Assembly: GCF_001610895.1 (NCBI RefSeq)
Contig: NZ_CP011273.1
Location: 2,294,001-2,358,000, forward strand
Source: Planctomyces sp. SH-PL62
Lineage (GTDB): Bacteria > Planctomycetota > Planctomycetia > Isosphaerales > Isosphaeraceae
Length of the DNA stretch: 64,000 nt
Reading direction: 5' to 3'
Shown here: positions 1-64,000 of the stretch, piece by piece
Layout: every line of letters starts with the position of its first letter
Position numbering within the stretch: position 1 is the first letter of the stretch
Notes under the pieces: generated by a model
The model's database searches: none
Seen by the model: only the letters and a program-made list of their open reading frames with translations
Told to the model about the DNA's origin: nothing
Translations under genes and position numbers: made by a program

Positions 1-508
1 GGTCTCGCGGCCGAACCCCCAGGCTCAGGACCTGGCGGAGCGTCCCCTGGTCGCGCTCGCCCGCGAACGCGGGGAACGCCAGCAGGATGATCAGGAGCGG
101 GAGGAGCAGTTGCAACACGGCCGCCGCGCTCAGCTCCCCGAACCGGGCGACGGCCGTGGCGTCCTGCGCGGGTCGGTACTTGAACTCGTTCTGCTTGTGC
201 GCCTCAAGCCAGACGGCGACCCCGGTGTAGGCGTCGACCCCCGGGTCCACCAGCGACAGCGGCGGCTTCGGCTTGAACCCATACGTCCCATAGTGGGCCG
301 CCGAGTGCGGATTCTTCGACCCCTGGTCCAGCCACTGCCGGCGGGTCGCCCGGGTCGCCTCCTGGTGCTGGGCGTCCACGTCGCGGTGATGCTTCCATCC
401 CATCGCCAGCGAGGCCAGGAGCAGGATCGTCACGACGACGGCCGCCCCCCGGAAGCGGCCGTCGCGCGCCATCTCGGTGAACTCTTTCCGGGCGATCCGG
501 GCGATCAT
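1..508 (-). CDS. ABC-2 type transporter permease, DUF3526-like (partial, 3' end outside window)
   Basis: Start codon at 508 on the minus strand; the frame stays open to the window edge, so only about 169 N-terminal residues are visible. The protein opens with MIARIARKEFTEMARDGRF, followed by a hydrophobic segment rich in V, I and L (residues about 18-33). It then has a long soluble loop and a second hydrophobic stretch ending in FPAFAGERDQGTLRQ. That pairing (first helix, large extracytoplasmic loop, then a second helix and the GERDxGTLR signature) is typical of ABC-2 permeases of the DUF3526 type, which work with an ATPase encoded nearby. The partner should lie left of base 1. The family call is from recalled motifs; the substrate cannot be inferred. 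Confidence 0.7.
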   Translation of the reverse strand, partial: MIARIARKEFTEMARDGRFRGAAVVVTILLLASLAMGWKHHRDVDAQHQEATRATRRQWLDQGSKNPHSAAHYGTYGFKPKPPLSLVDPGVDAYTGVAVWLEAHKQNEFKYRPAQDATAVARFGELSAAAVLQLLLPLLIILLAFPAFAGERDQGTLRQVLSLGVRPRD

Positions 509-574
509 ACCAGCGGCTCCGGGGGAGGGGAGGATCGGTCGTCTCGGGCGACGGGTCCGGTTTGCGTTTCCGAT

Positions 575-1600
575 TCAGAACGAATCCGACGACACGACCT
601 CGCCGCCGGCGCGGGTGCCGAGCGCCGCCCAGGTCGTGGGGGCGATGGAATCCTTGACGAACCTCACGGTGCCGTCGCCGAAGAGGACGTTGACGCCCCC
701 GCTGTGGTAGCTGCGCCCCGTCTTCCAGGCGTAATCGCTCCCCCGCAGGCAGTCGTACGTCTTCGAGTTGGGCGGCAGGAAATGCGTATACAGCGCGTGG
801 CGGAAGTCCCCCTGCGCCCAACTGCCCCCGCGCTGGCCGTTGAAATAGCCGGACGAGCCGGCCGCGGCCGACTGGCACTCGGCGAGCGTCAGGTTGGCGG
901 GCGGGAGGTCGGTGATGCCGACGGCCGGCTGCTGGGCCATCACCTCCCTGGGGTTGATCGACGTCCCGGCCGCGACGTTGAACCCCCCCGGCCCCAGGAT
1001 GCTCTCGGTCATCCAGGCCGTCTGGCTCAATCCGTCCGAGATCGCCGCGAAGGTCACCCCGGAGTTGTAATAGAAGCAGCCGTCGGGATTGTTGTGCATC
1101 CCCGAGCCCCCCGGCATCCCGTCCCCGGCGCTCGCCATGTAGTTCGCCGGGGCGAACCCCGCCTGGACGACCCGCGCGGTATCGCTCGGGCACAGGAAGG
1201 CCGAGATCTGCGTGGCGTACAGGCTGCTGTTCGCCGGGGAGATGCTGCCGTCGGGCAGGTAGATCGGATGGTTGAAATTCAACGCCCCGAAGATGGGCGT
1301 CTGCTCCAGGAACGGGGCCAGCATCGCCAGCGCCGAGTAGCGGTAATGCTCGCCCCCCTCGCCGGTCGGATACCAGTAATTCCCCTTCTGCGCCACGATG
1401 GCCCCGTAGGGCAGGCGCCCCAGGGAATCATGATAGTTGTGCAGCGCGATCCCCAACTGCTTCAAATTGTTGGTGCACTGGATCCGCCGGGCCGCCTCCC
1501 GCGCCGCCTGCACGGCGGGGAGCAGGAGGGCGATCAGGACCGCGATGATCGCGATCACCACCAGCAGCTCGATCAGCGTAAAACCGCGACGCTTTGCCAT
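575..1600 (-). CDS. DUF1559 domain protein with type IV pilin-like N-terminus
   Basis: About 341 residues, starting [19 protein letters not shown]. The Phe-Thr-Leu-Ile-Glu motif is the prepilin-peptidase cleavage and methylation site, followed by one hydrophobic helix and then the planctomycete signature [12 protein letters not shown] with [15 protein letters not shown]. The C-terminus has the usual [15 protein letters not shown] block and ends [13 protein letters not shown]1559 proteins occur in many copies in planctomycetes and are thought to be pseudopilins or surface-associated proteins; the exact role is unknown. I chose the ATG at 1600 rather than an in-frame ATG at 1618 because a GGAGG-rich ribosome site lies just ahead of it and it places the pilin motif close to the N-terminus. 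A second member lies at 34913-35944. Confidence 0.9.
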
Positions 1601-1618
1601 CTCGCCCCCCTCCGCCAT

Positions 1619-1916
1619 CGGCCCCGATCATCCCGAAGCCCGGCCCGGTAACACAAAGATAGCGATCGTAATATCGGCGGGAAAGGGGCGACCTTGGCCC
1701 TTTTTCAGATTTCCCGCCCCGGCGGCCGGGAAGGATGCACGCGCGAAGGGAGCGTCGAATCTATTTTTCTTCATATCATTAATTTTTCCGTGCGTCATCC
1801 GGAACGTCCGACCAGGTATCGGGGTGTGGGACGCCGGAGGAATTGTGATGCCGGACGGGCTTCGCGCCCGTACGATCGAGCCGACGAAGTTCGAAGTCCC
1901 CGGAGGTTCGACGCCG
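1619..1916. other. Divergent intergenic region with AT-rich patches
   Basis: About 300 bases separate the leftward DUF1559 gene from the rightward hydrolase. Two AT-rich patches stand out in a GC-rich background, near 1650-1675 and 1762-1790. They are plausible promoter areas for the two divergent genes. I see no convincing -35/-10 pair, no RNA gene and no terminator. Confidence 0.4.
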
Positions 1917-4289
1917 ATGCGACCTTTCAGCAGTCCCGCGACAACGTCCCGCATCGCCCTCTGGGGCCTGACAATCCTCGCGGGGCTCGTCGCCTCGGCG
2001 TCCGCGCGGGCCGACGGGCCGAGGCCGGACCCGGGGTACAGGACGATCGGACCGCCGATCGCCGGGACGAGCCTGCTCGATCGGCCCGGGGATCTCGCCG
2101 ATCAGCTCGTCGCGGGGGCCGACCGCTTCCTGCTCCGCATGATCGACGAATCGAAGGCCGGGCGGGCCTCGCACTGGAAGCGCGACGTCTCCTCGGCCGA
2201 CGCCTACGCGAAGTCGATCGAGCCCAACCGCAGGCGGCTGGCGCACATCCTGGGCGTCCGCGACCCTCGCGTCCCCTTCGACTTCCCCGACCGGGTCCAG
2301 GGCGAGGGTCATGCGTCGTTCAAGGGCGACGGGCTCGAAATCCACTCCGTCCGGTGGCCGGTGATCGGCGACGTGACGGGTGAAGGCTTGCTGATCATTC
2401 CCAGGCCGGAAGGCCGATCGAGGAGCGTGGTCGTCGTCCTCCCCGACGCCGACCAGACGCCCGAGCAGCTCGCCGGGTTGGCCCCCGGACTGCCGCCGGA
2501 ACGGCAGGTCGCCAGGCGCCTCGCAGAGAGCGGGGCGACCGTCTTCTCGCCCGTGCTGATCGACCGCGCCGTCGCCCCTCGCATGGGGGGGGTGAAGCTG
2601 ACCAGCCGCGAGTTCCTCCATCGCCCCGCCTTCGTGATGGGGCGGACCCTGATCGGCTACGAGGTCCAGAAGGTCCTGGCGCTCGTGGACCATCTGGCCG
2701 CCGAGGACGCGAAGAATCCCGACTCGAAGCGACGGATCGGCGTCTTCGGATACGGCGAAGGGGGGGGCGTCGCGCTCGCCGCCGCGGCCCTCGACCCCAG
2801 GATCGACGCCGCCTGCGTGAGCGGCTATTTCGACGACCGCGACGACGTCTGGCGGCAGCCCCTCGATCGCAACGTCTTCGGGCTCCTCGACCAGTTCGGC
2901 GACGCCGAACTCGCCTCGATGGTCGCGCCCCGGCCGCTCGTCGTCGAGGCGTCGGCGGCGCCCGCGTTCGTCTATGAGCCGGGGCAGGGGGGGGCGCCGG
3001 GGCGGATCGCCTCGCCGAAGCTCGAAACCGTCCGGGCGGAAGCCGAGCGGGCCCGCAAGCTGGTCGAGGGCCTCGCCCCGTCCTCCGCCCTCTCCGTCGT
3101 CGTCAGCGGCGACGACGGCCAGGGGCCGTTCGGCGGCGAACCCGCCCTCGCCGCGCTGCTGGCCGCGCTCGAACCGGGCCGCACGCTCGCGCCGGTCGGC
3201 CCGCCCCTCCAGGTCCCGGCCGGATCCGCGGGCGACCCCGCCGCCCGCCAGGCGCGGCAGCTCCACGAGATCGACCGTCACACGCAGCAGCTCCTCGTCG
3301 ACGGAGCCGACGTGCGGCGGGAGTTCATGAAGGACCTCGACACCCGCTCGATCGAGGCCTACGCAAAGTCGGTCGAACCGTATCGCGAGCGGTTCGCGAC
3401 CGAGACGATCGGCCGGTTCGACGTCGAGCCGCTGCCGCCGAACGTCCAGTCCCGCCAGATCTTCGACGAGCCGACGTTCACCGGCTACGAGGTGGTCATG
3501 GACGTCTTCCCCGACCTCTTCGCATCGGGAATCCTCCTGGTCCCGAAGGGGATCAAGGAGGGGGAGAGGCGCCCGGTGGTGGTCTGCCAGCACGGCCTGG
3601 AAGGGCGGCCGACGGACCTCGCCGACCCGAACGTCGAGAACCCGGCCTACCACAAGTTCGCCGTCCGGCTGACGGAACGGGGCTTCATCACGTTTTCACC
3701 CCAGAACCTGTACCTCTTCGAGGATCGGTTCCGCACCCTCCAGCGCAAGGCGAACCCGCTCGGCAAGACCCTGTTCTCGATGATCGTCCCCCAGCATCGT
3801 CAGATCACGGAATGGCTCAAGACGCTGCCGCAGGCCGACCCGGCTCGGATCGGCTTCTACGGCCTGAGCTACGGCGGGAAGTCGGCCATGCGGATCCCGC
3901 CGCTCGTCGAGAACTACCGCCTCTCCATCTGCTCGGCCGACTTCAACGAATGGGTCTGGAAGAACGCCTCCACGCGCAGCCCCTACAGCTACGTGCGCAC
4001 CATGGAGTACGAGATCTTCGAGTTCGACCTGGGGAGCACGTTCAACTACGCGGAGATGGCGGCCCTGATCGCCCCTCGCCCGTTCATGGTCGAGCGCGGC
4101 CATTACGACGGGGTGTCGTCCGACGAGGCCGTGGCGTACGAATTCGCCAAGGTCTTCAACCTCTACGACGCCCGGCTCAAGATCGGCGACCGCTGCGAGA
4201 TAGAAGTCTTCGACGGCCCCCACACGATCAACGGCCGGGGGACGTTCCGGTTCCTGCACAGGCACCTGAACCACCCCGAGCCGGAGTGA
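1917..4289 (+). CDS. Secreted two-domain alpha/beta hydrolase (dienelactone hydrolase/esterase-like)
   Basis: About 790 residues. A signal peptide is visible (hydrophobic IALWGLTILAGLVASASA at residues about 13-30). Two alpha/beta hydrolase halves follow. The second half has a full nucleophile elbow GLSYGG with Ser about 651, preceded by VVVCQHG (oxyanion region) and followed by a GPHTI histidine near the C-terminus. The first half has the matching elbow written GYGEGG, so the serine position is Gly (about 280) and this half is probably non-catalytic. Likely an extracytoplasmic carboxylesterase of the dienelactone hydrolase or acetyl-xylan esterase type; substrate unknown. Start: ATG 1917 has GGAGG ten bases upstream and puts the signal peptide at the N-terminus; an in-frame ATG at 1848 also has a good ribosome site and is the alternative. 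It precedes the glycosidase-like gene at 4414 on the same strand. Confidence 0.75.
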   Translation: MRPFSSPATTSRIALWGLTILAGLVASASARADGPRPDPGYRTIGPPIAGTSLLDRPGDLADQLVAGADRFLLRMIDESKAGRASHWKRDVSSADAYAKSIEPNRRRLAHILGVRDPRVPFDFPDRVQGEGHASFKGDGLEIHSVRWPVIGDVTGEGLLIIPRPEGRSRSVVVVLPDADQTPEQLAGLAPGLPPERQVARRLAESGATVFSPVLIDRAVAPRMGGVKLTSREFLHRPAFVMGRTLIGYEVQKVLALVDHLAAEDAKNPDSKRRIGVFGYGEGGGVALAAAALDPRIDAACVSGYFDDRDDVWRQPLDRNVFGLLDQFGDAELASMVAPRPLVVEASAAPAFVYEPGQGGAPGRIASPKLETVRAEAERARKLVEGLAPSSALSVVVSGDDGQGPFGGEPALAALLAALEPGRTLAPVGPPLQVPAGSAGDPAARQARQLHEIDRHTQQLLVDGADVRREFMKDLDTRSIEAYAKSVEPYRERFATETIGRFDVEPLPPNVQSRQIFDEPTFTGYEVVMDVFPDLFASGILLVPKGIKEGERRPVVVCQHGLEGRPTDLADPNVENPAYHKFAVRLTERGFITFSPQNLYLFEDRFRTLQRKANPLGKTLFSMIVPQHRQITEWLKTLPQADPARIGFYGLSYGGKSAMRIPPLVENYRLSICSADFNEWVWKNASTRSPYSYVRTMEYEIFEFDLGSTFNYAEMAALIAPRPFMVERGHYDGVSSDEAVAYEFAKVFNLYDARLKIGDRCEIEVFDGPHTINGRGTFRFLHRHLNHPEPE

Positions 4290-4413
4290 CGCGAGGGACG
4301 AGGACCGCCGCGACGGGGGCTCGACAGGAGGGGCCGCCTCAAGTAACGTCGCGGTAAGGGGCGGCCGACGCCCCTTCCTCCCTCCCCCTGGGCTCACACC
4401 GCGAGGCCCCCCG

Positions 4414-7272
4414 ATGAGACACCTCCTGGTCGTCGTTCTCCTGGCGCTGGCCGCCGACGTCTCGAGCACGCGCGCGGAGGTCGTTCTCGATCTCGGCGCC
4501 GCCCGGCTCGTCATCGATGATGCGGGGCGGGCGGGGCCGCTCACCTTCCAGGACGGCGCCGCCTGGCCGGTCGCGAAGGAGCCCGCATTCCAGCTTTCGC
4601 GGCCGGAAGGCGTCGCGACGCCGAAGTCCGTGTCCCTCGCCGGCGATCGCCTGGCCGTGGAGTTCGACGATGAGAGCCGGGCGGAATTCCAGGTGACGAC
4701 CGGGCCGGGCGTCGCCGTGTTCCGCCTGGCGAAGTTCGATCCGAAGGCCCCGGTGGAGACCTTCCGCCTCTTCCGCCTCGCGGCGCCGGCGGGCGTGCGG
4801 ATCGGTCAATCGCTGAACGCGGCCTCCACGAAGGATTGGGCGGCGGCCGTCATGACCGCCGAGCCCAAAGTGAACGCGTTCCCCGAGACGACCGACGGCG
4901 CGACGACCCTCAACGCCGCCTCCTACGCCAGGCACGGCCTGGAACCGGCCGCGTTCGGGATCGTCGCGGCGCCGACCTCGGAGCTGCCCGCCGCGGTCGA
5001 GCGGTTCGAACATCTCGCCGGGCTCCCCAGCCCGAAGCTGGAAGGCGTCTGGAACAAGGTCTCGCCGGCCATCCGGCGGTCGTACTTCTTCCTGACCAAT
5101 TTCCGGGAGTCGCAGTTCGACGAGGCCCTCGCCCTCGCGAAGCGGGGCGGATTCGACGTGATCCTGATCGGCCAGGAGTCCTGGGCCAGCGGGACCGGCC
5201 ATTACGAGATCGACCGCACCCGCTTCCCCGACGGTCTCGACGGCCTCAAGCGCACGATCGACCGCTTCAAGGCGGCGGGGTTCAAGGTCGGCCTGCACTT
5301 CCTCGGCCCCTCGGTCTACCCGCCCGACGCCTACCTCACGCCGGTCCCCGACCCCCGTCTGGTCCAGGGCGCGGCGACGACTCTCGCGGCCGACGTCGCG
5401 GCGGACGACGATTTCCTGCCCACCGCCGACGCCCCCGCGGCCTTCCCCGAGAAGGACGGCGGCTACGAAGGCGCGGGGACCATCCTGAAAGTCGGCGACG
5501 AGTTGATCGCGTACGGCGGGCGATCGCTGGTGGCCCCGCTGGGCTTCACGAAGTGCCGCCGTGGCCACCTGGGCACGAAGGTCTCGGCCCACAAGAAGGG
5601 CGAGCGGGTCGCGCACCTCGTCCGAGCGTACGGCTATCATATGTTCGACATGGACACGACGCTCCTCGACGAGGTCGCCGCCAACTTCGCGCGGGTCGCC
5701 AACGCGTGCGCGATCGACATGATCTACTTCGACGGCTCGGAACGGCTCCAGGGCGAGCACTGGTACTACAACGCCCGGCTTCACAAGGCGTTCTGGGACC
5801 GCCTGGAGAACAAGGACATCCTTCTCCAGGCCAGCAGCTACAGCCCGTATTCCTGGCACCTGATGGCCCGGAGCGCGTCGGCCGACGGCCACGGCGACCT
5901 GAAGGGGTATCTCGACGAGCGCTCGCCCTGGTTCGACGCCTTCGAGCGCGACGCGCTGCCGCTCGACATCGGCTGGTATTACGGGTACGACCCCGAGTCC
6001 ACGCTCGACCAGTACGAATACATCCTGGGCGCGACGATCGGCTACCAGTCGTCGATGTCGTTCCAGGTCTCGGTGGACGCGGCGGCGGCCCACCCGTTCA
6101 CGGGGCCGCTCCTCGACCTGATCGCGCGATACGAGCGGTTGCGGCTCTCGGGACGCGTCCCCGCCGACGTGAAGGCCCTGTTCCGCATCGACCCGAAGCT
6201 CGGCGGAACGAGAGTGGGCGATCAGCGGGCGGATCAGCTCGCCCTGCGCCGGGAGTTCCGACTCGTCGGCCCCGAGGGTGCCGAGGCGTTCCAGCGCGTC
6301 GTCTACGATCCCTGGCATGAAATCCAGACGAAAGCCGACCTGGAATCGACCTGGCCCGTCCGGGTCGTCGACGGTCCGGCCCGCGTCGGATTCTGGGTCC
6401 ACGTCCAGCCCGGCCCCTGGCTCGACGCCGGACCTTCGTACCGCGATCCCCAGGCGCTCGCGCTGGAGACGTTCGACGATCTCGCCCCTTACGCCGCCGA
6501 CCCCGCCGCCCGCCGCAACGTCCCGAAGCTGGAGCCCGGCGAGGCCGGCGCCACGTCCCCCGGCGTGACCCAGCGGGTCGAGCTCCGTCGCGACGGCCCC
6601 AGCGGTAGCGGCTCCTATGCGCTCTACTCCGCGACGAGCCCGCCGAAGGCCGCTGCCGAGCCGGCCGGGTGGTCGGTGATCCAGAAGTCGTTCCCGGAAC
6701 CGATCGACCTGTCGTGGCACAGGGCGATCGGCTTCTGGATGCAGGGCGACGGCCGCGGCGGCGCCCTGAAGGTCCAGCTCCGCGACACCAGCCCGACGGC
6801 GGCGATGGACTATTACGTGAACAATGATTTCGTCGGCTGGCGCTATCAACAGCTCGAACGTCCGGCCCAGGACGCGATCGACTACCGCCGCGTCCAGGGC
6901 CTGCTCTTCTACTACAACGGCCTCCCCGCCGAGACCACCGTCACCTGCGGCGTCGACGGCGTGAAGGCCCTGCGCTCGCTCGACACCCCCGGGATCGTCG
7001 ATCCCTGGGTCGAGGTCGACGGTAAGCGGCTGGAGTGGAAAGGGAAGCTCGAACAGGGCCAGTACCTCGCCGTCCGGCCCGGCGAGCCGTCCGCCCGCTA
7101 CGCGCCCCGGACGAAGGCCCCCGAACTCTCCGCCGAACCGTCCACGACTCTCGAACTCCCCGCCGGCCGCGAATCCACCGTCCGCTTCGGCTGCCGCGGC
7201 GAACTCGCCGCCCCGGTGCGCGTCCGCGTAACCTTGCAGCCCCCGGAGCGACACGGAATCCCCGCCCCCTAA
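4414..7272 (+). CDS. Secreted TIM-barrel glycoside-hydrolase-like protein
   Basis: 952 residues with a signal peptide (MRHLLVVVLLALAADVSSTRA). The central region (about residues 210-580) looks like a beta/alpha barrel of the alpha-galactosidase/GH31/GH36 superclan. It has repeated beta-strand patches such as FDVILIGQESW, FKVGLHFLG and IDMIYFDGSE, the last resembling the strand that carries a catalytic Asp. A C-terminal portion (about 700-830) has a jelly-roll look (SGSYALYS, IGFWMQGDGRGGALKVQL), compatible with a carbohydrate-binding module. I cannot assign a numbered family. It lies 124 bases after the two-domain esterase on the same strand, so the two may act together on an acylated polysaccharide; that is inference. 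The ribosome site is weak. Confidence 0.55.
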   Translation: MRHLLVVVLLALAADVSSTRAEVVLDLGAARLVIDDAGRAGPLTFQDGAAWPVAKEPAFQLSRPEGVATPKSVSLAGDRLAVEFDDESRAEFQVTTGPGVAVFRLAKFDPKAPVETFRLFRLAAPAGVRIGQSLNAASTKDWAAAVMTAEPKVNAFPETTDGATTLNAASYARHGLEPAAFGIVAAPTSELPAAVERFEHLAGLPSPKLEGVWNKVSPAIRRSYFFLTNFRESQFDEALALAKRGGFDVILIGQESWASGTGHYEIDRTRFPDGLDGLKRTIDRFKAAGFKVGLHFLGPSVYPPDAYLTPVPDPRLVQGAATTLAADVAADDDFLPTADAPAAFPEKDGGYEGAGTILKVGDELIAYGGRSLVAPLGFTKCRRGHLGTKVSAHKKGERVAHLVRAYGYHMFDMDTTLLDEVAANFARVANACAIDMIYFDGSERLQGEHWYYNARLHKAFWDRLENKDILLQASSYSPYSWHLMARSASADGHGDLKGYLDERSPWFDAFERDALPLDIGWYYGYDPESTLDQYEYILGATIGYQSSMSFQVSVDAAAAHPFTGPLLDLIARYERLRLSGRVPADVKALFRIDPKLGGTRVGDQRADQLALRREFRLVGPEGAEAFQRVVYDPWHEIQTKADLESTWPVRVVDGPARVGFWVHVQPGPWLDAGPSYRDPQALALETFDDLAPYAADPAARRNVPKLEPGEAGATSPGVTQRVELRRDGPSGSGSYALYSATSPPKAAAEPAGWSVIQKSFPEPIDLSWHRAIGFWMQGDGRGGALKVQLRDTSPTAAMDYYVNNDFVGWRYQQLERPAQDAIDYRRVQGLLFYYNGLPAETTVTCGVDGVKALRSLDTPGIVDPWVEVDGKRLEWKGKLEQGQYLAVRPGEPSARYAPRTKAPELSAEPSTTLELPAGRESTVRFGCRGELAAPVRVRVTLQPPERHGIPAP

Positions 7273-7276
7273 CGTC

Positions 7277-7345
7277 CTTCCCCCCTCGCGGGGGAAGTGG
7301 CCCGCAGGGCCGGATGAGGGGGAAGACGAGTACGGAAGCCGACGG
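7277..7345 (+). repeat. REP-like palindromic unit A
   Basis: Starts four bases after the stop codon of the preceding gene with a perfect 8-bp stem (CTTCCCCC / GGGGGAAG) around CTCGC. A short GGCCC-GCA-GGGCC stem follows, then GATGAGGGGGAAGACGAG. The reverse complement of unit B repeats the order: same C-rich stem, a second small hairpin, then GATGAGGGGGAGGACGAG. No T-run follows the hairpin, so it is not a classical terminator, though it may protect the 3' end of the transcript. Confidence 0.7.
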
Positions 7346-7374
7346 CGTACACTCGGGGCTGGCTTGCGAATTTC

Positions 7375-7460
7375 GACGGCCCCCGTGCTCGTCCTCCCCC
7401 TCATCTGACCCCTTCGGGGTCTGTCTTCCCCCACGAGGGGGGAAGACCGTTATTGAGCAC
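7375..7460 (-). repeat. REP-like palindromic unit B (inverted relative to unit A)
   Basis: Contains a perfect GACCCC-TTC-GGGGTC hairpin followed by a TCTTCCCCC / GGGGGGAAGA hairpin. Its reverse complement aligns with unit A in the same order. A and B together form an inverted pair, as in bacterial interspersed mosaic elements. Confidence 0.7.
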
Positions 7461-7499
7461 GGAGACCGTCGTCGTCTCGGTCGGCCGGATCGCGAACTC

Positions 7500-7584
7500 C
7501 GACGGCTTCCCGGCGCGTCACCCCCTCATCTGACCCCTTCGGGGTCTGTCTTCCCCCGCGAGGTGGGAAGACCGTTATTGAGCC
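7500..7584 (-). repeat. REP-like palindromic unit C (direct copy of unit B)
   Basis: Near-identical direct repeat of unit B 125 bases downstream. The shared segment runs from CCCCCTCATCTG through the GACCCC-TTC-GGGGTC hairpin to ACCGTTATTGAGC, with only three substitutions in 64 bases. The spacer between B and C is also partly duplicated, which suggests local tandem duplication. Confidence 0.75.
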
Positions 7585-7753
7585 CGGAGGCCCCCTAACC
7601 CCCCGGGGAGGCGGTCGGAAGGAGTCATCTGGTCCGCTCGCCCCTTGCCGCTCCGTTGGTCTCCTGGCACATTGAGGGCCGCGTCGCGAGGCCGACTTTC
7701 GCGGTCGGCTCGTGGACCTGAGTTCGCAGGCGATCCGAACGGAAGATCCCACC

Positions 7754-9208
7754 ATGACGAATCCGACCCGGCGCGACTTCCTGGGAACGGCGGCTTTCGC
7801 CTCGATGCTCGGCTCGAACGGCTTCTCCGGCGGGGCCGTCGCCTCGGCGGTGGTCCCGAGGCCGACCGACATCGGCATCGAGGACGTCAGCTATGGGTAC
7901 GAGGATTATCGGTATCGGACGCCGATCAAGTTCGGCGGGACGGTCGTCGATCGCGCGACGATCCTGAACGTCACGTGCGTGGTCAAGACGCGGGACGGCC
8001 GCATCGCGAAGGGGTTCGGGTCGATGCCGATGGGGAACGTCTGGTCGTTCCCCTCGAAGGTGCTGACGTACGACGCCACGCTGGCCGCGATGAAGGACCT
8101 GGCCGAGCGGATCGGCAAGATCACCGCCGCGTACGACGGGACCGCCCATCCCATCGACGTCAACCGGGACCTGGATCCCGAGTACCTCAAGGCCGCCGCC
8201 GAGACCACCCGCGCGCTCGGCCTGGCCGAGCCGATCCCGAAGCTCTGCACGCTGACCGTCGCCAGCGCCTTCGACGCCGCGATCCACGACGCCTTCGGCA
8301 AGGTCCACGGCCGCAGCTGCTACCAGACCTACGGGCCGGACTTCATGGCGAACGACCTCTCCGCCTACCTCGGCCCGGACTTCCGGGGCGAGTACGCCAG
8401 CCGGTACGTCACCGAACACCCCAAGCCCCGCATGCCGATGTACCACCTCGTCGGGGCCGTCGACGCGATCACCGACGCCGACGTCAAGACGCGGATCGGC
8501 GACGGGCTCCCCGAGACGCTCCCCGAATGGATCGCCCGCGACGGCCTGACGAACATCAAGATCAAGCTCAACGGCGAGGACCTGGACTGGGACGTCGACC
8601 GCGTCCTGAGCGTCGAACGCGCGGCCGCCGAAGCCCAGGCCCGGCGCGGGGTGACGGAATGGGTCTACTCGCTCGACTTCAATGAGAAGGCCCCGAACGT
8701 CGGCTACCTCATGGAGTTCATCCGGCTCGCGAAGGAGAAGACGCCCGACGGATTCCGGCGCATCCAGTACATCGAGCAGCCGACCGCGCGCGACCTCCAC
8801 GCCTCGCCGTCGCACGCGATGGACGAGGCCTCGCGCGTGCTCCCCGTCGTGGCCGACGAATCCCTCACCGACGTCGAGAGCCTGATCCTGGCCCGCGATC
8901 GGGGCTACACGGGCGCCGCGCTCAAGGCGTGCAAGGGGCAGAGCCACGCGCTCCTGCTGGCCGCCGCCGCCCAGAAGTTCGGGATGTTCCTCTGCGTCCA
9001 GGACCTCACCTGCCCGGGCGCCTCGCTGATCCATTCCGCCGGGCTCTCGGCCCACATCCCCACCGTCCGGGCCATCGAGGCCAACGCCCGCCAGTACATG
9101 CCCGAGGCGAACCGAGCGTGGGAGAAGCGCTTCCCGGGCCTCTTCATCGTGAAGGACGGGACGATGGAAACGGGCCTCCTCACCGGTCCCGGCCTGGGCG
9201 CGGTCTGA
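7754..9208 (+). CDS. Enolase-superfamily enzyme (mandelate racemase/muconate lactonizing type) with Tat signal
   Basis: 484 residues. The N-terminus TRRDFLGTAAFASMLG carries a twin-arginine motif, so export in folded form is likely. The catalytic barrel shows enolase-superfamily landmarks in order: KIKLNG (Lys pair on strand 2), SLDFNEK (first metal Asp), IEQPT (Glu), VADESL (Asp) and ALKACKGQS. The length is above the usual 360-400 because of the leader and an extended capping domain. Family knowledge predicts abstraction of a proton alpha to a carboxylate; the substrate is unknown. Start ATG 7754 puts the Tat motif at residues 6-8. It sits after the secreted hydrolases, so a role in sugar-acid catabolism is possible but not shown. 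Confidence 0.75.
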   Translation: MTNPTRRDFLGTAAFASMLGSNGFSGGAVASAVVPRPTDIGIEDVSYGYEDYRYRTPIKFGGTVVDRATILNVTCVVKTRDGRIAKGFGSMPMGNVWSFPSKVLTYDATLAAMKDLAERIGKITAAYDGTAHPIDVNRDLDPEYLKAAAETTRALGLAEPIPKLCTLTVASAFDAAIHDAFGKVHGRSCYQTYGPDFMANDLSAYLGPDFRGEYASRYVTEHPKPRMPMYHLVGAVDAITDADVKTRIGDGLPETLPEWIARDGLTNIKIKLNGEDLDWDVDRVLSVERAAAEAQARRGVTEWVYSLDFNEKAPNVGYLMEFIRLAKEKTPDGFRRIQYIEQPTARDLHASPSHAMDEASRVLPVVADESLTDVESLILARDRGYTGAALKACKGQSHALLLAAAAQKFGMFLCVQDLTCPGASLIHSAGLSAHIPTVRAIEANARQYMPEANRAWEKRFPGLFIVKDGTMETGLLTGPGLGAV

Positions 9209-9257
9209 CCTCGTCGGCGACGCCTCCCCGGCCCCTCGATTTCTCCAGGAGATCGCG

Positions 9258-9692
9258 ATGATCCCGTATTCCCAGTTCGGCCTCCTGCGGTTGCGCCCGT
9301 TTCGTCCCGAGGCGGAGGTCGTCGAGCTGGACGACTGGGAGTACGAGGGCCGCTGCTGGGTCGGGGAGGCGATCAAATTCTCGGAGTGGCTGCGGCCCGA
9401 GGAGAAGCCGGAGGCGCTCGGGTCGCTGAGCCTCGATTTCGACGAGTTCCCGGCTCCTGCGGCGGATCGCGTGCTGGAGGCCCTCGACCTGCCCGTCCGG
9501 GCGGGGATGACGTTCGAGGAGTTGAAAGCCGTTCTGGGCGAGCCCGTCGAGACGCTGCGGTTCAGCCCGAACAAGGTCACCTACGAATTCCTGACCGCCG
9601 GGGCCGAGCCTTACCAGGTCTCGTGCACGGTCAAGAACCAAGGCGGCCTGAGCTACCTCGGCGTCATGATCCCGGCCGGGCGCGCCGAGTAG
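9258..9692 (+). CDS. Hypothetical protein
   Basis: 144 residues, acidic, no signal peptide or membrane segment. The ATG at 9258 follows CAGGAGATCGCG, a good ribosome site. A C-terminal part, about residues 75-140 (MTFEELKAVLGEP... KVTYEFLTAGAEPYQVSCTV... LSYLGVMI), looks like a small alpha/beta fold. I do not recognise a family. It lies 49 bases after the enolase-superfamily gene on the same strand and may be co-transcribed. Confidence 0.6.
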   Translation: MIPYSQFGLLRLRPFRPEAEVVELDDWEYEGRCWVGEAIKFSEWLRPEEKPEALGSLSLDFDEFPAPAADRVLEALDLPVRAGMTFEELKAVLGEPVETLRFSPNKVTYEFLTAGAEPYQVSCTVKNQGGLSYLGVMIPAGRAE

Positions 9693-9711
9693 CCCGAGGA
9701 ACCGTCGGGCC

Positions 9712-9936
9712 TCACGTCGTCGCGTCCCCGGGCCGGTCGCCACGGCCGGAAGCGTCGAGCACGCGAAGCAGCCGCGTGAGGACGGCCTCGGGATCGAGCC
9801 CGCTCTCCCGGCAGGCGTAGGCCAGCGACTTGCCGCCGCAATGCTGGTCGACGCCCAGCTCCTGGAACACCGCCTCGGTCTCGGGATGGTCGATCACCCA
9901 GTCCGGTACCGAGCTGTCCAGGTCGCATCCGGTCAT
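9712..9936 (-). CDS. DUF542 (ScdA N-terminal) mini-protein
   Basis: 74 residues from the ATG at 9936, which has GAGGAG eight bases upstream. The core SVPDWVIDHPETEAVFQELG followed by VDQHCGGKSLAYACRESGLD matches the N-terminal DUF542 domain of ScdA/YtfE/RIC iron-sulfur cluster repair proteins, including the conserved Cys in DQHCGG. In RIC proteins this domain precedes a di-iron hemerythrin domain; here it stands alone and no hemerythrin gene is next to it. A role in repair of nitrosative or oxidative damage to iron-sulfur clusters is inferred only from the domain. The upstream region (9955-10010) is AT-rich and likely carries the promoter. Confidence 0.8.
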   Translation of the reverse strand: MTGCDLDSSVPDWVIDHPETEAVFQELGVDQHCGGKSLAYACRESGLDPEAVLTRLLRVLDASGRGDRPGDATT

Positions 9937-10089
9937 CGCGTCGCTCCTCACCAATCAAAATAAAAGCTAGTATCGATTTAACACCACATCCTGAGCCGAG
10001 AAATCACAAGGAGCGCCCAGGCGGCGGGGCGCTGACGAATTCATCTGACGTGGCCTGAGAGGCCGTTCGGAAGCCTGGCGACGCGGCGA

Positions 10090-10875
10090 TCACGGTCGGG
10101 TCGCCGGCATCGTCCTGAGCAGGTCGATCATCGCCTGTTGGCTCACTCGCAAGACCCCCTGGTGGGCCCGATCCAGGTCGAGGATGAGATAGAGCACCAC
10201 GGCGAAGGCCAGCGACAGCATCAGCATCTCGGGCGATCGCCTGGTCTCCGACAGGCCCGCCTGGTAGCCTACCGACGCAATCCCGATGAAGGCCAGGCAG
10301 AAGAGCGAGAGCCAGATGCTCAGGGGGATGCGACTCCGGAGCCCTACGAGCACCCGCGTGGCATGCAGGTCGATCGTCGCATTCAGCGACTGGATGAAGA
10401 GCCCCGTCATGATCGACGAAGGGTTCCCGTCGGCGACGACCACCGTTCGCGACCAGAGTTGCTCGTGCAGTTCCTGCGACCGGGCGATCACCCCGGCGAT
10501 CCTGGTCTCCGTCACGCCATGCGCGCGAAGCTCCGTGTACTCCCGGAGCAAGTCCATGATCTCGGACCGCTGCGGCTCGGGCAAGAGTCGAGCGCGCAGG
10601 TACGTCGTGCCGATCGCGTTCGCCTCTTCGAGGACGACCTGACGTCGTGCGTCGAATCGGGCCGCCGCGAAACCGAAGGTGAACGCGAGCATGAAGGCCA
10701 GGAGGCCGAGGATCGATCCCACCATCGCGGCGACCGGCGCGACCTTCTCCGCCGTCGAGAGCGAGAACCGCCATCGACCAAGGCGATAGCCGGACTCCAT
10801 GGCGAGCATGCCGACGGCGACCGCCGCCGGCAGGAAGAGCCAGAGCGGAATCCAATCCAGCGCCGCGTATTCCAT
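10090..10875 (-). CDS. DUF4239 (bestrophin-like) membrane protein
   Basis: About 261 residues starting MEYAALDWIPLWLF at 10875, where CGGAGG sits just upstream; longer in-frame starts give an unlikely Arg/Ser-rich extension. Four membrane segments are visible: around residues 8-27, 48-70, 185-207 and 215-235. Between the second and third is a soluble loop with FDARRQVVLEEANAIGTTYL and LLPEPQRSEIMDLLREYT, the characteristic block of DUF4239 proteins, which are distantly related to bestrophin channels. Function is not established. It diverges from the DUF1963 gene at 11052. Confidence 0.8.
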   Translation of the reverse strand: MEYAALDWIPLWLFLPAAVAVGMLAMESGYRLGRWRFSLSTAEKVAPVAAMVGSILGLLAFMLAFTFGFAAARFDARRQVVLEEANAIGTTYLRARLLPEPQRSEIMDLLREYTELRAHGVTETRIAGVIARSQELHEQLWSRTVVVADGNPSSIMTGLFIQSLNATIDLHATRVLVGLRSRIPLSIWLSLFCLAFIGIASVGYQAGLSETRRSPEMLMLSLAFAVVLYLILDLDRAHQGVLRVSQQAMIDLLRTMPATRP

Positions 10876-11051
10876 CGGGCCTCCGACGTCTCGCTCAGGT
10901 CTCGATCCGACCCCACGGAGATCCACCCATTCGTCATTATGGCGCGTCGCGAGCGACGAGGGCAGGGGCTGGCCGTTGAACCAAGGCATTCGGCGTGGGA
11001 AGTTAGGCCCGGATCTGGTGCAGGCCCGAGACGATCGAAGGAGGCTGAGGG

Positions 11052-12242
11052 ATGAGCGGTCTGACCGACGCATTGGTCGCGCATTGTCGAGCGAAGCCCG
11101 GCGCGACCCCCGGAGAGCAGGACGATTTCAAGCTCCTCGGGGGCTTCCTCGACACCTTCGCCCGGTTCTACCGCAACGACGACCCGCCGGCGATGATGGT
11201 CCGCTGCCCCGACGACGTGCGCCGGCGCCTGGCCGCGTCCCATGCCGGCGTCGTCGTCTCGGAACGCATGCACTGGGAGACCGTGGGCTGGACCTGGACC
11301 GACGTCCCCGTGGACGGCTCGATCCCGGTCGAGACGCTGATCGGGCTGATCGAGACGTCGCACGATCTCCTGTACGACGATCTCGACGAGCCCAGAAGGT
11401 TCCTGATCCAGCTGCTCGCCCGCGGCGCGACGCCGGCCGAAGCCCTCGCGGCCCTGATCGAGAACGCCGGGCTGGAAGGTCGTCGCGGCGAGATCGAGGG
11501 GCTGGCGCGCCCGGCCTTCGCGATCATCACGAACGCGCCCCGCGACGACGAGCCGCCGATCGGGACGACGCGGATCGGCGGTCGCCCCGACCTGGGCGAT
11601 TCGACCGAATGGCCCCGCTACGAGGACGGCCGCCCCATGACCTTCCTCGCGCAGATCAACCTCGCCGAACTCCCCGAAGGGGCCGACCGCGGCCCGCTCC
11701 CCCCGGCCGGGCTCCTCTCGATCTTCTCGGCCTGGGGCTGGCAGGTCGAGGACGACGCCGACCCCCATCCGCCCGAAGGCGACCCGACCCCGGACTGGAC
11801 CCGCATCGTTTACGCCGAGGACCCGTCGACGCTCACGCGCAGTCCCACGCCCGAAGGGCTGAACGAATTCCCGGCCGCCCCGGGCGAGCCGGTCCCAATC
11901 ATCGCCCTCCCCAGCAGCGCCGAGGAGCCGGCGGTCAAGGCGCTCGAATGGGACGAGGAGACCTGGAACGCCTTCTATGAGGCCGTGCTCAATCCCTTCA
12001 CCTTCCTCCAGGCGATGACGATCGGCCGCCCCCTGGACAGCAAGCTGCTGGGATACGCCGACTTCATCCAGGATTTCGACCCCGCCGCCGACGACGGCCG
12101 AAGCCTCCTCTTCCAGCTCGGCAGCGACGATCAGGCCGCGATGTGCTGGGGAGACGGCGGCTGCCTCTACTTCTTCGCCGATCCCGAAGGCCTCGCCCGC
12201 GGCGACTTCTCGCGAATCCACTCCGCCTTTCAATGCGGCTGA
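11052..12242 (+). CDS. YjbR/MmcQ-DUF1963 two-domain protein
   Basis: 396 residues. The N-terminal part (about 1-115) reads like a MmcQ/YjbR domain, with KPGATPGEQDDFKLLGG, a MMVRCPDDVRRRL strand-helix, MHWETVGWTWTDVPVDG and IETSHDLLYDDLDEP. The C-terminal part (about 165-396) is DUF1963 (YwqG-like): PPIGTTRIGGRPDLGDSTEW, MTFLAQINLAELP and LLFQLGSD with MCWGDGGCLYFF. Both are small domains of unknown function seen mostly as separate proteins. No signal peptide, so probably cytoplasmic. Start ATG 11052 follows AAGGAGGCTGAGGG, a strong ribosome site. Confidence 0.8.
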   Translation: MSGLTDALVAHCRAKPGATPGEQDDFKLLGGFLDTFARFYRNDDPPAMMVRCPDDVRRRLAASHAGVVVSERMHWETVGWTWTDVPVDGSIPVETLIGLIETSHDLLYDDLDEPRRFLIQLLARGATPAEALAALIENAGLEGRRGEIEGLARPAFAIITNAPRDDEPPIGTTRIGGRPDLGDSTEWPRYEDGRPMTFLAQINLAELPEGADRGPLPPAGLLSIFSAWGWQVEDDADPHPPEGDPTPDWTRIVYAEDPSTLTRSPTPEGLNEFPAAPGEPVPIIALPSSAEEPAVKALEWDEETWNAFYEAVLNPFTFLQAMTIGRPLDSKLLGYADFIQDFDPAADDGRSLLFQLGSDDQAAMCWGDGGCLYFFADPEGLARGDFSRIHSAFQCG

Positions 12243-12571
12243 CCGCCATTGCCTTGATGACTCGCCTCTGCGGAGCGGCCCTGGGTGCCACGGGCCGGTG
12301 ATCGAGGCAATTTGGTATGACCGCCGCTCCCATCCGGCGACGAACTCCGACCCTCCTCCGCACGGAACGCGCATCATGTCGCACTGTGCAAGTAGGGGGC
12401 GGTGCGCCCGGAACCGTCGCGTCGGTCCCGCACCTTGGTTTGGACCACGCCCCGTCGGCGGCGTCCTCTCCAGCCAACCCGAGAATGCAGGAAGAGAATG
12501 GCCGAACCAAGCCAATCCCAACGCTCGAAAATCAATGACAAACCGTTTCAGGAATGCATCTTGCGTCCGAT

Positions 12572-12603
12572 GGCTTCGATCGTCGGCCCCGCCGATCGAA
12601 GCC
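12572..12603. repeat. Perfect 11-bp hairpin
   Basis: GGCTTCGATCG is followed ten bases later by its exact reverse complement CGATCGAAGCC. There is no T-run on either side, so a terminator role is unproven. It abuts the long palindrome, and the word GATCGAA recurs near 12912. Confidence 0.6.
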
Positions 12604-12616
12604 AATTTTCGGGAGA

Positions 12617-12806
12617 CTCCTCACTTCACACCACCGAGCACCGACGAAAGGCCTCGGGTGCCATTGGTTCCGCGAACGCGCGGAGCGGCCGGGAGTTCGG
12701 GCGACGGCACGGGACTGGCCCGACGCCGATCCACGCGTTCGCGGAACCCGTGGCCCACCGATCGCCGTCTCCCGAGCCCTTTGAGGCGGTGGTGTGAAGT
12801 GAGGAG
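12617..12806. repeat. 190-bp inverted-repeat element (MITE-like or structured RNA)
   Basis: Exact 19-bp terminal inverted repeats: CTCCTCACTTCACACCACC at 12617-12635 and its reverse complement at 12788-12806. Inside lies a second perfect 14-bp inverted pair (GTTCCGCGAACGCG at 12667-12680 against 12734-12747). Partly matching segments between them (AAAGGCCTCGGG against AAAGGGCTCGGG in the reverse complement) make the arms nearly continuous over 60-70 bases. The centre is about 53 bases. No transposase frame and no clear target duplication are present. Confidence 0.75.
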
Positions 12807-12951
12807 CGTCAGCATTTCGCCCGAACGGAGCCAATCACCTCGACGAACCAACTCAACCTAATATCATAATCTTAATAGACTTACGATCCGTCCAGCCTGA
12901 ATCGGGGCTGGTCGATCGAACCCAATCGAAGCCGATTTGCGGCCGGGGCGA

Positions 12952-13836
12952 TCAGCGGCGGAGGCGTTCGCTGAGGCTGATGGCGTCGAGGTCGTTGGGG
13001 GCGAGGCGGAGGGCTTGCTCGACGGCTTCGAGGGCGGCGGCGGGGTGGCGGGCGGCGTCGAGGGCGAGGGCCAGGGCGAGGTGGACGTCGGGGCGGTCGG
13101 GGAGTTGCTGGGAGGCGTTGCGAAGGTCCTTGACGGCCGGGTCGATGTGTCGGAGGGCGAGGTGGGCGCGACCCCGGAGGAAGACGGCTTCGGCGTCGCC
13201 GGGGGTGGCCTCGATGGACTGGTCGAGCCGGACGAGGGCCTGGTCGGCCTCCCCCCTCGCGAGCTGGACGGCGGCGATGCGGCGGTTGGACTCGGCGAGG
13301 AAGGGGTCGTTTTCCAGGGATCGGAAGTAGGCGGCGAGGGCCTCGTCGGTCCTCCCCAGGGCCTCCAGCACGACGGCGAGGCCCAGGTGGCCGGAGGCGT
13401 CGTGGGGCTCGATCTCGACGGCGGTCTCCAGCCGCTTGAGGGCGGAGTCGAGCTGGCCCCGGCCGGCCTCCATCCGCCCCAGCCCGATCAAGGCCCCGAC
13501 GTAATCGGGGTCCAGTTCGAGGGCCTTGCGGAAGCAGGCCTCGGCCTCGGCGGGGCGGCCCCGGAGCTGGATCACGGCGCCGAGCCGCTGGTAGGCTTCC
13601 GGCGAGCGCGGGGAGACGGTGACGAGCTGGGCCAGCTCGGCCTCGGCGCGGTCGAGGGCGCCGGCGTCGACGGCGGCCTGCGCGCGCTCGCTGATCGCCT
13701 GGGCCTGCGCGGCCTTCTCCGGGCTGAGCCCATCCTTGGGGCCCCCCCGGCGCGTGCCCGACCAGCTACAGCCGGGGAGCCCCGGCAGTAGACAGAACAG
13801 GACGCCGACGAAGGCGATCAAGCCCCTGCGCCGCAT
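12952..13836 (-). CDS. TPR-repeat lipoprotein
   Basis: 294 residues. The start at 13836 gives MRRRGLIAFVGVLFCLLPGL ending in a PGC lipobox, so a lipid-anchored export form is likely; longer in-frame starts would bury this signal. The mature part is a run of tetratricopeptide units from residue about 50 to the end, with the usual A..LG.....G....A...F..AL..DP periodicity (for example AYQRLGAVIQLRGRPAEAEA). At least six units are recognisable. TPR lipoproteins usually scaffold envelope complexes; no partner is identifiable. It is the last gene of a same-strand group after the histidine-kinase-like gene (139 bases apart). Confidence 0.8.
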   Translation of the reverse strand: MRRRGLIAFVGVLFCLLPGLPGCSWSGTRRGGPKDGLSPEKAAQAQAISERAQAAVDAGALDRAEAELAQLVTVSPRSPEAYQRLGAVIQLRGRPAEAEACFRKALELDPDYVGALIGLGRMEAGRGQLDSALKRLETAVEIEPHDASGHLGLAVVLEALGRTDEALAAYFRSLENDPFLAESNRRIAAVQLARGEADQALVRLDQSIEATPGDAEAVFLRGRAHLALRHIDPAVKDLRNASQQLPDRPDVHLALALALDAARHPAAALEAVEQALRLAPNDLDAISLSERLRR

Positions 13837-13975
13837 GCGATCGAATCCCCTTCCCTGGGGTGGGCAGGGCCGGTCGGGCCCGGCCCCGGCGCGATCGCGA
13901 CCGGACGCACCCGTCCGGCTCGCCCGCTTCCTCGCCAATATGACCCTCGAAAGCTACGCCCAATCGGGCCGATGG

Positions 13976-14794
13976 TCAATGGCGATCGGCCTCGGGTCGG
14001 GCGGTCATCGGGCTCGGGGAAGGGGGGGTGCGGGGGAAGACGATGCGGACCACGGTCCCTCGGCCCTCGTCCGAATCCAGAAAGATGCGGCCGTGGAGCT
14101 GGTTCACCAGCTCGAGGCCGATCGACAGCCCGAGGCCGTTCCCCTCGACGGACGAGTGCTCGTCGCGGTCGAGCCGGAAGAAGGGCTCGAAGATGCGCTG
14201 CTGGTAGGAGGGGGGCACGCCCGGCCCGTCGTCGGCGACGGTGAGGCTCCAGGATTCGGCGTCGGCCTTCCCCTCGATGCGCACCCGGCCGCCCGGCGGG
14301 GTGAACTTCAGGGCGTTGGAGACCACGGCGGCGAAGAGCTGCTGACATCGGCAGGCGTCGGTGACCACCAGGACGTCGCCGTCCCCCTCGGCGGCCTCGG
14401 CCCGCCAGTCCAGCTCCTTGGCGCGGGCGGCGGCCCCGAAGGAGCGATCGATCTCGTGGACGAGGGCCCGGATCGAGAAGGTCCCCAGGCTGGGGGAGCG
14501 GGTCCCTCGGATGACCTCGGCGTAGTCCAGGTAGCTTCGGGTCAGGCGGAGCAGCTCGTCGCAGAGCGTCCGCATGGTGCCGACGTGCCCCTTCTGGGCG
14601 GCCGAGAAATCGGTCGGCCCGTCCCCCAGGAGCAGGTCGAAGCCCGTCCGCAGCGAGGCGAGGGGACGGCACAGCTCGCCGCTCAGGCTGCACAGCAGGT
14701 TGTGCAGCTCCTGCTGGTCGAACCTGGGCGGCGTCGGGCCGACGGGGGCCGGATGGGGATGGGGGGCGAGTTCGGACTGGGGGTGCGCATTCAT
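13976..14794 (-). CDS. Sensor histidine kinase-like protein lacking the phosphoacceptor histidine
   Basis: About 272 residues from ATG 14794 (an in-frame ATG at 14866 is possible). There is no membrane segment or sensor domain. The dimerisation helix that normally reads SHELRTPL reads SGELCRPL here, with Gly at about residue 39 instead of His. The ATPase domain is complete: N-box AVVSNALKFTP, G1 DDGPGV, F-box IFEPFFRLD and G2 GNGLGLSIG. So ATP binding is probably kept while canonical autophosphorylation is not expected. Another His (in QELHNLL) lies five residues before that Gly and could conceivably substitute. It lies in the same direction as the BON-like and ANTAR regulator genes, so these are likely partners. 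Confidence 0.8.
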   Translation of the reverse strand: MNAHPQSELAPHPHPAPVGPTPPRFDQQELHNLLCSLSGELCRPLASLRTGFDLLLGDGPTDFSAAQKGHVGTMRTLCDELLRLTRSYLDYAEVIRGTRSPSLGTFSIRALVHEIDRSFGAAARAKELDWRAEAAEGDGDVLVVTDACRCQQLFAAVVSNALKFTPPGGRVRIEGKADAESWSLTVADDGPGVPPSYQQRIFEPFFRLDRDEHSSVEGNGLGLSIGLELVNQLHGRIFLDSDEGRGTVVRIVFPRTPPSPSPMTARPEADRH

Positions 14795-14890
14795 GACGGA
14801 CTCGGGGTTGGACGCCGGATCGGGGCTCTGAAACGCGCAGCCGCCCCCGGCGATCGCGATCGCCATGCGGGGCGGGGTCGGGCGGGATGC

Positions 14891-15151
14891 TCAGGAGACG
14901 ACGATCTGGTTGGTCAGCAGCGGATAGCCGTCGGTGAGGTCCAGCACGGCCTGCTGGGCGATCTGCTTCGCGTGGTAGGTGCGGGACCGTCCCCGGAGCA
15001 AGATCCGGTCGTCGCTGTAGTCCACGTGGAGGTCGCGGATGCGGCCGTTGGCGATCCGGTTGACGTGGCCCTGGATGTACAGAGCGAGTTCCTGGTGCGT
15101 CCGGCCCGGGCCCAGCCGAGGGGAATCGGACTGAAGCTGTTGCATCGTCAT
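14891..15151 (-). CDS. BON-domain-like small protein
   Basis: 86 residues from the ATG at 15151, preceded by GAGGAG six bases upstream. The core ELALYIQGHVNRIANGRIRD followed by LHVDYSDDRILLRGRSRTYHAKQIAQQAVL has the alpha-beta-beta-alpha pattern of BON domains, with the typical I-LRG-S-T-K turn. No signal peptide is visible, so it is probably cytoplasmic. It lies between the histidine-kinase-like gene and the ANTAR regulator. Its 290-base leader contains competing stem-loops (see findings). Confidence 0.65.
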   Translation of the reverse strand: MTMQQLQSDSPRLGPGRTHQELALYIQGHVNRIANGRIRDLHVDYSDDRILLRGRSRTYHAKQIAQQAVLDLTDGYPLLTNQIVVS

Positions 15152-15189
15152 GGGCGTCTCCTCATCCTTGGCGTCGCGATGCAAGGCGA

Positions 15190-15216
15190 CAGGAGTCCGC
15201 TCGGGCCGGGCTCCTG
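15190..15216 (-). promoter_or_regulatory. Leader stem-loop upstream of the BON-like gene
   Basis: On the minus strand CAGGAG and CTCCTG can pair around a 15-base segment that has its own CCG/CGG inner pairing. The CTCCT arm could alternatively pair with the AGGAG ribosome site of the next gene (15158-15163), 27 bases further on. The pairing is seen in the sequence; a regulatory role is inference. Confidence 0.3.
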
Positions 15217-15442
15217 AGATCCGTGGTTCGACGTGCGGCCGAGCCGACCGGGGGGGGTGAGGATCTGGGATCGCCCCCCGGGCTCGCGAAGCCCGTCGAC
15301 CGCCCTGGCGTCGGAAGTCGGCCCCGTCATCCCAACGGAATCCGGTCGACGGAAAGGGCGGGCCGGCGACGGCGTCCCGGGCGTGTCCGGGGCTCCCTCG
15401 CCGACGCTTCGCAGCCTAACCGTCCCGGGTCGCGGCGTCAAC

Positions 15443-16093
15443 TCAGTCGATCGGGGGCTCGGCGGGGCGTCGGGGACGCGAATTCGGGGGGGTCGGGGCG
15501 CTGGAGGAGTCCGTGAGCAGCTCGTCGGTCTGGATGATCGACTCGGCGAGCTTGGCCATCGGCACGCGGCGGTCCTGGCTCTGGCGCTGGAGCAGTCGGA
15601 AGGCCTCGTTCTCGTTGAGCTGCTTGCGGGTCATCAGGATCCCCTTGGCCCGCTCGATGAGCTTGCGTTCGCGGAGGCTCATCTTGAGGTGGTCGACGTC
15701 CTCCTGGAGTTCCTGGATGTCTCGGGCGCGGGCGACGGCGACCTCGACGATCGCCTGGAGGCTCTGCGTGGTGATCGGCTTGAGGATGTACTGGATGACG
15801 CCGTCCTCGACGGCCTGGCCGATCAGGTGGGGATGGGCGTGGGCGGTGACGATGACGACCGGGGTGCCGGGGTCCTCGGCGATCTGCCGGGCCGCGGCGA
15901 GGCCGTCGAGGCCGGGCATCTCGATGTCCAGGAAGATCGCGTCGGGCTGGAGCCGGCGGCAGATCTCGACCGCGCGCTGGCCGTCGTGGACGACCGCGAC
16001 GACCTCATAGCCCAGCGACTCCAGCTGGCTCTGCAAGCCGGTGGCGACCGTTTTCTCGTCGTCCGCGATCACGAATCGGTAGCCCTGTGACAT
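15443..16093 (-). CDS. Response regulator with ANTAR RNA-binding output domain
   Basis: 216 residues from MSQGYRFVIADDEKTVATGL. The receiver domain (about 1-125) has the acidic pair DD at 11-12, phosphoacceptor Asp about 56 in AIFLDIEMPG, a switch Thr in VIVTAHAH and Lys in ILKPIT. The C-terminal ANTAR domain (about 143-190) reads KLIERAKGILMTRKQLNENE then AFRLLQRQSQ. ANTAR proteins act after phosphorylation by binding paired hexanucleotide-loop hairpins in nascent RNA and preventing termination. A Pro/Ser-rich tail of about 25 residues follows. The likely sensor is the degenerate kinase two genes downstream. It diverges from the MaoC gene. Confidence 0.92.
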   Translation of the reverse strand: MSQGYRFVIADDEKTVATGLQSQLESLGYEVVAVVHDGQRAVEICRRLQPDAIFLDIEMPGLDGLAAARQIAEDPGTPVVIVTAHAHPHLIGQAVEDGVIQYILKPITTQSLQAIVEVAVARARDIQELQEDVDHLKMSLRERKLIERAKGILMTRKQLNENEAFRLLQRQSQDRRVPMAKLAESIIQTDELLTDSSSAPTPPNSRPRRPAEPPID

Positions 16094-16282
16094 CGTCGTA
16101 CCTGCCCTCTCGCTGGTGGAACTCTGGACCTCGCTCGCCCCGTCGCCCAACGACGCGCCGGCGGCCTGGACTCGAACGACTCCGCTCCTCGCGCCTCCCC
16201 CCCGCGCTTCCGCCCCCGCGAGGGAGCGGTTAGACTCGGGTCGACCCTGGCCCCCCACTCACGGATGCGGAGCACGTCGAGG

Positions 16283-16768
16283 ATGGCGCGACATCGGAAC
16301 AACCCCCTGGGATACAACGACCTCACGATCGGCGACGAATGGGAAAGCCCCGGGAGGACCGTGACCGAGACGGACGTGACGACGTTCGCCGGCCTCTCGG
16401 GAGACTTCAACGCCCTCCACGTCGATCACGCCTGGGCGGCCGACGGCCCGTTCGGGAAGCCGGTCGCGCATGGGCTGCTGGGACTGGCCCTGGTCTCCGG
16501 GCTCGCCAGCCACGCCCCCCGCGTGGACACGCAGGCGTTCCTGGCGATCCTGGAGTGGAAGTTCCTGCTCCCCATCGCGTTCGGCGACACCGTTCGGGTG
16601 ATCTCACGCGTCGAGTCCATCGAGCCCCAGGCCCGAGGCCGCAGGGCTCTCGTGGTCTGGCGCCGCCGGCTGATCAACCAGGACGACCTCGTGGTGCAGG
16701 AGGGGCTCACCCAGACTCTCGTTCGAGCCCGCTCCCTCGCCGCCCCCTCCGAGCCCGAATCCTCCTGA
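16283..16768 (+). CDS. MaoC-family hot-dog dehydratase
   Basis: 161 residues. The hydratase signature appears as TTFAGLSGDFNALHVDHAWA with the catalytic Asp and His of the G-D-x-N-x-x-H motif, followed by VAHGLLGLALVSGL. The rest (FLLPIAFGDTVRVISRVESI) fits the MaoC/R-specific enoyl-CoA hydratase hot-dog fold. It probably hydrates or dehydrates an acyl-CoA thioester. I chose ATG 16283 (GGAG eleven bases upstream); ATG 16265 is the alternative and adds six residues. It is a single gene between divergent ANTAR and convergent guaA genes. Confidence 0.88.
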   Translation: MARHRNNPLGYNDLTIGDEWESPGRTVTETDVTTFAGLSGDFNALHVDHAWAADGPFGKPVAHGLLGLALVSGLASHAPRVDTQAFLAILEWKFLLPIAFGDTVRVISRVESIEPQARGRRALVVWRRRLINQDDLVVQEGLTQTLVRARSLAAPSEPESS

Positions 16769-16918
16769 GATCGAGGAGTCCGGCCCCTTGCGAAGTTCGT
16801 CCCTTCCTCGTCCCGTACCGCCGTCCGACACCACCTATATCTCTCCGGATCCAGGCGGAAGGCAAGCAAATTCAGGGCCGAGCACGGCGATTCCGCAAGC
16901 GGGGATGAGTCGCTCGTC

Positions 16919-18481
16919 TCACTCCCACTCGATCGTCCCGGGGGGCTTGCTGGTGATGTCGTAGACGACCCGGTTCACCCCCTTGACCTCGTTGATGATC
17001 CGGGTGGAGGTGCGGGCCAGCATGTCGTGGGGGAGCCGGGACCAGTCGGCCGTCATGTAGTCCTCGGTCTCGACCGCGCGGACGGCGATCACGTTCTCGT
17101 AGGTCCGCGCGTCCCCCATCACGCCGACCGATCGGACCGGCAGCAGCACGGCGAAGGCCTGGGCCGTCTGCCGTTCCAGGCCGGCGGCTCGCAGCTCGTC
17201 GAGGAAGACGGCGTCGGCCTGGCGGAGGACTTCCAGGCGGGCGGCGGTGACCTCGCCCAGGCAGCGGACGGCCAGCCCCGGGCCGGGGAACGGATGCCGC
17301 CAGACCAGGGAGTCCGGGAGGCCCAGCTCCAGGCCCAGGCGTCGGACCTCGTCCTTGAACAGGTCGCGGAGGGGCTCGATCAGCTCGAAGCCCAGCTCGG
17401 CGGGGAGGCCGCCGACGTTGTGGTGGATCTTGATCGTGGCGGCCGGGCCGTCGGGCGCGCCGCCGCTCTCGATCACGTCCGGGTAGAGGGTCCCCTGGGC
17501 GAGGAAGTGGGCGCCGGGGATCGAGCGGGCTTCCTCGCGGAAGACGTCGATGAAGGTGTGGCCGATCCGAAGCCGCTTCTCCTGGGGGTCGGTCACCCCG
17601 GCGAGGGCCTCGAGGAACTGGCCCGAGGCGTCCACGACCCGAAGCTCGGCGTCGCTGTGGCCCCGGAAAACCTCCTCCACCTGGGCGCGTTCGCCCCCCC
17701 GGAGCAGGCCGGTGTCGACGAACACGCAGACGACCCGAGACCCCAGGGCCTTCGCCAGCAGCGCCGCGCAGACCGCCGAATCGACGCCGCCGGAGAGCCC
17801 GCAGACGACCCGCTGGTCGGGGCCGACCTGCGCCCGGACCCGCTCGACGGCCTGCTCGATGAACGCCTCCATCGTCCAGCCGCGGGGGTTGCCGCAGATC
17901 CGGTCGAGGAAGTTGCCGAGCATCAGGGCCCCGTACGGGGTGTGCGAGACCTCGGGGTGGAACTGCAGGCCGTAGAAGGGATAGGTGCGGTGCTTGGCCG
18001 CGGCGATCGGGCAGGTGGCGGTCGCGGCCAGGGGGAGGAAGTCGGCGCCGGCGTCGAGGATCTGATCGCCGTGGCTCATCCAGACGGTCGTCTCGCGGGG
18101 GACGTCGTGGAAGAGGGGCTCGGCGGGGTCGATCACCCGGCAGTCGGTCCGGCCGTACTCGCGGGCCGGAGGGGCGTCGACCTTCCCGCCCAGGGCCTGC
18201 ACCGCCAGCTGCATCCCGTAGCAAATGCCGAGCACCGGCACCCCCAGCTCGAACAGCGCCGGGTCGCACTGCGGCGCGCCGGGCTCGTACACGCTGCTGG
18301 GGCCGCCCGAGAGGATCAGGGCCAGGGGGTTGAGCTCCCGGACGCGCTCCGCCGTGATGTCGTGGCGGACGATGCGGGCGAAGGCGTGCCGCTCGCGGAC
18401 CCGACGCGCGATCAGCTGGACGTACTGCGCGCCGAAGTCGAGCACCAACACCGGCCGCGACGAGGGATCGGAGGGATCCAT
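16919..18481 (-). CDS. guaA: GMP synthase (glutamine-hydrolysing)
   Basis: 520 residues, the usual length. The N-terminal class I glutamine amidotransferase has [10 protein letters not shown], the nucleophile in [11 protein letters not shown] and the HPE pair in [10 protein letters not shown]. The ATP-pyrophosphatase domain begins with the P-loop [12 protein letters not shown], and the C-terminal dimerisation domain ends [10 protein letters not shown], as in canonical GuaA. It converts XMP to GMP using glutamine and ATP. Start ATG 18481 ([20 protein letters not shown]) is preferred over an Arg-rich extension to 18562. It is transcribed alone, divergent from the small membrane protein at 18751. 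Confidence 0.98.
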
Positions 18482-18669
18482 ATCAGGCTTGTCTTCCCAG
18501 CGAGGAGGTCGAGAAACTCCCGGCCGCGAGGCGAGGCGAGGCGTCGCGACGCGCGTCGGCAAATCGTCACTCTAGCATGGCGACAGAAAATCGGGAATCC
18601 GCCAGCCCGGACTTTTCGAAGCCCGACGGGCCGATGGCGCCGATCGTCCGGGTCGACCTCTTCGCGGTC

Positions 18670-18698
18670 TTGACAGCGCCCGTCGGGCCAAGTCAGAT
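18670..18698 (+). promoter_or_regulatory. Possible promoter for the 18751 gene
   Basis: TTGACA at 18670-18675 is a perfect -35 match; 17 bases later TCAGAT is a poor -10 (a GATAAG overlap is another option). The position is about 50 bases before the start codon at 18751. Confidence 0.35.
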
Positions 18699-18750
18699 AA
18701 GCTTGGTGGTGCAGGTCCTCGCGGACGACTCGTGCGAAAGGTGGCAGGCG

Positions 18751-19227
18751 ATGGCATCGGCATCCGGCGGAGCAAAGCCCGCGTCCTCCACGGCCCACGC
18801 CCCGGTCCTCCCCGCGGGCGTCCTCCCCTCGCCCGTCCACCCCCCGCGCCCCGGCTACGAGTTCAACGAGGTCGAGAATCGGATCATCCGCGATCTCGGC
18901 TCGAAGATGAGCTTCGTCGGCCTGTTCATGGTCGGCATCGGCCTCTGCTTCGCCGTCATGACCATCCAGCGCTGGTCGCGATACCAGGAGATCGAGGTCG
19001 GCTTCCTCTTCCTGGCGATGCTGTTCATGGTCTTCGGCGTCTGGACCCACCGCGCCGGCCGGGACTTCCGCCTGGTGGTCGACTCCCAAGGACGCGACGT
19101 CGCCCACCTGATGGCCGCCCTCTCGTCGCTCCTGAAGTGCTACCGTCTCATCTACATGCTCTTCTTCGTCGGCCTGATCTTCGCCATGATCCTCCTGGCT
19201 GCGGCCCAGGTGGGAGGGCGAGGGTGA
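18751..19227 (+). CDS. Small membrane protein, unknown
   Basis: 158 residues starting MASASGGAKPASSTAHAP at 18751, with AAAGGTGGCAGG upstream. After a Pro-rich cytoplasmic N-terminus, three hydrophobic stretches are visible: FVGLFMVGIGLCFAVM (about 52-67), VGFLFLAMLFMVFGVW (about 81-97) and LIYMLFFVGLIFAMIL near the C-terminus. No known domain is recognised. Its end is 34 bases from the convergent proC end. Confidence 0.7.
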   Translation: MASASGGAKPASSTAHAPVLPAGVLPSPVHPPRPGYEFNEVENRIIRDLGSKMSFVGLFMVGIGLCFAVMTIQRWSRYQEIEVGFLFLAMLFMVFGVWTHRAGRDFRLVVDSQGRDVAHLMAALSSLLKCYRLIYMLFFVGLIFAMILLAAAQVGGRG

Positions 19228-19261
19228 GGGTGAAGCCGACCGACGGCCCGCCCGCGCCCGC

Positions 19262-20116
19262 TCAGGATTTCGCGATCGCCGCGAGTTCCGCGGAGCGGCG
19301 GGAGGCGGCCTCGACGGCGTCGATGAGGGCGCCGCGGAGGGCTTGGCGTTCGAGGACCTGGACGCCGGCGATCGTGGTGCCTCCGGGGCTCGTCACCTGG
19401 TCTTTCAGGGCACCGGGGTGGATCTTCGTTTCGAGGACCATCCTGGCGGCGCCGAGGACCGTCTGGGCGGCGAGGGTCGTCGCCACGTCGCGCGGGAGTC
19501 CCGCGCGGACGCCGCCGTCGGAGAGGGCCTCGATGATCATGTAGACGAAGGCCGGGCCGCTCCCCGAGAGGCCCGTCACGGCGTCGAGCTGCGATTCCGG
19601 CACCCGCACGGCCCGGCCGACCGAGTCCAGGAAGCGCTGGACGGCGTCGGCGTCGGCGTCGGTCGCGTTCGCCCCCAGCGCGAAGGCCGAGGCCCCCTCG
19701 CCGAGCAGGGCGGGCGTGTTGGGCATCACCCGGACGATCCGCGTCGCGGCCCCCAGCGCGGCCGACATCGCGGCGATCGGGACGCCGGCCGCGATCGAGA
19801 CCACCAGATGCCGAGGGGCGAGCGCCGGGGCGATCTCGGCCAGCACGCCCGCCATGCTCTGCGGCTTGACCGCCAGGACGACCACGTCGCTGGCGTCGAG
19901 GACCGGCCGATTGCTCCCGTGGACGGCGATCCCGGCCTCGCGGCCCAGCTCCTCGCGCGCGGCGGGGATCGGGTCGCTCGCGGCGATCCGGTCGGGGGTC
20001 GCCACCCCCGCGCGGATCATCCCTTTCACCAGGGCCGAGGCCATCCGGCCCGCGCCCAGGAATCCCCAACGGAGGGGGTCGCGATCGGTCGATTCGGTCG
20101 GCGTCGGCATGGTCAT
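19262..20116 (-). CDS. proC: Pyrroline-5-carboxylate reductase
   Basis: 284 residues. The Rossmann start GFLGAGRMASALVKGMI and the C-terminal signature LSGSGPAFVYMIIEALSDGG with SPGGTTIAGVQVLE identify ProC, which makes proline from pyrroline-5-carboxylate with NAD(P)H. Start ATG 20116 overlaps the coaX stop as ATGA, so translation is likely coupled. It is the last gene of the obgE-coaX-proC run. Confidence 0.97.
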   Translation of the reverse strand: MTMPTPTESTDRDPLRWGFLGAGRMASALVKGMIRAGVATPDRIAASDPIPAAREELGREAGIAVHGSNRPVLDASDVVVLAVKPQSMAGVLAEIAPALAPRHLVVSIAAGVPIAAMSAALGAATRIVRVMPNTPALLGEGASAFALGANATDADADAVQRFLDSVGRAVRVPESQLDAVTGLSGSGPAFVYMIIEALSDGGVRAGLPRDVATTLAAQTVLGAARMVLETKIHPGALKDQVTSPGGTTIAGVQVLERQALRGALIDAVEAASRRSAELAAIAKS

Positions 20117-20880
20117 GGCTCGCTCGGGAAGGCCGCGTGGACGAGGCCCTGGAGGACGAGGTCGGGGATGACGCGGGCGGCGGGGCCTTCGACGGCCGGG
20201 GCGAGCCGGAAGGCGTCGCCGCCGGTCCAGACGACCAGGGGAGCGGCGCCGAGGTCGACCGCCTGGCGGGCCAGCAACTCGCGGACGGCCCCGACCGAGC
20301 CCCAGAAGACGCCGGCTTCCAGCGAGGGGACCGTGGACCGGCCCCACGACGGGGCGCAACGGCCGGGGTCCACCAGCGGGAGCTGGGCGGTGAAGTGGTG
20401 CAAGGCGCGGGCGCAGAGGCCCATGCCCATCGCGATCGCCCCCCCTTGCCAGACGCCGCCGGGGGTGATCCGTTCGATCGTGATCGCGGTGCCGCACGAG
20501 ACCACCAGGATCGGCCTCCCCGGGCCCAGCAGCCGCGAGGCCGCCAGCACGGCGAGCGCGCGGTCGGCGCCGCCGGTCTCGGCCCCTTCGACGTCCTTGG
20601 CCACCGGGACCTCGGCCGCGGTCAGGAACCAGCGGACCTCGGCCACGCCCCGATCGGCCAGGAACGCCCCCAGGCGAGCGGCCAGGGGAGGGTTGACCGA
20701 CGAGACGGCCCAGGTCGCCGGGCCGGTCGCGGGACGGAGCCAGCCGTCGAGGACGACGCCCCAGACCTTCGGGTCGTCGAGGGGGAGCGAGACGCTCGGC
20801 CCGGACGCCCCGTGCTCGTCGAGCAGGGCCCACTTGAGACGGGAGTTGCCGATATCGGCGACGATCCGGGGCATGGTCAT
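20113..20880 (-). CDS. coaX: Type III pantothenate kinase
   Basis: 255 residues. The N-terminal phosphate-binding loop IVADIGNSRLKWAL, the block GGADRALAVLAASRLL and LVVSCGTAITIERI with WQGGAIAMGM are typical of CoaX, the ASKHA-fold enzyme that starts coenzyme A synthesis. It overlaps obgE upstream and proC downstream by ATGA, implying one transcript and coupled translation. One variation is visible: the N-terminal loop reads DIGNSRLK, where many CoaX proteins have DxGNTxxK. Confidence 0.93.
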   Translation of the reverse strand: MTMPRIVADIGNSRLKWALLDEHGASGPSVSLPLDDPKVWGVVLDGWLRPATGPATWAVSSVNPPLAARLGAFLADRGVAEVRWFLTAAEVPVAKDVEGAETGGADRALAVLAASRLLGPGRPILVVSCGTAITIERITPGGVWQGGAIAMGMGLCARALHHFTAQLPLVDPGRCAPSWGRSTVPSLEAGVFWGSVGAVRELLARQAVDLGAAPLVVWTGGDAFRLAPAVEGPAARVIPDLVLQGLVHAAFPSEP

Positions 20881-21992
20881 TCGCTCGCGGAAGAGACCGA
20901 ATCCGCGGCCGGCTCAGGGTCCGATTCCGGGTCCGGAATCGAAGGCGAGGCGGGGGCGGGCGGGAGCGTGATCCGCGTCGGCTCCGGCGTCTCCTCTTCC
21001 TCGGGACGGTCCTTCAGCTTTTCCTGGATCGCGCGGAGGAGCTGGGGGACGCCCCGGCCGGTGACGGCGGAGATGGAGAGCACGTCGCGGCCGATCTCGC
21101 GGGCGAGCCGGTCGCGCGCCTCCTCGGCGTCGGTGAGGTCCATCTTGGTGACCACCACCAGCTCGGGCCGCTCGGCCAGGGCCTGGCTGTACTGCTCCAG
21201 CTCCTTGCGGATCATCTCATAGTTGCGCACCGGGTCCGAGCCGTCGACCGGCATGGCTTCGACCAGATGGACGAGCAGGCCGGTGCGTTCGACGTGGCGG
21301 AGGAACTCGTGGCCCAGCCCCAGCCCGGTGTGGGCGCCTTCGATCAGGCCGGGGATGTCGGCGACGACGAACGCGTGCTCGGAGTCGACCAGGACGGTCC
21401 CCAGGTTGGGGTATTTGGTGGTGAACGGGTAGTCGGCGATCTCGGGATGGGCGCGGGAGATTCGCGAGAGCAGGGTCGACTTGCCGGCGTTGGGGAGGCC
21501 GATCAGGCCGACGTCGGCGATGACCTTCAGCTCCAGGACGATCCAGCGCTCCTCGCCGGGGAATCCGGACTCGTGCTGCCGGGGGGCGCGATTGACGGAC
21601 GACTTGAAGAAGGTGTTGCCGTGGCCCCCTCGGCCCCCCTTGGCGACGACGACCTGGTCGCCGTGGTTCTTGAGGTCGCGGAGGACGTGGCCGCGGTCGC
21701 GGTCGCGGATGATGGTCCCCGCCGGGACTGTGATCGTCAGCGGCTCGCCCCGCTTGCCGAAGCAGTTGGAGCCCTGGCCGTGGTCGCCGCGCTCGGCCTT
21801 CCAGTGCCGCTGGTGCGACAGGTGGGCGAGGTTGGTGAGCCCTTCCTCGGCGCGGATGATCACGTCGCCGCCGTCGCCGCCGTCGCCCCCGTTGGGGCCG
21901 CCGCGAGGCGCGTACTTCTCGCGACGGAAGCTGAGGCAGCCGTTGCCGCCGTCTCCCCCGCGAACGAAAATGGTCACGCGATCCGCGAACAT
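20877..21992 (-). CDS. obgE: Obg-family GTPase (ribosome assembly)
   Basis: 371 residues. The glycine-rich Obg fold has FVRGGDGGNGCLSFRREKYA and GGPNGGDGGDGGDVI; the G domain has G1 GLPNAGKST, G2 in DYPFTTKYPNLG, G3 DIPGLIEGA and G4 VVTKMD. The last 40 residues are a Pro/Glu/Ser tail. Obg associates with the large subunit and couples ribosome assembly to GTP levels. rpmA lies 151 bases upstream on the same strand, the common rpmA-obgE order. Confidence 0.98.
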   Translation of the reverse strand: MFADRVTIFVRGGDGGNGCLSFRREKYAPRGGPNGGDGGDGGDVIIRAEEGLTNLAHLSHQRHWKAERGDHGQGSNCFGKRGEPLTITVPAGTIIRDRDRGHVLRDLKNHGDQVVVAKGGRGGHGNTFFKSSVNRAPRQHESGFPGEERWIVLELKVIADVGLIGLPNAGKSTLLSRISRAHPEIADYPFTTKYPNLGTVLVDSEHAFVVADIPGLIEGAHTGLGLGHEFLRHVERTGLLVHLVEAMPVDGSDPVRNYEMIRKELEQYSQALAERPELVVVTKMDLTDAEEARDRLAREIGRDVLSISAVTGRGVPQLLRAIQEKLKDRPEEEETPEPTRITLPPAPASPSIPDPESDPEPAADSVSSASE

Positions 21993-22143
21993 GGAGCGAC
22001 TCGATCCGGTGGAAGACGGGGGTCCATCAAGCGAACAGAGAGCGAGGGTCCCGGCCGACGGCCGAGGGACGCCCGCCCTCCCTGGTCTTCGCTCGATCGG
22101 GGGAGGGGGTCCGCGCGCAGCCGCGGCTCACCCCCGACCCGGT

Positions 22144-22407
22144 TCAGTTGGCGACGGCTTCGGCCTCGGTGACGACATTGATCCGACGGCCTTCCTGGTC
22201 GAACTTGACCCGGCCGTTGACAAGCGAAAAGATCGTCCAGTCGCGGCCGACGCCGACGTTCTTGCCCGGCCTCCAGCGCGTCCCGCGCTGCCGGCAGATG
22301 ATGCTCCCCGGCTGGGCCGCCTGGCCGCCGTAGAGCTTGATGCCGAGCATCTGGGGGTTCGAGTCGCGACCGTTGCGGCTGGAGCCCTGTCCTTTTTTGT
22401 GAGCCAT
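22144..22407 (-). CDS. rpmA: 50S ribosomal protein L27
   Basis: 87 residues starting [20 protein letters not shown], the canonical L27 N-terminus with the [11 protein letters not shown] tail that reaches the peptidyl-transferase centre. [21 protein letters not shown] follows as expected. GGAGAAGGTAGAGCG supplies the ribosome site. L27 normally follows rplU (L21); here the upstream neighbour is the divergent queC, and no L21 is present in the window. Confidence 0.98.
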
Positions 22408-22630
22408 CGCTCTACCTTCTCCGAGAATCCGTGGCGTCGATTGGGTTCCCGACGTCCGGTCCATGCCGGAGGCGGGCGGTCTGGGGGCGGCCGAATCGCG
22501 GCGCAATCGCCGCGCACGCCGGTCCCCCGCCGATCATGTTACAATATCCGAACGCTCGCCCCCCCGACAAGTCCGGATCGCCGGGCGACGGGCGGGAGGC
22601 GATCGAACGAGAACGAGGAGGACGCGACCG

Positions 22631-23338
22631 GTGAACGGCGTCGAGAACCAGAAACGTCCGGCGGTCGTCCTGCTCAGCGGCGGCCTGGACTCGGCCACCG
22701 TGCTGGCCGAGGCCTCGGCGGCGGGCTTCGCCCCCTTCGCCCTGTCGATCGACTACGGCCAGCGTCACGCCGTCGAGATGACGGCGGCGCGGCGGGTGGC
22801 GGCGGCCCTGGGGGTCGTCCGCCATGTGGAGCTGTCGATCGACCTGCGGGCCTTCGGCGGCAGCGCGCTGACGGCCGACCTCGACGTCCCCAAGGACCGA
22901 GGCGAGGCCGAGATGGCCGGGGAGATCCCGATCACCTACGTCCCCGCCCGCAACACCGTCTTCCTCTCGCTGGCCCTGGGCTGGGCCGAGACGCTGGGGG
23001 CGTTCGACCTGTTCGTCGGCGTCAACTGCGTCGACTACTCCGGCTATCCCGACTGCCGCCCCGAGTTCCTCAGGGCCTTCGAAGCCCTGGCGAACCTGGC
23101 GACCCGGGCCGGCGTCAAGGGGGAGGGGACGTTCCGCGTCCACGCGCCCCTGCTGAAGCTGACCAAGGACCAGATCATCCGCCGGGGGCTGGAGCTGGGG
23201 GTCGACTACGGCCTCACCCACAGTTGCTACGACCCCGCGCCCGGGGACCTGGCTTGCGGGCGCTGCGATTCCTGCCGCCTCCGCCTCGCCGCGTTCGCCA
23301 GGCTGGGCCTGACGGACCCGGCCCCCTACGCCGATTGA
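22631..23338 (+). CDS. queC: 7-cyano-7-deazaguanine synthase
   Basis: 235 residues with a GTG start at 22631 placed nine bases after AGGAGG; other in-frame starts lack a ribosome site. The PP-loop [17 protein letters not shown] is followed by DYGQRHAVE and the specificity block [18 protein letters not shown]. The C-terminal zinc site is [20 protein letters not shown]. QueC makes preQ0, the queuosine precursor. No other queuosine gene is adjacent. A TACAAT hexamer at 22540-22545 could be its -10, without a clear -35. Confidence 0.96.
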
Positions 23339-23399
23339 GCACGGGCGGCGGGGGCGGGCGTCGGGCCGGAAACGTGACGGGGGCCGGGGCCGGGTCGGC

Positions 23400-24167
23400 T
23401 CACCAGTAGATCCAGTCGTAGGCCGGGTCGGCGGGCTCGATCTCCTTCTCGGAGAGGTTCCGCTCGTCGCCGCGGCGGATGAAGTCGAGCCGGAGCGTCT
23501 TGTACTTGACGAGCGGCTTGCCGCCGTCGGGCGGGGCGATCTCCTTGTAGCCGTCGGAGAGCCCGCGGACGTAGATGCTGAAGCGGTCGGCGGAGGCGTC
23601 CCAGGAGTCCCACACGGCCACGCCGAAGACGGCGTCGTCGACCCCTTCCTTGGTGCTCGGCGGGATCACGCCCATGATGTCGATCGCGCCCCGGACCGGG
23701 ATCGTGGGGTCTTCGCGGCCCTGGATCACCGGGATCGCCTCGGGGACCACGGCGTCCTCGAACCGCTGGCCCCGCTCGTTCACCATGATGAACTGGGGGT
23801 AGAACGGCCGGGGGGAGGAGGTCCGGTTGACGACCTTGTAGTAGAGGTAGTGCACGGATCGACGCCCCTTGCCGGGGATCTCGACCGTCTGGATGCGGAG
23901 GGGCTTGAAGGCGAAGTCCAGGACCCAGATCCCCTCGCGGTCCTTGGGCAGGGGCGTGGTCTTGATCGTGGTCCAGTTGAAGGCGAGCCGGTCGTGCCGC
24001 CAGGGGACCGTCGGCAGGTCGGGGACGAGCTGCGGCGGCTGGTCGGGCTCGGGCCGGGCCGCGTCGGCCGGGTCGGGCGCGGGGGCTTGCTGCGCCCGGA
24101 CGACGCCGGCCGCGGCCGTCGTCGAGAGCGCGAGGGCAAGCGCGATCCGCCTTGTGAGGATCCACAC
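23400..24167 (-). CDS. Secreted protein, unknown
   Basis: 255 residues with a GTG start at 24167 preceded by GGGGAGA. A signal peptide (LALALSTTAAAGVVRAQQ) is followed by a Pro/Asp-rich linker and a beta-rich region with RLAFNWTTIKTTPLP, GIWVLDFAFKPLRIQTVEIP and VHYLYYKVVNRTSSPRPFYP, which suggests an immunoglobulin-like or DUF4352-like fold. It ends DPAYDWIYW. The family is not recognised with confidence. It converges with queC and diverges from the protease at 24495. Confidence 0.65.
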   Translation of the reverse strand: MWILTRRIALALALSTTAAAGVVRAQQAPAPDPADAARPEPDQPPQLVPDLPTVPWRHDRLAFNWTTIKTTPLPKDREGIWVLDFAFKPLRIQTVEIPGKGRRSVHYLYYKVVNRTSSPRPFYPQFIMVNERGQRFEDAVVPEAIPVIQGREDPTIPVRGAIDIMGVIPPSTKEGVDDAVFGVAVWDSWDASADRFSIYVRGLSDGYKEIAPPDGGKPLVKYKTLRLDFIRRGDERNLSEKEIEPADPAYDWIYW

Positions 24168-24494
24168 GGGACTGTCTCCCCAGGTCTGTTGCCAACGAAA
24201 GGGACGGGGCCTAGAGCGATCGATCGGGGACGGAGTTCGGCGAGCGAGGCTGGCCCGTCCCGGCCGGCGCCGGGGGGAAGCTAGCCCGAACCGTCAAAGT
24301 CCGTCAAGTCGTCTTCAAGTTTAGCCGTTGTTTTAGCAAACTAGCCGACGGTCGTCGCGGGCGTCGCCGATTTTTCGGGAAGCCGCTCCCATCGCCAGGG
24401 TTGCAACGGACGCGCCGGTTTTTACAATGAACCACCCTGGGCGCCAGGAACGCGACCGGACCGTCGGGACGAACCAAGAAGGACTCCGCCGCTT
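24168..24494. other. Divergent promoter region between secreted protein and protease
   Basis: About 330 gene-free bases. It contains the sigma-70-like promoter for the protease near its right end and, for the leftward gene, two closely spaced TTGACGG words around 24290-24310 on the minus strand. No RNA gene or terminator is seen. Confidence 0.45.
24401..24428 (+). promoter_or_regulatory. Promoter of the HtrA-like protease gene
   Basis: TTGCAA at 24401-24406 and TACAAT at 24423-24428, separated by 16 bases. Both hexamers are five-of-six matches to the sigma-70 consensus, 67 bases before the start codon. Confidence 0.6.
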
Positions 24495-25526
24495 ATGCGT
24501 GGGATTCGAGTGATCGGCGCCGCGACCCTCCTCGGCCTGACGGCCCTGGCCGGGGCCGCCGAGACGCCCGCCGACGGCTTCGAGACGCTGACCCTCAAGG
24601 ACGGCCAGCGGGTCGTCGGCCGGGTCGTGGCCGAGAAGGCCGAGGCGATCTACGTCGACCTGGGGCACGACCTCCTGAAGCTCCCCCGCGAGTCGATCGT
24701 GCGGCGGGCGCGGGGGGAGGAGGCCGGGACGATCGTCGCGGCGACCCCCGGCGAGACCGCCGTCGACGCCTCGGGCTTCTTCTCGACGGGCCTGCTCCGG
24801 CCCTCTTCGGTGAAGGAAGTGGTCGCCAAATTCGGCGAGTCGGTCGTCTCGATCGAGACCCCCTCGGGCAAGGGCTCGGGCTTCCTGATCAACGACGAGG
24901 GCTACGCGATCACCAACGCCCACGTCATCGAGGGGGAGACCCGGATCTCGGCCATCCTCTACCAGAACACCGCCGGCGGGGGCCTCGCCCGCCGCCGCAT
25001 CGACGACGTCCAGATCGTCGCCCTCAACCCGTTCTTCGACCTGGCGCTGATCAAGCTCCCCTTGCCGGACGACGTGAAACCCAGCCACGTGATCCTGGGT
25101 AATGGAGAGGACGTGAACACGGGCGACCTGGTCTTCGCCGTCGGCAACCCGCTCGGCCTGGAACGGTCCGTGACGCAGGGGATCGTCAGCAACCGCAGCC
25201 GGAACCTCGAAGGCCAGCTCTACCTCCAGACCGACACGGCGATCAACCCGGGGAACTCGGGGGGGCCGCTGTTCAACGCCCGGGGAGAGGTCATCGGGGT
25301 CACCAGCCGGGGCGCGCGGGCCGACATGGCGGACAACCTCGGCTTCGCCATCCCGATCGCCTACGTCAAGGACTTCCTCCGCCATCGCGAGGCCTTCTCG
25401 TTCGACAAGACCAACCCCAACAGCGGCTACCGCTACCTCGACCCGCCGCGGCGGCCGCGACGGGAGAAGCCCGAGGCCCTGGGAGGTCCGAAGGCCGACG
25501 GAGCGACGACCACGACGATCAAATAA
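24495..25526 (+). CDS. Trypsin-like serine protease (HtrA/DegP-type catalytic domain, no PDZ)
   Basis: 343 residues with a signal peptide (IGAATLLGLTALAGAAE). The catalytic triad is visible: His about 143 in TNAHVIEG, Asp about 182 in FFDLALIKL and Ser about 255 in INPGNSGGPLF. This is the HtrA type of S1 protease fold. A region before the protease domain (about 28-72, ETLTLKDGQRVVGRVVAEKA) resembles a small beta-barrel. No PDZ domain follows; the C-terminus is a short basic, Pro-rich tail. An extracytoplasmic quality-control or processing protease is likely. Confidence 0.9.
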   Translation: MRGIRVIGAATLLGLTALAGAAETPADGFETLTLKDGQRVVGRVVAEKAEAIYVDLGHDLLKLPRESIVRRARGEEAGTIVAATPGETAVDASGFFSTGLLRPSSVKEVVAKFGESVVSIETPSGKGSGFLINDEGYAITNAHVIEGETRISAILYQNTAGGGLARRRIDDVQIVALNPFFDLALIKLPLPDDVKPSHVILGNGEDVNTGDLVFAVGNPLGLERSVTQGIVSNRSRNLEGQLYLQTDTAINPGNSGGPLFNARGEVIGVTSRGARADMADNLGFAIPIAYVKDFLRHREAFSFDKTNPNSGYRYLDPPRRPRREKPEALGGPKADGATTTTIK

Positions 25527-25790
25527 GCCCGCCGACCGCCGTTGGACCGGACCGTGGAGATCGGTCCCGGACCGGATCGGATTGGATCGGCTCGGGCGGC
25601 CCACGGCGGCCCGAAGACTTCGGCGAAGCGAGGCTGGAATCAGGCTCGTCGGTCACCGCCGGCGATCCGTCGGGCATTGGAGCCCGACGTGCGAGCGTGC
25701 GAAGGGTCATCGGCCGCGAGGCCGCGTGACGGGACAGGTCTCGAAACCTCGGTCGGTGAACCGTGGCGTGCCAGAATGGAGTGACAAGAG

Positions 25791-27605
25791 ATGCCTAAGG
25801 CCAAGGGGGCGATTCTTCGCCTGGCCCTCGTCGGGTGGCTGGGACTGACGGGACTCGGGCTGCGCGCGAACCTCGCCGCCGCCGCGACCCCGCCGGAGCA
25901 GGTGCTGCCCGACTCGACCCTGTTCTTCGTCAAGATCGCCGACGTGGCCAAGTTCCGCGAGGCGTTCCGCGCCAGCACCTACGGCCAGCTCTGGAACGAC
26001 CCGGCCCTCGCCCCCATGCGGGCCGACGTGGCCGAGAAGGTCAAGCCCACGAGCGAGGCGCTCAAGGATAAGGTCGGCGTGACCCTGAAGGAGCTGTTCG
26101 AGCTTCCCAAGGGGGTCGCGATCGCGGCGATCGCCGGCTCGGACGAATCCAAGCCGACGGTGTCGCTGGCGATCATCGCCGACGCCGGGTCCAACGCCCC
26201 GAAGATGGCCGAGGTGCTCGCCCGCAGCGACAAGCAGGCCGAGCAGAACGGCTCCACGGTCCGGGTCGAGACCTTCCAGAACAGCCCGCTGCACATCATC
26301 ACCCCGCCGGAGAAGGCGGCCGGCGATGACAAGACGCCCCCGCCGCCGCCGGTCGTCTGGACCCAGGCCGGCGAGGTCTTCTTCCTCGGCAGCGACGTCG
26401 CGGCGATCAAGGACCTGGCCTCCAACGCCGCCGGCCGCGGCACCGGCGCCTTCGGCGGCGGCGAGGCGTTCGTCAAGACCCAGGCCAAGGTCGGCGCCGC
26501 GTCCGCCCAGGTCGTCTGGTTCCTCGACGTCGTCAAGGCCGTCGCCTTCGCCACCAAGGCCGGCTCCCGCGGCAACGAGGCCCAGGCCCAGCAGATCGCC
26601 TTCCAGGTCCAGGCCCTCGGCCTCGACGGCCTGAAGTCGGTCGGCGGTGCCCTGACGCTCGACGCCGGCGAGTACAGCAGCCTGACCAAGACCTTCTTCA
26701 ACGCCCCCGCCGCCGGGGTGAAGGGCCTCCTCAAGCTCTTCTCGTTCCCGCCGGCCGCGCTGCGGCCCGAGCCCTGGGTCCCCGCCACCGCCGCCAGCTA
26801 CCAGACCTTCAGCTGGGACCTCGACAACGCCTACAAGGCCGTCGAGGACCTCGTCAACCAGTTCCAGCCCGGCATGCTCAACGTCCTGGAGCAGCAGCTC
26901 ATCGGCCCCGAGGGGGGCCAGCCGCTCAGCTTCCAGAAGGACGTGTTCGGCCCGCTCGGCAACCGTCTGACCCTGATCGGCGACTTCAAGAAGCCCATCA
27001 AGGAAGACAGCCAGCGGCTCGTCCTCTCCATCGCCCTGGACGACGCCAAGGCCTTCCAGGCGACCCTCGAACGGGTCATCGAGCTGGCCCACGCCGCCCC
27101 CCGCAAGCGCGACTTCCAGGGGACGACCATCCTCGACTTCGAGCTGCCCGAGATGCCGGCCCAGGGGGGCGTTCAGCCCCAGCTCAAGGGCCCCGTCAGC
27201 GTGGCCGTCGCCAAGGACTCGCTCCTCATCACCACCGACGCCACCCTGCTCGAGCAGGTGCTCCGGCCCGGCGTCGTCCCCCTCGCCGAGAGCGCGGACT
27301 ACCAGACCGTCGCCAAGCACATGCCGGAGAAGGTCAGCGGCATGACCTTCGTCCGCCCCGACGAGCAGGCCCGCCTCACCTACGACATGCTCAAGGGGGG
27401 CCGCTTCGAGGAGGCCGTCAAGCAGGGGATGGCCGCCAGCCGCCCCGGCCAGCCCCTCCCGGAGATCCCGCAGCTCATCGATCCCGCCAAGCTCCCCGAC
27501 TTCGAGGTCTTCGCCAAGTACCTCACCCTCGGCGGCAGCTACAGCGTGATGGACGACGACGGCTTCACCCAGACCGGCTTCAGCCTCCGCAAGGCCAACC
27601 CCTGA
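25791..27605 (+). CDS. Large secreted protein, DUF3352-like
   Basis: 604 residues with a signal peptide (LRLALVGWLGLTGLGLRANL, ending near AAAA-TPPEQ). It opens with VLPDSTLFFVKIADVAKFRE, a beginning shared by planctomycete DUF3352-like proteins in which a strand and helix start each of several repeated domains (for example VSVAVAKDSLLITTDATLLE near the end). No catalytic motif is evident. The 264 bases upstream hold nothing recognisable. A ribosome site is weak (GGAGTGACAAG near 25778). Confidence 0.6.
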   Translation: MPKAKGAILRLALVGWLGLTGLGLRANLAAAATPPEQVLPDSTLFFVKIADVAKFREAFRASTYGQLWNDPALAPMRADVAEKVKPTSEALKDKVGVTLKELFELPKGVAIAAIAGSDESKPTVSLAIIADAGSNAPKMAEVLARSDKQAEQNGSTVRVETFQNSPLHIITPPEKAAGDDKTPPPPPVVWTQAGEVFFLGSDVAAIKDLASNAAGRGTGAFGGGEAFVKTQAKVGAASAQVVWFLDVVKAVAFATKAGSRGNEAQAQQIAFQVQALGLDGLKSVGGALTLDAGEYSSLTKTFFNAPAAGVKGLLKLFSFPPAALRPEPWVPATAASYQTFSWDLDNAYKAVEDLVNQFQPGMLNVLEQQLIGPEGGQPLSFQKDVFGPLGNRLTLIGDFKKPIKEDSQRLVLSIALDDAKAFQATLERVIELAHAAPRKRDFQGTTILDFELPEMPAQGGVQPQLKGPVSVAVAKDSLLITTDATLLEQVLRPGVVPLAESADYQTVAKHMPEKVSGMTFVRPDEQARLTYDMLKGGRFEEAVKQGMAASRPGQPLPEIPQLIDPAKLPDFEVFAKYLTLGGSYSVMDDDGFTQTGFSLRKANP

Positions 27606-27736
27606 CCTGAGCGGGCCCGCAACCGTCCCATGCCACCCCCGCGGCGAGCCGGCCCTCCGGCTCGCCGCTCCCATTTCCCCCCCGACGATCCCCATCCCGC
27701 GTCCGGGGGACGCCGACGCCCCGGAGGCCCGCCGCG

Positions 27737-30352
27737 ATGCCCCCGCCCGACGCCCGCATCCAGCTCCGAGGCGCGCGAACCCACAACCTCAAGGGGATCG
27801 ACCTCGACCTCCCCCTCGGCCGCCTGATCGTGGTGACCGGCGTCAGCGGCGCGGGGAAGAGTTCGCTGGCCCTGGACACCCTCTACGCCGAGGGCCAGAG
27901 GCGCTACGTCGAGACCTTCTCGGCCTACGCCCGACAGTTCCTGGAGCCCCTGGAGAAGCCCGACGTCGACCGGATCGGCGGCGTCCCCCCCGCCGTCGCG
28001 CTCGCCGCCGGGGCCAGGCCGTCCGCCCGCGCCACGATCGGCACGCTCTCCGAGGCCCACGACCCCCTCGCGCTCCTCTTCGCCCGGCGGGGGGAGGTCA
28101 TCTGCCGGGCCTGCGGCGATCGCGTCCTCCCGGCCAATCCCCGCACCGTCTCCGAGGCCGTCGACGCCCTCCCCGAAGGCGCCCGCTACGAGATCGCCTT
28201 CCCCGTCGAGATCCTCCCCGAGACCGACGTCCCCGCGCTCGGTCGGACGCTCCTCGAACAGGGGATGACCCGCGTCCGGGTCGGCGACCTCGTGGTCGAC
28301 CTCGCGGCCGGCCCGCTCGACGCCGTCGGCCCGATCCAGATCGACGTGATCGTCGACCGCCTGATCCGGGGCCGCGACGCCCCCCGCCGCCGGCTGGACT
28401 CGATCGAGACCGCCTTCGCCAGGGGCCAGGGCCGCTGCCGGATCGTCTCCGAATCCGGCGTCCGCACGTTCGTCCGGGGCTGGCGATGCAGCCGGTGCGG
28501 GACCGACCACGTCGAGCCCCAGCCCAACCTCTTCCGCTGGACGAGTCCCCTGGGCGCCTGCCCGGGCTGCGAGGGCGTCGGCTCGGTCGCCGACCTCGAC
28601 CCGGAACGGATCGAGCGCAAGGCGGGTCGCGAGAAGACCCCGACGCGGGCGGACCCCAAACTCCCGCGACGTCGGCGGCCGTGCCCCGACTGCCGGGGCG
28701 CGAGGCTCCGCCCCGAGGCGCTCGCCGTGCGGATCGACGGGCGGAACGTCGCCGAGTTCTCGGCCCTCCCCGTCGCCCGCGCCCGGCCGGTCCTGGCGTC
28801 GTGGGCCGGGCCCGACGAGCCGGCCGACGCCGCGAGGCTCCGCTCCCGGATCGCCGCGAGGCTGGACGCGCTCGATCGGATCGGCCTGGGCCACCTGACG
28901 CTCGACCGCCCGGCGCGGGACGTGGCCGCCGGAGAGCTGCGACGGACGACGATGGCCCGCACCCTGGGGACGGGCCTGGTGGGGACGCTCTACGTCCTCG
29001 ACGAGCCGACGACCGGTCTCCACCCTCGCGAAGTCGGCCAGGTGATCGAGGTCCTCCAGACGCTCCGCGACGAGGGGAACACCCTGGTCGTCGTCGAGCA
29101 CGACGCCGAGGTGATCCGCGCCGCCGACCTCGTCGTCGACCTTGGGCCGGGGGCGGGCGAGGCCGGCGGCCGCGTGGTCTACTCCGGTCCCGTCGCGGGC
29201 CTGCTCACGGCCGAAGGCTCCGCCACCGGAGATTTCCTGTCCGGCCGGCGTGGGATCGAGCGGCCCGCCGAGCGCCGCACGCCCTCGCGCGGGCTCCTGA
29301 CGCTCCGGGGCGCCTCGGGCCGGAACCTCAAGGCGATCGACGCCGCGTTCCCCCTGGGCGTCCTCTGCGTCGTGACCGGGGTCAGCGGCGCAGGGAAATC
29401 CACGCTCGTCGAACAGACGCTCTATCCCGCCCTGCGCGAGCGGCTCGCGGGAGGGGGGCCGCCGGGCTTGCCGTTCCTCGCGCTGGAGGGGGTCGGCGAT
29501 CTCGCCGAAGTCGTGCTGCTGGACCACTCGCCGTGCGGTCGGTCGGGCCGGTCCAACCCCGCGACCTTCCTGAAGGTCCTCGACGAGGTCCGCCGCACGT
29601 TCGCCGCGACCCACGAGGCCAAGCTGCGGAATTACGGCCCCGCGATGTTCAGCTTCAACGTCGACGGCGGCCGATGCTCGGCCTGCAAGGGGGAGGGGTT
29701 CCGCCGGATCGACATGCAGTACCTCCCCAACGTGACTGTCCGCTGCCCGGACTGCAAGGGGACCCGCTACCGCCCGGAGATCCTGGAGGTCGCCTATCGC
29801 GGCAAGTCGATCGCCGAGGTGCTCGACCTGACCGGCCGGGAGGCGTTCGGATTCTTCCGCAGCCGTCCCAGGATTCAGGCCCGGCTCCGGCCGCTCCTGG
29901 AGGTCGGCCTGGATTACCTTCGGCTCGGCCAGCCCGCCGCGACCCTCTCCGGCGGCGAGGCCCAGCGCCTCAAGCTGGCGGCCTTCCTGGCCGGCTCCAC
30001 GGCCGCGCTGAACCGCGCGGGGAAGATCGCCCACACCCTCTTCCTGCTCGACGAGCCGACCGCCGGCCTCCACCCGGCCGACATGGCCCGCCTGCTCGAC
30101 GCCCTCTCCAACCTCGTCGACCGGGGCCATTCCGTCGTCGTCGTCGAGCACAGCACCGAGGTCATGCTCGCCGCCGACTGGATCATCGACCTCGGCCCTG
30201 GCGCGGGGGACGACGGCGGCCGGATCGTCGCGGAGGGGACGCCCGAGGAGGTGGCGCGGTCCGGGACCGCCACCGGCGAGGCCCTGGCCCGAAGATTGCG
30301 AGCGTCCCCGGGAGAGTCCGGCGAACCCGACGACGCCCGGCGGCGTCCTTGA
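27737..30352 (+). CDS. uvrA: UvrA-type ABC ATPase (divergent excinuclease subunit A)
   Basis: 871 residues, shorter than the usual 940. Both nucleotide-binding domains have intact P-loops (GVSGAGKSS at about 36-44 and GVSGAGKST at about 549-557) and Walker B (YVLDEPTTGLHP, FLLDEPTAGLHP). The second ABC signature is normal (TLSGGEAQRLKLA, about 736). The first reads VAAGELRRTTMA (about 396) instead of LSGGEAQR. Zinc-binding cysteine pairs are present (CRACG, CSRCG, CPGC/CPDC, CSACKG/CPDCKG) and the GRSGRSNPATFLKVLDEVR block is conserved. The N-terminal part lacks the usual QKTTSHNPRSTVGT wording. Probably a UvrA paralogue or divergent UvrA in DNA damage recognition; uvrB is not in the window. 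Confidence 0.85.
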   Translation: MPPPDARIQLRGARTHNLKGIDLDLPLGRLIVVTGVSGAGKSSLALDTLYAEGQRRYVETFSAYARQFLEPLEKPDVDRIGGVPPAVALAAGARPSARATIGTLSEAHDPLALLFARRGEVICRACGDRVLPANPRTVSEAVDALPEGARYEIAFPVEILPETDVPALGRTLLEQGMTRVRVGDLVVDLAAGPLDAVGPIQIDVIVDRLIRGRDAPRRRLDSIETAFARGQGRCRIVSESGVRTFVRGWRCSRCGTDHVEPQPNLFRWTSPLGACPGCEGVGSVADLDPERIERKAGREKTPTRADPKLPRRRRPCPDCRGARLRPEALAVRIDGRNVAEFSALPVARARPVLASWAGPDEPADAARLRSRIAARLDALDRIGLGHLTLDRPARDVAAGELRRTTMARTLGTGLVGTLYVLDEPTTGLHPREVGQVIEVLQTLRDEGNTLVVVEHDAEVIRAADLVVDLGPGAGEAGGRVVYSGPVAGLLTAEGSATGDFLSGRRGIERPAERRTPSRGLLTLRGASGRNLKAIDAAFPLGVLCVVTGVSGAGKSTLVEQTLYPALRERLAGGGPPGLPFLALEGVGDLAEVVLLDHSPCGRSGRSNPATFLKVLDEVRRTFAATHEAKLRNYGPAMFSFNVDGGRCSACKGEGFRRIDMQYLPNVTVRCPDCKGTRYRPEILEVAYRGKSIAEVLDLTGREAFGFFRSRPRIQARLRPLLEVGLDYLRLGQPAATLSGGEAQRLKLAAFLAGSTAALNRAGKIAHTLFLLDEPTAGLHPADMARLLDALSNLVDRGHSVVVVEHSTEVMLAADWIIDLGPGAGDDGGRIVAEGTPEEVARSGTATGEALARRLRASPGESGEPDDARRRP

Positions 30353-30408
30353 CCTGACGAACACGAAGGCTCGACAAGGGCGTCTCAGCCGAGACGGGAG
30401 GCATCACG

Positions 30409-31875
30409 ATGGCCAAGGTCGGTTACACGGGGCCGCTGGAGCAGGTCTCGCCGTTCCAGTACCGGATCCCGAAATCCTATCGCGACGATATGCGGGTCGA
30501 CGGCGTCATCTTCGCCGACGAGCACCTCATCGACCACATCAAGGCCGACCAGGGGCCGGAGCAGGTCGTGAACGTCGCCACGCTGCCGGGCATCCAGAAG
30601 GCCAGCCTGGCGATGCCCGACATCCACTGGGGATACGGCTTCTGCATCGGCGGCGTCGCCGCGACCGACCCGGAGCAGGGGGGCGTGATCTCCCCCGGCG
30701 GCGTCGGCTATGACATCAATTGCGGCGTCCGCCTCCTGCGCACCGACCTGGAATGGGCCGACGTCAAGGACCGGATCCGATCGCTCGTGGAGCAGCTCTT
30801 CCGCGACATCCCCACCGGCGTCGGCCAGCGCGGGGTCTTCTCGTTCACCAAGCCGCAGCTCGTGCAGCTGATGGAGGAGGGGGTCTCGTACGTCGTGAAC
30901 AAGGGTTGGGGGACCGACCGCGACATCGAGTTCGCCGAGGCCCAGGGGAGGCTCGACGGCGCCGACCCCGGCCGCGTCAGCGACCGCGCCATCCAGCGCG
31001 GGGCCGACCAGTGCGGGACGCTCGGCTCCGGCAACCACTTCCTGGAGGTCCAGGTCGTCGACCGGGTCCTCGACGAGGCCGCCGCGAAGGTCATGGGCCT
31101 GCGCGAAGGCCAGGTCACGGTCCTGATCCATTCGGGCTCGCGCGGGCTGGGTTATCAGGTCTGCGACGACTACCTTGGCGTCTTCAAGGACGCCCCCGCG
31201 AAGTACGGCTTCACGCTTCCCGACCGACAGCTCGCCTGCGCGCCGGTGCGGAGCCCCGAAGGCCAGTCGTACCTGGGCGCGATGCGCGCCGCGGCCAACT
31301 ACGCCTGGTGCAACCGCCAGTTGCTCACCCACCAGGCACGCCAGGTCTTCGCCCGGGTCTTCGAGAAGCCCTGGGAGGAGCTGGGGATGGACCTGGTGTA
31401 CGACGTGGCGCACAACATCGCCAAGTTCGAGGAGCACGACGTGGGCGGCGGGGTCCGCAAGCAGGTCTGCGTCCACCGCAAGGGGGCCACGCGGGCCTTC
31501 CCGCCGGGCCATCCCGAGATCCCCGAGCTGTACGCCGAGACCGGCCAGCCCGTCATCATCCCCGGCAGCATGGGGACGGCGAGCTGGGTCCTCGCCGGCC
31601 AGCCCGGGAGCATGCTCCATTCGTTCGGGTCGAGCTGTCACGGGGCCGGCCGGATGATGAGCCGCACCGCCGCCGTCCGACTGGCCGAAGGCCGCCGCAT
31701 CGACCGCGAACTCGACGCCATCGGCATCATCGCCAGGGCGAGGGGCCACAAGGGACTCGCCGAGGAACAGCCCGCCGCCTACAAGGACGTCGACCTCGTC
31801 GTCGACGTCGTCGACAAGGCCGACATCTCCAAGAAGGTCGCCCGACTCCGCCCGGTGGGGGTCATCAAGGGGTGA
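30409..31875 (+). CDS. rtcB: RNA-splicing ligase RtcB
   Basis: 488 residues. Metal and guanylate-binding residues are visible in order: Asp in MPDIHWGYGFCIGG, Cys about 105 in YDINCGVRLL, His about 210 in LGSGNHFLEV, HSGSRGLG, VAHNIAKFEEH, HRKGATRAFPPG, SMGTASWVL and the guanylylated histidine in SSCHGAGRMMSR. RtcB joins 2',3'-cyclic phosphate or 3'-phosphate RNA ends to 5'-hydroxyl ends using GTP and Mn. No archease or rtcA gene is adjacent. The good ribosome site GGGAGG lies upstream of ATG 30409, 56 bases after the UvrA gene. Confidence 0.97.
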   Translation: MAKVGYTGPLEQVSPFQYRIPKSYRDDMRVDGVIFADEHLIDHIKADQGPEQVVNVATLPGIQKASLAMPDIHWGYGFCIGGVAATDPEQGGVISPGGVGYDINCGVRLLRTDLEWADVKDRIRSLVEQLFRDIPTGVGQRGVFSFTKPQLVQLMEEGVSYVVNKGWGTDRDIEFAEAQGRLDGADPGRVSDRAIQRGADQCGTLGSGNHFLEVQVVDRVLDEAAAKVMGLREGQVTVLIHSGSRGLGYQVCDDYLGVFKDAPAKYGFTLPDRQLACAPVRSPEGQSYLGAMRAAANYAWCNRQLLTHQARQVFARVFEKPWEELGMDLVYDVAHNIAKFEEHDVGGGVRKQVCVHRKGATRAFPPGHPEIPELYAETGQPVIIPGSMGTASWVLAGQPGSMLHSFGSSCHGAGRMMSRTAAVRLAEGRRIDRELDAIGIIARARGHKGLAEEQPAAYKDVDLVVDVVDKADISKKVARLRPVGVIKG

Positions 31876-31918
31876 GGACCATGGATGGTCGGTCCGAATC
31901 GATCCGCCCTCGCGGCCC

Positions 31919-32302
31919 TCAGCCCGTCAGCGGCTCGCGGCGCCAGACGAGCTGGCAGCGGTTGCCTTCGGGATCGTGGAAGAACGAGGTCTTGATCTCG
32001 TCGTCGAAGGCGGCGGTGTCGGTCTCGAACACGATCCCGAGCTTCTCCAGCTCGGCCTGCTTGGCGGGGACGTCGTCGACCCAGAAGGCCAGGTGGCAGA
32101 CCCAGCGCTGGCGGGCGTTCGACTCGTCGGCGGGTCGGGCGATGATCTCGATGGCGCCGCCGTGGTCGTCGGCCAGGAAGTAGCCGCCCGGCGGGCTTCC
32201 GCCGCCGACGCGGGCGACCTTCAGGCCCATCGTCCGGACGTAGAAATCCTTGAGGGCTTCCAGGTCGGCCGCGTAGATCGCGAAGTGTTCCAGACGCGCC
32301 AT
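31919..32302 (-). CDS. VOC-superfamily (glyoxalase/bleomycin resistance-like) protein
   Basis: 127 residues with paired beta-alpha-beta-beta-beta modules: LEHFAIYAADLEALKDFYVR, GAIEIIARP, HLAFWVDDVPAKQAELEKLG and TSFFHDPEGNRCQLVWR. Metal-ligand positions (His in LEHFAI, Glu in AIEII, His in CHLAF) are compatible with a functional metalloenzyme; the substrate is unknown. It starts seven bases after the end of the EVE-domain gene, so the two are co-transcribed. Confidence 0.9.
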   Translation of the reverse strand: MARLEHFAIYAADLEALKDFYVRTMGLKVARVGGGSPPGGYFLADDHGGAIEIIARPADESNARQRWVCHLAFWVDDVPAKQAELEKLGIVFETDTAAFDDEIKTSFFHDPEGNRCQLVWRREPLTG

Positions 32303-32309
32303 GGGTCGC

Positions 32310-32795
32310 TCAGCCTTTCCGTGACTTCTTCGTCGCCTTGATCCCGGCCAGGTCCAGGATCACCTTCCACTCGGCGTCGGACACCGGCTGCACCGAGAGC
32401 CGGCTCCCCTTGCGAAGCAGCTCCATCCCGACCAGCGCGGGGATCTCCCGCAGCCTGGCCAGGGCCAGCGGCGGGTCGATGGGCCGCACCGGCTTGATCG
32501 TCACCTGGAACCACGTCGGGGCTTCGGGCTTGCTTTTGGGGTCGTGGTAGTGCGAATCGGGGTCGAACGCCAGGGGGTCGGGATGCCCCGCCTCGACGAC
32601 CTCGGCGATCCCCACGACGGCCGCCGGATCGGCGTTGGAATGGTAGAACAGGACCCCGTCGCCGACCCGGATCGAGTCGCGCAGGAGGTTCCGCGCCTGG
32701 TAGTTGCGGACGCCGCCCCAGCCCGTCGTCCCGTCGCGCACGAGGTCGGCGTACGAGTACGAATCCGGCTCGGACTTGAACAGCCAGTACGCCAT
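32310..32795 (-). CDS. EVE-domain protein
   Basis: 161 residues. MAYWLFKSEPDSYSYADLVR, the GVRNYQARNLLRDSIRVGDG segment and VLFYHSNADPAAVVGIAEVV are diagnostic for EVE domains, PUA-like folds thought to bind modified bases in DNA or RNA. It has no fused nuclease domain. It is the first gene of an EVE-VOC pair and is divergent from the MnmE-like gene, whose product belongs to an RNA-modification family. Confidence 0.93.
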   Translation of the reverse strand: MAYWLFKSEPDSYSYADLVRDGTTGWGGVRNYQARNLLRDSIRVGDGVLFYHSNADPAAVVGIAEVVEAGHPDPLAFDPDSHYHDPKSKPEAPTWFQVTIKPVRPIDPPLALARLREIPALVGMELLRKGSRLSVQPVSDAEWKVILDLAGIKATKKSRKG

Positions 32796-32908
32796 GCGCG
32801 ATCTCGCTCCCCCCTCGACATCCCGACGCCCCGGTACTCTATCATGACGAGAGGGTCGCGTCGAGCGACGGCGATCGAGCGACGGCGACAGGGTCGAGAG
32901 GCACGTTG

Positions 32909-34066
32909 ATGAGCGATTCGGGAGTGGGCCCCAGCGTCTGCATCCTCACCCCCACCGGCCGGGGGGCCGTGGCCGTGGTGCGCGTGTGGGGGCCCGGAGC
33001 CCTCGAAGCGGCCGACGCGGCGTTCCGCCCGGCCTACGGCAAGAATCTGGCGGCGACGCCCCCGCGTCGCCCCCGCTTCGGCCGCCTCGGCGCGGGGCTG
33101 GGGGACGAGGTCGTCGCGGTGGTGCTCGACGGCGAGCCGGGCGGGGTCGAGATCCAGTGCCACGGCGGGTCGGCGGCCGTCGCGATGGTCGTCGACGCCC
33201 TGATCGAACGGGGGGCGAGGGCCGTCGAGCCGTCGTCGTTCCTCGACGCCTCGACCCCGAGCCTCATCGAGGCCGCGGCGTGGCGCGACCTCGCCGGGGC
33301 CGGCACCCTGCGAACGGCCGAGATCCTGCTGGAGCAGGCCCAGGGGGCGCTCGACCGGGAGGTCGACGCGCTGCTCGCGGGGATCGCGGCGGAGGACCCG
33401 CAGACGAAGTCGAGACTCGATGCGTTGATGGAACGCGGGCGGGTCGGCCTGCGGCTCGTCGAGGGCTGGCGGGTGGTGATCGCGGGGCGGCCGAACGTGG
33501 GCAAGAGCCGGCTCCTGAACGCGATGGCGGGCTATTCCCGGGCGATCGTCTCGCCGACGCCCGGCACGACCCGAGACGCCGTGACGATCCGCACCGCGTT
33601 CGACGGCTGGCCCGTCGAGCTGGTCGACACCGCCGGCGTCCGCGAGGCCGACGACCTGGTGGAACGCTTCGGCGTCGAGCGCGCCCTCCGCGAACGGGCG
33701 CGGGCCGACCTGACGCTGCACGTCGTCGACCGCTCGCAACCGCTGGAGGACGCCGATCGGACGGGTTCGACGGACGGCCCCACGCTGATCGTGGCCAGCA
33801 AGGCCGACCTGCCGGCGGCGTGGTCCCCGACCGAGGCGTTCGGCCCCTCGCCGATCGTCGTCGTCTCGGCCGAGACCGGGACGGGCCTCGACGAGCTGGA
33901 CTCGGCCATCGCGCGGACGCTCGTCCCACACCCCCCCGATCCGGGAGCCGCCGTCCCCTTCCGCGCCGAGCATCGGGACGCCCTGGCCGCCGCGCGAGAC
34001 GCCCTGGAAGCCGGCGACGCCCAGGCCGCCGTACAGGCCCTCAGAGCCCTGCGACGAAGGCCATAA
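32909..34066 (+). CDS. MnmE-like tRNA-modification GTPase, truncated
   Basis: 385 residues; MnmE is normally about 450. The N-terminal TrmE-like domain is recognisable (ILTPTGRGAVAVVRVWGPGA, VEIQCHGGSAAV). The G domain has G1 AGRPNVGKSRLLNAM, G2 TPGTTRD, G3 DTAGVRE and G4 VASKAD. Two MnmE hallmarks are absent: the FxNGKxDLTQAEA segment and the C-terminal FCIGK with its catalytic Cys; the protein stops at ALRALRRRP. It may be a paralogue with a different role, or a degenerate MnmE. mnmG is not nearby. ATG 32909 is used; there is no strong ribosome site. Confidence 0.75.
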   Translation: MSDSGVGPSVCILTPTGRGAVAVVRVWGPGALEAADAAFRPAYGKNLAATPPRRPRFGRLGAGLGDEVVAVVLDGEPGGVEIQCHGGSAAVAMVVDALIERGARAVEPSSFLDASTPSLIEAAAWRDLAGAGTLRTAEILLEQAQGALDREVDALLAGIAAEDPQTKSRLDALMERGRVGLRLVEGWRVVIAGRPNVGKSRLLNAMAGYSRAIVSPTPGTTRDAVTIRTAFDGWPVELVDTAGVREADDLVERFGVERALRERARADLTLHVVDRSQPLEDADRTGSTDGPTLIVASKADLPAAWSPTEAFGPSPIVVVSAETGTGLDELDSAIARTLVPHPPDPGAAVPFRAEHRDALAAARDALEAGDAQAAVQALRALRRRP

Positions 34067-34128
34067 AGCCCTTCCCCCCCTCGGGGCCGGACGCGATCGC
34101 GGATGCTCCGCGCCCGGTCGCACCCAGG

Positions 34129-34896
34129 TCAGGCTTTCGACGGCGGGGGGGCGAAGCCCAGGGCGGCGCCGATCGCGATGAACGACGCGACGAGGAGTTG
34201 GGCCGCGCCGCGCGCGGCCGGGGTGATGGCGACGGGGCGGGTGGTCTCGTCGAGGGGGAACATCAGCGCGCCGACGACCTGATAGGCGACGACGCCCACG
34301 ACGGCCCCGACCACCCCTCCCACGAGCGCCTGGGGGACGGCTCGACGGCCGCCGGCTCCCAGGCCGAGCGCCGCGCCGGCGGCGGCGCCGATCAGGCCGG
34401 CGATCGCCCCTTGCACCAGGAGCGCCGCCTCCAGGCCGTCCTCGTCCTGGGCCAACAGGCGAAAGGCGAGGCGGACGGTGATTTGCACGGCCGCGACGCC
34501 GGCCGCGACGCCCAGGGCCGCGCCCAGGGCCGCCGCGACGCCCGCGTCGCGGGGGGAACGTCGCGCGAGGCCGCCGGCCGCGCCCAGGGCCGCGCCCAGC
34601 GCGGCCCCGAGGAGGCCGAAGGCGATGGAGGTCTCCGCGAGCACCCCGCGACGGTAGCTGGCGGTCGCGACGGCCGTCTCCGCGGGCGTGGCGAAGCCCG
34701 CCGTCGCGGTGAGCGGAGGCCGAAACCTCCCGTGGATCGACTCCTCCGCCAGCCACGAGGCGAGCCCCGCGAGCAGCCCGGCGGCGAGGGCGAGGGCCCC
34801 GAGCCGCGCCTTCGAGGGCCGCTCGCGCGGCGCCTCGAAGCTCGGTCCCGAGGGAGGGGCGGTTTCCACGGGTGGATCGACGTCGATGGACGACAT
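34129..34896 (-). CDS. Ala/Gly-rich multi-pass membrane protein, unknown
   Basis: 255 residues. After a Pro/Ser-rich N-terminus there are about six hydrophobic segments rich in Ala and Gly (for example LALAAGLLAGLASWLA, FGLLGAALGAALGAAGGLA and LVGGVVGAVVGVVAYQVVGA), resembling glycine-zipper helices. The family is not recognised. It starts 16 bases after the DUF1559 gene, so these are likely co-transcribed. Confidence 0.65.
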   Translation of the reverse strand: MSSIDVDPPVETAPPSGPSFEAPRERPSKARLGALALAAGLLAGLASWLAEESIHGRFRPPLTATAGFATPAETAVATASYRRGVLAETSIAFGLLGAALGAALGAAGGLARRSPRDAGVAAALGAALGVAAGVAAVQITVRLAFRLLAQDEDGLEAALLVQGAIAGLIGAAAGAALGLGAGGRRAVPQALVGGVVGAVVGVVAYQVVGALMFPLDETTRPVAITPAARGAAQLLVASFIAIGAALGFAPPPSKA

Positions 34897-34912
34897 GGGG
34901 ACGAAGCCTCAA

Positions 34913-35944
34913 TCAATAAGCGTCGGAGCTGATCACTTCACCGCCGGCCTTGGTGCCCAGCGCCCACCAGATCCGCATCTCGACCGAACTCTTGATGAAC
35001 TTCACGCTGCCGTCGGCCATGGCCGCGTTGACGCCGCCGGGGTGGTTGCTGGTGGCGTTATAATAGCCGCTGTGCAGCGCCCCGCAATCGGGCCCGCAGT
35101 CCATCCTGCAGGAGTTCCAGGGGAACTCGTTGGAGTTGGGCGGGATCAGGGTCTGGAACATGCTCTCGCCCAGGGCGCCGAGGTTCCAGCGATACCCGCG
35201 CTGGCCCATGCTCCGCTGGGTGCGGAACCATTCGTTGCAGGTCTGCCAGTCCTGCCGGAGGGCGGCGAGGTTGCTCGTGGGGTCCAGAAGCGAGGAGGCG
35301 GGGCCGGCGCCGGTGCTGGACGGGCCGTCTCGCCACTTGGTCTGCTTCGGGCTGTAGAGGGTCGTGGAGACCAGGGCCTCCGAATAGGCGATGGTGTTCG
35401 ACGAGCCGTCGGTGACGTGCTGGATCCCGTAGTTCGCCTTGCTGGCGAACATACCGGTCGACTGCTGGTTGGGGTAGAAGCCTGCGGTCGTGCCGATCGA
35501 GCCGAAGTAGTTGTTGGTGTTCTCCGTCCCCGTCAGGCCGTCGGACGGGCAGACGAACACGGCGACCTTGGAGAGGAACACGGTCGTGTTGTTGACGGCC
35601 CCGCCCCCCTGCCAGGTCGTCCAGCAGAAGTTCGCCGCGTCGTAGAGCGGTCGCTGCTCCAGGTAGGGGAGGAGCATGGCGTTGGCGCCCCACGTCCCCC
35701 AGTCGGCCGTCACGCCGATGTCGGAGTAGGCGATGGTCGCCGTCATCGGAAACGAGTTGAGGGCGCTGTGGTAGTTGTGAAGCCCCAGGCCGATCTGCTT
35801 GAGATTGTTGATGCACTGCGAACGGCGGGCGGCCTCGCGAGCCGCCTGCACGGCGGGGAGCAACAAGGCGATGAGGACGGCGATGATCGCGATCACCACC
35901 AGCAATTCAATCAGCGTGAACCCTCGGGACGACTGTCTCTTCAT
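34913..35944 (-). CDS. DUF1559 domain protein with type IV pilin-like N-terminus
   Basis: 343 residues from [20 protein letters not shown]. The prepilin motif and the helix through [16 protein letters not shown] are nearly identical to the member at 575-1600. Other DUF1559 landmarks follow: NNLKQIGLGLHNYHSALNSF, FVCPSDG, SNHPGGVNAAMADGSVKFI and GGEVISSDAY at the end. ATG 35944 has AGAGGAG upstream. A small lipoprotein gene precedes it by 76 bases and a membrane protein gene follows, which looks like a three-gene operon. Confidence 0.92.
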   Translation of the reverse strand: MKRQSSRGFTLIELLVVIAIIAVLIALLLPAVQAAREAARRSQCINNLKQIGLGLHNYHSALNSFPMTATIAYSDIGVTADWGTWGANAMLLPYLEQRPLYDAANFCWTTWQGGGAVNNTTVFLSKVAVFVCPSDGLTGTENTNNYFGSIGTTAGFYPNQQSTGMFASKANYGIQHVTDGSSNTIAYSEALVSTTLYSPKQTKWRDGPSSTGAGPASSLLDPTSNLAALRQDWQTCNEWFRTQRSMGQRGYRWNLGALGESMFQTLIPPNSNEFPWNSCRMDCGPDCGALHSGYYNATSNHPGGVNAAMADGSVKFIKSSVEMRIWWALGTKAGGEVISSDAY

Positions 35945-36020
35945 CACGGACTCCTCTCGGCGACTCTCGAAATGAGTGATGGATGAACGAATCGCTCAAA
36001 CCGAATCCGACCGCCCCTCG

Positions 36021-36257
36021 TCAGGGCTTCGACTCGGGCCCCGGTTCCGAAGCGGCCTCGGCCTTGGGCTCCGCCTTGGACTTGGACTTCCCCTTGGTCC
36101 CCTGACGCTTCTCCATGTACCCGCCCATCGCCTTCATCAGGTTCTGGTCCTTGCCGTGATCGACCGCGACCGTCCCGGACGTGTCCTCGCCGCATCCCGC
36201 GAGAGCCATCGATCCGACCAGAGCCGCGACGACGCCCGTCTTGCCGAGCAGCCTCAT
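36021..36257 (-). CDS. Small lysine-rich lipoprotein
   Basis: 78 residues from MRLLGKTGVVAALVGSMALA followed by a GC lipobox, so it is exported and lipidated. The mature part is short and charged, with a Lys/Glu/Pro-rich tail (KGKSKSKAEPKAEAASEP). GAGGAGG lies just upstream of the ATG. Small lipoproteins of this kind commonly sit beside DUF1559 genes in planctomycetes (recalled, not verified). Confidence 0.8.
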   Translation of the reverse strand: MRLLGKTGVVAALVGSMALAGCGEDTSGTVAVDHGKDQNLMKAMGGYMEKRQGTKGKSKSKAEPKAEAASEPGPESKP

Positions 36258-36945
36258 AGACCCCTCCTCGTTCGTGGACAGGAACTGACGACCGAGTGAA
36301 AACCTTCCGATCCCAACAACCCGGCGACCTCGGCGCGCAGCGCGATCGCCCGGCCCTCGGGCCGCACTCCATTTCCACCCTCCCGCACGCAAGCACGACT
36401 GACGGGACCTCCGCGGCCGGACGCTTGGGAAAGGCGACGGCACGCATCGGCAGCACGGGTAGGTTGGTGTCCGGGCGGTGAGAAAGCAAGTGAAAAATGG
36501 CCGACCTTCCGCCGAATCTCAACTAAGTATTTAACACTTTCGCGGACCTTTTCGGGGCCTTCGACGGTCGCCGGCTCGCTGGCGCCGCCCCTCCGTAGGT
36601 GGATGGTTCGAACGATGAATTCCCACGGAAATCGTCCCTTCGTTCGCCGCGCCCACCCAGCAGCCGGGCTTCGAACCGGGGCTCCGGAGGCCTCGGGGAT
36701 CGGGCATCGCAGTCGTGGCGATCCGTCGCCTTAACGAGCAGGCCGCCGACGCGCCGAATCGGGTGCGGACGGGGGCGGCCAGGCCCGGTCGAGGACCTCC
36801 CCCGACGCCGATCCCCACGCCGTCCGCTCCCTTCGATCCAGGCCGACGCGGCGTTCCCGGCGGCCCGGCTCGCGTGGTAGGGTGAAGGGCGTCGCGGGGC
36901 GGGACGGACGAGCGCCCCGACGCGAGTTCGAGGGGAGGAGAGACG
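36258..36945. other. 690-bp intergenic region
   Basis: Upstream region of the divergent lipoprotein and panE genes. An AT-rich patch near 36520-36540 (TATTTAACAC) may be a promoter site for the leftward operon. The rest is GC-rich without a supported frame. I see no RNA gene or repeat. Confidence 0.45.
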
Positions 36946-37886
36946 GTGCGAATCCTGATGGTCGGCGCGGGCGGGATCGGCGGATATTTCGGGGGTCGGC
37001 TGCTGGAAGCGGGCCGCGACGTGACGTTCCTGGTCCGCCCCGGACGGGCGGCGAAGCTGGCGGCCTCGGGCCTGGCCATCCGCAGCGAGACCGGCGACGC
37101 CGACCTGCCGAAGCCCCCGCCGTCACGGCCGGACGGCTGGCGGGCCTGGGGGCCTTCGACCTCGTGATCGTCAGTTGCAAGGCTTACGACCTCCCCGGCG
37201 CGATCGGCGACTTCGCGCCGGCGGTCGGGCCGAGGACCGTCGTCCTGCCGCTGCTCAACGGGATGCGCCACCTCGACGCGCTCGACGCCCGGTTCGGCGG
37301 CGACGCCGTGCTCGGCGGCCTCTGCCTGATCTCGTCGCGACTGGACGAGGAGGGCCGCATCCTCCACCTCAGCGACGTCCACCGCCTGACCTTCGGCGCG
37401 CGGTCGCCGGCCCAGGCCGAGGCCGCGCAGGCCGTCGCCGAGAGCTTCGCAGGCGCGAACCTCGAGCCGATGCGCAGCGACGACGTGACGCTGGCGATGT
37501 GGGAGAAGTGGACCTTCCTCGCCGCGCTCGCCGGCGTCACCTGCCTGATGCGGGCCGCGATCGGCGACGTGGTGAAGGCCGACGGGACCGACCTGATCCT
37601 CGCGATCCTGGAAGAGTGCCGCGCCATCGCCGAGTCCAACGGGCATTCCCCGCGCGAGCCGTTCCTGGAGATGTCCCGCCGGCGCCTGACCGACCCGAAT
37701 TCGACCCTGACCGCGTCGATGCTCGACGACCTCGAACGCGGCGGCCCCACCGAGGCCGACCACATCCTCGGCGACCTGCTCCGCCGGGGAGCGTCTGAAC
37801 CGGGCCCGTCCTCGCTCCTGCACGCCGCCCTGGTCGCCATCCGCGCCCAGGAGTCCCGCCGAGGCCGCGCCCCGTCGAATGGGTAG
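36946..37886 (+). pseudogene. 2-dehydropantoate 2-reductase (ApbA/PanE), one-base frameshift
   Basis: GTG start at 36946 with GGGGAGGAG upstream; [20 protein letters not shown] is the NADP-binding loop. The first frame runs to about GDADLPKP and then drifts. The correct continuation ([20 protein letters not shown], later AALAGVTCLMRAAIGD and the C-terminal domain with MLDDLERGGPTEADHILG) is in another frame. A missing base in the C-run near 37110-37118 would restore a 313-residue protein. PanE makes pantoate for CoA synthesis. The gene is either a real recent pseudogene or an assembly error. Confidence 0.8.
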
Positions 37887-37964
37887 GCTCACGCACCGAT
37901 GGGCGGGTAGAATGGCACGTTCGGGGCGAGGCGGTTCGGCGGGACGCGGGGCGGGGGGCTAGGG

Positions 37965-39322
37965 ATGACGGCTGCGAGCGTGCTGGCGATCGTCGCGGGT
38001 TTGGTTGGCGCGTCGGCCGCGCCGGGGGGCGAGGCCCGGCCGAACATCGTGATCGTCTACGCCGACGACATGGGGTACACCGACCTGGGCTGCTACGGCG
38101 GCGACCTGGCCGAGACCCCGAACCTCGACCGCATGGCCCGCGAGGGGGTCCGGCTGACGCGGTACTATTCCGCCTCGCCGATCTGCTCGCCGTCGCGGTG
38201 CGGGCTCCTGACCGGGCAGTTCCCGGCCCGATGGCGGATCACCAGCTACTTGCAGACCCGCGCGGGGAACCGGGCCTGCGAGCAGGACGACTTCCTGGAC
38301 CCCTCCGCGCCGACCTTGCCTCGCATGCTCAAGACGGCGGGCTACGCCACGGCGCACGTCGGCAAGTGGCACCTCGGCGGCGGTCGCGACGTGGTCGCCC
38401 CGCCGAAGTTCGCCGCCTATGGATATGACGTCGGCTTCGGCACCTGGGAGAGCCCCGAACCCCACCCGGACATCACCGCGATGGACTGGATCTGGTCGGC
38501 CCAGGACCCCGTCAAGCGCTGGGACCGCACCCGATGGATGGTCGATCGGACCCTCGACTTCCTCAAGGACCATCCCGACCGGCCCTGCTTCGTGAACCTC
38601 TGGCTCGACGATCCACACACCCCCTGGGTCCCCTCGGCCGAGGACATGGCGCCCGGCAAGGACGGCCGGGGGCGGGCAAGGGGGCGACGCCCGAACGGCT
38701 GCGAGGCGTGCTGGAGGAAGTCGACCGCCAGGTCGGCCGGCTCCTGGAGGCGATCCGCAACGACCCCCAGGCGCGGCCGACGCTCGTCCTGTTCCTCTCC
38801 GACAACGGACCGCTGCCGACCTTCGACCGCCGCCGGTCGGGGGGGTTGCGAGGGAGCAAGATGAGCCTGTACGAAGGGGGCGTGCGGCTCCCCTTCATCG
38901 CCTGGGGGCCCGGCCTGGTCCCCCCGGGGGTGACGAACACGGCGACCGTGCTCTCGGCCGTCGACCTGCTCCCCACGCTCGGGGCGCTCGCCGGCGCGCC
39001 CGTTCCCCCGGGCCATGATCCGGACGGCGAGAACCTGCTCCCGGCCCTCCTCGGCGAGCGTCCCCGGCGGTCCAAACCGCTGTACTGGGAGTACGGCCGG
39101 AACCCGACCGCGTTCGCCTATCCGAAGGGCGAGGACCGCTCGCCCAATGTGGCGATCCTGGACGGCGACTGGAAACTCCTCGTCGACGCCGACGGCTCCG
39201 GCGCCCAGTTGTACGACCTCTCCCAAGACCCCGAAGAGCGCCAGGACCGCGCCGGCGCCGAACCGGAGCGAGTCCGTCGCCTCGTCGACTCCGCCCTGAA
39301 CTGGCGAAGGGCCATGCCGTGA
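37965..39322 (+). pseudogene. Sulfatase (formylglycine type), one-base frameshift
   Basis: Signal peptide, then RPNIVIVYADDMGYTDLGCY with metal Asp residues 34 and 35. The formylglycine motif CSPSRCG has Cys about 74 and is followed by LLTGQ; HVGKWHLGG comes later. After NLWLDDPHTPWVP the frame is lost near 38668-38690 (a G-run). The continuation in another frame (GATPERLRGVLEEVDRQVGR, LFLSDNGPLP, SLYEGGVRLPFIAWGPGLVP, ILDGDWKLLVDADGSGAQLY) is a normal sulfatase C-terminus. One added G would restore about 452 residues. It would act outside the cytoplasm on sulfated glycans, and needs a separate formylglycine-generating enzyme. Confidence 0.82.
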
Positions 39323-39355
39323 AGGCGGCCGGACACCCATCAGAGAACTCCTGAT

Positions 39356-39931
39356 TTGAAGAACTCAGCAACCCCCCACGAACCGGACTGGGCGATCGCG
39401 TCCACCAAGCTGGTCCTGGCCTGCGACGAGGCCATCGGACGATTCGCGCGCGAGCATCCCGACGCCTGCTGCTCGTTCCTGGCCCTGGCGGTCGGCTCGT
39501 GCTTTGGAGAGGTCGTGATCGCGTTCGACACGCTGGCCAACGGGCTCGCGCGGGCGAAGCGGCACGAATCCCTGGTCGTCCGCACGCGCAACCGGACGCT
39601 CGCCACCGAGTTCGGCTGGCGGAACGTCGGCTTCCACCTGAACCGCTCGCTGATCGTCTCGCACGCCCCGTCGGCCGCCGAGTTCGCTTACCCCGACTTC
39701 GCGCGGATGCACTTCGCGGACTGGGAGCCCTATTTCCTGGATCGCGACCGTCCCGCCGAGGACGATCCGACGGGGAAGGTGGCGGTGCTGCTCCAGGGGG
39801 TGGCGAACTCCATCGTCGACCGCGGCTTGCTCCGGAGGCTGAACCTGGCGTCCCCCTTCTACGTCGGCGCCGAGTTCGCGCGGGAGGACCTGGGCCTGGT
39901 GGTCCTGCGAGCGACCAACTGGCCGTCGTGA
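39356..39931 (+). CDS. Hypothetical protein
   Basis: 191 residues with a TTG start at 39356; no other in-frame start fits better and the ribosome site is poor. It contains SFLALAVGSCFGEVVIAFDT and LEFAYPDFARMHFADWEPYF-like segments (the latter at about 119-138), without signal peptide or membrane helix. It reads like a small alpha/beta cytoplasmic protein of the DUF4303 kind, but I am not sure. It lies 33 bases after the sulfatase. Confidence 0.5.
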   Translation: MKNSATPHEPDWAIASTKLVLACDEAIGRFAREHPDACCSFLALAVGSCFGEVVIAFDTLANGLARAKRHESLVVRTRNRTLATEFGWRNVGFHLNRSLIVSHAPSAAEFAYPDFARMHFADWEPYFLDRDRPAEDDPTGKVAVLLQGVANSIVDRGLLRRLNLASPFYVGAEFAREDLGLVVLRATNWPS

Positions 39932-40023
39932 CCGCCGCCGCCGGGGCTCGCGGATTAAAGGCGGATCAGGAACAGTGCAGAGACGGGGGACAATAGTCGA
40001 TATAGGGAATCAGCGGGAGCCGG

Positions 40024-41430
40024 GTGGCGAGGGATCTGCGTCGAGTCCGTTCACGGATGACCCTGATGTTCAAACGATCGCGTGGCTTGAAGCGACGTTC
40101 GACGGCCCTCCGGCCCGGCGGTGAAGGGTTGGAGACGCGTCGACTGTTGACCTCCGGCTGGCCCTCCTATCTGTCGCCCGCCGAATTGAGGTCGCTGCTG
40201 AACGAGCCGCTCGGCTACCCGGTCGTGCGGCCGAACACGCCGGTCCTCCCCTTCGGGGTCGCGGCCAGGGACGCGACCTACATCGACCCCTCGGCCTGCG
40301 TGACGAACGGTTACGCGGTGATCGTGGGGACCCGCAGCTTCATCGGCCCGTATGCGAAGCTGAACGCGACGGACGGCGTCGTGAAGATCGGCGGCGGGAC
40401 GACGATCCTGGATAACGCGTCGATCACGGCGAATCCGACCCACACGAAGGGGGCCGCCGTCCCCGAGGTGAGGATCGGCGACGGCGTGGAGGTCGGCTAC
40501 GGGGCCGTGGTGACCGGCCCGGCCGTCATCGGCGGGTTCGGGGCGGCCAGCCAGCCGACGTCCATCGGCGCCGGGGCGGTGATCGACGATGCGACGATCG
40601 AGCCCGGCGCGTTCGTCTCGTCCCAGGCCCGGGTGGGCCCCGGCGTCACGGTGCCGGCGGGCATGAGGGTCCTGGCCGGCGCGAACGTCACGACGAACGC
40701 CGAGGCGACCGATCCGGCGCTCGGCAAGGTGACGCCCGTCACGGAGGCCGACCTCGCCGAGTTCGGCCGGTCGATCACGGCCAACCTGCAACTGGGCGTC
40801 GGCTACATCACGCTTTATCAGGGCCAGTCCAGCACCGGGGTGAGCCCTGGCTCGCTCCCCTCGCGGGCGGGGATCTTCAACGGCAACCTCTCCACGATCC
40901 TAGGTTCGAACGTGCAGCCGGGACCGCCCGCCACGTTCCTCCCCCCCGGGACGGCCCCGAAGTATCCCACGCCCCACCGAGGGCTCGCGCAAGGGGTGCT
41001 CGTCGGCTTCCCCGCCCGGGCCACGGGGAACGCCTCGTTCCTCCAGCGGGCTCGCTTCGTCGCGTCGAACGTCGGCCGTCGCAACGCGATCCGGGCCGAT
41101 CAGGGCCAGCCGATCACCATCGGCTCGATCGCCCGCACCGGCTACGGCGTCACCCTCAACGCCCCGAACGGCGGCTCCCTTGCGATCGGCCAGCGCTTCA
41201 TCGCCGGCGACGGCGCGGTGATCCTCGGCGGGGCGACCGGGACGAACTCCGTGATCGGCGACGACGTGAACGTCGGCGCCGGGGCCGTCGTCCAGGGCTC
41301 CTCGCTGGGCGCCGGCTCCACCGTCGGCCCGCTCGCCTACCTCGTCAATTCCAGCTTCCCCGACGGGACCCACATCCCCGCCGGTGCGATCTACGTGGAC
41401 AACGCGCTCGTCGGCCAGGTCGGCCGCTGA
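40024..41430 (+). CDS. LEP-signature secreted left-handed beta-helix protein (gamma-carbonic-anhydrase-like)
   Basis: About 468 residues from GTG 40024 (ATG 40057 is possible). An Arg-rich leader ends in GLETRRLLTSGWP, a planctomycete LEP-type N-terminal signature. The body is a hexapeptide-repeat beta-helix: AVIVGTRSFIGPYAKLNATD, VRIGDGVEVGYGAVVTGPAV and SIGAGAVIDDATIEPGAFVS. The part ending VTVPAGMRVLAGANVTTNAE followed by ITANLQLGVGYI resembles the C-terminal half of Cam-type gamma carbonic anhydrases. The segment that carries two zinc His in Cam (AHxxxxHG) reads GYGAVVTG, so the enzyme is probably inactive. A second helix-like run fills the C-terminus. Confidence 0.65.
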   Translation: MARDLRRVRSRMTLMFKRSRGLKRRSTALRPGGEGLETRRLLTSGWPSYLSPAELRSLLNEPLGYPVVRPNTPVLPFGVAARDATYIDPSACVTNGYAVIVGTRSFIGPYAKLNATDGVVKIGGGTTILDNASITANPTHTKGAAVPEVRIGDGVEVGYGAVVTGPAVIGGFGAASQPTSIGAGAVIDDATIEPGAFVSSQARVGPGVTVPAGMRVLAGANVTTNAEATDPALGKVTPVTEADLAEFGRSITANLQLGVGYITLYQGQSSTGVSPGSLPSRAGIFNGNLSTILGSNVQPGPPATFLPPGTAPKYPTPHRGLAQGVLVGFPARATGNASFLQRARFVASNVGRRNAIRADQGQPITIGSIARTGYGVTLNAPNGGSLAIGQRFIAGDGAVILGGATGTNSVIGDDVNVGAGAVVQGSSLGAGSTVGPLAYLVNSSFPDGTHIPAGAIYVDNALVGQVGR

Positions 41431-41533
41431 CCCCGACGAGCGCCTGAACTTCGTTCCGACCGCGGGGCCGCCGGCGATAACCCATCGCCCCGGCCCCGCG
41501 ACGTCGTTTCGAACGATCCCGGCTCGCGGGCGG

Positions 41534-44500
41534 TCAGGTGCCGGCGTCGGGGGCGGCGGGTATGGCCGCGAAGTCCGGCCCCTTGCGGGTGCGGGGGACG
41601 AGCTGGAGAGACTCGGGCGTGAGGAGCCTCGCGGGGAGCGAAGGGGCCTTGCGATCCAGGAACTCGACGTCGACGACGGCCGCGTCGTCCCTGGCGACGA
41701 AGTTGTTCAGCCAGTCGTTGCGGGCGTACCGCTGGGGAGGAACCCCGGTGCGGCCGCCGTCGTCGGCGCGGTAGACGGTGATCTCATGGTAGCCGACCTG
41801 CTCGCCGGTCCATCGAATCCGGTCGGCCAGGTTGTCGGCCCGGCCGCGGCCGTCGACGCGGAACAGGGGGGCGCCGTCGGCCCCGGTGCTGAAGATCGAG
41901 TCCTTGGCGTCGACCTGCGCGAGCGGCAGCTCGGCCTCGTCGATCGAGGTCTCCAGGTGGACCAGCCCCCCCTTCGCCCGAGAGAGGACGCGATCGAGGC
42001 GAAGCGCCAGAGAAGGCGTCTCTCGCGCGGGGGTGGTGCAGCCGTGGGCGTGCAGGAGGCTGCCGTCGGCGGCGACGATCACATTGTCCAGGCGGGCGTC
42101 GAGCCGCTGGTTCGAGGAGACGGTGATTGCGTCGCCCACGGTTCGGAGGAACGCGTCCCGGATCCGAACGACGGCCGGTCCCGTCGACGCCGCGGCGGCC
42201 TTGGCGGGGAGCACGGCGACGGCGGCGTGGGCCGGGGCCTGGCCCACCAGGCTGACCGTGCAATCGGTCAACTCCACCGAGGCGCCGGCGACCAGCCCGA
42301 CGGCCGCCAGGCGACCCATCGACTGATGGTCGAGGTCCTCGACCACGAGATCCAGGCCCCGGAGCTTGAGTTCCCCCCCCTGGACGTTGAACAGGGAGGT
42401 CCAGGTCGACGGCGAGGGGGTCCCGAACGGCGAGGGCCGGAGCCGGAGCCGTGGACGGTGCTCGCCGGGCTCGGCCGCGAACGACCAGGAGCCGGCCGGG
42501 AGATCGATCGTGGCCAGCTCCAGTTCGACGCCCGACGCGATGTGGACCTCGCCTCCGTCGGGGCCGAGATGGGTGATCAGGTTCTGCAACTGCTCGGGGC
42601 TTCGCGCCACGTCCTCGCCGAAGGTCGTCGCGACCCGCGGTCGGGTTTCGGCGTGGGCCTGGTCCGGCGCGGCGGGCGCGGCGACGGCAGACGGCTCGGG
42701 AGCGACGGCGCCCGCGGCCGCGACCTCGAAATGGGTCTCCTCCTCGTCGGCCGCGTCCAGCTTCGTCATGGGGGGCATGGTCGGGACGCTGGGAGGATCG
42801 TCGGTGGACGCGACGGCCTCCTCGACGGGCGCCGCGACCGGGGCCGGAGCCGGGGGCGTCGGGTCTCGCGGGGGGGGCACGGCGGCGACCGGCCCGATCG
42901 CGGGGGCGACGGCCATCGTGGCCGACGGGAGGACGATCGACCCGGGGCGAGCCGGGACGGCCTCGGCGATCTGGGCGCCGAATGGGCCCTTGCTCGCGCC
43001 GAGGGGGGTGGTCCGGGCGTGGGAGGCGGCGACCCGGAACACGCGCGAGGGGCTCTCGCGGCCCAGGGCCAGCTCGCGCGCCGGTTCGGGCGTCTCCCAG
43101 ACGGGCGGGGCGGCGAGCACGGACCGCACCTCGCGGAGGTCGGCTCGCCAGCGGTCGAAGTCGCGGACGGCGTCCTCGGAGGCCGGCTTGCCGGCGACCT
43201 CGAGGAAGGCGCCGAAGTCGCCGTAAAGGTTCGCGCGGCCGGCCCAGGCCAGCGTCCTCGGGTCGTCGACGACGGCCAGGCTCCGCGCGGGGATGGAGGA
43301 ATCGCCCGGGGCGAAGACGCAGTCGTCGACCTGGAAACGGGCCTGCGGGCCCCGGACCTGGAAGACGGGGGCGGCGCCCGCCATGAAGCTGGAGCGGCGG
43401 ATCAGGACGTCGCGCGGGCCGGGGGTGGTCGCGTCGTCGTCGTCGAGCAGGACGGCGGTGCCGCCCGGCCCGAAGGTGCAGTCGACGAGCTGGAGGTCGG
43501 TCGGCCCCTCGCAGTCGAACGCGGCGGCGCCCGTATCGAAATGGCACTGCTCGGCGACGATCGCCGGGGGCCGCCCGCCGGCCGCCGGGTCGGGTCGAGA
43601 GACGCGGCCGAGGATCGCCGGGAGGCCCGCGCCGGCCGAGGCGTCGGCGGGGCGGCGGAAGGCGCAGCCCTTGAGCCGAAGCTCGGCGTCGTCGAGGAGG
43701 ATGGCCGCCACGCGGTCGTCCAGGGCGCGGTCCTCGGCCTCGAAGGTCAGGCCCTCGATCGCGATCCGGCCTCGGGTGAACGTGAGCAGGGCCGACGCCG
43801 AGCGGTCGCCGCTCCGGCCGTCGGCGGCGAACCGGAGCACGGGCCGACGCCCCGTCTCGGCGCGGATCGTGACGTCCCTGGCCACATCCGACCGCAGGGC
43901 CGTCGCGCGGCCCGCCAGCAGATACGGCCCGTCCTCGGTGAGGGTCACGACGGACTTGTGGGGCGCGGCGGCGATCACCGCGGCGAGGTCCTCCCCCGGC
44001 CGGACGTCGATCTTGCGGGGCGCGGAGGACGTCGCGGCCAGGCCCGCGGCCGGCGTCAGGGGGGGCGGGGTCCGCGAGCCTCGCAACGGGCTGTACTCGA
44101 CCACGGGCGCGGACGCCGAGGGGTCGGCCAGCTCGCGGGTCCAGAAGAACAGGCCCGCCGCCAGCAGCACGAAGCCCAGGGGAGTCAAGAGGACGAGCGG
44201 ACGCTCCCACGCCGGGCGGTCCGCCTGCGGGGCCGCGACGTCGAAATGGGGGAGCGCCAGGCCGGCCCGGCCGGCGACGTGGAGCAGGTCTCGCACCAGC
44301 TGCTCCGGCGACTGGCAGCGGCGGTCCCGGTCCTTGGCCAGCAGCTTTTCGAGCACCCGCGCCAGCGCCGGGGGCACGGTCGGGTTCAGCTCCCGGACGT
44401 CGGGCGGCGGCTCCTCCTGGTGTTGGAGCAGCTTCTGGAGCACCGTCCCGCCCGGGAAGGGGGGCTGGCCGGTCAGCATGTGAAAGAGCGTGCATCCCAG

Positions 44501-45037
44501 CGAATAAAGGTCGCTGCGGACGTCGACGGAGCGCGGGTCGCGCGCCTGCTCGGGGCTGATGTAGTCGAACGTGCCGAGGGTCATGCCGGTCTGGGTCAGC
44601 CCGCCGCGCTCGCCCCGGCGTTCGAACCGCCGGGCCAGGCCCATGTCCACCAGCTTGGCCCGCCCCTCGGGCGTGATGATGATGTTCGACGGCTTGACGT
44701 CGCGATGGACGACCCCCCGGATCGCCGCGTGGACCAGGGCCTGGGCGATCTGGAGCGTGACGTCCACCGCCTCGGCCACCGGCATCGGCCCCCCCTCGTC
44801 GACCCGGCGGCGGACCGTCTCCCCCGCGACGTATTCAAAGATGATGAAGTGCCATGGCCCGTCCTGCCCCAGGCTGTACACCCGCGCGATGTTCTCGTGG
44901 TCGAGCCGGGCCGCCGACCGCCCCTCCTGATAGAACCGCTGGACGACCTCGGGGTCGTCGATCTGCTCCGGCGGGAGTAGCTTCAACGCCACCTGGCGGT
45001 CGAGCGTGGAGTCGTGCGCGCGGAAGACGGCCCCCAT
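41534..45037 (-). CDS. Serine/threonine kinase with transmembrane segment and beta-helix-like ectodomain
   Basis: At least 1167 residues. The kinase domain has VALKLLPPEQ (catalytic Lys), HRDVKPSNIII, DMGLARR in place of DFG, GTFDYISPEQAR and DLYSLGCTLFHMLTGQPPF. One membrane helix follows (LVLLTPLGFVLLAAGLFFWT). The remaining 800 or so residues look like right-handed beta-helix repeats (IAIEGLTFEAEDRAL, LRLKGCAFRRP, LQLVDCTFGPGG) in two blocks split by a Pro/Ala-rich linker. The ATG at 45037 falls inside the glycine loop; the upstream sequence in the same frame (FLLEEAIGAGGMGAVF) clearly belongs to the kinase but has no ATG, GTG or TTG before a TGA at about 45330. A one-base correction near the C-runs at 45235-45290 would link it to TTG 45332 (MSEHELQEPSSEPPSG). 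Confidence 0.85.
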   Translation of the reverse strand: MGAVFRAHDSTLDRQVALKLLPPEQIDDPEVVQRFYQEGRSAARLDHENIARVYSLGQDGPWHFIIFEYVAGETVRRRVDEGGPMPVAEAVDVTLQIAQALVHAAIRGVVHRDVKPSNIIITPEGRAKLVDMGLARRFERRGERGGLTQTGMTLGTFDYISPEQARDPRSVDVRSDLYSLGCTLFHMLTGQPPFPGGTVLQKLLQHQEEPPPDVRELNPTVPPALARVLEKLLAKDRDRRCQSPEQLVRDLLHVAGRAGLALPHFDVAAPQADRPAWERPLVLLTPLGFVLLAAGLFFWTRELADPSASAPVVEYSPLRGSRTPPPLTPAAGLAATSSAPRKIDVRPGEDLAAVIAAAPHKSVVTLTEDGPYLLAGRATALRSDVARDVTIRAETGRRPVLRFAADGRSGDRSASALLTFTRGRIAIEGLTFEAEDRALDDRVAAILLDDAELRLKGCAFRRPADASAGAGLPAILGRVSRPDPAAGGRPPAIVAEQCHFDTGAAAFDCEGPTDLQLVDCTFGPGGTAVLLDDDDATTPGPRDVLIRRSSFMAGAAPVFQVRGPQARFQVDDCVFAPGDSSIPARSLAVVDDPRTLAWAGRANLYGDFGAFLEVAGKPASEDAVRDFDRWRADLREVRSVLAAPPVWETPEPARELALGRESPSRVFRVAASHARTTPLGASKGPFGAQIAEAVPARPGSIVLPSATMAVAPAIGPVAAVPPPRDPTPPAPAPVAAPVEEAVASTDDPPSVPTMPPMTKLDAADEEETHFEVAAAGAVAPEPSAVAAPAAPDQAHAETRPRVATTFGEDVARSPEQLQNLITHLGPDGGEVHIASGVELELATIDLPAGSWSFAAEPGEHRPRLRLRPSPFGTPSPSTWTSLFNVQGGELKLRGLDLVVEDLDHQSMGRLAAVGLVAGASVELTDCTVSLVGQAPAHAAVAVLPAKAAAASTGPAVVRIRDAFLRTVGDAITVSSNQRLDARLDNVIVAADGSLLHAHGCTTPARETPSLALRLDRVLSRAKGGLVHLETSIDEAELPLAQVDAKDSIFSTGADGAPLFRVDGRGRADNLADRIRWTGEQVGYHEITVYRADDGGRTGVPPQRYARNDWLNNFVARDDAAVVDVEFLDRKAPSLPARLLTPESLQLVPRTRKGPDFAAIPAAPDAGT

Positions 45038-45377
45038 GCCGCCGGCCCCGATCGCCTCCTCCAGCAGGAACGTCCCCAGGACGTCCCCGACCCGGGGCGC
45101 CGGGGGGCCGTCGACGACCGCCCGAGCTCGGGGGCCCGCTTCGAGTTGGTGCTCGAACCCCGCACGATCGTCGGCGATTCGCCGCCCACGGGCGCGGGCG
45201 TGGTCCCCGGCCGCGCCGTCGCCTTCGACGACGAAGGGGAGGGGCGTGCGGGGTCCCGTACGCGCGAGCCCGGGGGGGCGTGCGGCCGCTGGGAGGTTCG
45301 GAGGACGGTTCTTGCAACTCGTGCTCGCTCAAAGGGGCTCATCCCCAACAAGACGTCCGTGCGCGTGCCTTGCCTGA

Positions 45378-45772
45378 CGTTCGATGACGAGAGTCGACCG
45401 AGGCTCAACGGGAGACATGAAGCCCGCACGTGCATGCTCGGACGCGGGGCTCCCCAAACTATAAGCCCCTCGCCCATCCCTGTCAATGACGGCCGAAGGG
45501 CCGGGGCGGCCAAGTCCCGACGGCGGAACGACCTACGATTCGAGGCCGGGAAGCCTTGCGGCGTCCCCTCGGGGCGGGAGGCGTGCGCCGACGGCGCCGG
45601 GGGCCCGGAACTCGCGATCGGGGGCGAAACCGATTCAAGCGGAAAATCCCGAAAGGCCGATATCACCATCGAACGCGTCGGCTTTCGACGCCGGCCGGGC
45701 CGCCTCGACGGGCGGACGGGACGCGGTCGGGGCCGGGATGGATCACGTTTGGAAGCGCCAGGAGGCAGCGGA
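45378..45772. other. Divergent intergenic region (kinase / cyclophilin)
   Basis: About 400 bases without a supported gene. It contains the kinase promoter. A long rightward frame passes through it in phase with the cyclophilin gene, but it has no pilot motif or ribosome site and is GC-driven. Confidence 0.5.
45458..45486 (-). promoter_or_regulatory. Strong promoter upstream of the kinase
   Basis: Minus strand TTGACA at 45486-45481, then 17 bases, then TATAGT at 45463-45458. This is one of the best sigma-70-like matches in the window. It places a transcript start near 45451, about 120 bases ahead of TTG 45332, and so supports a kinase N-terminus beyond 45037. Confidence 0.75.
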
Positions 45773-47257
45773 ATGTGGCACCGAATTCCTCGGAGGAACC
45801 CGTTTCTTGCGAGGTCGCAAGCGAAGGGATCCCATCAGAACGCCGCCAAACGATCCAAGCGCCGGCCCGCCCTGGAGCCGCTTGAATCCCGCCAGCTGAT
45901 GACCGCCTCGCTCGGGCCCATCGCCGACGTCGCGGCCCCGGCCGGGCAGGGGTATCAGCTCCCGCTCGACGGCTCCGCGAGCAACGCCCCGAGCCAGACG
46001 TTCACCGCCACCTCCGACAACCCCAACATTAAGGTGGAGGTGGCCGACGGCAAGTTCTGGACCCTCCACGTCCAGCACCTCTCGTCCGAGCCCGGCGACC
46101 CGACGATCCTGAACGAGCCGATGACCTTCCAGTTCTTCCCGGAGGTCGCCCCGAACACGGTCGAGCGGATCACCAACTTCAGCAACAACGGCTACTACGT
46201 CAACACCGGCCGGTTCTTCCCCCGCATCGTCGCCGGCTTCGTCGCCCAGGGGGGCTCCAACAGCGCCACCAGCACCTCGTCCTCGAGCGGCGTGACGCCG
46301 ATTGGGATCGAGGTGGACCCCTCGGTCGACTTTAGCAGCTACGGCCAACTGGCGATGGCGAACACCGGCGAGCCCAATTCGAGCGACGCCCAGTTCTTCG
46401 TCACCTTCGGGCCGCAGCCGGTGCTCAATCAGAAATACACGATCTTCGGCCAGCAGGTCTCCGGGTTCGACACCCTGGAGAAGCTCTCCCAGGTCGCCGT
46501 CAGCGCGAACCCCGGGGCCCGCGAGGTCTCGGTGCCCGACAACCCGGTGACCATCGTCGGCTCGACGATCACCGACACCAACCCCAACGGCGCGCTGCTG
46601 ATCGACACGACGGCCGCCGGGCCGGGCCAGACGGCCACGATCACCGTCACGGCGACCGACCCCGCCGACGGCACCACGGCCGTCCGCAGCTTCCGGGTCA
46701 TGACCCCCGGCGTGACCACGGCGGTCCGCCAGATCGGCGACGTCCTGATCGCGACCCCGCCGGCCCTCGGCAAGTTCTTCGGCGGCACCAACACCATCGA
46801 GGTCAACCAGGTCGCGGCACCGACGATCCCGGCCAGCCAGAACATCCAGGTCGTCGTCAACGGCATGCTCGACTCGACCCAGCCGTCGGCGTCCTCGCTC
46901 TCGCAGATCATCGTCCAGGGCTCCAAGGCCAACGACAAGATCACCGTCTCCAACGACGTCCTCGTCCCGGCGACGATCGACGGCGGCCAGGGGGGGCGGA
47001 ACGTCGTCAGGGCCGGCGGCGGCTACGCGCTGGCCCACGGCTGGTTCGGCCAGACCACCCTGGTCGCGGGCGAGGGTCCCAACCGCCTGGCCGGCCGCGC
47101 CGGCCGGGTCCGGTTCAGGGCCAACGAGTCCACCGCCTGGGCCTTCGCCGGCAACGCCCGAGGCCGCGCCACCAACGGCCAGACCCTCAAGCCGACCGGC
47201 ACTTACTATCGCTTCCTCAACAACCACCTGGTCCCGGTTCTCAAGGTCAGGAGCTGA
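45773..47257 (+). CDS. Secreted cyclophilin-type peptidyl-prolyl isomerase with LEP-type leader
   Basis: 494 residues from ATG 45773, with GGAGG seven bases upstream. The basic leader ends in KRRPALEPLESRQLMTASLG, a planctomycete LEP-type signature. The cyclophilin domain (about 95-230) has PEVAPNTVERITNFSNNGYY, the catalytic Arg in RFFPRIVAGFVAQGG, AMANTGEPNSSDAQFFVTFG and YTIFGQQVSGFDTLEK; the position equivalent to the cyclosporin-contacting Trp is not Trp. Beyond it are beta-rich repeats (ATITVTATDPADGTTAVRSF, a hemolysin-like SQIIVQGSKANDKITVSNDV) and a basic C-terminus. It likely acts at the cell surface or in the paryphoplasm. Confidence 0.85.
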   Translation: MWHRIPRRNPFLARSQAKGSHQNAAKRSKRRPALEPLESRQLMTASLGPIADVAAPAGQGYQLPLDGSASNAPSQTFTATSDNPNIKVEVADGKFWTLHVQHLSSEPGDPTILNEPMTFQFFPEVAPNTVERITNFSNNGYYVNTGRFFPRIVAGFVAQGGSNSATSTSSSSGVTPIGIEVDPSVDFSSYGQLAMANTGEPNSSDAQFFVTFGPQPVLNQKYTIFGQQVSGFDTLEKLSQVAVSANPGAREVSVPDNPVTIVGSTITDTNPNGALLIDTTAAGPGQTATITVTATDPADGTTAVRSFRVMTPGVTTAVRQIGDVLIATPPALGKFFGGTNTIEVNQVAAPTIPASQNIQVVVNGMLDSTQPSASSLSQIIVQGSKANDKITVSNDVLVPATIDGGQGGRNVVRAGGGYALAHGWFGQTTLVAGEGPNRLAGRAGRVRFRANESTAWAFAGNARGRATNGQTLKPTGTYYRFLNNHLVPVLKVRS

Positions 47258-47327
47258 CGGTAACCTGGAACGGTCGGTCGGCGCGAAGCGGGGCGGCGTC
47301 CCCGCTTCGTCGCGTTTCGAAGTTCCG

Positions 47328-49886
47328 ATGGATCGGCCGAGCCCCATGATTCCGCTCCCCATCGACCCCAGCCTGCCGGGGGTCCTCGACGCCCTCAAGA
47401 CCCGAGGGGCCCTGGTCCTGGTCGCGGAGCCGGGCTCCGGCAAGACGACCCGCGTCCCCCCCGCGATCGTCCGCGCCGGGGGGGCGGGGCAGGTCGTCGT
47501 GCTCCAACCCCGGCGGGTCGCCGCGCGGTCGACGGCGGCCCGGATCGCCGACGAGCAGGGCTGGACGCTGGGCCGCGAAGTCGGCTACCACGTCCGCTTC
47601 GACCGCAAGGCTACGGCCGCGACCCGGCTCCTCATCATGACCGAGGGGATCCTCACGCGACGGCTCCTGGCCGACCCGTTCCTGGACGGGGTCGGGACCG
47701 TCGTTCTCGACGAGTTCCACGAGCGGAGCCTGCACACCGACCTGGCGATCGCCCTCCTGCGCGAGATCCGCCGCGAGGTCCGCACCGACCTGCGGCTGGT
47801 GGTGATGTCGGCCACGCTCGACGCCGGGCCCGTCGCCCGGTTCCTCGACGCCCCGGTGATCGAGGTCCCCGGCCGCACCTTCCCGATCTCCGCCTCCTAC
47901 CGCGACGCCCCCCGGCCGACCGACCCCGCGACGATCGCCGGGGCCGTCGCCGACGCCCTCGCCGACCCCGCCGACCGGGGCCACGTCCTCGTCTTCCTCC
48001 CCGGCATGGCCGAGATCCGCCGCGCCCATCGGGAGCTTTCGCCGATCGCCTCGCGGTTCGACGCCCGCGTGCTGCCGCTGCACGGCTCGCTGCCGAGCGA
48101 CGAGCAGGACGCCGCGCTCCGGCCCTCGCATCAACGCAAGATCATCCTTTCGACCAACATCGCCGAGACCTCGCTGACCATCGACGGCGTGACGACGGTG
48201 GTCGACTCGGGCCTGGCCCGGGTCGCCCACCACGACGCCTCGCGAGGGCTGGACCGGCTCGACCTCCAGGCGATCAGTCGGGCGTCGGCCGACCAGCGCG
48301 CCGGGCGGGCGGGACGCACCGGCCCCGGACGCGCCATCCGGCTCTGGTCGGAGCAGCGGCACGCCCTCCTGGAGCCGTTCGACGCCGCCGAGGTCCACCG
48401 CGTCGACCTGGGCGCCGTCCTGCTGACGCTCCACTCCTGGGGCGTGACCGACCCCGGCGCGTTCGGCTGGTACGAGGCCCCCGCCGCCGATCGGATCGAG
48501 GCCGCCGAGGCCCTGCTCGCGCGGCTGGGGGCCTTCGACGCCGCCACCCGCCGGATCACCCCGACGGGGGAACGGATGCTTGCGCTTCCGGTCCATCCCC
48601 GGCTCGCCCGGCTGCTCCTGGCGGCGGCCGACGAGGGCCTGCTGCACGAGGGGGCGGCGCTGGCCGCCTTGCTCTCCGAGAAGGACGTGGCCGAGCGTCG
48701 CCGGCCGGGGGGGCATCGGGGGCTGTCCGACATGCTCGGCCGCCTGGACCTGCTCGCCGAGGCCGAGGCCGCCAGGTTCTCCCCGGCACTCCAGGCCCGG
48801 GGGATCGACGCCGCCGCCGCGCGGCAGGTCGCGAAGGTCCGCGACGACCTCGTCCGGCTGGCCTCCCGGCTGGGCCTCCCCGAGCACGGCTCCGACCTGG
48901 GCGACGACGCCCGCGAGCAGGCCCTCCTCCGGCTCCTGATCCTGGCCTATCCCGACCGCGTCGTCCGGCGTCGCGGGTCCGAGGAGACCGGCGTGATGGT
49001 CGGGGGTCGCGGCGTGCGGCTGGCCCGCGAGTCGGTCGTCCGCGACGGCGAGTTCTTCCTGGCCCTCGACCCCCGCGAGACCCGATGGCAGGGGACCCTG
49101 GAGCTTCAGGTGGGCCTCGCCAGCGCCGTGCGGCTGGAGTGGCTGGAGGAGTTGGTGCCGCAGTCGATCCGCCGCGAGCGGAGCGTGGAGTACGACCTCG
49201 GCCGCGAGCGGGTCGTCGCCATGAACCGGCTCTGGTATGAAGACCTCCTGATCCGCGAGGACCCCGCCCGGCCCCCCGACGCCCGCGAGGCCTCGCGCGC
49301 CCTGTTCGAGGCCCTCCGCCCCCGCGCGAGGGAGGTGTTCCGCCAGGATTCGGCGGCCTCGGCCTGGCTCTCCCGATACGACTTCGTCCGCGAGGCGGTC
49401 CCCGAACTCGGCTGGGCCGAGCTGTCCGACGAGGCCCTCGCCGGCCCCCTGGAGGTCCTCTGCCACGGCAAGACCCGCGCGGACCAGGTCCGCCAGGCTG
49501 GCAAGGTCGCCTACCTGGAAAGCCTGATCACTCCCGCCCAGAACCGCGAACTGGCCGCCTGCGCCCCGGAGAGCCTGACCATCCCCAGCGGCCGTCGCGT
49601 CCAGCTGACGTACGAACCGGGCCGTCAGCCGACCCTCTCGGCCAAGCTCCAGGAGCTGTTCGGCTGGCCCGAAACCCCGCGCCTGGCCCGGGGCCGCGTG
49701 CCGCTTCTGCTCGAACTCCTCGGCCCCAACCAGCGTCCCGTCCAGGTCACGGCCGACCTCAAGAACTTCTGGACCAACACCTACCACCAGGTCCGCAAGG
49801 ACCTCCGCGGCCGATATCCGAAGCACCCCTGGCCCGAAGACCCGACCACCGCCCAGGCCCCCGTCCGCACCCCAAGGCCTCGTTGA
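47328..49886 (+). CDS. hrpB: ATP-dependent helicase HrpB
   Basis: 852 residues, standard length. DEAH-box helicase motifs: I EPGSGKTTRVP, Ia LQPRRVAARS, II DEFHERSLHTD, III SATLD, V STNIAETSLTI and VI QRAGRAGRTGPG. The HrpB-specific C-terminal domain is present (LRLLILAYPDRVVRRRG, LEELVPQSI, VQVTADLKNFWTNTYHQVRK near the end). The cellular role of HrpB is not well defined. ATG 47328 is used; an in-frame ATG at 47346 is possible. Confidence 0.96.
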   Translation: MDRPSPMIPLPIDPSLPGVLDALKTRGALVLVAEPGSGKTTRVPPAIVRAGGAGQVVVLQPRRVAARSTAARIADEQGWTLGREVGYHVRFDRKATAATRLLIMTEGILTRRLLADPFLDGVGTVVLDEFHERSLHTDLAIALLREIRREVRTDLRLVVMSATLDAGPVARFLDAPVIEVPGRTFPISASYRDAPRPTDPATIAGAVADALADPADRGHVLVFLPGMAEIRRAHRELSPIASRFDARVLPLHGSLPSDEQDAALRPSHQRKIILSTNIAETSLTIDGVTTVVDSGLARVAHHDASRGLDRLDLQAISRASADQRAGRAGRTGPGRAIRLWSEQRHALLEPFDAAEVHRVDLGAVLLTLHSWGVTDPGAFGWYEAPAADRIEAAEALLARLGAFDAATRRITPTGERMLALPVHPRLARLLLAAADEGLLHEGAALAALLSEKDVAERRRPGGHRGLSDMLGRLDLLAEAEAARFSPALQARGIDAAAARQVAKVRDDLVRLASRLGLPEHGSDLGDDAREQALLRLLILAYPDRVVRRRGSEETGVMVGGRGVRLARESVVRDGEFFLALDPRETRWQGTLELQVGLASAVRLEWLEELVPQSIRRERSVEYDLGRERVVAMNRLWYEDLLIREDPARPPDAREASRALFEALRPRAREVFRQDSAASAWLSRYDFVREAVPELGWAELSDEALAGPLEVLCHGKTRADQVRQAGKVAYLESLITPAQNRELAACAPESLTIPSGRRVQLTYEPGRQPTLSAKLQELFGWPETPRLARGRVPLLLELLGPNQRPVQVTADLKNFWTNTYHQVRKDLRGRYPKHPWPEDPTTAQAPVRTPRPR

Positions 49887-50143
49887 CGGGCGCGGGATTT
49901 GGGTTCGTTCGCCTCCCGACCCACACGAACCCATCGGACGCAACTCGTTACCGAACAAATCTTTAGATCTCGATTTCGGGACCGCCGATTGGCTTCGTTC
50001 GGCGCTTTTGATCGACTTCGAAGGGGTGGACGTCTCGCCTCGGCTCGAGTGGCGAGCCCTCTCGACGCGCAACGTCCCCCAACTGGATCATGCCTCCATC
50101 TGGCGAATCGGGAGGGACGATTTCGGCCGACCGGGAGCTTTCG
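49887..50143. other. Short intergenic region between convergent genes
   Basis: About 260 bases between the ends of hrpB and the zinc-ribbon gene. One AT-rich patch is visible (CAAATCTTTAGATCTCG near 49955-49975). No hairpin with T-run, no RNA gene. Confidence 0.4.
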
Positions 50144-50767
50144 TCAGTCGCGCGAGGGGATCGGGCGGGGGGCGTGCGGGGCGTAGGTGGATCGGGCGAG
50201 GCGGCGGCTGACGTCGACGGAGAGGCAGAGGAGGGCGGCGGCGACGACGAGGAGGACGACGGCGGCGATCGGACGGAGGAGGTCGTTCGAGAAGAACCGG
50301 GCGTCGTCGAAGGTGATCGCGGCGATCGTGGTCCGTAGCAGGATCAGGGCGGCGACGGTCAGGAAGAGGATCGCCCAGCCCTGGAACAGCCGGATCCGCC
50401 AGACCGAGGGACGGAGCGCCCAGGCGGGAACGCGCGAACGTCGACCGAGGCCGACGCGGACGCCGGCCGTCGGGATCATGGGACCGTCGGGAGCGTGGCT
50501 CCAGGAGCCGTCCCAGCCGTCGGCGGCGAAGTCGTCGGCGAGGGGGTCGAGGTGGTAGGACGAATCGCTGGGGTCGAGTTGCGACCGGACGGAATCGCGG
50601 CGAAGGTCGGAGCGGCCGATGGCCGCGACGGGCTCGGGGATCGGGAGGCTCAGGTCGCCGACGTCGAACCGGAAATGGCACTTCGGACAGCGGGCCTGGT
50701 GCGGGGCCCTCGTCGCGTGTTCGGGGACTCGGCCCGAAAAACCGCAATTCGGACACTTGATGATCAT
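50144..50767 (-). CDS. Zinc-ribbon membrane protein (MJ0042-type finger)
   Basis: 207 residues from MIIKCPNCGFSGRVPEHATR. Two CxxC knuckles (CPNC at 5-8 and CPKC at about 27-30) form an N-terminal zinc ribbon of the MJ0042 kind. A linker with Ser/Asp-rich sequence leads to two membrane helices (LFQGWAILFLTVAALILL and LLRPIAAVVLLVVAAALLCL). Cytoplasmic zinc finger plus C-terminal membrane anchor suggests a regulatory or scaffolding role; partners are unknown. Confidence 0.75.
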   Translation of the reverse strand: MIIKCPNCGFSGRVPEHATRAPHQARCPKCHFRFDVGDLSLPIPEPVAAIGRSDLRRDSVRSQLDPSDSSYHLDPLADDFAADGWDGSWSHAPDGPMIPTAGVRVGLGRRSRVPAWALRPSVWRIRLFQGWAILFLTVAALILLRTTIAAITFDDARFFSNDLLRPIAAVVLLVVAAALLCLSVDVSRRLARSTYAPHAPRPIPSRD

Positions 50768-50898
50768 GCGCGGCTCACGTCCCGTACGGTTTCGCTTCGG
50801 GTTGAGCCGACATGGTAATCCGTCGCGGGCGTCGTGAGAAGGATAAGTTATGCGTCTTCTCGAAAAGTTTCCCTCGTCACGCGCCGCGATGGGAAGGG

Positions 50899-52509
50899 TC
50901 AACGTGGCGTGGCGAAGGCGGCGACCAGGGCGCGAGCGGTGCGGAGGCCGTCGACGGCCGCGCTGACGATGCCGCCGGCGTAGCCCGCCCCCTCGCCGCA
51001 CGGGAAGAGGCCGGCGACGGTCGGGCTCTGGCGGGAGTCGGCGTCGCGAGGGATCCGCACCGGTGAGCTGCCTCGGGACTCCGGCCCGGTGAGGGTGGCG
51101 TCGCGGAGGAACCGGCGGTCGAGGCGGCGGTCCATGATCGGCAGGCCCTTCAAAAGCGCCCGCGCGACCTGCTCGGGGAGGAGCGGGCCCAGGTCCATCG
51201 CCCGGGTGGCCCCTCGGGTGTAGCTGGAGGGGAGGGCCCCCTTGCTCGCGCGGCCGTTGAGGAAGTCGCGCGCCCACTGGATCGGCGCGGCGTAGGAACG
51301 GCCGCCGGCGACGTACGCGGCGCGCTCGTAGCGCTGCTGGAAGTGGACGCCGGCCAGGGGGTGGGAGCTGGTCTGGGCGGGGTCGATGGTGACGACGAGG
51401 CCGCTGTTGGCGAACGGGGAGTCGTGCCGACTCTCGCTCATGCCGTTGGAGCAGAAGTAGCCCGGCTCGCTGACGCTGGGCATGACGTAGCCGCCGGCGC
51501 ACATGCAGAACGTGAACAGGTCGCAGGCCCCGGCGCGGACGGAGAGGCCGTAGTCGGCGGCGCCGAGGGCGGGATGGCCTTCCTTGGGACCGTGCTGGGC
51601 CTTGTTGATCTGCTCCTGGGGCTGCTCGATCCGCACGCCGAACTGGAAGGGCTTGGCCAGGAGCGGGACGCCCCGGCGCAGGAGCATGTCGTAGGTGTCG
51701 CGGGCGCTGTGGCCGACGGCCAGGATCGCGGCGTCGGCCGGGACGTAGCCGGAGCTGGTCCCCAGGCCGCGGAGCTTGCCGTCGACGATGTCGACGTCCT
51801 CGACGCGGCAGCCGAAGCGGACCTCGCCCCCCAGCTCCTCGAGCTTCCGGCGGATGGTGCGGACGATGAGCGGCAGGCGGTTCGAGCCCAGGTGGGGGCG
51901 GTGTTCGTAGAGGATGGAGGGCTTGGCGTGGCAGTCGGCGAAGATTTCGAGGACGCGGTGGACGTCCGGGCCGCCGCTGCGCGAGGTGAGCTTGCCGTCG
52001 CTGAAGGTGCCCGCGCCCCCCTCGCCGAAGAGGTAATTGCTCTCGGGGTCGACCGGGCCGCCGGCGTCGAACCGGCGGACGTCGGCGACCCGCTCCTTGA
52101 CGCCCTGGCCGCGCTCCAGGATCAGGGGGCGATAGCCGTTCAGGGCCAGCAGGTAGCCGGCGATCAGCCCGGCGGGCCCGGCGCCGATCACCACCGGGCG
52201 GTGTTCCAGCGGTCGGCCCCCCGACTCGGGCCAGTCGAAGGCCTCGGCCTGATAGGGCTGGACGGTGAGCCCGGAGCGGCCCGAGGCCGCGACCGCGCGC
52301 TCGGCGGCGTCGGCGGCGAGTTCCAGCTCCATCGCGAAGGTGAAGTGGAGGTCGTCCACGCGGCGGGCGTCGAGCGACTTGCGGAGGATCCGCCAGCCCA
52401 CGACGGCGTCGGTGCCGAGGCCGAGGCGGCCGGCGGCGCGGGCGGGCAGGGCCTCCTCGGGGTCGTCGAGTTCGAGGCGGAGATTGTTGATCCTGACCGA
52501 CGTGCTCAT
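50899..52509 (-). CDS. FAD-dependent dehydrogenase (COG2509-like flavoprotein)
   Basis: 536 residues. The dinucleotide-binding fold VVIGAGPAGLIAGYLLALNG starts at about residue 105, followed by LILERGQGVKERVADVRRF and YLFGEGGAGTFSDGKLTSR, a signature of the large uncharacterised NAD(FAD)-dependent dehydrogenase family. A C-terminal FAD contact is FPCGEGAGYAGGIVSAAVDG. The N-terminal 90 residues form a small extra domain with MSTSVRINNLRLELDDPEEA. The substrate is unknown. It sits 34 bases downstream of the phosphatase gene in the same direction. Confidence 0.9.
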   Translation of the reverse strand: MSTSVRINNLRLELDDPEEALPARAAGRLGLGTDAVVGWRILRKSLDARRVDDLHFTFAMELELAADAAERAVAASGRSGLTVQPYQAEAFDWPESGGRPLEHRPVVIGAGPAGLIAGYLLALNGYRPLILERGQGVKERVADVRRFDAGGPVDPESNYLFGEGGAGTFSDGKLTSRSGGPDVHRVLEIFADCHAKPSILYEHRPHLGSNRLPLIVRTIRRKLEELGGEVRFGCRVEDVDIVDGKLRGLGTSSGYVPADAAILAVGHSARDTYDMLLRRGVPLLAKPFQFGVRIEQPQEQINKAQHGPKEGHPALGAADYGLSVRAGACDLFTFCMCAGGYVMPSVSEPGYFCSNGMSESRHDSPFANSGLVVTIDPAQTSSHPLAGVHFQQRYERAAYVAGGRSYAAPIQWARDFLNGRASKGALPSSYTRGATRAMDLGPLLPEQVARALLKGLPIMDRRLDRRFLRDATLTGPESRGSSPVRIPRDADSRQSPTVAGLFPCGEGAGYAGGIVSAAVDGLRTARALVAAFATPR

Positions 52510-52543
52510 GGGAGGCGCTTTCCGGATGCTCTGGCGATGCGGC

Positions 52544-54253
52544 TCAGACGGGCTTCGGCCCGAAGCAGACGAGGGTGATGTCGTCGGCCTGGACGTGGCC
52601 CAGGGAGTATTCGCGGATGTCCTGGAGGATGGCCTTGCCGACGGCCTCGGGGCCGCCGGGCGACTCGGCGATCCGCCGCAGCAGGCGGCGGTCGTCGCGG
52701 CAGTCGTAGAGCTGCTCCTGGAGGTTGCGGGAGTCGGTCACGCCGTCGGAGTACACGACGACGACGTCGCCGGGTTCGAGCCGGACTTCGTCCTGGCGGT
52801 ATTCGGCCCCCTGGACGATGCCCAGGGGGAAGCCGGCGATGTCCTCGCCCACCTCCTCCACCCGGCCGTCGGCCCGGCGGACGATGATCGGCAGGTGGCC
52901 GGCCGAGGCCAGCGAGAGGACGCCGCGGCGGGCGTCCAGGACGCAGAGGCTCAGGGTGATGAACTTCTCCTCGATCCCCGCCGAGAAGAGCAGGGCGTTG
53001 AGCTCGGCGGCGGCGGCGCCGGGGTCGTTCTCGGTGAGGATGCAGTAGCGGGTGTCCCCGGAGAACTTCGCCATCATCAGCGCCGCGGCGACCCCCTTGC
53101 CGGAGACGTCCCCCAGCGCGACCGCCAGCCGGCCGTGGGACAGCGGCACGAAGTCGTAGTAGTCGCCGCCGACCTCGTAGGCCGGCTCGTAGTGGGCGAA
53201 GAACTCGTAGCCGGCGATCTGGGGCACCTCCTGGGGGAGGAACCGCTTCTGCACCTGCTCGGCGAGCTTGAGATCGCGGTTGAGACGCTCACGTTCCAGC
53301 AGAGACTCGTGGAGCTGGGCGTTCTGGATGGCGATGGCCGCCTGGCCCGCCACGGCCGCCAGCACGTCCAGGTCTTCCTGGTGGAACTGCTTGCGGTCGC
53401 TGGTGTCGAGCTGGATGATCCCCACCGCCTCGCCGTTGGGCGTCAGCATGGGGACGCACATCACCGACCGGATCTTGAGGTCGGCGATCGAGGCGCTGGT
53501 GGGGAGGTTCTTGTCGGTGCTGGCGTCCTGGCTGAGCACGGCCTTCTTCTGGCCCAGGACGTGGTTCACCAGCGACCGGCTCATCTGCATCGGGGCCTCG
53601 TCGGCCGGGGCGCTGGGGTGGAAATTGGTCCGCCCCCGCCCCTGGCGGATCTTGGTGGCCTTGCGCACCAGCCGCTTGGTGAGGGGGTCGACCAGGAGCA
53701 GGAAGAGCCGCTCGGCCTGGGGGAAAAGCTCGGCCAGCGAGTCCAGCACCCGGGGGGCGACCTGGTCGATCTTCAGCTCGGTGGAGAGGTCGCGGGTGAT
53801 CTCCAGGATCGCCCGAAGCTTGACTTCGGGCTTGACCATGCTGGCGACGGAGCTGGACCGGGAGGCGTCGAACGTGTGCAGCGGGGGGATGTCGCACGAC
53901 TCGCCGTCGGCCAGGATGACGACCTCGCCGTCGGTCCGGTCGGGCTCGCCGGGGACGGCGGAGTGGAACACGAACTCGACGTCGCAGATGTTGATCCGGT
54001 CGCCGGTCACGAGCCGGTGCTCGGAGCCTGGGGTCAGCTTGACGTTGTTGACCTTGGTCATGTTCCGCGACTTGAGGTCGCGGACGAAGAAATCCTCCCC
54101 GCCCCGATAGATCTCGGCGTGGCGGCGGCTGACCCCGTTGGGGTCCAGCACGATCTGGCACTGCTCGGGCGAGCGGCCGATCACCGTTCGGTCCTGCCCC
54201 AGCTCGATGATCTGCCCGGCGGAGTCGCCGTTGGCGCGTTTCAGGAAAGCCAT
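52544..54253 (-). CDS. FHA-GAF-PP2C (SpoIIE-type) phosphatase
   Basis: 569 residues in three domains. FHA (about 20-95): VIGRSPEQCQIVLDPNGVSR and a following RRHAEIY, which binds phosphothreonine. GAF (about 150-310) with VMCVPMLTPNGEAVGIIQLD. A coiled-coil linker (LLERERLNRDLKLAEQVQKR) leads to the PP2C/SpoIIE domain (about 345-569) with metal Asp residues in VGGDYYDF, GDVSGKGVAAAL and YSDGVTDSRN. It should dephosphorylate Ser/Thr proteins and could be recruited by the FHA domain to kinase-phosphorylated targets. It follows the kinase gene by 67 bases, same strand. Confidence 0.95.
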   Translation of the reverse strand: MAFLKRANGDSAGQIIELGQDRTVIGRSPEQCQIVLDPNGVSRRHAEIYRGGEDFFVRDLKSRNMTKVNNVKLTPGSEHRLVTGDRINICDVEFVFHSAVPGEPDRTDGEVVILADGESCDIPPLHTFDASRSSSVASMVKPEVKLRAILEITRDLSTELKIDQVAPRVLDSLAELFPQAERLFLLLVDPLTKRLVRKATKIRQGRGRTNFHPSAPADEAPMQMSRSLVNHVLGQKKAVLSQDASTDKNLPTSASIADLKIRSVMCVPMLTPNGEAVGIIQLDTSDRKQFHQEDLDVLAAVAGQAAIAIQNAQLHESLLERERLNRDLKLAEQVQKRFLPQEVPQIAGYEFFAHYEPAYEVGGDYYDFVPLSHGRLAVALGDVSGKGVAAALMMAKFSGDTRYCILTENDPGAAAAELNALLFSAGIEEKFITLSLCVLDARRGVLSLASAGHLPIIVRRADGRVEEVGEDIAGFPLGIVQGAEYRQDEVRLEPGDVVVVYSDGVTDSRNLQEQLYDCRDDRRLLRRIAESPGGPEAVGKAILQDIREYSLGHVQADDITLVCFGPKPV

Positions 54254-54320
54254 CCCCGTCCTCCGAGACCAGACCCCTCTCGTCGACCCGACTCCAGAGT
54301 AGCACGACGACGGCCCGGCG

Positions 54321-56099
54321 TCATCGGACGGCGAGATCGGTCGTCAACACGCGGTTGCGCAACAGGAGCAGCCGGCCCCGCAAGGCCGTCAGGGCGGGGC
54401 GCTGCGCCGCGGCCCCGGTCGCCCCCGGCTGCTCGGTGGCCCGCAACGCGTCGACGACCAGCTCCACGCAGAAATCGATCAAGCCGGGGTCGGACAGGGG
54501 GCCGTCCCGCGAGTCCAGGATCCGGCCGAGCCGACCGATGACGCCGTCGACGTCGCGCTTCAGGACGTCGGACGCGGTCTCCAGGACGTCGACGAGCTGC
54601 TCGTCGCGGGTCTGTCGCGCCCGCCAGGCCCCGACCTCGCGCGCCAGGGTCCGGATCCGGTCGCCGTCGCGCTCGCGGTACAGCACCCGCCCGAGTTGCA
54701 GGTAGGCCGCGGACGCCCATTCGTAGGACTCGGGGAAATAGCCCGGCACGGCCAGCCAGGCGGCGGCGAGCCGGCCCGGAGGCGCGACGAGCTGCGCATG
54801 GCGGTACTGCTCCTCGGCGTTCCCCTGCCGCGGCGCCGCCGACCAGCGCGGGCCGAGCCCCAGCGCGGGCGCCGTCGCCGACAGCCGGCCCCGCTCCGCG
54901 GCCCGCTCGTCCACCCGTCCCCGCCAGCCGAGGAGGCCCCCGCCGAGCAAGCCCAGCGCGGCCAGCGCGATCAGCAGCCGAGGCCGGCCCCCCGCCGCGG
55001 CGCCTCGCCCCAGCATGGTCGCGAGCCCGCCCAGGCCCCAGCCTCGCGGGGCAGGGTCTTCCCCTCCCGGATCCGCATCCGTCCCCGGGTCGGCCGACGA
55101 CGGGTCGAGCACCGGCGCGGACACGGCCGTCGCCGCGAATCGAGAAGGGAGGGAGGTGAACGCCGAGAGTTCGAGGGCCGTCGAGCCGGCGAGGGTGGTC
55201 ATCAGGCTGCGGACCCGGGCCAGGTCCGCGAGCATCTCGGTGGCGGACTGGTAGCGGTCATCGGGCTTCTTGGCGATCAGCTTGAGGACCAGGCGGTCCA
55301 GCTCGGCCGGGATGTCGGGCCGCCGGACGCGCAGGCTCGCCGGCTGTTCGCGCACGTGCTTGAGCGCCAACGCCAGCGCCGAGTCCGCCCGGAACGGCGG
55401 CTCGCCGACGATCATGTGGTAGTAGGTCACCCCCAGCGAGTAAAGGTCGCTGCGGTGGTCCATCGCGTGCCCCTGGGCCTGCTCCGGGCTCATGTACAGG
55501 GGCGTCCCCATCGTCGTCCCCTGCTGGGTGACGTGGTGCCCCTCCGCCTCCAGGTCGCGGCAGAGCCCGAAATCCGCCACCTTGAGCCGCCCCTTGCGGG
55601 TCAGGAGGAGATTCTCCGGCTTGATGTCGCGGTGGATCAGCCCCACCTCGCCCGCCGCGGCGACCGCCGAGCCCGACTGGCGCATGATTGAAAGCGCCAG
55701 GGGGATGTCCAGCGACCCCTTGCGGATCAGGTACTCGCGGAGGTTCGCCCCCTCCACGTACTCCATCGCGATGTAATGGACGCCGTCGGCCTCGCCCAGC
55801 GCGTAGACCTGGACGATGTTGGGGTGGTTGAGCTTGGCGACGGCCGTCGCCTCGATGGCGAATCGGCTCAAATAGGCGGGCCGCGACACCCACTCCGGCA
55901 GCAGGACCTTCAGGGCCACGTGCCGCTTGAGGCTGATCTGCTCGGCCAGGTAGACCTCGCCCATGCCTCCCCGACCGATCAGTCGATCGACCCGGAAGTC
56001 GCCCAGGACCAGCCCCGTCAGGTCACGCGCGGGCTTCTTGGAGGACGAGGGCCAGGCCCCCGTCCGCTCGTTCCCGGCGTCTTGGAGATCGGATTTCAT
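54321..56099 (-). CDS. Serine/threonine protein kinase (Hanks type) with membrane anchor
   Basis: 592 residues from ATG 56099 (MKSDLQDAGNERTGAW); an earlier in-frame start adds a Pro-rich stretch. The kinase domain (about 30-300) is complete: LIGRGGMGEVYLAE, VALKVLLPE, HRDIKPENLLL, ADFGLCRDLE, GTPLYMSPEQAQG and SDLYSLGVTYYHMI. A membrane helix (LLIALAALGLLGGGLLGW) follows a Pro/Asp linker and then an Ala/Arg-rich domain that may be extracytoplasmic. It directly precedes the FHA-GAF-PP2C phosphatase, so the two may form an opposing kinase-phosphatase switch. Confidence 0.95.
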   Translation of the reverse strand: MKSDLQDAGNERTGAWPSSSKKPARDLTGLVLGDFRVDRLIGRGGMGEVYLAEQISLKRHVALKVLLPEWVSRPAYLSRFAIEATAVAKLNHPNIVQVYALGEADGVHYIAMEYVEGANLREYLIRKGSLDIPLALSIMRQSGSAVAAAGEVGLIHRDIKPENLLLTRKGRLKVADFGLCRDLEAEGHHVTQQGTTMGTPLYMSPEQAQGHAMDHRSDLYSLGVTYYHMIVGEPPFRADSALALALKHVREQPASLRVRRPDIPAELDRLVLKLIAKKPDDRYQSATEMLADLARVRSLMTTLAGSTALELSAFTSLPSRFAATAVSAPVLDPSSADPGTDADPGGEDPAPRGWGLGGLATMLGRGAAAGGRPRLLIALAALGLLGGGLLGWRGRVDERAAERGRLSATAPALGLGPRWSAAPRQGNAEEQYRHAQLVAPPGRLAAAWLAVPGYFPESYEWASAAYLQLGRVLYRERDGDRIRTLAREVGAWRARQTRDEQLVDVLETASDVLKRDVDGVIGRLGRILDSRDGPLSDPGLIDFCVELVVDALRATEQPGATGAAAQRPALTALRGRLLLLRNRVLTTDLAVR

Positions 56100-56374
56100 C
56101 GCGACGACCGTTGCCTCGACGAAGGGTGGGGGGGGCGGCCGCACCTCCCGGGGGGGCGGACTCCTTTTCGGACGTCCTCATTCTACAATCATGTACGCGG
56201 AAACTCCGCGAGGGTTTGCCCGGGATTCCCGGTTTCGGACCCGTCGTCCTGAGAATCCGACCCCCTGCGCGTTGCTCGCGGCCCCGGCGGGGCGATATTG
56301 TAAGGTGAACTGAGTGCGCGCCGTTTCCCTTTTCGAACTCGGCGTGTGAGGTCCGAATCGCGGGGGCGACGACC

Positions 56375-57208
56375 ATGAGCAAGACGGGACGATTCGGCGA
56401 CCGAGGTTTCGTGATCGCCGCATTGATGGGGCTCGCGGCCGCCTTCGGTCCTGGGCTTTGCAGCGCGTCCGGCCAGGATTTCGACCCGGTCCAGGCGGCC
56501 TTCGACGAGGCGGCGGCCGACCGTCCCCGAGGGGTCCCGCCGGCGCCGCCCGAGGGGGCCTGGGGCGAGGTCATCAACGTCACCGAACGCTGGCTGGTCC
56601 TCCAGAACCACGCCGGCCAGCAGTTCCCGATCGCCGTCGACGACGTCCAGGAGTTCCTGGTCCGCTGGCCCGGCCGGGCCGACCTGATCTCGCCCGAGGC
56701 CCTGGTCGAGGCCGTCGGCTTCAGCCCCGGCTCGAACATCATCCGGACGAACCACGTCGACTACTTCGAGGGGGCCGACCGCGTCCTCGTCTCGCCGACG
56801 TACGCCGAGATCCTCCCCAACAACATGTCGGTCACCACGATCGACCCGGGCTTCAACCGATTCATGAACGCCTGGGACTACGGCGGCCAGAACCTGCTGT
56901 ACGGCTGGGCGTATCCGATCCCGCCCGGCATCCAGGGGAACCCCGCGCGGCTGCACGTCGTCGGCAGCCTGATCTTCCCCCAGCCGATCCAGCTCGCCAT
57001 CCCCGGCAACAACTTCGCCACCATCCTCCCCGAGAACGCCGGCGGCATGACCGTCACCCAGATCACCCGGGGCGACACCCGCTACGTCCGCAAGGGGGAC
57101 TACGCCTTCATCATGCCCATCGAGGCCCGCCTCCGCGGCCTCCGCGTCTCCCAGCTCGTCGTTTACAAGTCGATGCCCTTCCGGCAATTCAACCCGAACG
57201 CCAAGTAA
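56375..57208 (+). CDS. Secreted protein, unknown
   Basis: 277 residues with a signal peptide (GFVIAALMGLAAAFGPGLCS, then SGQDF). A beta-rich mature domain includes GEVINVTERWLVLQNHAGQQ, FPIAVDDVQEFLVRWPG and ITRGDTRYVRKGDYAFIMPI. No catalytic motif is evident and I do not recognise the family. The kinase diverges upstream; the 57286 gene follows on the same strand after 77 bases. Confidence 0.65.
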   Translation: MSKTGRFGDRGFVIAALMGLAAAFGPGLCSASGQDFDPVQAAFDEAAADRPRGVPPAPPEGAWGEVINVTERWLVLQNHAGQQFPIAVDDVQEFLVRWPGRADLISPEALVEAVGFSPGSNIIRTNHVDYFEGADRVLVSPTYAEILPNNMSVTTIDPGFNRFMNAWDYGGQNLLYGWAYPIPPGIQGNPARLHVVGSLIFPQPIQLAIPGNNFATILPENAGGMTVTQITRGDTRYVRKGDYAFIMPIEARLRGLRVSQLVVYKSMPFRQFNPNAK

Positions 57209-57210
57209 GC

Positions 57211-57272
57211 GACCATCCCGTCGGGTCGAAAAGCGGGCTCGCCGACGCCTACTTCCCTCGCGGAACGGACGC
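57211..57272 (+). repeat. Imperfect intergenic direct repeat, copy 1
   Basis: About 60 bases after the 57208 stop (CATCCCGTCGGGTCG, then GCGGGCTCGCCGACGCC, then TCCCTCGCG) match copy 2 at about 75 percent by eye. The flanking coding sequences are unrelated. Confidence 0.45.
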
Positions 57273-57285
57273 GGAGGATTCGGCC

Positions 57286-57762
57286 ATGAGGTTTCACCCG
57301 GTGCGGATCACGGTCCGGCGCACGATGATCGGGGTCGCGATCCTGGCCGTCGCCTGCGCCGCCGCCTTGCAAGGGTCCGGGGCGCTGGAGCGCCGGGCGA
57401 GATATCAAGGCTGGGCTCGACAATACCGCTGGAAGGAAGCGGGATTGCGCGAGCAGGCGGCGGGATTCGCGAACTGCCGAGCGGGCCATCAGGACCTTGA
57501 TCGCGACTCGGACGACTGCAAGGCCTGTCTCCAGGCGTGGCGAAACGTGCTGCTCAAGGACGAGATCCGGACCCCCGCCCAGGCCGTCGAGGCCCTCGAA
57601 CGGACGGCCGACGTCCTGAGCCGACGGGCCGAGCGGTTCGAGCGCGCCGCGGCCTGGCCCTGGGTCGAGATGCCGCCTGCCTCGCCGGCCGAGTACAAAG
57701 TCTACCAGTTCGTCGAGCAAGGCCACGGGCCGGTCATGGTGGGCTACTTCGACGCCTACTGA
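57286..57762 (+). CDS. Small membrane-anchored protein, unknown
   Basis: 158 residues from ATG 57286 with GGAGG eight bases upstream. One N-terminal membrane anchor (TMIGVAILAVACAAALQG), then a mostly helical part rich in Arg and Glu with four Cys residues, including CRAGHQDLDRDSDDCKAC, which could bind metal or form disulfides. The family is not recognised. It shares strand with the 56375 gene. Confidence 0.6.
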   Translation: MRFHPVRITVRRTMIGVAILAVACAAALQGSGALERRARYQGWARQYRWKEAGLREQAAGFANCRAGHQDLDRDSDDCKACLQAWRNVLLKDEIRTPAQAVEALERTADVLSRRAERFERAAAWPWVEMPPASPAEYKVYQFVEQGHGPVMVGYFDAY

Positions 57763-57768
57763 CCGAAT

Positions 57769-57830
57769 GACTCTCCCATCCGGTCGAGTCGCGGGCTCTC
57801 CGACGCCCTCCTCCCTCGCGCGGGGACGGA
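57769..57830 (+). repeat. Imperfect intergenic direct repeat, copy 2
   Basis: CTCCCATCCGGTCGAGTCGC, then GGGCTCTCCGACGCC, then TCCCTCGCG match copy 1 at 57211-57272 with several substitutions. It lies directly after the stop of the 57286 gene, just as copy 1 lies after the stop of the 56375 gene. Confidence 0.45.
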
Positions 57831-57868
57831 GTTCGTCCAGTCCGTCGGCCCTCTTCCGGGACGGCTTC

Positions 57869-59455
57869 TCAGCCCCCTCCGGGAGGCGTCGGGGTTTCGT
57901 CCATCCCCGCCTCGTCGGCGGTGCGGTAGAGGGGGAGGTAGCGGTAGTAGACTTCCAGGGTCAGGATGGAGAGGGACGTCTGGAAGAGTCGGCCGCCGGC
58001 GTTCCCCCAGCGGTCCTGGCTGGGCGACGACGGGTCCCAGCTGCCGTTGGTGCAATCGTCGTCGCGGACCTGGGTGCGAATCAGGGCCTCGCGGACGTGG
58101 GGGTTCCAGCGTTCCCAGTCCTTGCCGCGCATGTTGTGGAGGAGCTGGGTCGCGTAATACCAGTAGTAGATGTTCCGGTCTTCGGACTTCTCCAGGTGGG
58201 CCGCGACGCGACCGGCCCCCTTGATCAGCGAGGGATTCTCGCGCCGCCATCCCAGGATCTGGCGGCCGACGAGGGCCTCGGCCGTCATCACGGGGGACGC
58301 GGCCTGGTTGGGCTGATAGGCGTACAGGACCTTCTTGCCGTCTGCGGCGGCGAGGTTCAGGTAATCGGTGCAGCCTCGGAGCGTCCGTTTGGGGATCTCC
58401 AGCCCGGCGAGGTTGGCGCTCCGAAGGGCGAAGATGTTCCAGCCGAAGACCGAGGTGTCGCCGGCCTGGCCGGGCCGGTATCGCCAGCCGCCGGTCGTGG
58501 GGTCCTGGGCCTCCACGATGAACCGGATCGCGCGGAGCGCCGGCTCGCGGAGTTCCGGATCGCGCGACAGGCCGTACGCCTCGCACAGGGCCATCGACGC
58601 GATCGCGTGGCTGTACAGCCAGGAGATACCGTTCCCGCCGACGTGCAGGTCGCCGTTCTCCTGCTGATTGGCGCGGAGCCAGTCCAGCCCTCGTCGCACG
58701 GCCGCCTGATGCCGACTCTTGACGGTGTGGCTGTAGCCCGCGCCCAGCAGCGGGAGCAAGGCCAGGCCGGTCGCCCCGGTCTGTGAGACGATGGTCCCCT
58801 GCGAGGGACAGGCCTGGCAGGTCTCGCTCGCGTTGAGGACCCACGAGCCGTCGGCCTTCTGGTGGCGGACGATCCAGGCCAAACCTTCCTCGACGGCCTT
58901 CTCGGAGTGGACCGTCCCCCCCTCGCGGCGGACCAGCTCGGCGCGGCCGATCCCCGAACGCCCGGAGAAGGGCGCCTGGATGTTCATGGACAGGCCGGGC
59001 AGCGGTGCGGCCCCCATCAGCGAGGTCGACAGCTCGCTCCGGGGGGCGGGACCGGCGGGCTCGGGGGCGAATGCGACCAGGCCGGGGATCTCGGGTTGGC
59101 TCGACAGCTTGATCAGGGGATCGTCCGGGCCGAACCCCATCGACGGCGGGTTCGGATCGTCCAGGTCCGTGAACGGGTCGCCGGAACGGTCGGCCTCGAC
59201 GAGCGACGTCAGGTCGCCGAGTTCCCCCGGCGGGGACAGCTCCGACGTGAACGCGCGCTCCGGCGCGACGGCCCCCCCCGTCTGGATCAGCAGGGCCAGC
59301 AGCAGGAGGGCGAATCCGTGCAGGAGCAGGCTCACCCCCCACGAAGGGACCGACCGCAACGTGCCGTGGCCGATGTCGATCTCGCGGCCGTCCCACACCT
59401 GGGGCGCCAGCCCGATGCGCTCCAGAATCCTCAGCGGCAGCTCGTGGAGCCTCAT
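57869..59455 (-). CDS. Membrane-anchored terpenoid-cyclase-fold (prenyltransferase/squalene oxidase repeat) protein
   Basis: 528 residues from ATG 59455. A membrane anchor near the N-terminus (SLLLHGFALLLLALLIQ) leads to an acidic Pro/Asp linker and then an alpha/alpha-toroid with repeated motifs such as VEEGLAWIVRHQKADGSWVL, GLDWLRANQQENGDLHVGG, AIRFIVEAQDPTTGGWRY and YWYYATQLLHNM. The QxxxGxW-type spacing is that of squalene-hopene cyclase and related repeats, but cyclase DxDD acid is not evident, so a non-terpenoid role is likely. The ATG overlaps the stop of the uncorrected reading of the upstream repeat gene as ATGA, though a terminator lies between the genes. Confidence 0.8.
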   Translation of the reverse strand: MRLHELPLRILERIGLAPQVWDGREIDIGHGTLRSVPSWGVSLLLHGFALLLLALLIQTGGAVAPERAFTSELSPPGELGDLTSLVEADRSGDPFTDLDDPNPPSMGFGPDDPLIKLSSQPEIPGLVAFAPEPAGPAPRSELSTSLMGAAPLPGLSMNIQAPFSGRSGIGRAELVRREGGTVHSEKAVEEGLAWIVRHQKADGSWVLNASETCQACPSQGTIVSQTGATGLALLPLLGAGYSHTVKSRHQAAVRRGLDWLRANQQENGDLHVGGNGISWLYSHAIASMALCEAYGLSRDPELREPALRAIRFIVEAQDPTTGGWRYRPGQAGDTSVFGWNIFALRSANLAGLEIPKRTLRGCTDYLNLAAADGKKVLYAYQPNQAASPVMTAEALVGRQILGWRRENPSLIKGAGRVAAHLEKSEDRNIYYWYYATQLLHNMRGKDWERWNPHVREALIRTQVRDDDCTNGSWDPSSPSQDRWGNAGGRLFQTSLSILTLEVYYRYLPLYRTADEAGMDETPTPPGGG

Positions 59456-59669
59456 GACTGGAGGGGACTCGCTCGGTAAGGTCGAAGTGGGCCGGGGCGT
59501 CGTCCTTCGCCGTCGATCCATTCTAGGAGGCGGCCCTTCGTCATGACCACCCCGACGGGATTCCGTCCCCGCGCGACCATCCTCCGCATCCTGGAACAGG
59601 CGGCTTCCCAGCGGCCTCCGTCCCGGAATTTTCCATGCCCCCGCGCGATCTGCGACCCTCGCCCCGCGC

Positions 59670-59700
59670 AAAAAAAATCCCCGGTCGGAATGACCGGGGA
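59670..59700 (-). terminator. Rho-independent terminator after the decapeptide-repeat gene
   Basis: On the minus strand TCCCCGGTC-ATTCC-GACCGGGGA forms a perfect 9-bp stem, directly followed by eight T residues. It lies about 32 bases past the TGA at 59733, which argues that the repeat gene really ends there. Confidence 0.9.
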
Positions 59701-59732
59701 CGTATTCTTACCGTTCGTGGAGATCCGCTCGC

Positions 59733-60633
59733 TCAAGCCTGGGGGACGCCAGGGACGGACGGAACGGCCGGAGCGGCCGGGACGGCCGGGACTTCCGGAG
59801 CGGCCGGGACCTCGGGAGCAGCCGGGGCGTCCGGGACGGCCGGGGCCGGGGAGCCGGGGCCGGCGGGGCTCATCGGCGACGGGGGCCGGGGCGGGAGGAG
59901 CCGGGACGGCCGGAGCAGCCTCGACGGCCGGAGCGGCTTCGCCCGGAGCGGCCTGGGCGGCCGGGGCCTGGCTGACCGGGGCGACCTTGCTCGGGGCCTG
60001 CGCGACCGGGGCGACCTTGCTCGGGGCCTGCGCGACCGGGGCGACCTTCGTCGGGGCCTGGGCGACCGGCGCGACCTTCGTCGGGGCCTGGGCGACCGGG
60101 GCGACCTTCGTCGGGGCCTGGGCGACCGGGGCGACCTTCGTCGGGGCCTGGGCGACCGGCGCGACCTTGGTCGGGGCCTGCGCGACCGGCGCGACCTTCG
60201 TCGGGGCCTGCGCGACCGGGACGACCTTCGTCGGGGCCTGCGCGACCGGCGCGACCTTCGTCGGGGCCTGCGCGACCGGCGCGACCTTGGTCGGGGCCTG
60301 GGCGACCGGGGCGACCTTGGTCGGGGCCTGGGCGACCGGCGCGACCTTGGTCGGGGCCTGGGCGACCGGCGCGACCTTGGTCGGGGCCTGCGCGACCGGG
60401 ACGACCTTGGTCGGGGCCTGGGCGACCGGCGCGACCTTCGTCGGGGCCTGGGCGACCGGGGCGACCTTCGTCGGGGCCTGGGCGACCGGCGCGACCTTCG
60501 TCGGGGCCTGCGCGACCGGCGCGACCTTGGCGGGAGCGGCCGGGGCCGGGACCTGCTTGGAGGGGACCTGAGCCTGCGCGGTCGAAGCCGCAAGGGCTAC
60601 CGCCGCCACGCTGAACAGCCGAGTGCGAAGCAT
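59733..60633 (-). CDS. Exported Pro/Ala-rich protein with 19 decapeptide repeats (apparent one-base frameshift near its end)
   Basis: Signal peptide MLRTRLFSVAAVALAASTAQ followed by AQVPSKQVP, then 19 tandem decapeptides KVAPVAQAPT (residues about 36-225), with variants KVVP, APS and VSQ. An Ala/Pro-rich tail follows. The frame from ATG 60633 runs on to 59452 through the terminator with an Arg/Gly-rich sequence. Removing one C near 59889-59893 instead gives a Pro/Ala/Val-rich tail (PMSPAGPGSPAPAVPD, ending VPSVPGVPQA) that stops at 59733, 32 bases before the terminator; that version is about 299 residues. Function is probably structural (wall or matrix, like Pro-rich repeat proteins). Repeat number may vary between strains. 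Confidence 0.75.
59959..60528 (-). repeat. 19 x 30-bp in-frame tandem repeat
   Basis: Unit of 30 bases encoding KVAPVAQAPT; nineteen units, all in phase. Units differ mainly at a few synonymous positions (GGC/GGG, CTTCG/CTTGG, GCCTGC/GCCTGG), so the array grew by duplication. All six frames are open through it, which creates false antisense frames. No spacers, so it is not a CRISPR. Confidence 0.97.
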
Positions 60634-61207
60634 TGTTGCAATCTCCACGGAAACCGGATCCAGGAAGCGGAAGACTCGAAGACGTTTCCGAGCACGCAGG
60701 CTGGTCCAACCTTTCCCAATATACTCGATCAACGACTACGTGCTCTGGGAGTTCTGCGAATTCTCAGCAGAATAAATCGACCTTGAGGCTCTGTCCAGAA
60801 ATTCCCGGAAAGAATCTCGAGAATCGATCATCTCCTGAAAACCTAGTTCGCCCAAAGACTCTGCAAAAGATACACCGAGAAAACAGAGTTTCCGGCCTCT
60901 CTCGTCATTTTGTGGCAAGACTGCCGGCCAGGTCTTAAGGACACGGGTGTTTGGTTCTGTACTCGGAGGTCTGGGCTGCCGATCCCACAGGGGGGGGATG
61001 GAGCAGTGGTTATCGGGGGGACGGCCGGCGGATTTCCCGAAGGCTTGAGTAGGGGGAAGGACTGTCGATAATAAGGAGTGGTCAGCTGCGGGGCAGGGAA
61101 GGATGGGCCTTGCGATCGGGCTGCGGGGGCTGGGCGTCCTGGAGCTAGTACGCGGCCGGGGCCTCGATCGTTGGAAACGGCTTCGGCCAGGGAAGGGGCG
61201 GCGTTTG
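60634..61207. other. Intergenic region with unusually low GC
   Basis: 570 bases between the divergent repeat-protein and TPR genes. The part from about 60730 to 60940 is visibly richer in A and T than the flanks. It holds TATATT near 60719-60724 (possible -10 for the leftward gene) and the rightward promoter at 61045. No gene or RNA is recognised. Confidence 0.5.
61045..61072 (+). promoter_or_regulatory. Promoter of the large TPR gene
   Basis: TTGAGT at 61045-61050, 16 bases, then GATAAT at 61067-61072. The start codon at 61208 is about 130 bases further, so a leader is expected. An ATG at 61103 in the same frame is a possible alternative start. Confidence 0.5.
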
Positions 61208-64000
61208 ATGGGGCAGGTCTCGAACGAGAACGGCAGGACGCCGCGAGGCGGCCGAATTGGGCTCGCGAGGCTGGTCCTGGCGCTCCTGGCGGCCTTCCTG
61301 GGGGGCGCGGCCTACGGCCAGGACTCGCCGGCCTCGGCTCCGGCCCCGCCGGCGCGAATGCCCGAGGCGCTTCGGTTCGCGCACGGCCTGTTCCGCCAGC
61401 GCAAGTTCGACATGGCGGCCGAGGAGTACGCGAAGTTCCTGGAGACGGACCCCGGCCCGCCCCACGGCGACGACGCCCGGTTCGGGCTCGCCAGCGCCCG
61501 ACTGCTCCAGGGCCTCTACCAGGAGTCCCGCGCCGCCTTCCAGGAATTCATCCGCCGCGCCCCGGAACATCCCCGGGCGCGGACGGCCTGGTATCGCCTG
61601 GGGGAACTGTCGTACATGCTCGGCGACCTCCCCGCGGCCCGCGAGGCCCTGGAGCGATTCACGGCCGACCCCGCCGACCATCCCAACCTGGAGACCGCCT
61701 GGACCTACCTGGGCGACGTCCGATCGGCCCTGGACGACCCCGCCGGCGCCCGCGCGGCCTACGAACGATCGCTCAAGGCGTTCCCGGACGCGAGGCTCGC
61801 GGATCGGGCCCGTTACGGCCTCGGCCGCGCGCTGGCCGCGATGGGCGAGACCCAGCCGGCGCTCGACGTGCTGGAGGACCTGATCCGCCGCGAGCCCCCC
61901 GAGTGGGTGGACAAGGCGCGGCTCCAGGTGGGCCGGATCGAGCTGGCCGCCGGCCGCTTCGACGCCGCCGAGAAGTCGCTGGCGAAGGTCGCCGGGCCGG
62001 GGCCGCTCCAGGCCGAGGCCCGGCTCCGCCGCGCGCAGGCCCTGATGCGACTGGAACGGCTCGACGAGGCCGCCGACCTGCTGCGCCCGCTGGCCGCCGA
62101 TCCGGCCGAACCGGCGTCGCTCGAAGCCAGCCTGGACGCGGCCCACGTCGACCTCCGTCGCGGCCGGGCCGAGGACGCGCTGAAGGTCCTGGACGCGGCC
62201 ATCCCTCGCGCCGGCGAATCGCCGCTGGCGCCGGCCTTGCTCTACCGATCGGCCGAGGCCCTCCGCTCGCTGGGGCGGATCCCCGAGGCCCGCGAAGGGT
62301 TCCTCAAGGCCGCCGAAGCCGCCCCGACCGCCTCCTGGGCCGACGACGCCCGGCTCGAAGCCGTGCGCCTGGCCCACCAGGCGGGCGACCACGACGCGGC
62401 CCAGAAGCTCGCCGAGGACTTCGCCGCGAAGTTCCCCGACAGCAAGCTCCTCCCCGACGCCCTCCTGATCGAGGCCCGATCGGCGACCGCCGCCAAACGG
62501 CCCGAGGCCGCCGTCGCCGCGCTGGAGAAACTCATCGGCGACGGCTCGAAGCCGGTCGAGGCCGCGCCCGAGATCCTCGACGCCGCGCGCTACGAGCTGG
62601 CCCTGGCCTACCGCGCCGTCGGCAAGCCCGAGCGGGCCGAGGCGATCCTCGCCACGCTGGCGAAGTCCGGCGGGAAGGGGGCTTCGGCCGACGCGGCGTT
62701 CCTGCTGGGCCAGGCCCACCTGGAAGCGGGCCGGTTCGCCGAGGCCGCCGCCGCCTTCGAGAACTCGCTCGAAGCCGCGCCCGACGGCCAGGTCGCCGAC
62801 TACGCCCTCGCGTATGAGGCCGCCGCCTACCTCGGGCTCGACCGTCGCGACGACGCCGTCGCGGCCATCGGCCGGCTGTCGGAACGATTCCCCAGGAGCC
62901 TCGCGCTCCCCCCGGCGCGGCTGCGGGTGGCCGAGGCGCTCGCCAAGGCCGGCGAGCTGCCGAAGGCCGTCGAACAGTTCCGCCCCCTGGTCGAGTCGGC
63001 CGAATCCGTCCCGGCCGACCTCAAGGAGCGGGCCGAACTCGGGCTGGCCCGCGCCCAGGCGAAGCAAGGAGACGCGGAAGCCGCGACGAAGACCTTCGAC
63101 GCGATCCTCGCGAAAACGACCGACGAGGCCCGAGCCGCCGCGCTCGGCCTCGAACGCGCCGGGGTCCTGGAGACGACGGGCAAGCCGGACGAGGCGATCG
63201 CGGCGTATGAGGCGGTCGAGGCCCGCGCGCCGAAGCTCGACGCGGCCCTGCACGCCGCGCTGGCGCGGGCTCGGCTGCTGGCGAAGGATCACCCCCAGCA
63301 GGCGGCCGATCTCCTGGGCAAGCTCCTGGAAGGAGAAGAGGCCCGCGCCCGGCTCAAGGCGATCGGCCAGCCGATCGACGCCCTGATCGCCGACCGGGGG
63401 TGGGACCTGATCGACGCGGGGAAGATCGACGAGGCCGACGAGGCGTTCGCGGAGTTGCTGCGCGACTTCCCCGACGGCCCGTACGGGGCCGACGCCCGCT
63501 TCAACCTCGCCGAATCGGCCAACGAGCGCAAGGACTTCGCCGAGGTCGTCCGGCTGCTGGCGCCGCTCCTCGAACCCGGATCGCCCGACGCCCCCAGGCT
63601 CCCCGAACGGCTCGCGCCCGACGTCCTCTACCGCCTGGGCCGCACCCGCATCGAACGCGGCGAGTGGGCCGAGGCCGCCGCGACGCTCGACCGCCTGATC
63701 GCCGAGGCCCCCGCGAGCCCCCGAATCCGCGAGGCCCGCTTCCTCCGCGCCGAGGCCGCGCTGCGGCAGGACCAGTTCGAGGCCGCCGAGAAGGCCCTCG
63801 CCGAGCTGATCGCCGCGCCGGCCTCGCCCGACGACCCGCCCGACCTGGTTCGGCTCGCCCGCGAACGTCGAGTGCAGTGCCTGCTCGGCCTGAAGCGATG
63901 GCAGGACGCGCTCGACGAGGCCGACGCCCTGAAGGGGACGATCGCCGAGCCCGCCGCGAAGGACCCGGTCGAGTTCGCCCGCGGTCGGGCCTTGCTCGGC
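61208..64000 (+). CDS. Large secreted TPR-repeat protein (partial, runs off the window)
   Basis: 931 residues visible, no stop before the window end. ATG 61208 follows AGGGAAGGGG; the N-terminus (RIGLARLVLALLAAFLGGAAYGQ) is a signal peptide. The rest is continuous tetratricopeptide repeats: EALRFAHGLFRQRKFDMAAE, TAWYRLGELSYMLGDLPAAR, AWTYLGDVRSALDDPAGARA and many more to the edge, more than fifteen units. It resembles outer-membrane or surface TPR scaffolds such as YbgF/BamD-like repeat proteins, but is much longer. No frameshift is seen in the visible part. Confidence 0.88.
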   Translation, partial: MGQVSNENGRTPRGGRIGLARLVLALLAAFLGGAAYGQDSPASAPAPPARMPEALRFAHGLFRQRKFDMAAEEYAKFLETDPGPPHGDDARFGLASARLLQGLYQESRAAFQEFIRRAPEHPRARTAWYRLGELSYMLGDLPAAREALERFTADPADHPNLETAWTYLGDVRSALDDPAGARAAYERSLKAFPDARLADRARYGLGRALAAMGETQPALDVLEDLIRREPPEWVDKARLQVGRIELAAGRFDAAEKSLAKVAGPGPLQAEARLRRAQALMRLERLDEAADLLRPLAADPAEPASLEASLDAAHVDLRRGRAEDALKVLDAAIPRAGESPLAPALLYRSAEALRSLGRIPEAREGFLKAAEAAPTASWADDARLEAVRLAHQAGDHDAAQKLAEDFAAKFPDSKLLPDALLIEARSATAAKRPEAAVAALEKLIGDGSKPVEAAPEILDAARYELALAYRAVGKPERAEAILATLAKSGGKGASADAAFLLGQAHLEAGRFAEAAAAFENSLEAAPDGQVADYALAYEAAAYLGLDRRDDAVAAIGRLSERFPRSLALPPARLRVAEALAKAGELPKAVEQFRPLVESAESVPADLKERAELGLARAQAKQGDAEAATKTFDAILAKTTDEARAAALGLERAGVLETTGKPDEAIAAYEAVEARAPKLDAALHAALARARLLAKDHPQQAADLLGKLLEGEEARARLKAIGQPIDALIADRGWDLIDAGKIDEADEAFAELLRDFPDGPYGADARFNLAESANERKDFAEVVRLLAPLLEPGSPDAPRLPERLAPDVLYRLGRTRIERGEWAEAAATLDRLIAEAPASPRIREARFLRAEAALRQDQFEAAEKALAELIAAPASPDDPPDLVRLARERRVQCLLGLKRWQDALDEADALKGTIAEPAAKDPVEFARGRALLG

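Follow-up and report, generated by a model that had tools for sequence, protein, structure and literature searches.

A histidine-kinase-like protein of Planctomyces sp. SH-PL62, here called HK1, carries Gly where the phospho-acceptor His is expected, and together with its relatives it represents a repeated, graded catalytic loss in one operon-bound kinase lineage. Pseudo-histidine kinases are already known, mainly as single cases such as DivL and RocA; the sensor-less form, the setting beside an ANTAR regulator and a BON-like protein, and the series of forms within one family set this case apart. The explanation in which we place about half of our confidence is that HK1 is a pseudo-histidine kinase which arose in Paludisphaera after the lineage of one species, G028, had split off, and which docks the ANTAR regulator without phosphotransfer.

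The window, that is, the whole stretch of 64,000 nucleotides analysed here, contains the module on its minus strand. One gene (15443..16093) encodes a response regulator of 216 amino acids, in which a receiver domain (Pfam Response_reg, 95.5 bits) with the phosphorylatable Asp56 as well as Asp11/Asp12, Thr83 and Lys105 is followed by an ANTAR domain (76.1 bits), both over the Pfam cut-offs. Next come a BON-like small protein of 86 amino acids (14891..15151), whose Pfam BON score of 18.4 bits is under the cut-off of 27, and HK1 (13976..14794), which has 272 amino acids when counted from the Met at 14794 (MNAHPQ); this start, not that at 14866 of the longest frame, is conserved across relatives. 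A preliminary description of this DNA had placed the three genes at a shared locus, and this is borne out: the order ANTAR, BON, HK1 is kept at every orthologous locus with enough sequence to read, the BON-like gene occupies the identical slot in relatives, and a divergent dehydratase-like gene lies there on the other side of the module. Because neither sigma-70 promoters nor intrinsic terminators were matched across the locus, the operon structure is read from conserved order only, and it is likewise from gene order only that we infer the cognate pairing of HK1 and the regulator. Between the ANTAR and BON genes lies a gap (15152-15442 in the window) that, by the standards of an operon, is both long and even, at 250-300 bp in most relatives. 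It contains neither a known RNA family nor ANTAR-type hairpins; across 20 genomes, hairpins with an A..G.. hexaloop are not in excess either here or in the region preceding the regulator gene, and Rfam over 9000..22000 of the window gave nothing significant. On these grounds, ANTAR RNA targets near the locus were rejected.

The H-box of HK1 reads SGELCRPL, as had been noticed in the preliminary description, and Gly39 (codon GGC, 14678..14680, minus strand) stands at the phospho-acceptor position. In the alignment to the YycG kinase (4u7n), this Gly is matched with the His of SHELRTPL and Arg with the Thr at His+4, and further downstream Ala is matched with the first N-box Asn and Phe with the N-box Tyr. 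Chance or sequencing error is ruled out by a non-His residue common to five species, and each of the 30 further HisKA domains inspected in the same genome has His. Pfam gives HK1 86.7 bits for HATPase_c, and 12 bits for HisKA against a cut-off of 26.9. The claim that all the ATP-binding boxes are kept holds only in part: N160 and the G1, F and G2 boxes (D188, G190, G192, F202, G218, G220, G222) are intact, as is E40, but N156 is replaced by Ala (codon at 14327..14329, minus strand) and Y164 by Phe, leaving the N box with one of its two Asn residues. HK1 has the predicted fold of a canonical HisKA-type kinase but lacks its phospho-acceptor His and its full N box. The AlphaFold model (mean pLDDT 85) shows a DHp-CA fold, made of helices 27-57 and 65-96 and a CA domain; about 25 residues before the first helix are disordered, and there is no sensor or membrane part, in agreement with the earlier claim. 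The closest folds are those of HK853 complexed with its regulator RR468 and of DivL (VIA Z ~22).

How is the loss of the His distributed among relatives? Comparison of 45 Isosphaeraceae genomes gave 25 with a clear HK1 orthologue, and a profile search of 397 Planctomycetia genomes returned the same 25 (339-423 bits; next best 167 bits), all of them in Isosphaeraceae, to which orthologues of the ANTAR regulator are likewise restricted at a comparable cut-off. Position 39 is His (CAC or CAT) in 19 of the 25. Five of the six species of Paludisphaera, the window's own genus, have Asp (GAC, n=3) or Gly (GGC or GGG, n=2) there, and the sixth, G028, retains His; within genus g6, the residue is Gln in G008 and His in G007. 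The codons would fit a single-step path from His through Asp to Gly. On a tree built without the H-box column, the five His-less Paludisphaera genes form one clade (support 100/99) nested among His-bearing genes, and at least four His changes are necessary, two of which (Paludisphaera and G008) rest on well-supported neighbours. The other two belong to more distant groups described below, G026 and genus g20, for which branches are long and placement is unsure, but the absence of His is seen directly. The preliminary description had held that homologues with an intact His would speak against its reading. Such homologues are indeed the majority, yet the tree reveals lineage-specific and repeated loss; misalignment is not the cause, and N156 is lost at the same point.

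All five His-less Paludisphaera have Ala at residue 156, where their His-bearing sister G028 has Asn. In His-bearing genes of other genera this residue is also Asn except for Cys in G007, an exception that counts against our best explanation; elsewhere G008 has Arg, G026 has Gly and g20 has Glu. A sign test of the co-loss of N156 and His gives 0.25, and four events cannot reach significance. Judged by motif spacing, N156 corresponds to N343 of EnvZ, where mutations abolish kinase activity (PMC8971529). Because N160 and all the residues of the G1, F and G2 boxes listed above are retained in Paludisphaera while His and N156 are lost, ATP binding may persist there with the transfer machinery gone. 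Is the ATP site then still used for phosphorylation? HK1 might phosphorylate in trans a His on another protein, such as the DHp domain of a second kinase, HK2, or it might use H31 or D39 as the acceptor. The intact boxes and E40 would allow this, all six of the His39-less genes with G boxes retained have H31, and HK2 in the window genome, whose catalytic domain is cut by a frame break, would need such a rescue in trans. However, N156 and Y164 were lost along with the His, the frame break, which falls at a run of six G, may stem from a sequencing error, and continued use of the ATP site seems to us very improbable. H31, the His of QELH to which the preliminary description had pointed, is only a weak candidate for an alternative acceptor. 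Although it is found in G008, which is His39-less with G boxes, it is also found in all Paludisphaera including the His39-bearing G028, and with few exceptions it is Arg elsewhere; it lies 8 residues, or ~80 degrees round the helix, from site 39, has no H-box context, and in most species lacks an acidic residue directly after it.

A phosphatase role, which had also been suggested, has lost ground. HisKA phosphatase activity requires Thr or Asn at His+4 (PMC3510030), and that of HK853 requires the His as well (PMC5727384). Because Arg43, the residue at His+4, is invariant in the 22 aligned clear orthologues, even the His-bearing members of the family are unlikely to be phosphatases by the usual mechanism, and for HK1 itself, with Gly at the His site and Arg at +4, a canonical phosphatase role was rejected.

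Is such a gene simply dying? By the Nei-Gojobori method, dN/dS of the HK1 core is 0.20-0.26 in five His-less pairs and 0.49 between the window and G032, against 0.04-0.23 in His-bearing pairs. When the window is set against its two nearest species, the values are 0.25-0.28 for the regulator, 0.30-0.37 for the BON-like gene and ~0.09 for GuaA. DHp is under tighter constraint than CA in most HK1 pairs. Because these ratios are below 1 yet somewhat above those of His-bearing pairs, HK1 is under purifying selection, neither decaying freely as a pseudogene nor constrained like its active-looking relatives, and part of its change after the loss of His may be relaxation. The rise in dN/dS after His loss, with one pair at 0.49, counts against our best explanation and in favour of a kinase in slow decay, in which the His was lost once phosphorylation was unneeded and loss of the gene is to follow. 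The family does offer a graded series for such a course, from intact through His-less and ATP-less to absent forms, since ANTAR and BON are present without HK1 in G011 and G024. We nevertheless consider slow decay quite unlikely: in the five His-less species the frame is open and most ATP boxes are kept over synonymous distances of ~0.4-1.1, dN/dS is well below 1, and even a fully dead form is conserved in g20. It is possible, if rather doubtful, that the primary role of HK1 never needed His phosphorylation, even in His-bearing relatives, and that the His was therefore lost at least twice, and probably four times, with the gene still selected.

The fully dead form came from genomes without a strong HK1 match, which were examined at the locus of the regulator. 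Five distant relatives of HK1 (G026 and four g20 genomes) were found in the same slot, and all of them have lost His and the ATP boxes. In G026, the protein encoded after BON reads ALAREISRPL, with Arg at the acceptor site, and its G1 box is broken. In the four g20 genomes, an HK1-like protein is encoded directly after the regulator, with Glu, Thr, Asp and Glu at the acceptor site and with no recognisable N, G1 or G2 box. Pfam no longer detects a kinase in the type of protein found in G041, while hhalign aligns it to the HK1 family over 227 columns (probability 98.9, E 2e-17), and from this comparison the g20 proteins are true HK1 relatives. They are conserved among the four species with a mean column identity of 65%. 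AlphaFold predicts for them a DHp-CA fold with pLDDT 84, in a model that leans towards the family fold since its input alignment included intact relatives. This conservation without His and ATP boxes, together with the predicted fold, counts in favour of docking. Foldseek matches of the model include RetS, the best, DivL and others at 1e-10 to 1e-12. RetS, which acts on GacS in Pseudomonas, resembles HK1 in its histidine-kinase fold and in working, as proposed for HK1, by contact with another signalling protein; unlike HK1, it is a large membrane hybrid that acts on a kinase, and it is not known to be tied to an ANTAR regulator. Fully degenerate relatives of HK1 lie at L103:7200-7976 and L107:6788-7603, unrecognised by Pfam or far below its cut-off, and those of g20 retain the family signature CDD..LT..YLDY.

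If HK1 does not phosphorylate the regulator, does phosphorylation of the latter matter at all? It probably still does, because Asp56 is present in 38/38 relatives, and Thr83 and Lys105 in 37/38. The phosphate could come from HK2, often encoded beside the module in relatives, or from a small phospho-donor. The His of HK2 is invariant in 34/34 genomes and stands in an H-box of the type VGH..IN, to which Pfam HisKA gives no score. The residue at +1 is non-acidic and that at +4 is Asn, a pattern which, under the rule of PMC3510030, favours phosphatase over kinase activity. HK1 orthologues show the reverse, an acidic residue at +1 and no Thr/Asn at +4, and a division of labour between HK1 and HK2 is put forward here as a hypothesis only. 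Of the 30 genomes with HK1, 13 have the HK2 gene next to the module in convergent orientation, and so do G011 and G024, which have no HK1. Members of the HK2 family (for example L101:4344-5051, L103:8016-8753, L107:7614-8327 and others) often adjoin a gene for a secreted-looking protein of 400-450 amino acids.

The proximity of the two kinase genes, with the invariant His and the Asn at His+4 in HK2, favours the main rival to our explanation, in which HK1 forms heterodimers with a kinase that has the His, HK2 for example, and tilts that kinase towards its kinase or its phosphatase state. There are precedents in RocA-CovS (PMC7380576), ChrS-HrrS (PMC9491836) and RetS-GacS, the last involving the same RetS that is the best structural match of the fully degenerate form. 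Yet the H-box type of HK2 differs, so that DHp heterodimers are not obvious. Moreover, the HK2 gene of Paludisphaera is located away from the module, at a distance of ~250 kb in the window genome (L171:3010-3720; contig C1, ~2055010-2055720), where its frame is broken between the N box and the G1 box. The frame is open in the five other Paludisphaera, and the break may be a real loss or a sequencing error. We regard action on a partner kinase as unlikely; the separation of HK2 from the module and its broken frame count against our best explanation as well.

What, then, could a histidine kinase without its histidine do? According to the docking explanation, HK1 would be unable to autophosphorylate, transfer phosphate or dephosphorylate, while its conserved DHp helix pair would still dock the receiver domain of the neighbouring ANTAR regulator, possibly gated by bound ATP or ADP. 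Docked HK1 would hold or present the regulator and so set how much free (phosphorylated) regulator reaches RNA. The fixed order of the module, the four His changes, the loss of N156, Arg at +4, selection, the constraint on DHp and the fold all point to docking. The suggestion in the preliminary description of a scaffold or anti-partner acting without canonical transfer would also fit these data, with the fold kept, His and N156 lost, and the gene under selection. DivL of Caulobacter binds DivK~P while acting neither as a kinase nor as a phosphatase, and like HK1 it is a HisKA-type DHp-CA protein that is linked to a response regulator and has kept the other boxes although its acceptor His is replaced (PMC4211667; PDB 4q20; VIA Z 22.3 between the folds). 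Similarly, EnvZ without catalytic activity reduces the output of OmpR to roughly the same degree as do putative phosphatase variants, an effect attributed to sequestration (PMC8971529). However, DivL has several PAS domains and a cell-cycle role on DivK/CckA, while HK1 has no sensor domain and sits with an ANTAR regulator; the acceptor site of DivL is a conserved Tyr (Ala in Magnetospirillum), while that of the HK1 family varies among Gly, Asp, Gln, Arg, Glu and Thr. With no domain before the DHp helices and with Gly at the site, HK1 was ruled out as a DivL orthologue.

Active counterparts of the module are PdtaS-PdtaR of mycobacteria, a soluble, cytosolic kinase with a receiver-ANTAR regulator (PMC5676007), and EutW-EutV of Enterococcus, where EutV, also a receiver-ANTAR regulator, is activated by phosphorylation-driven dimerisation (PMC3369931). 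PdtaS, compared here by description only, phosphorylates PdtaR and EutW autophosphorylates, whereas HK1 has no acceptor; nor are hairpins of the EutV type, with their hexaloop, found near the HK1 locus. RocA of group A Streptococcus and the evolved ChrS-CA-fs of Corynebacterium resemble kinases but are catalytically dead, and each tunes a two-component pathway (PMC7380576, PMC9491836); unlike what is proposed for HK1, they act through a partner kinase, which RocA binds by membrane segments absent from HK1. In the literature searched, there was no case of a pseudokinase paired with an ANTAR regulator. If the primary role of HK1 indeed never needed His phosphorylation, the HK1 family would be a natural series from a kinase to a pure docking protein, including loss of the whole ATP site in one genus. 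With intact, His-less and ATP-less forms at hand, the function of a dead kinase and the order of catalytic dismantling can be tested directly, in a case that bears on the control of an RNA-binding regulator.

Elsewhere in the window, a small ORF on the minus strand (9712-9954; VPDWVIDHPETEAVFQELGVDQHCGGKSLAYACRESGLDPEAVLTRL) encodes a product that we take to resemble ScdA/RIC iron-sulfur repair proteins in their N-terminal part.
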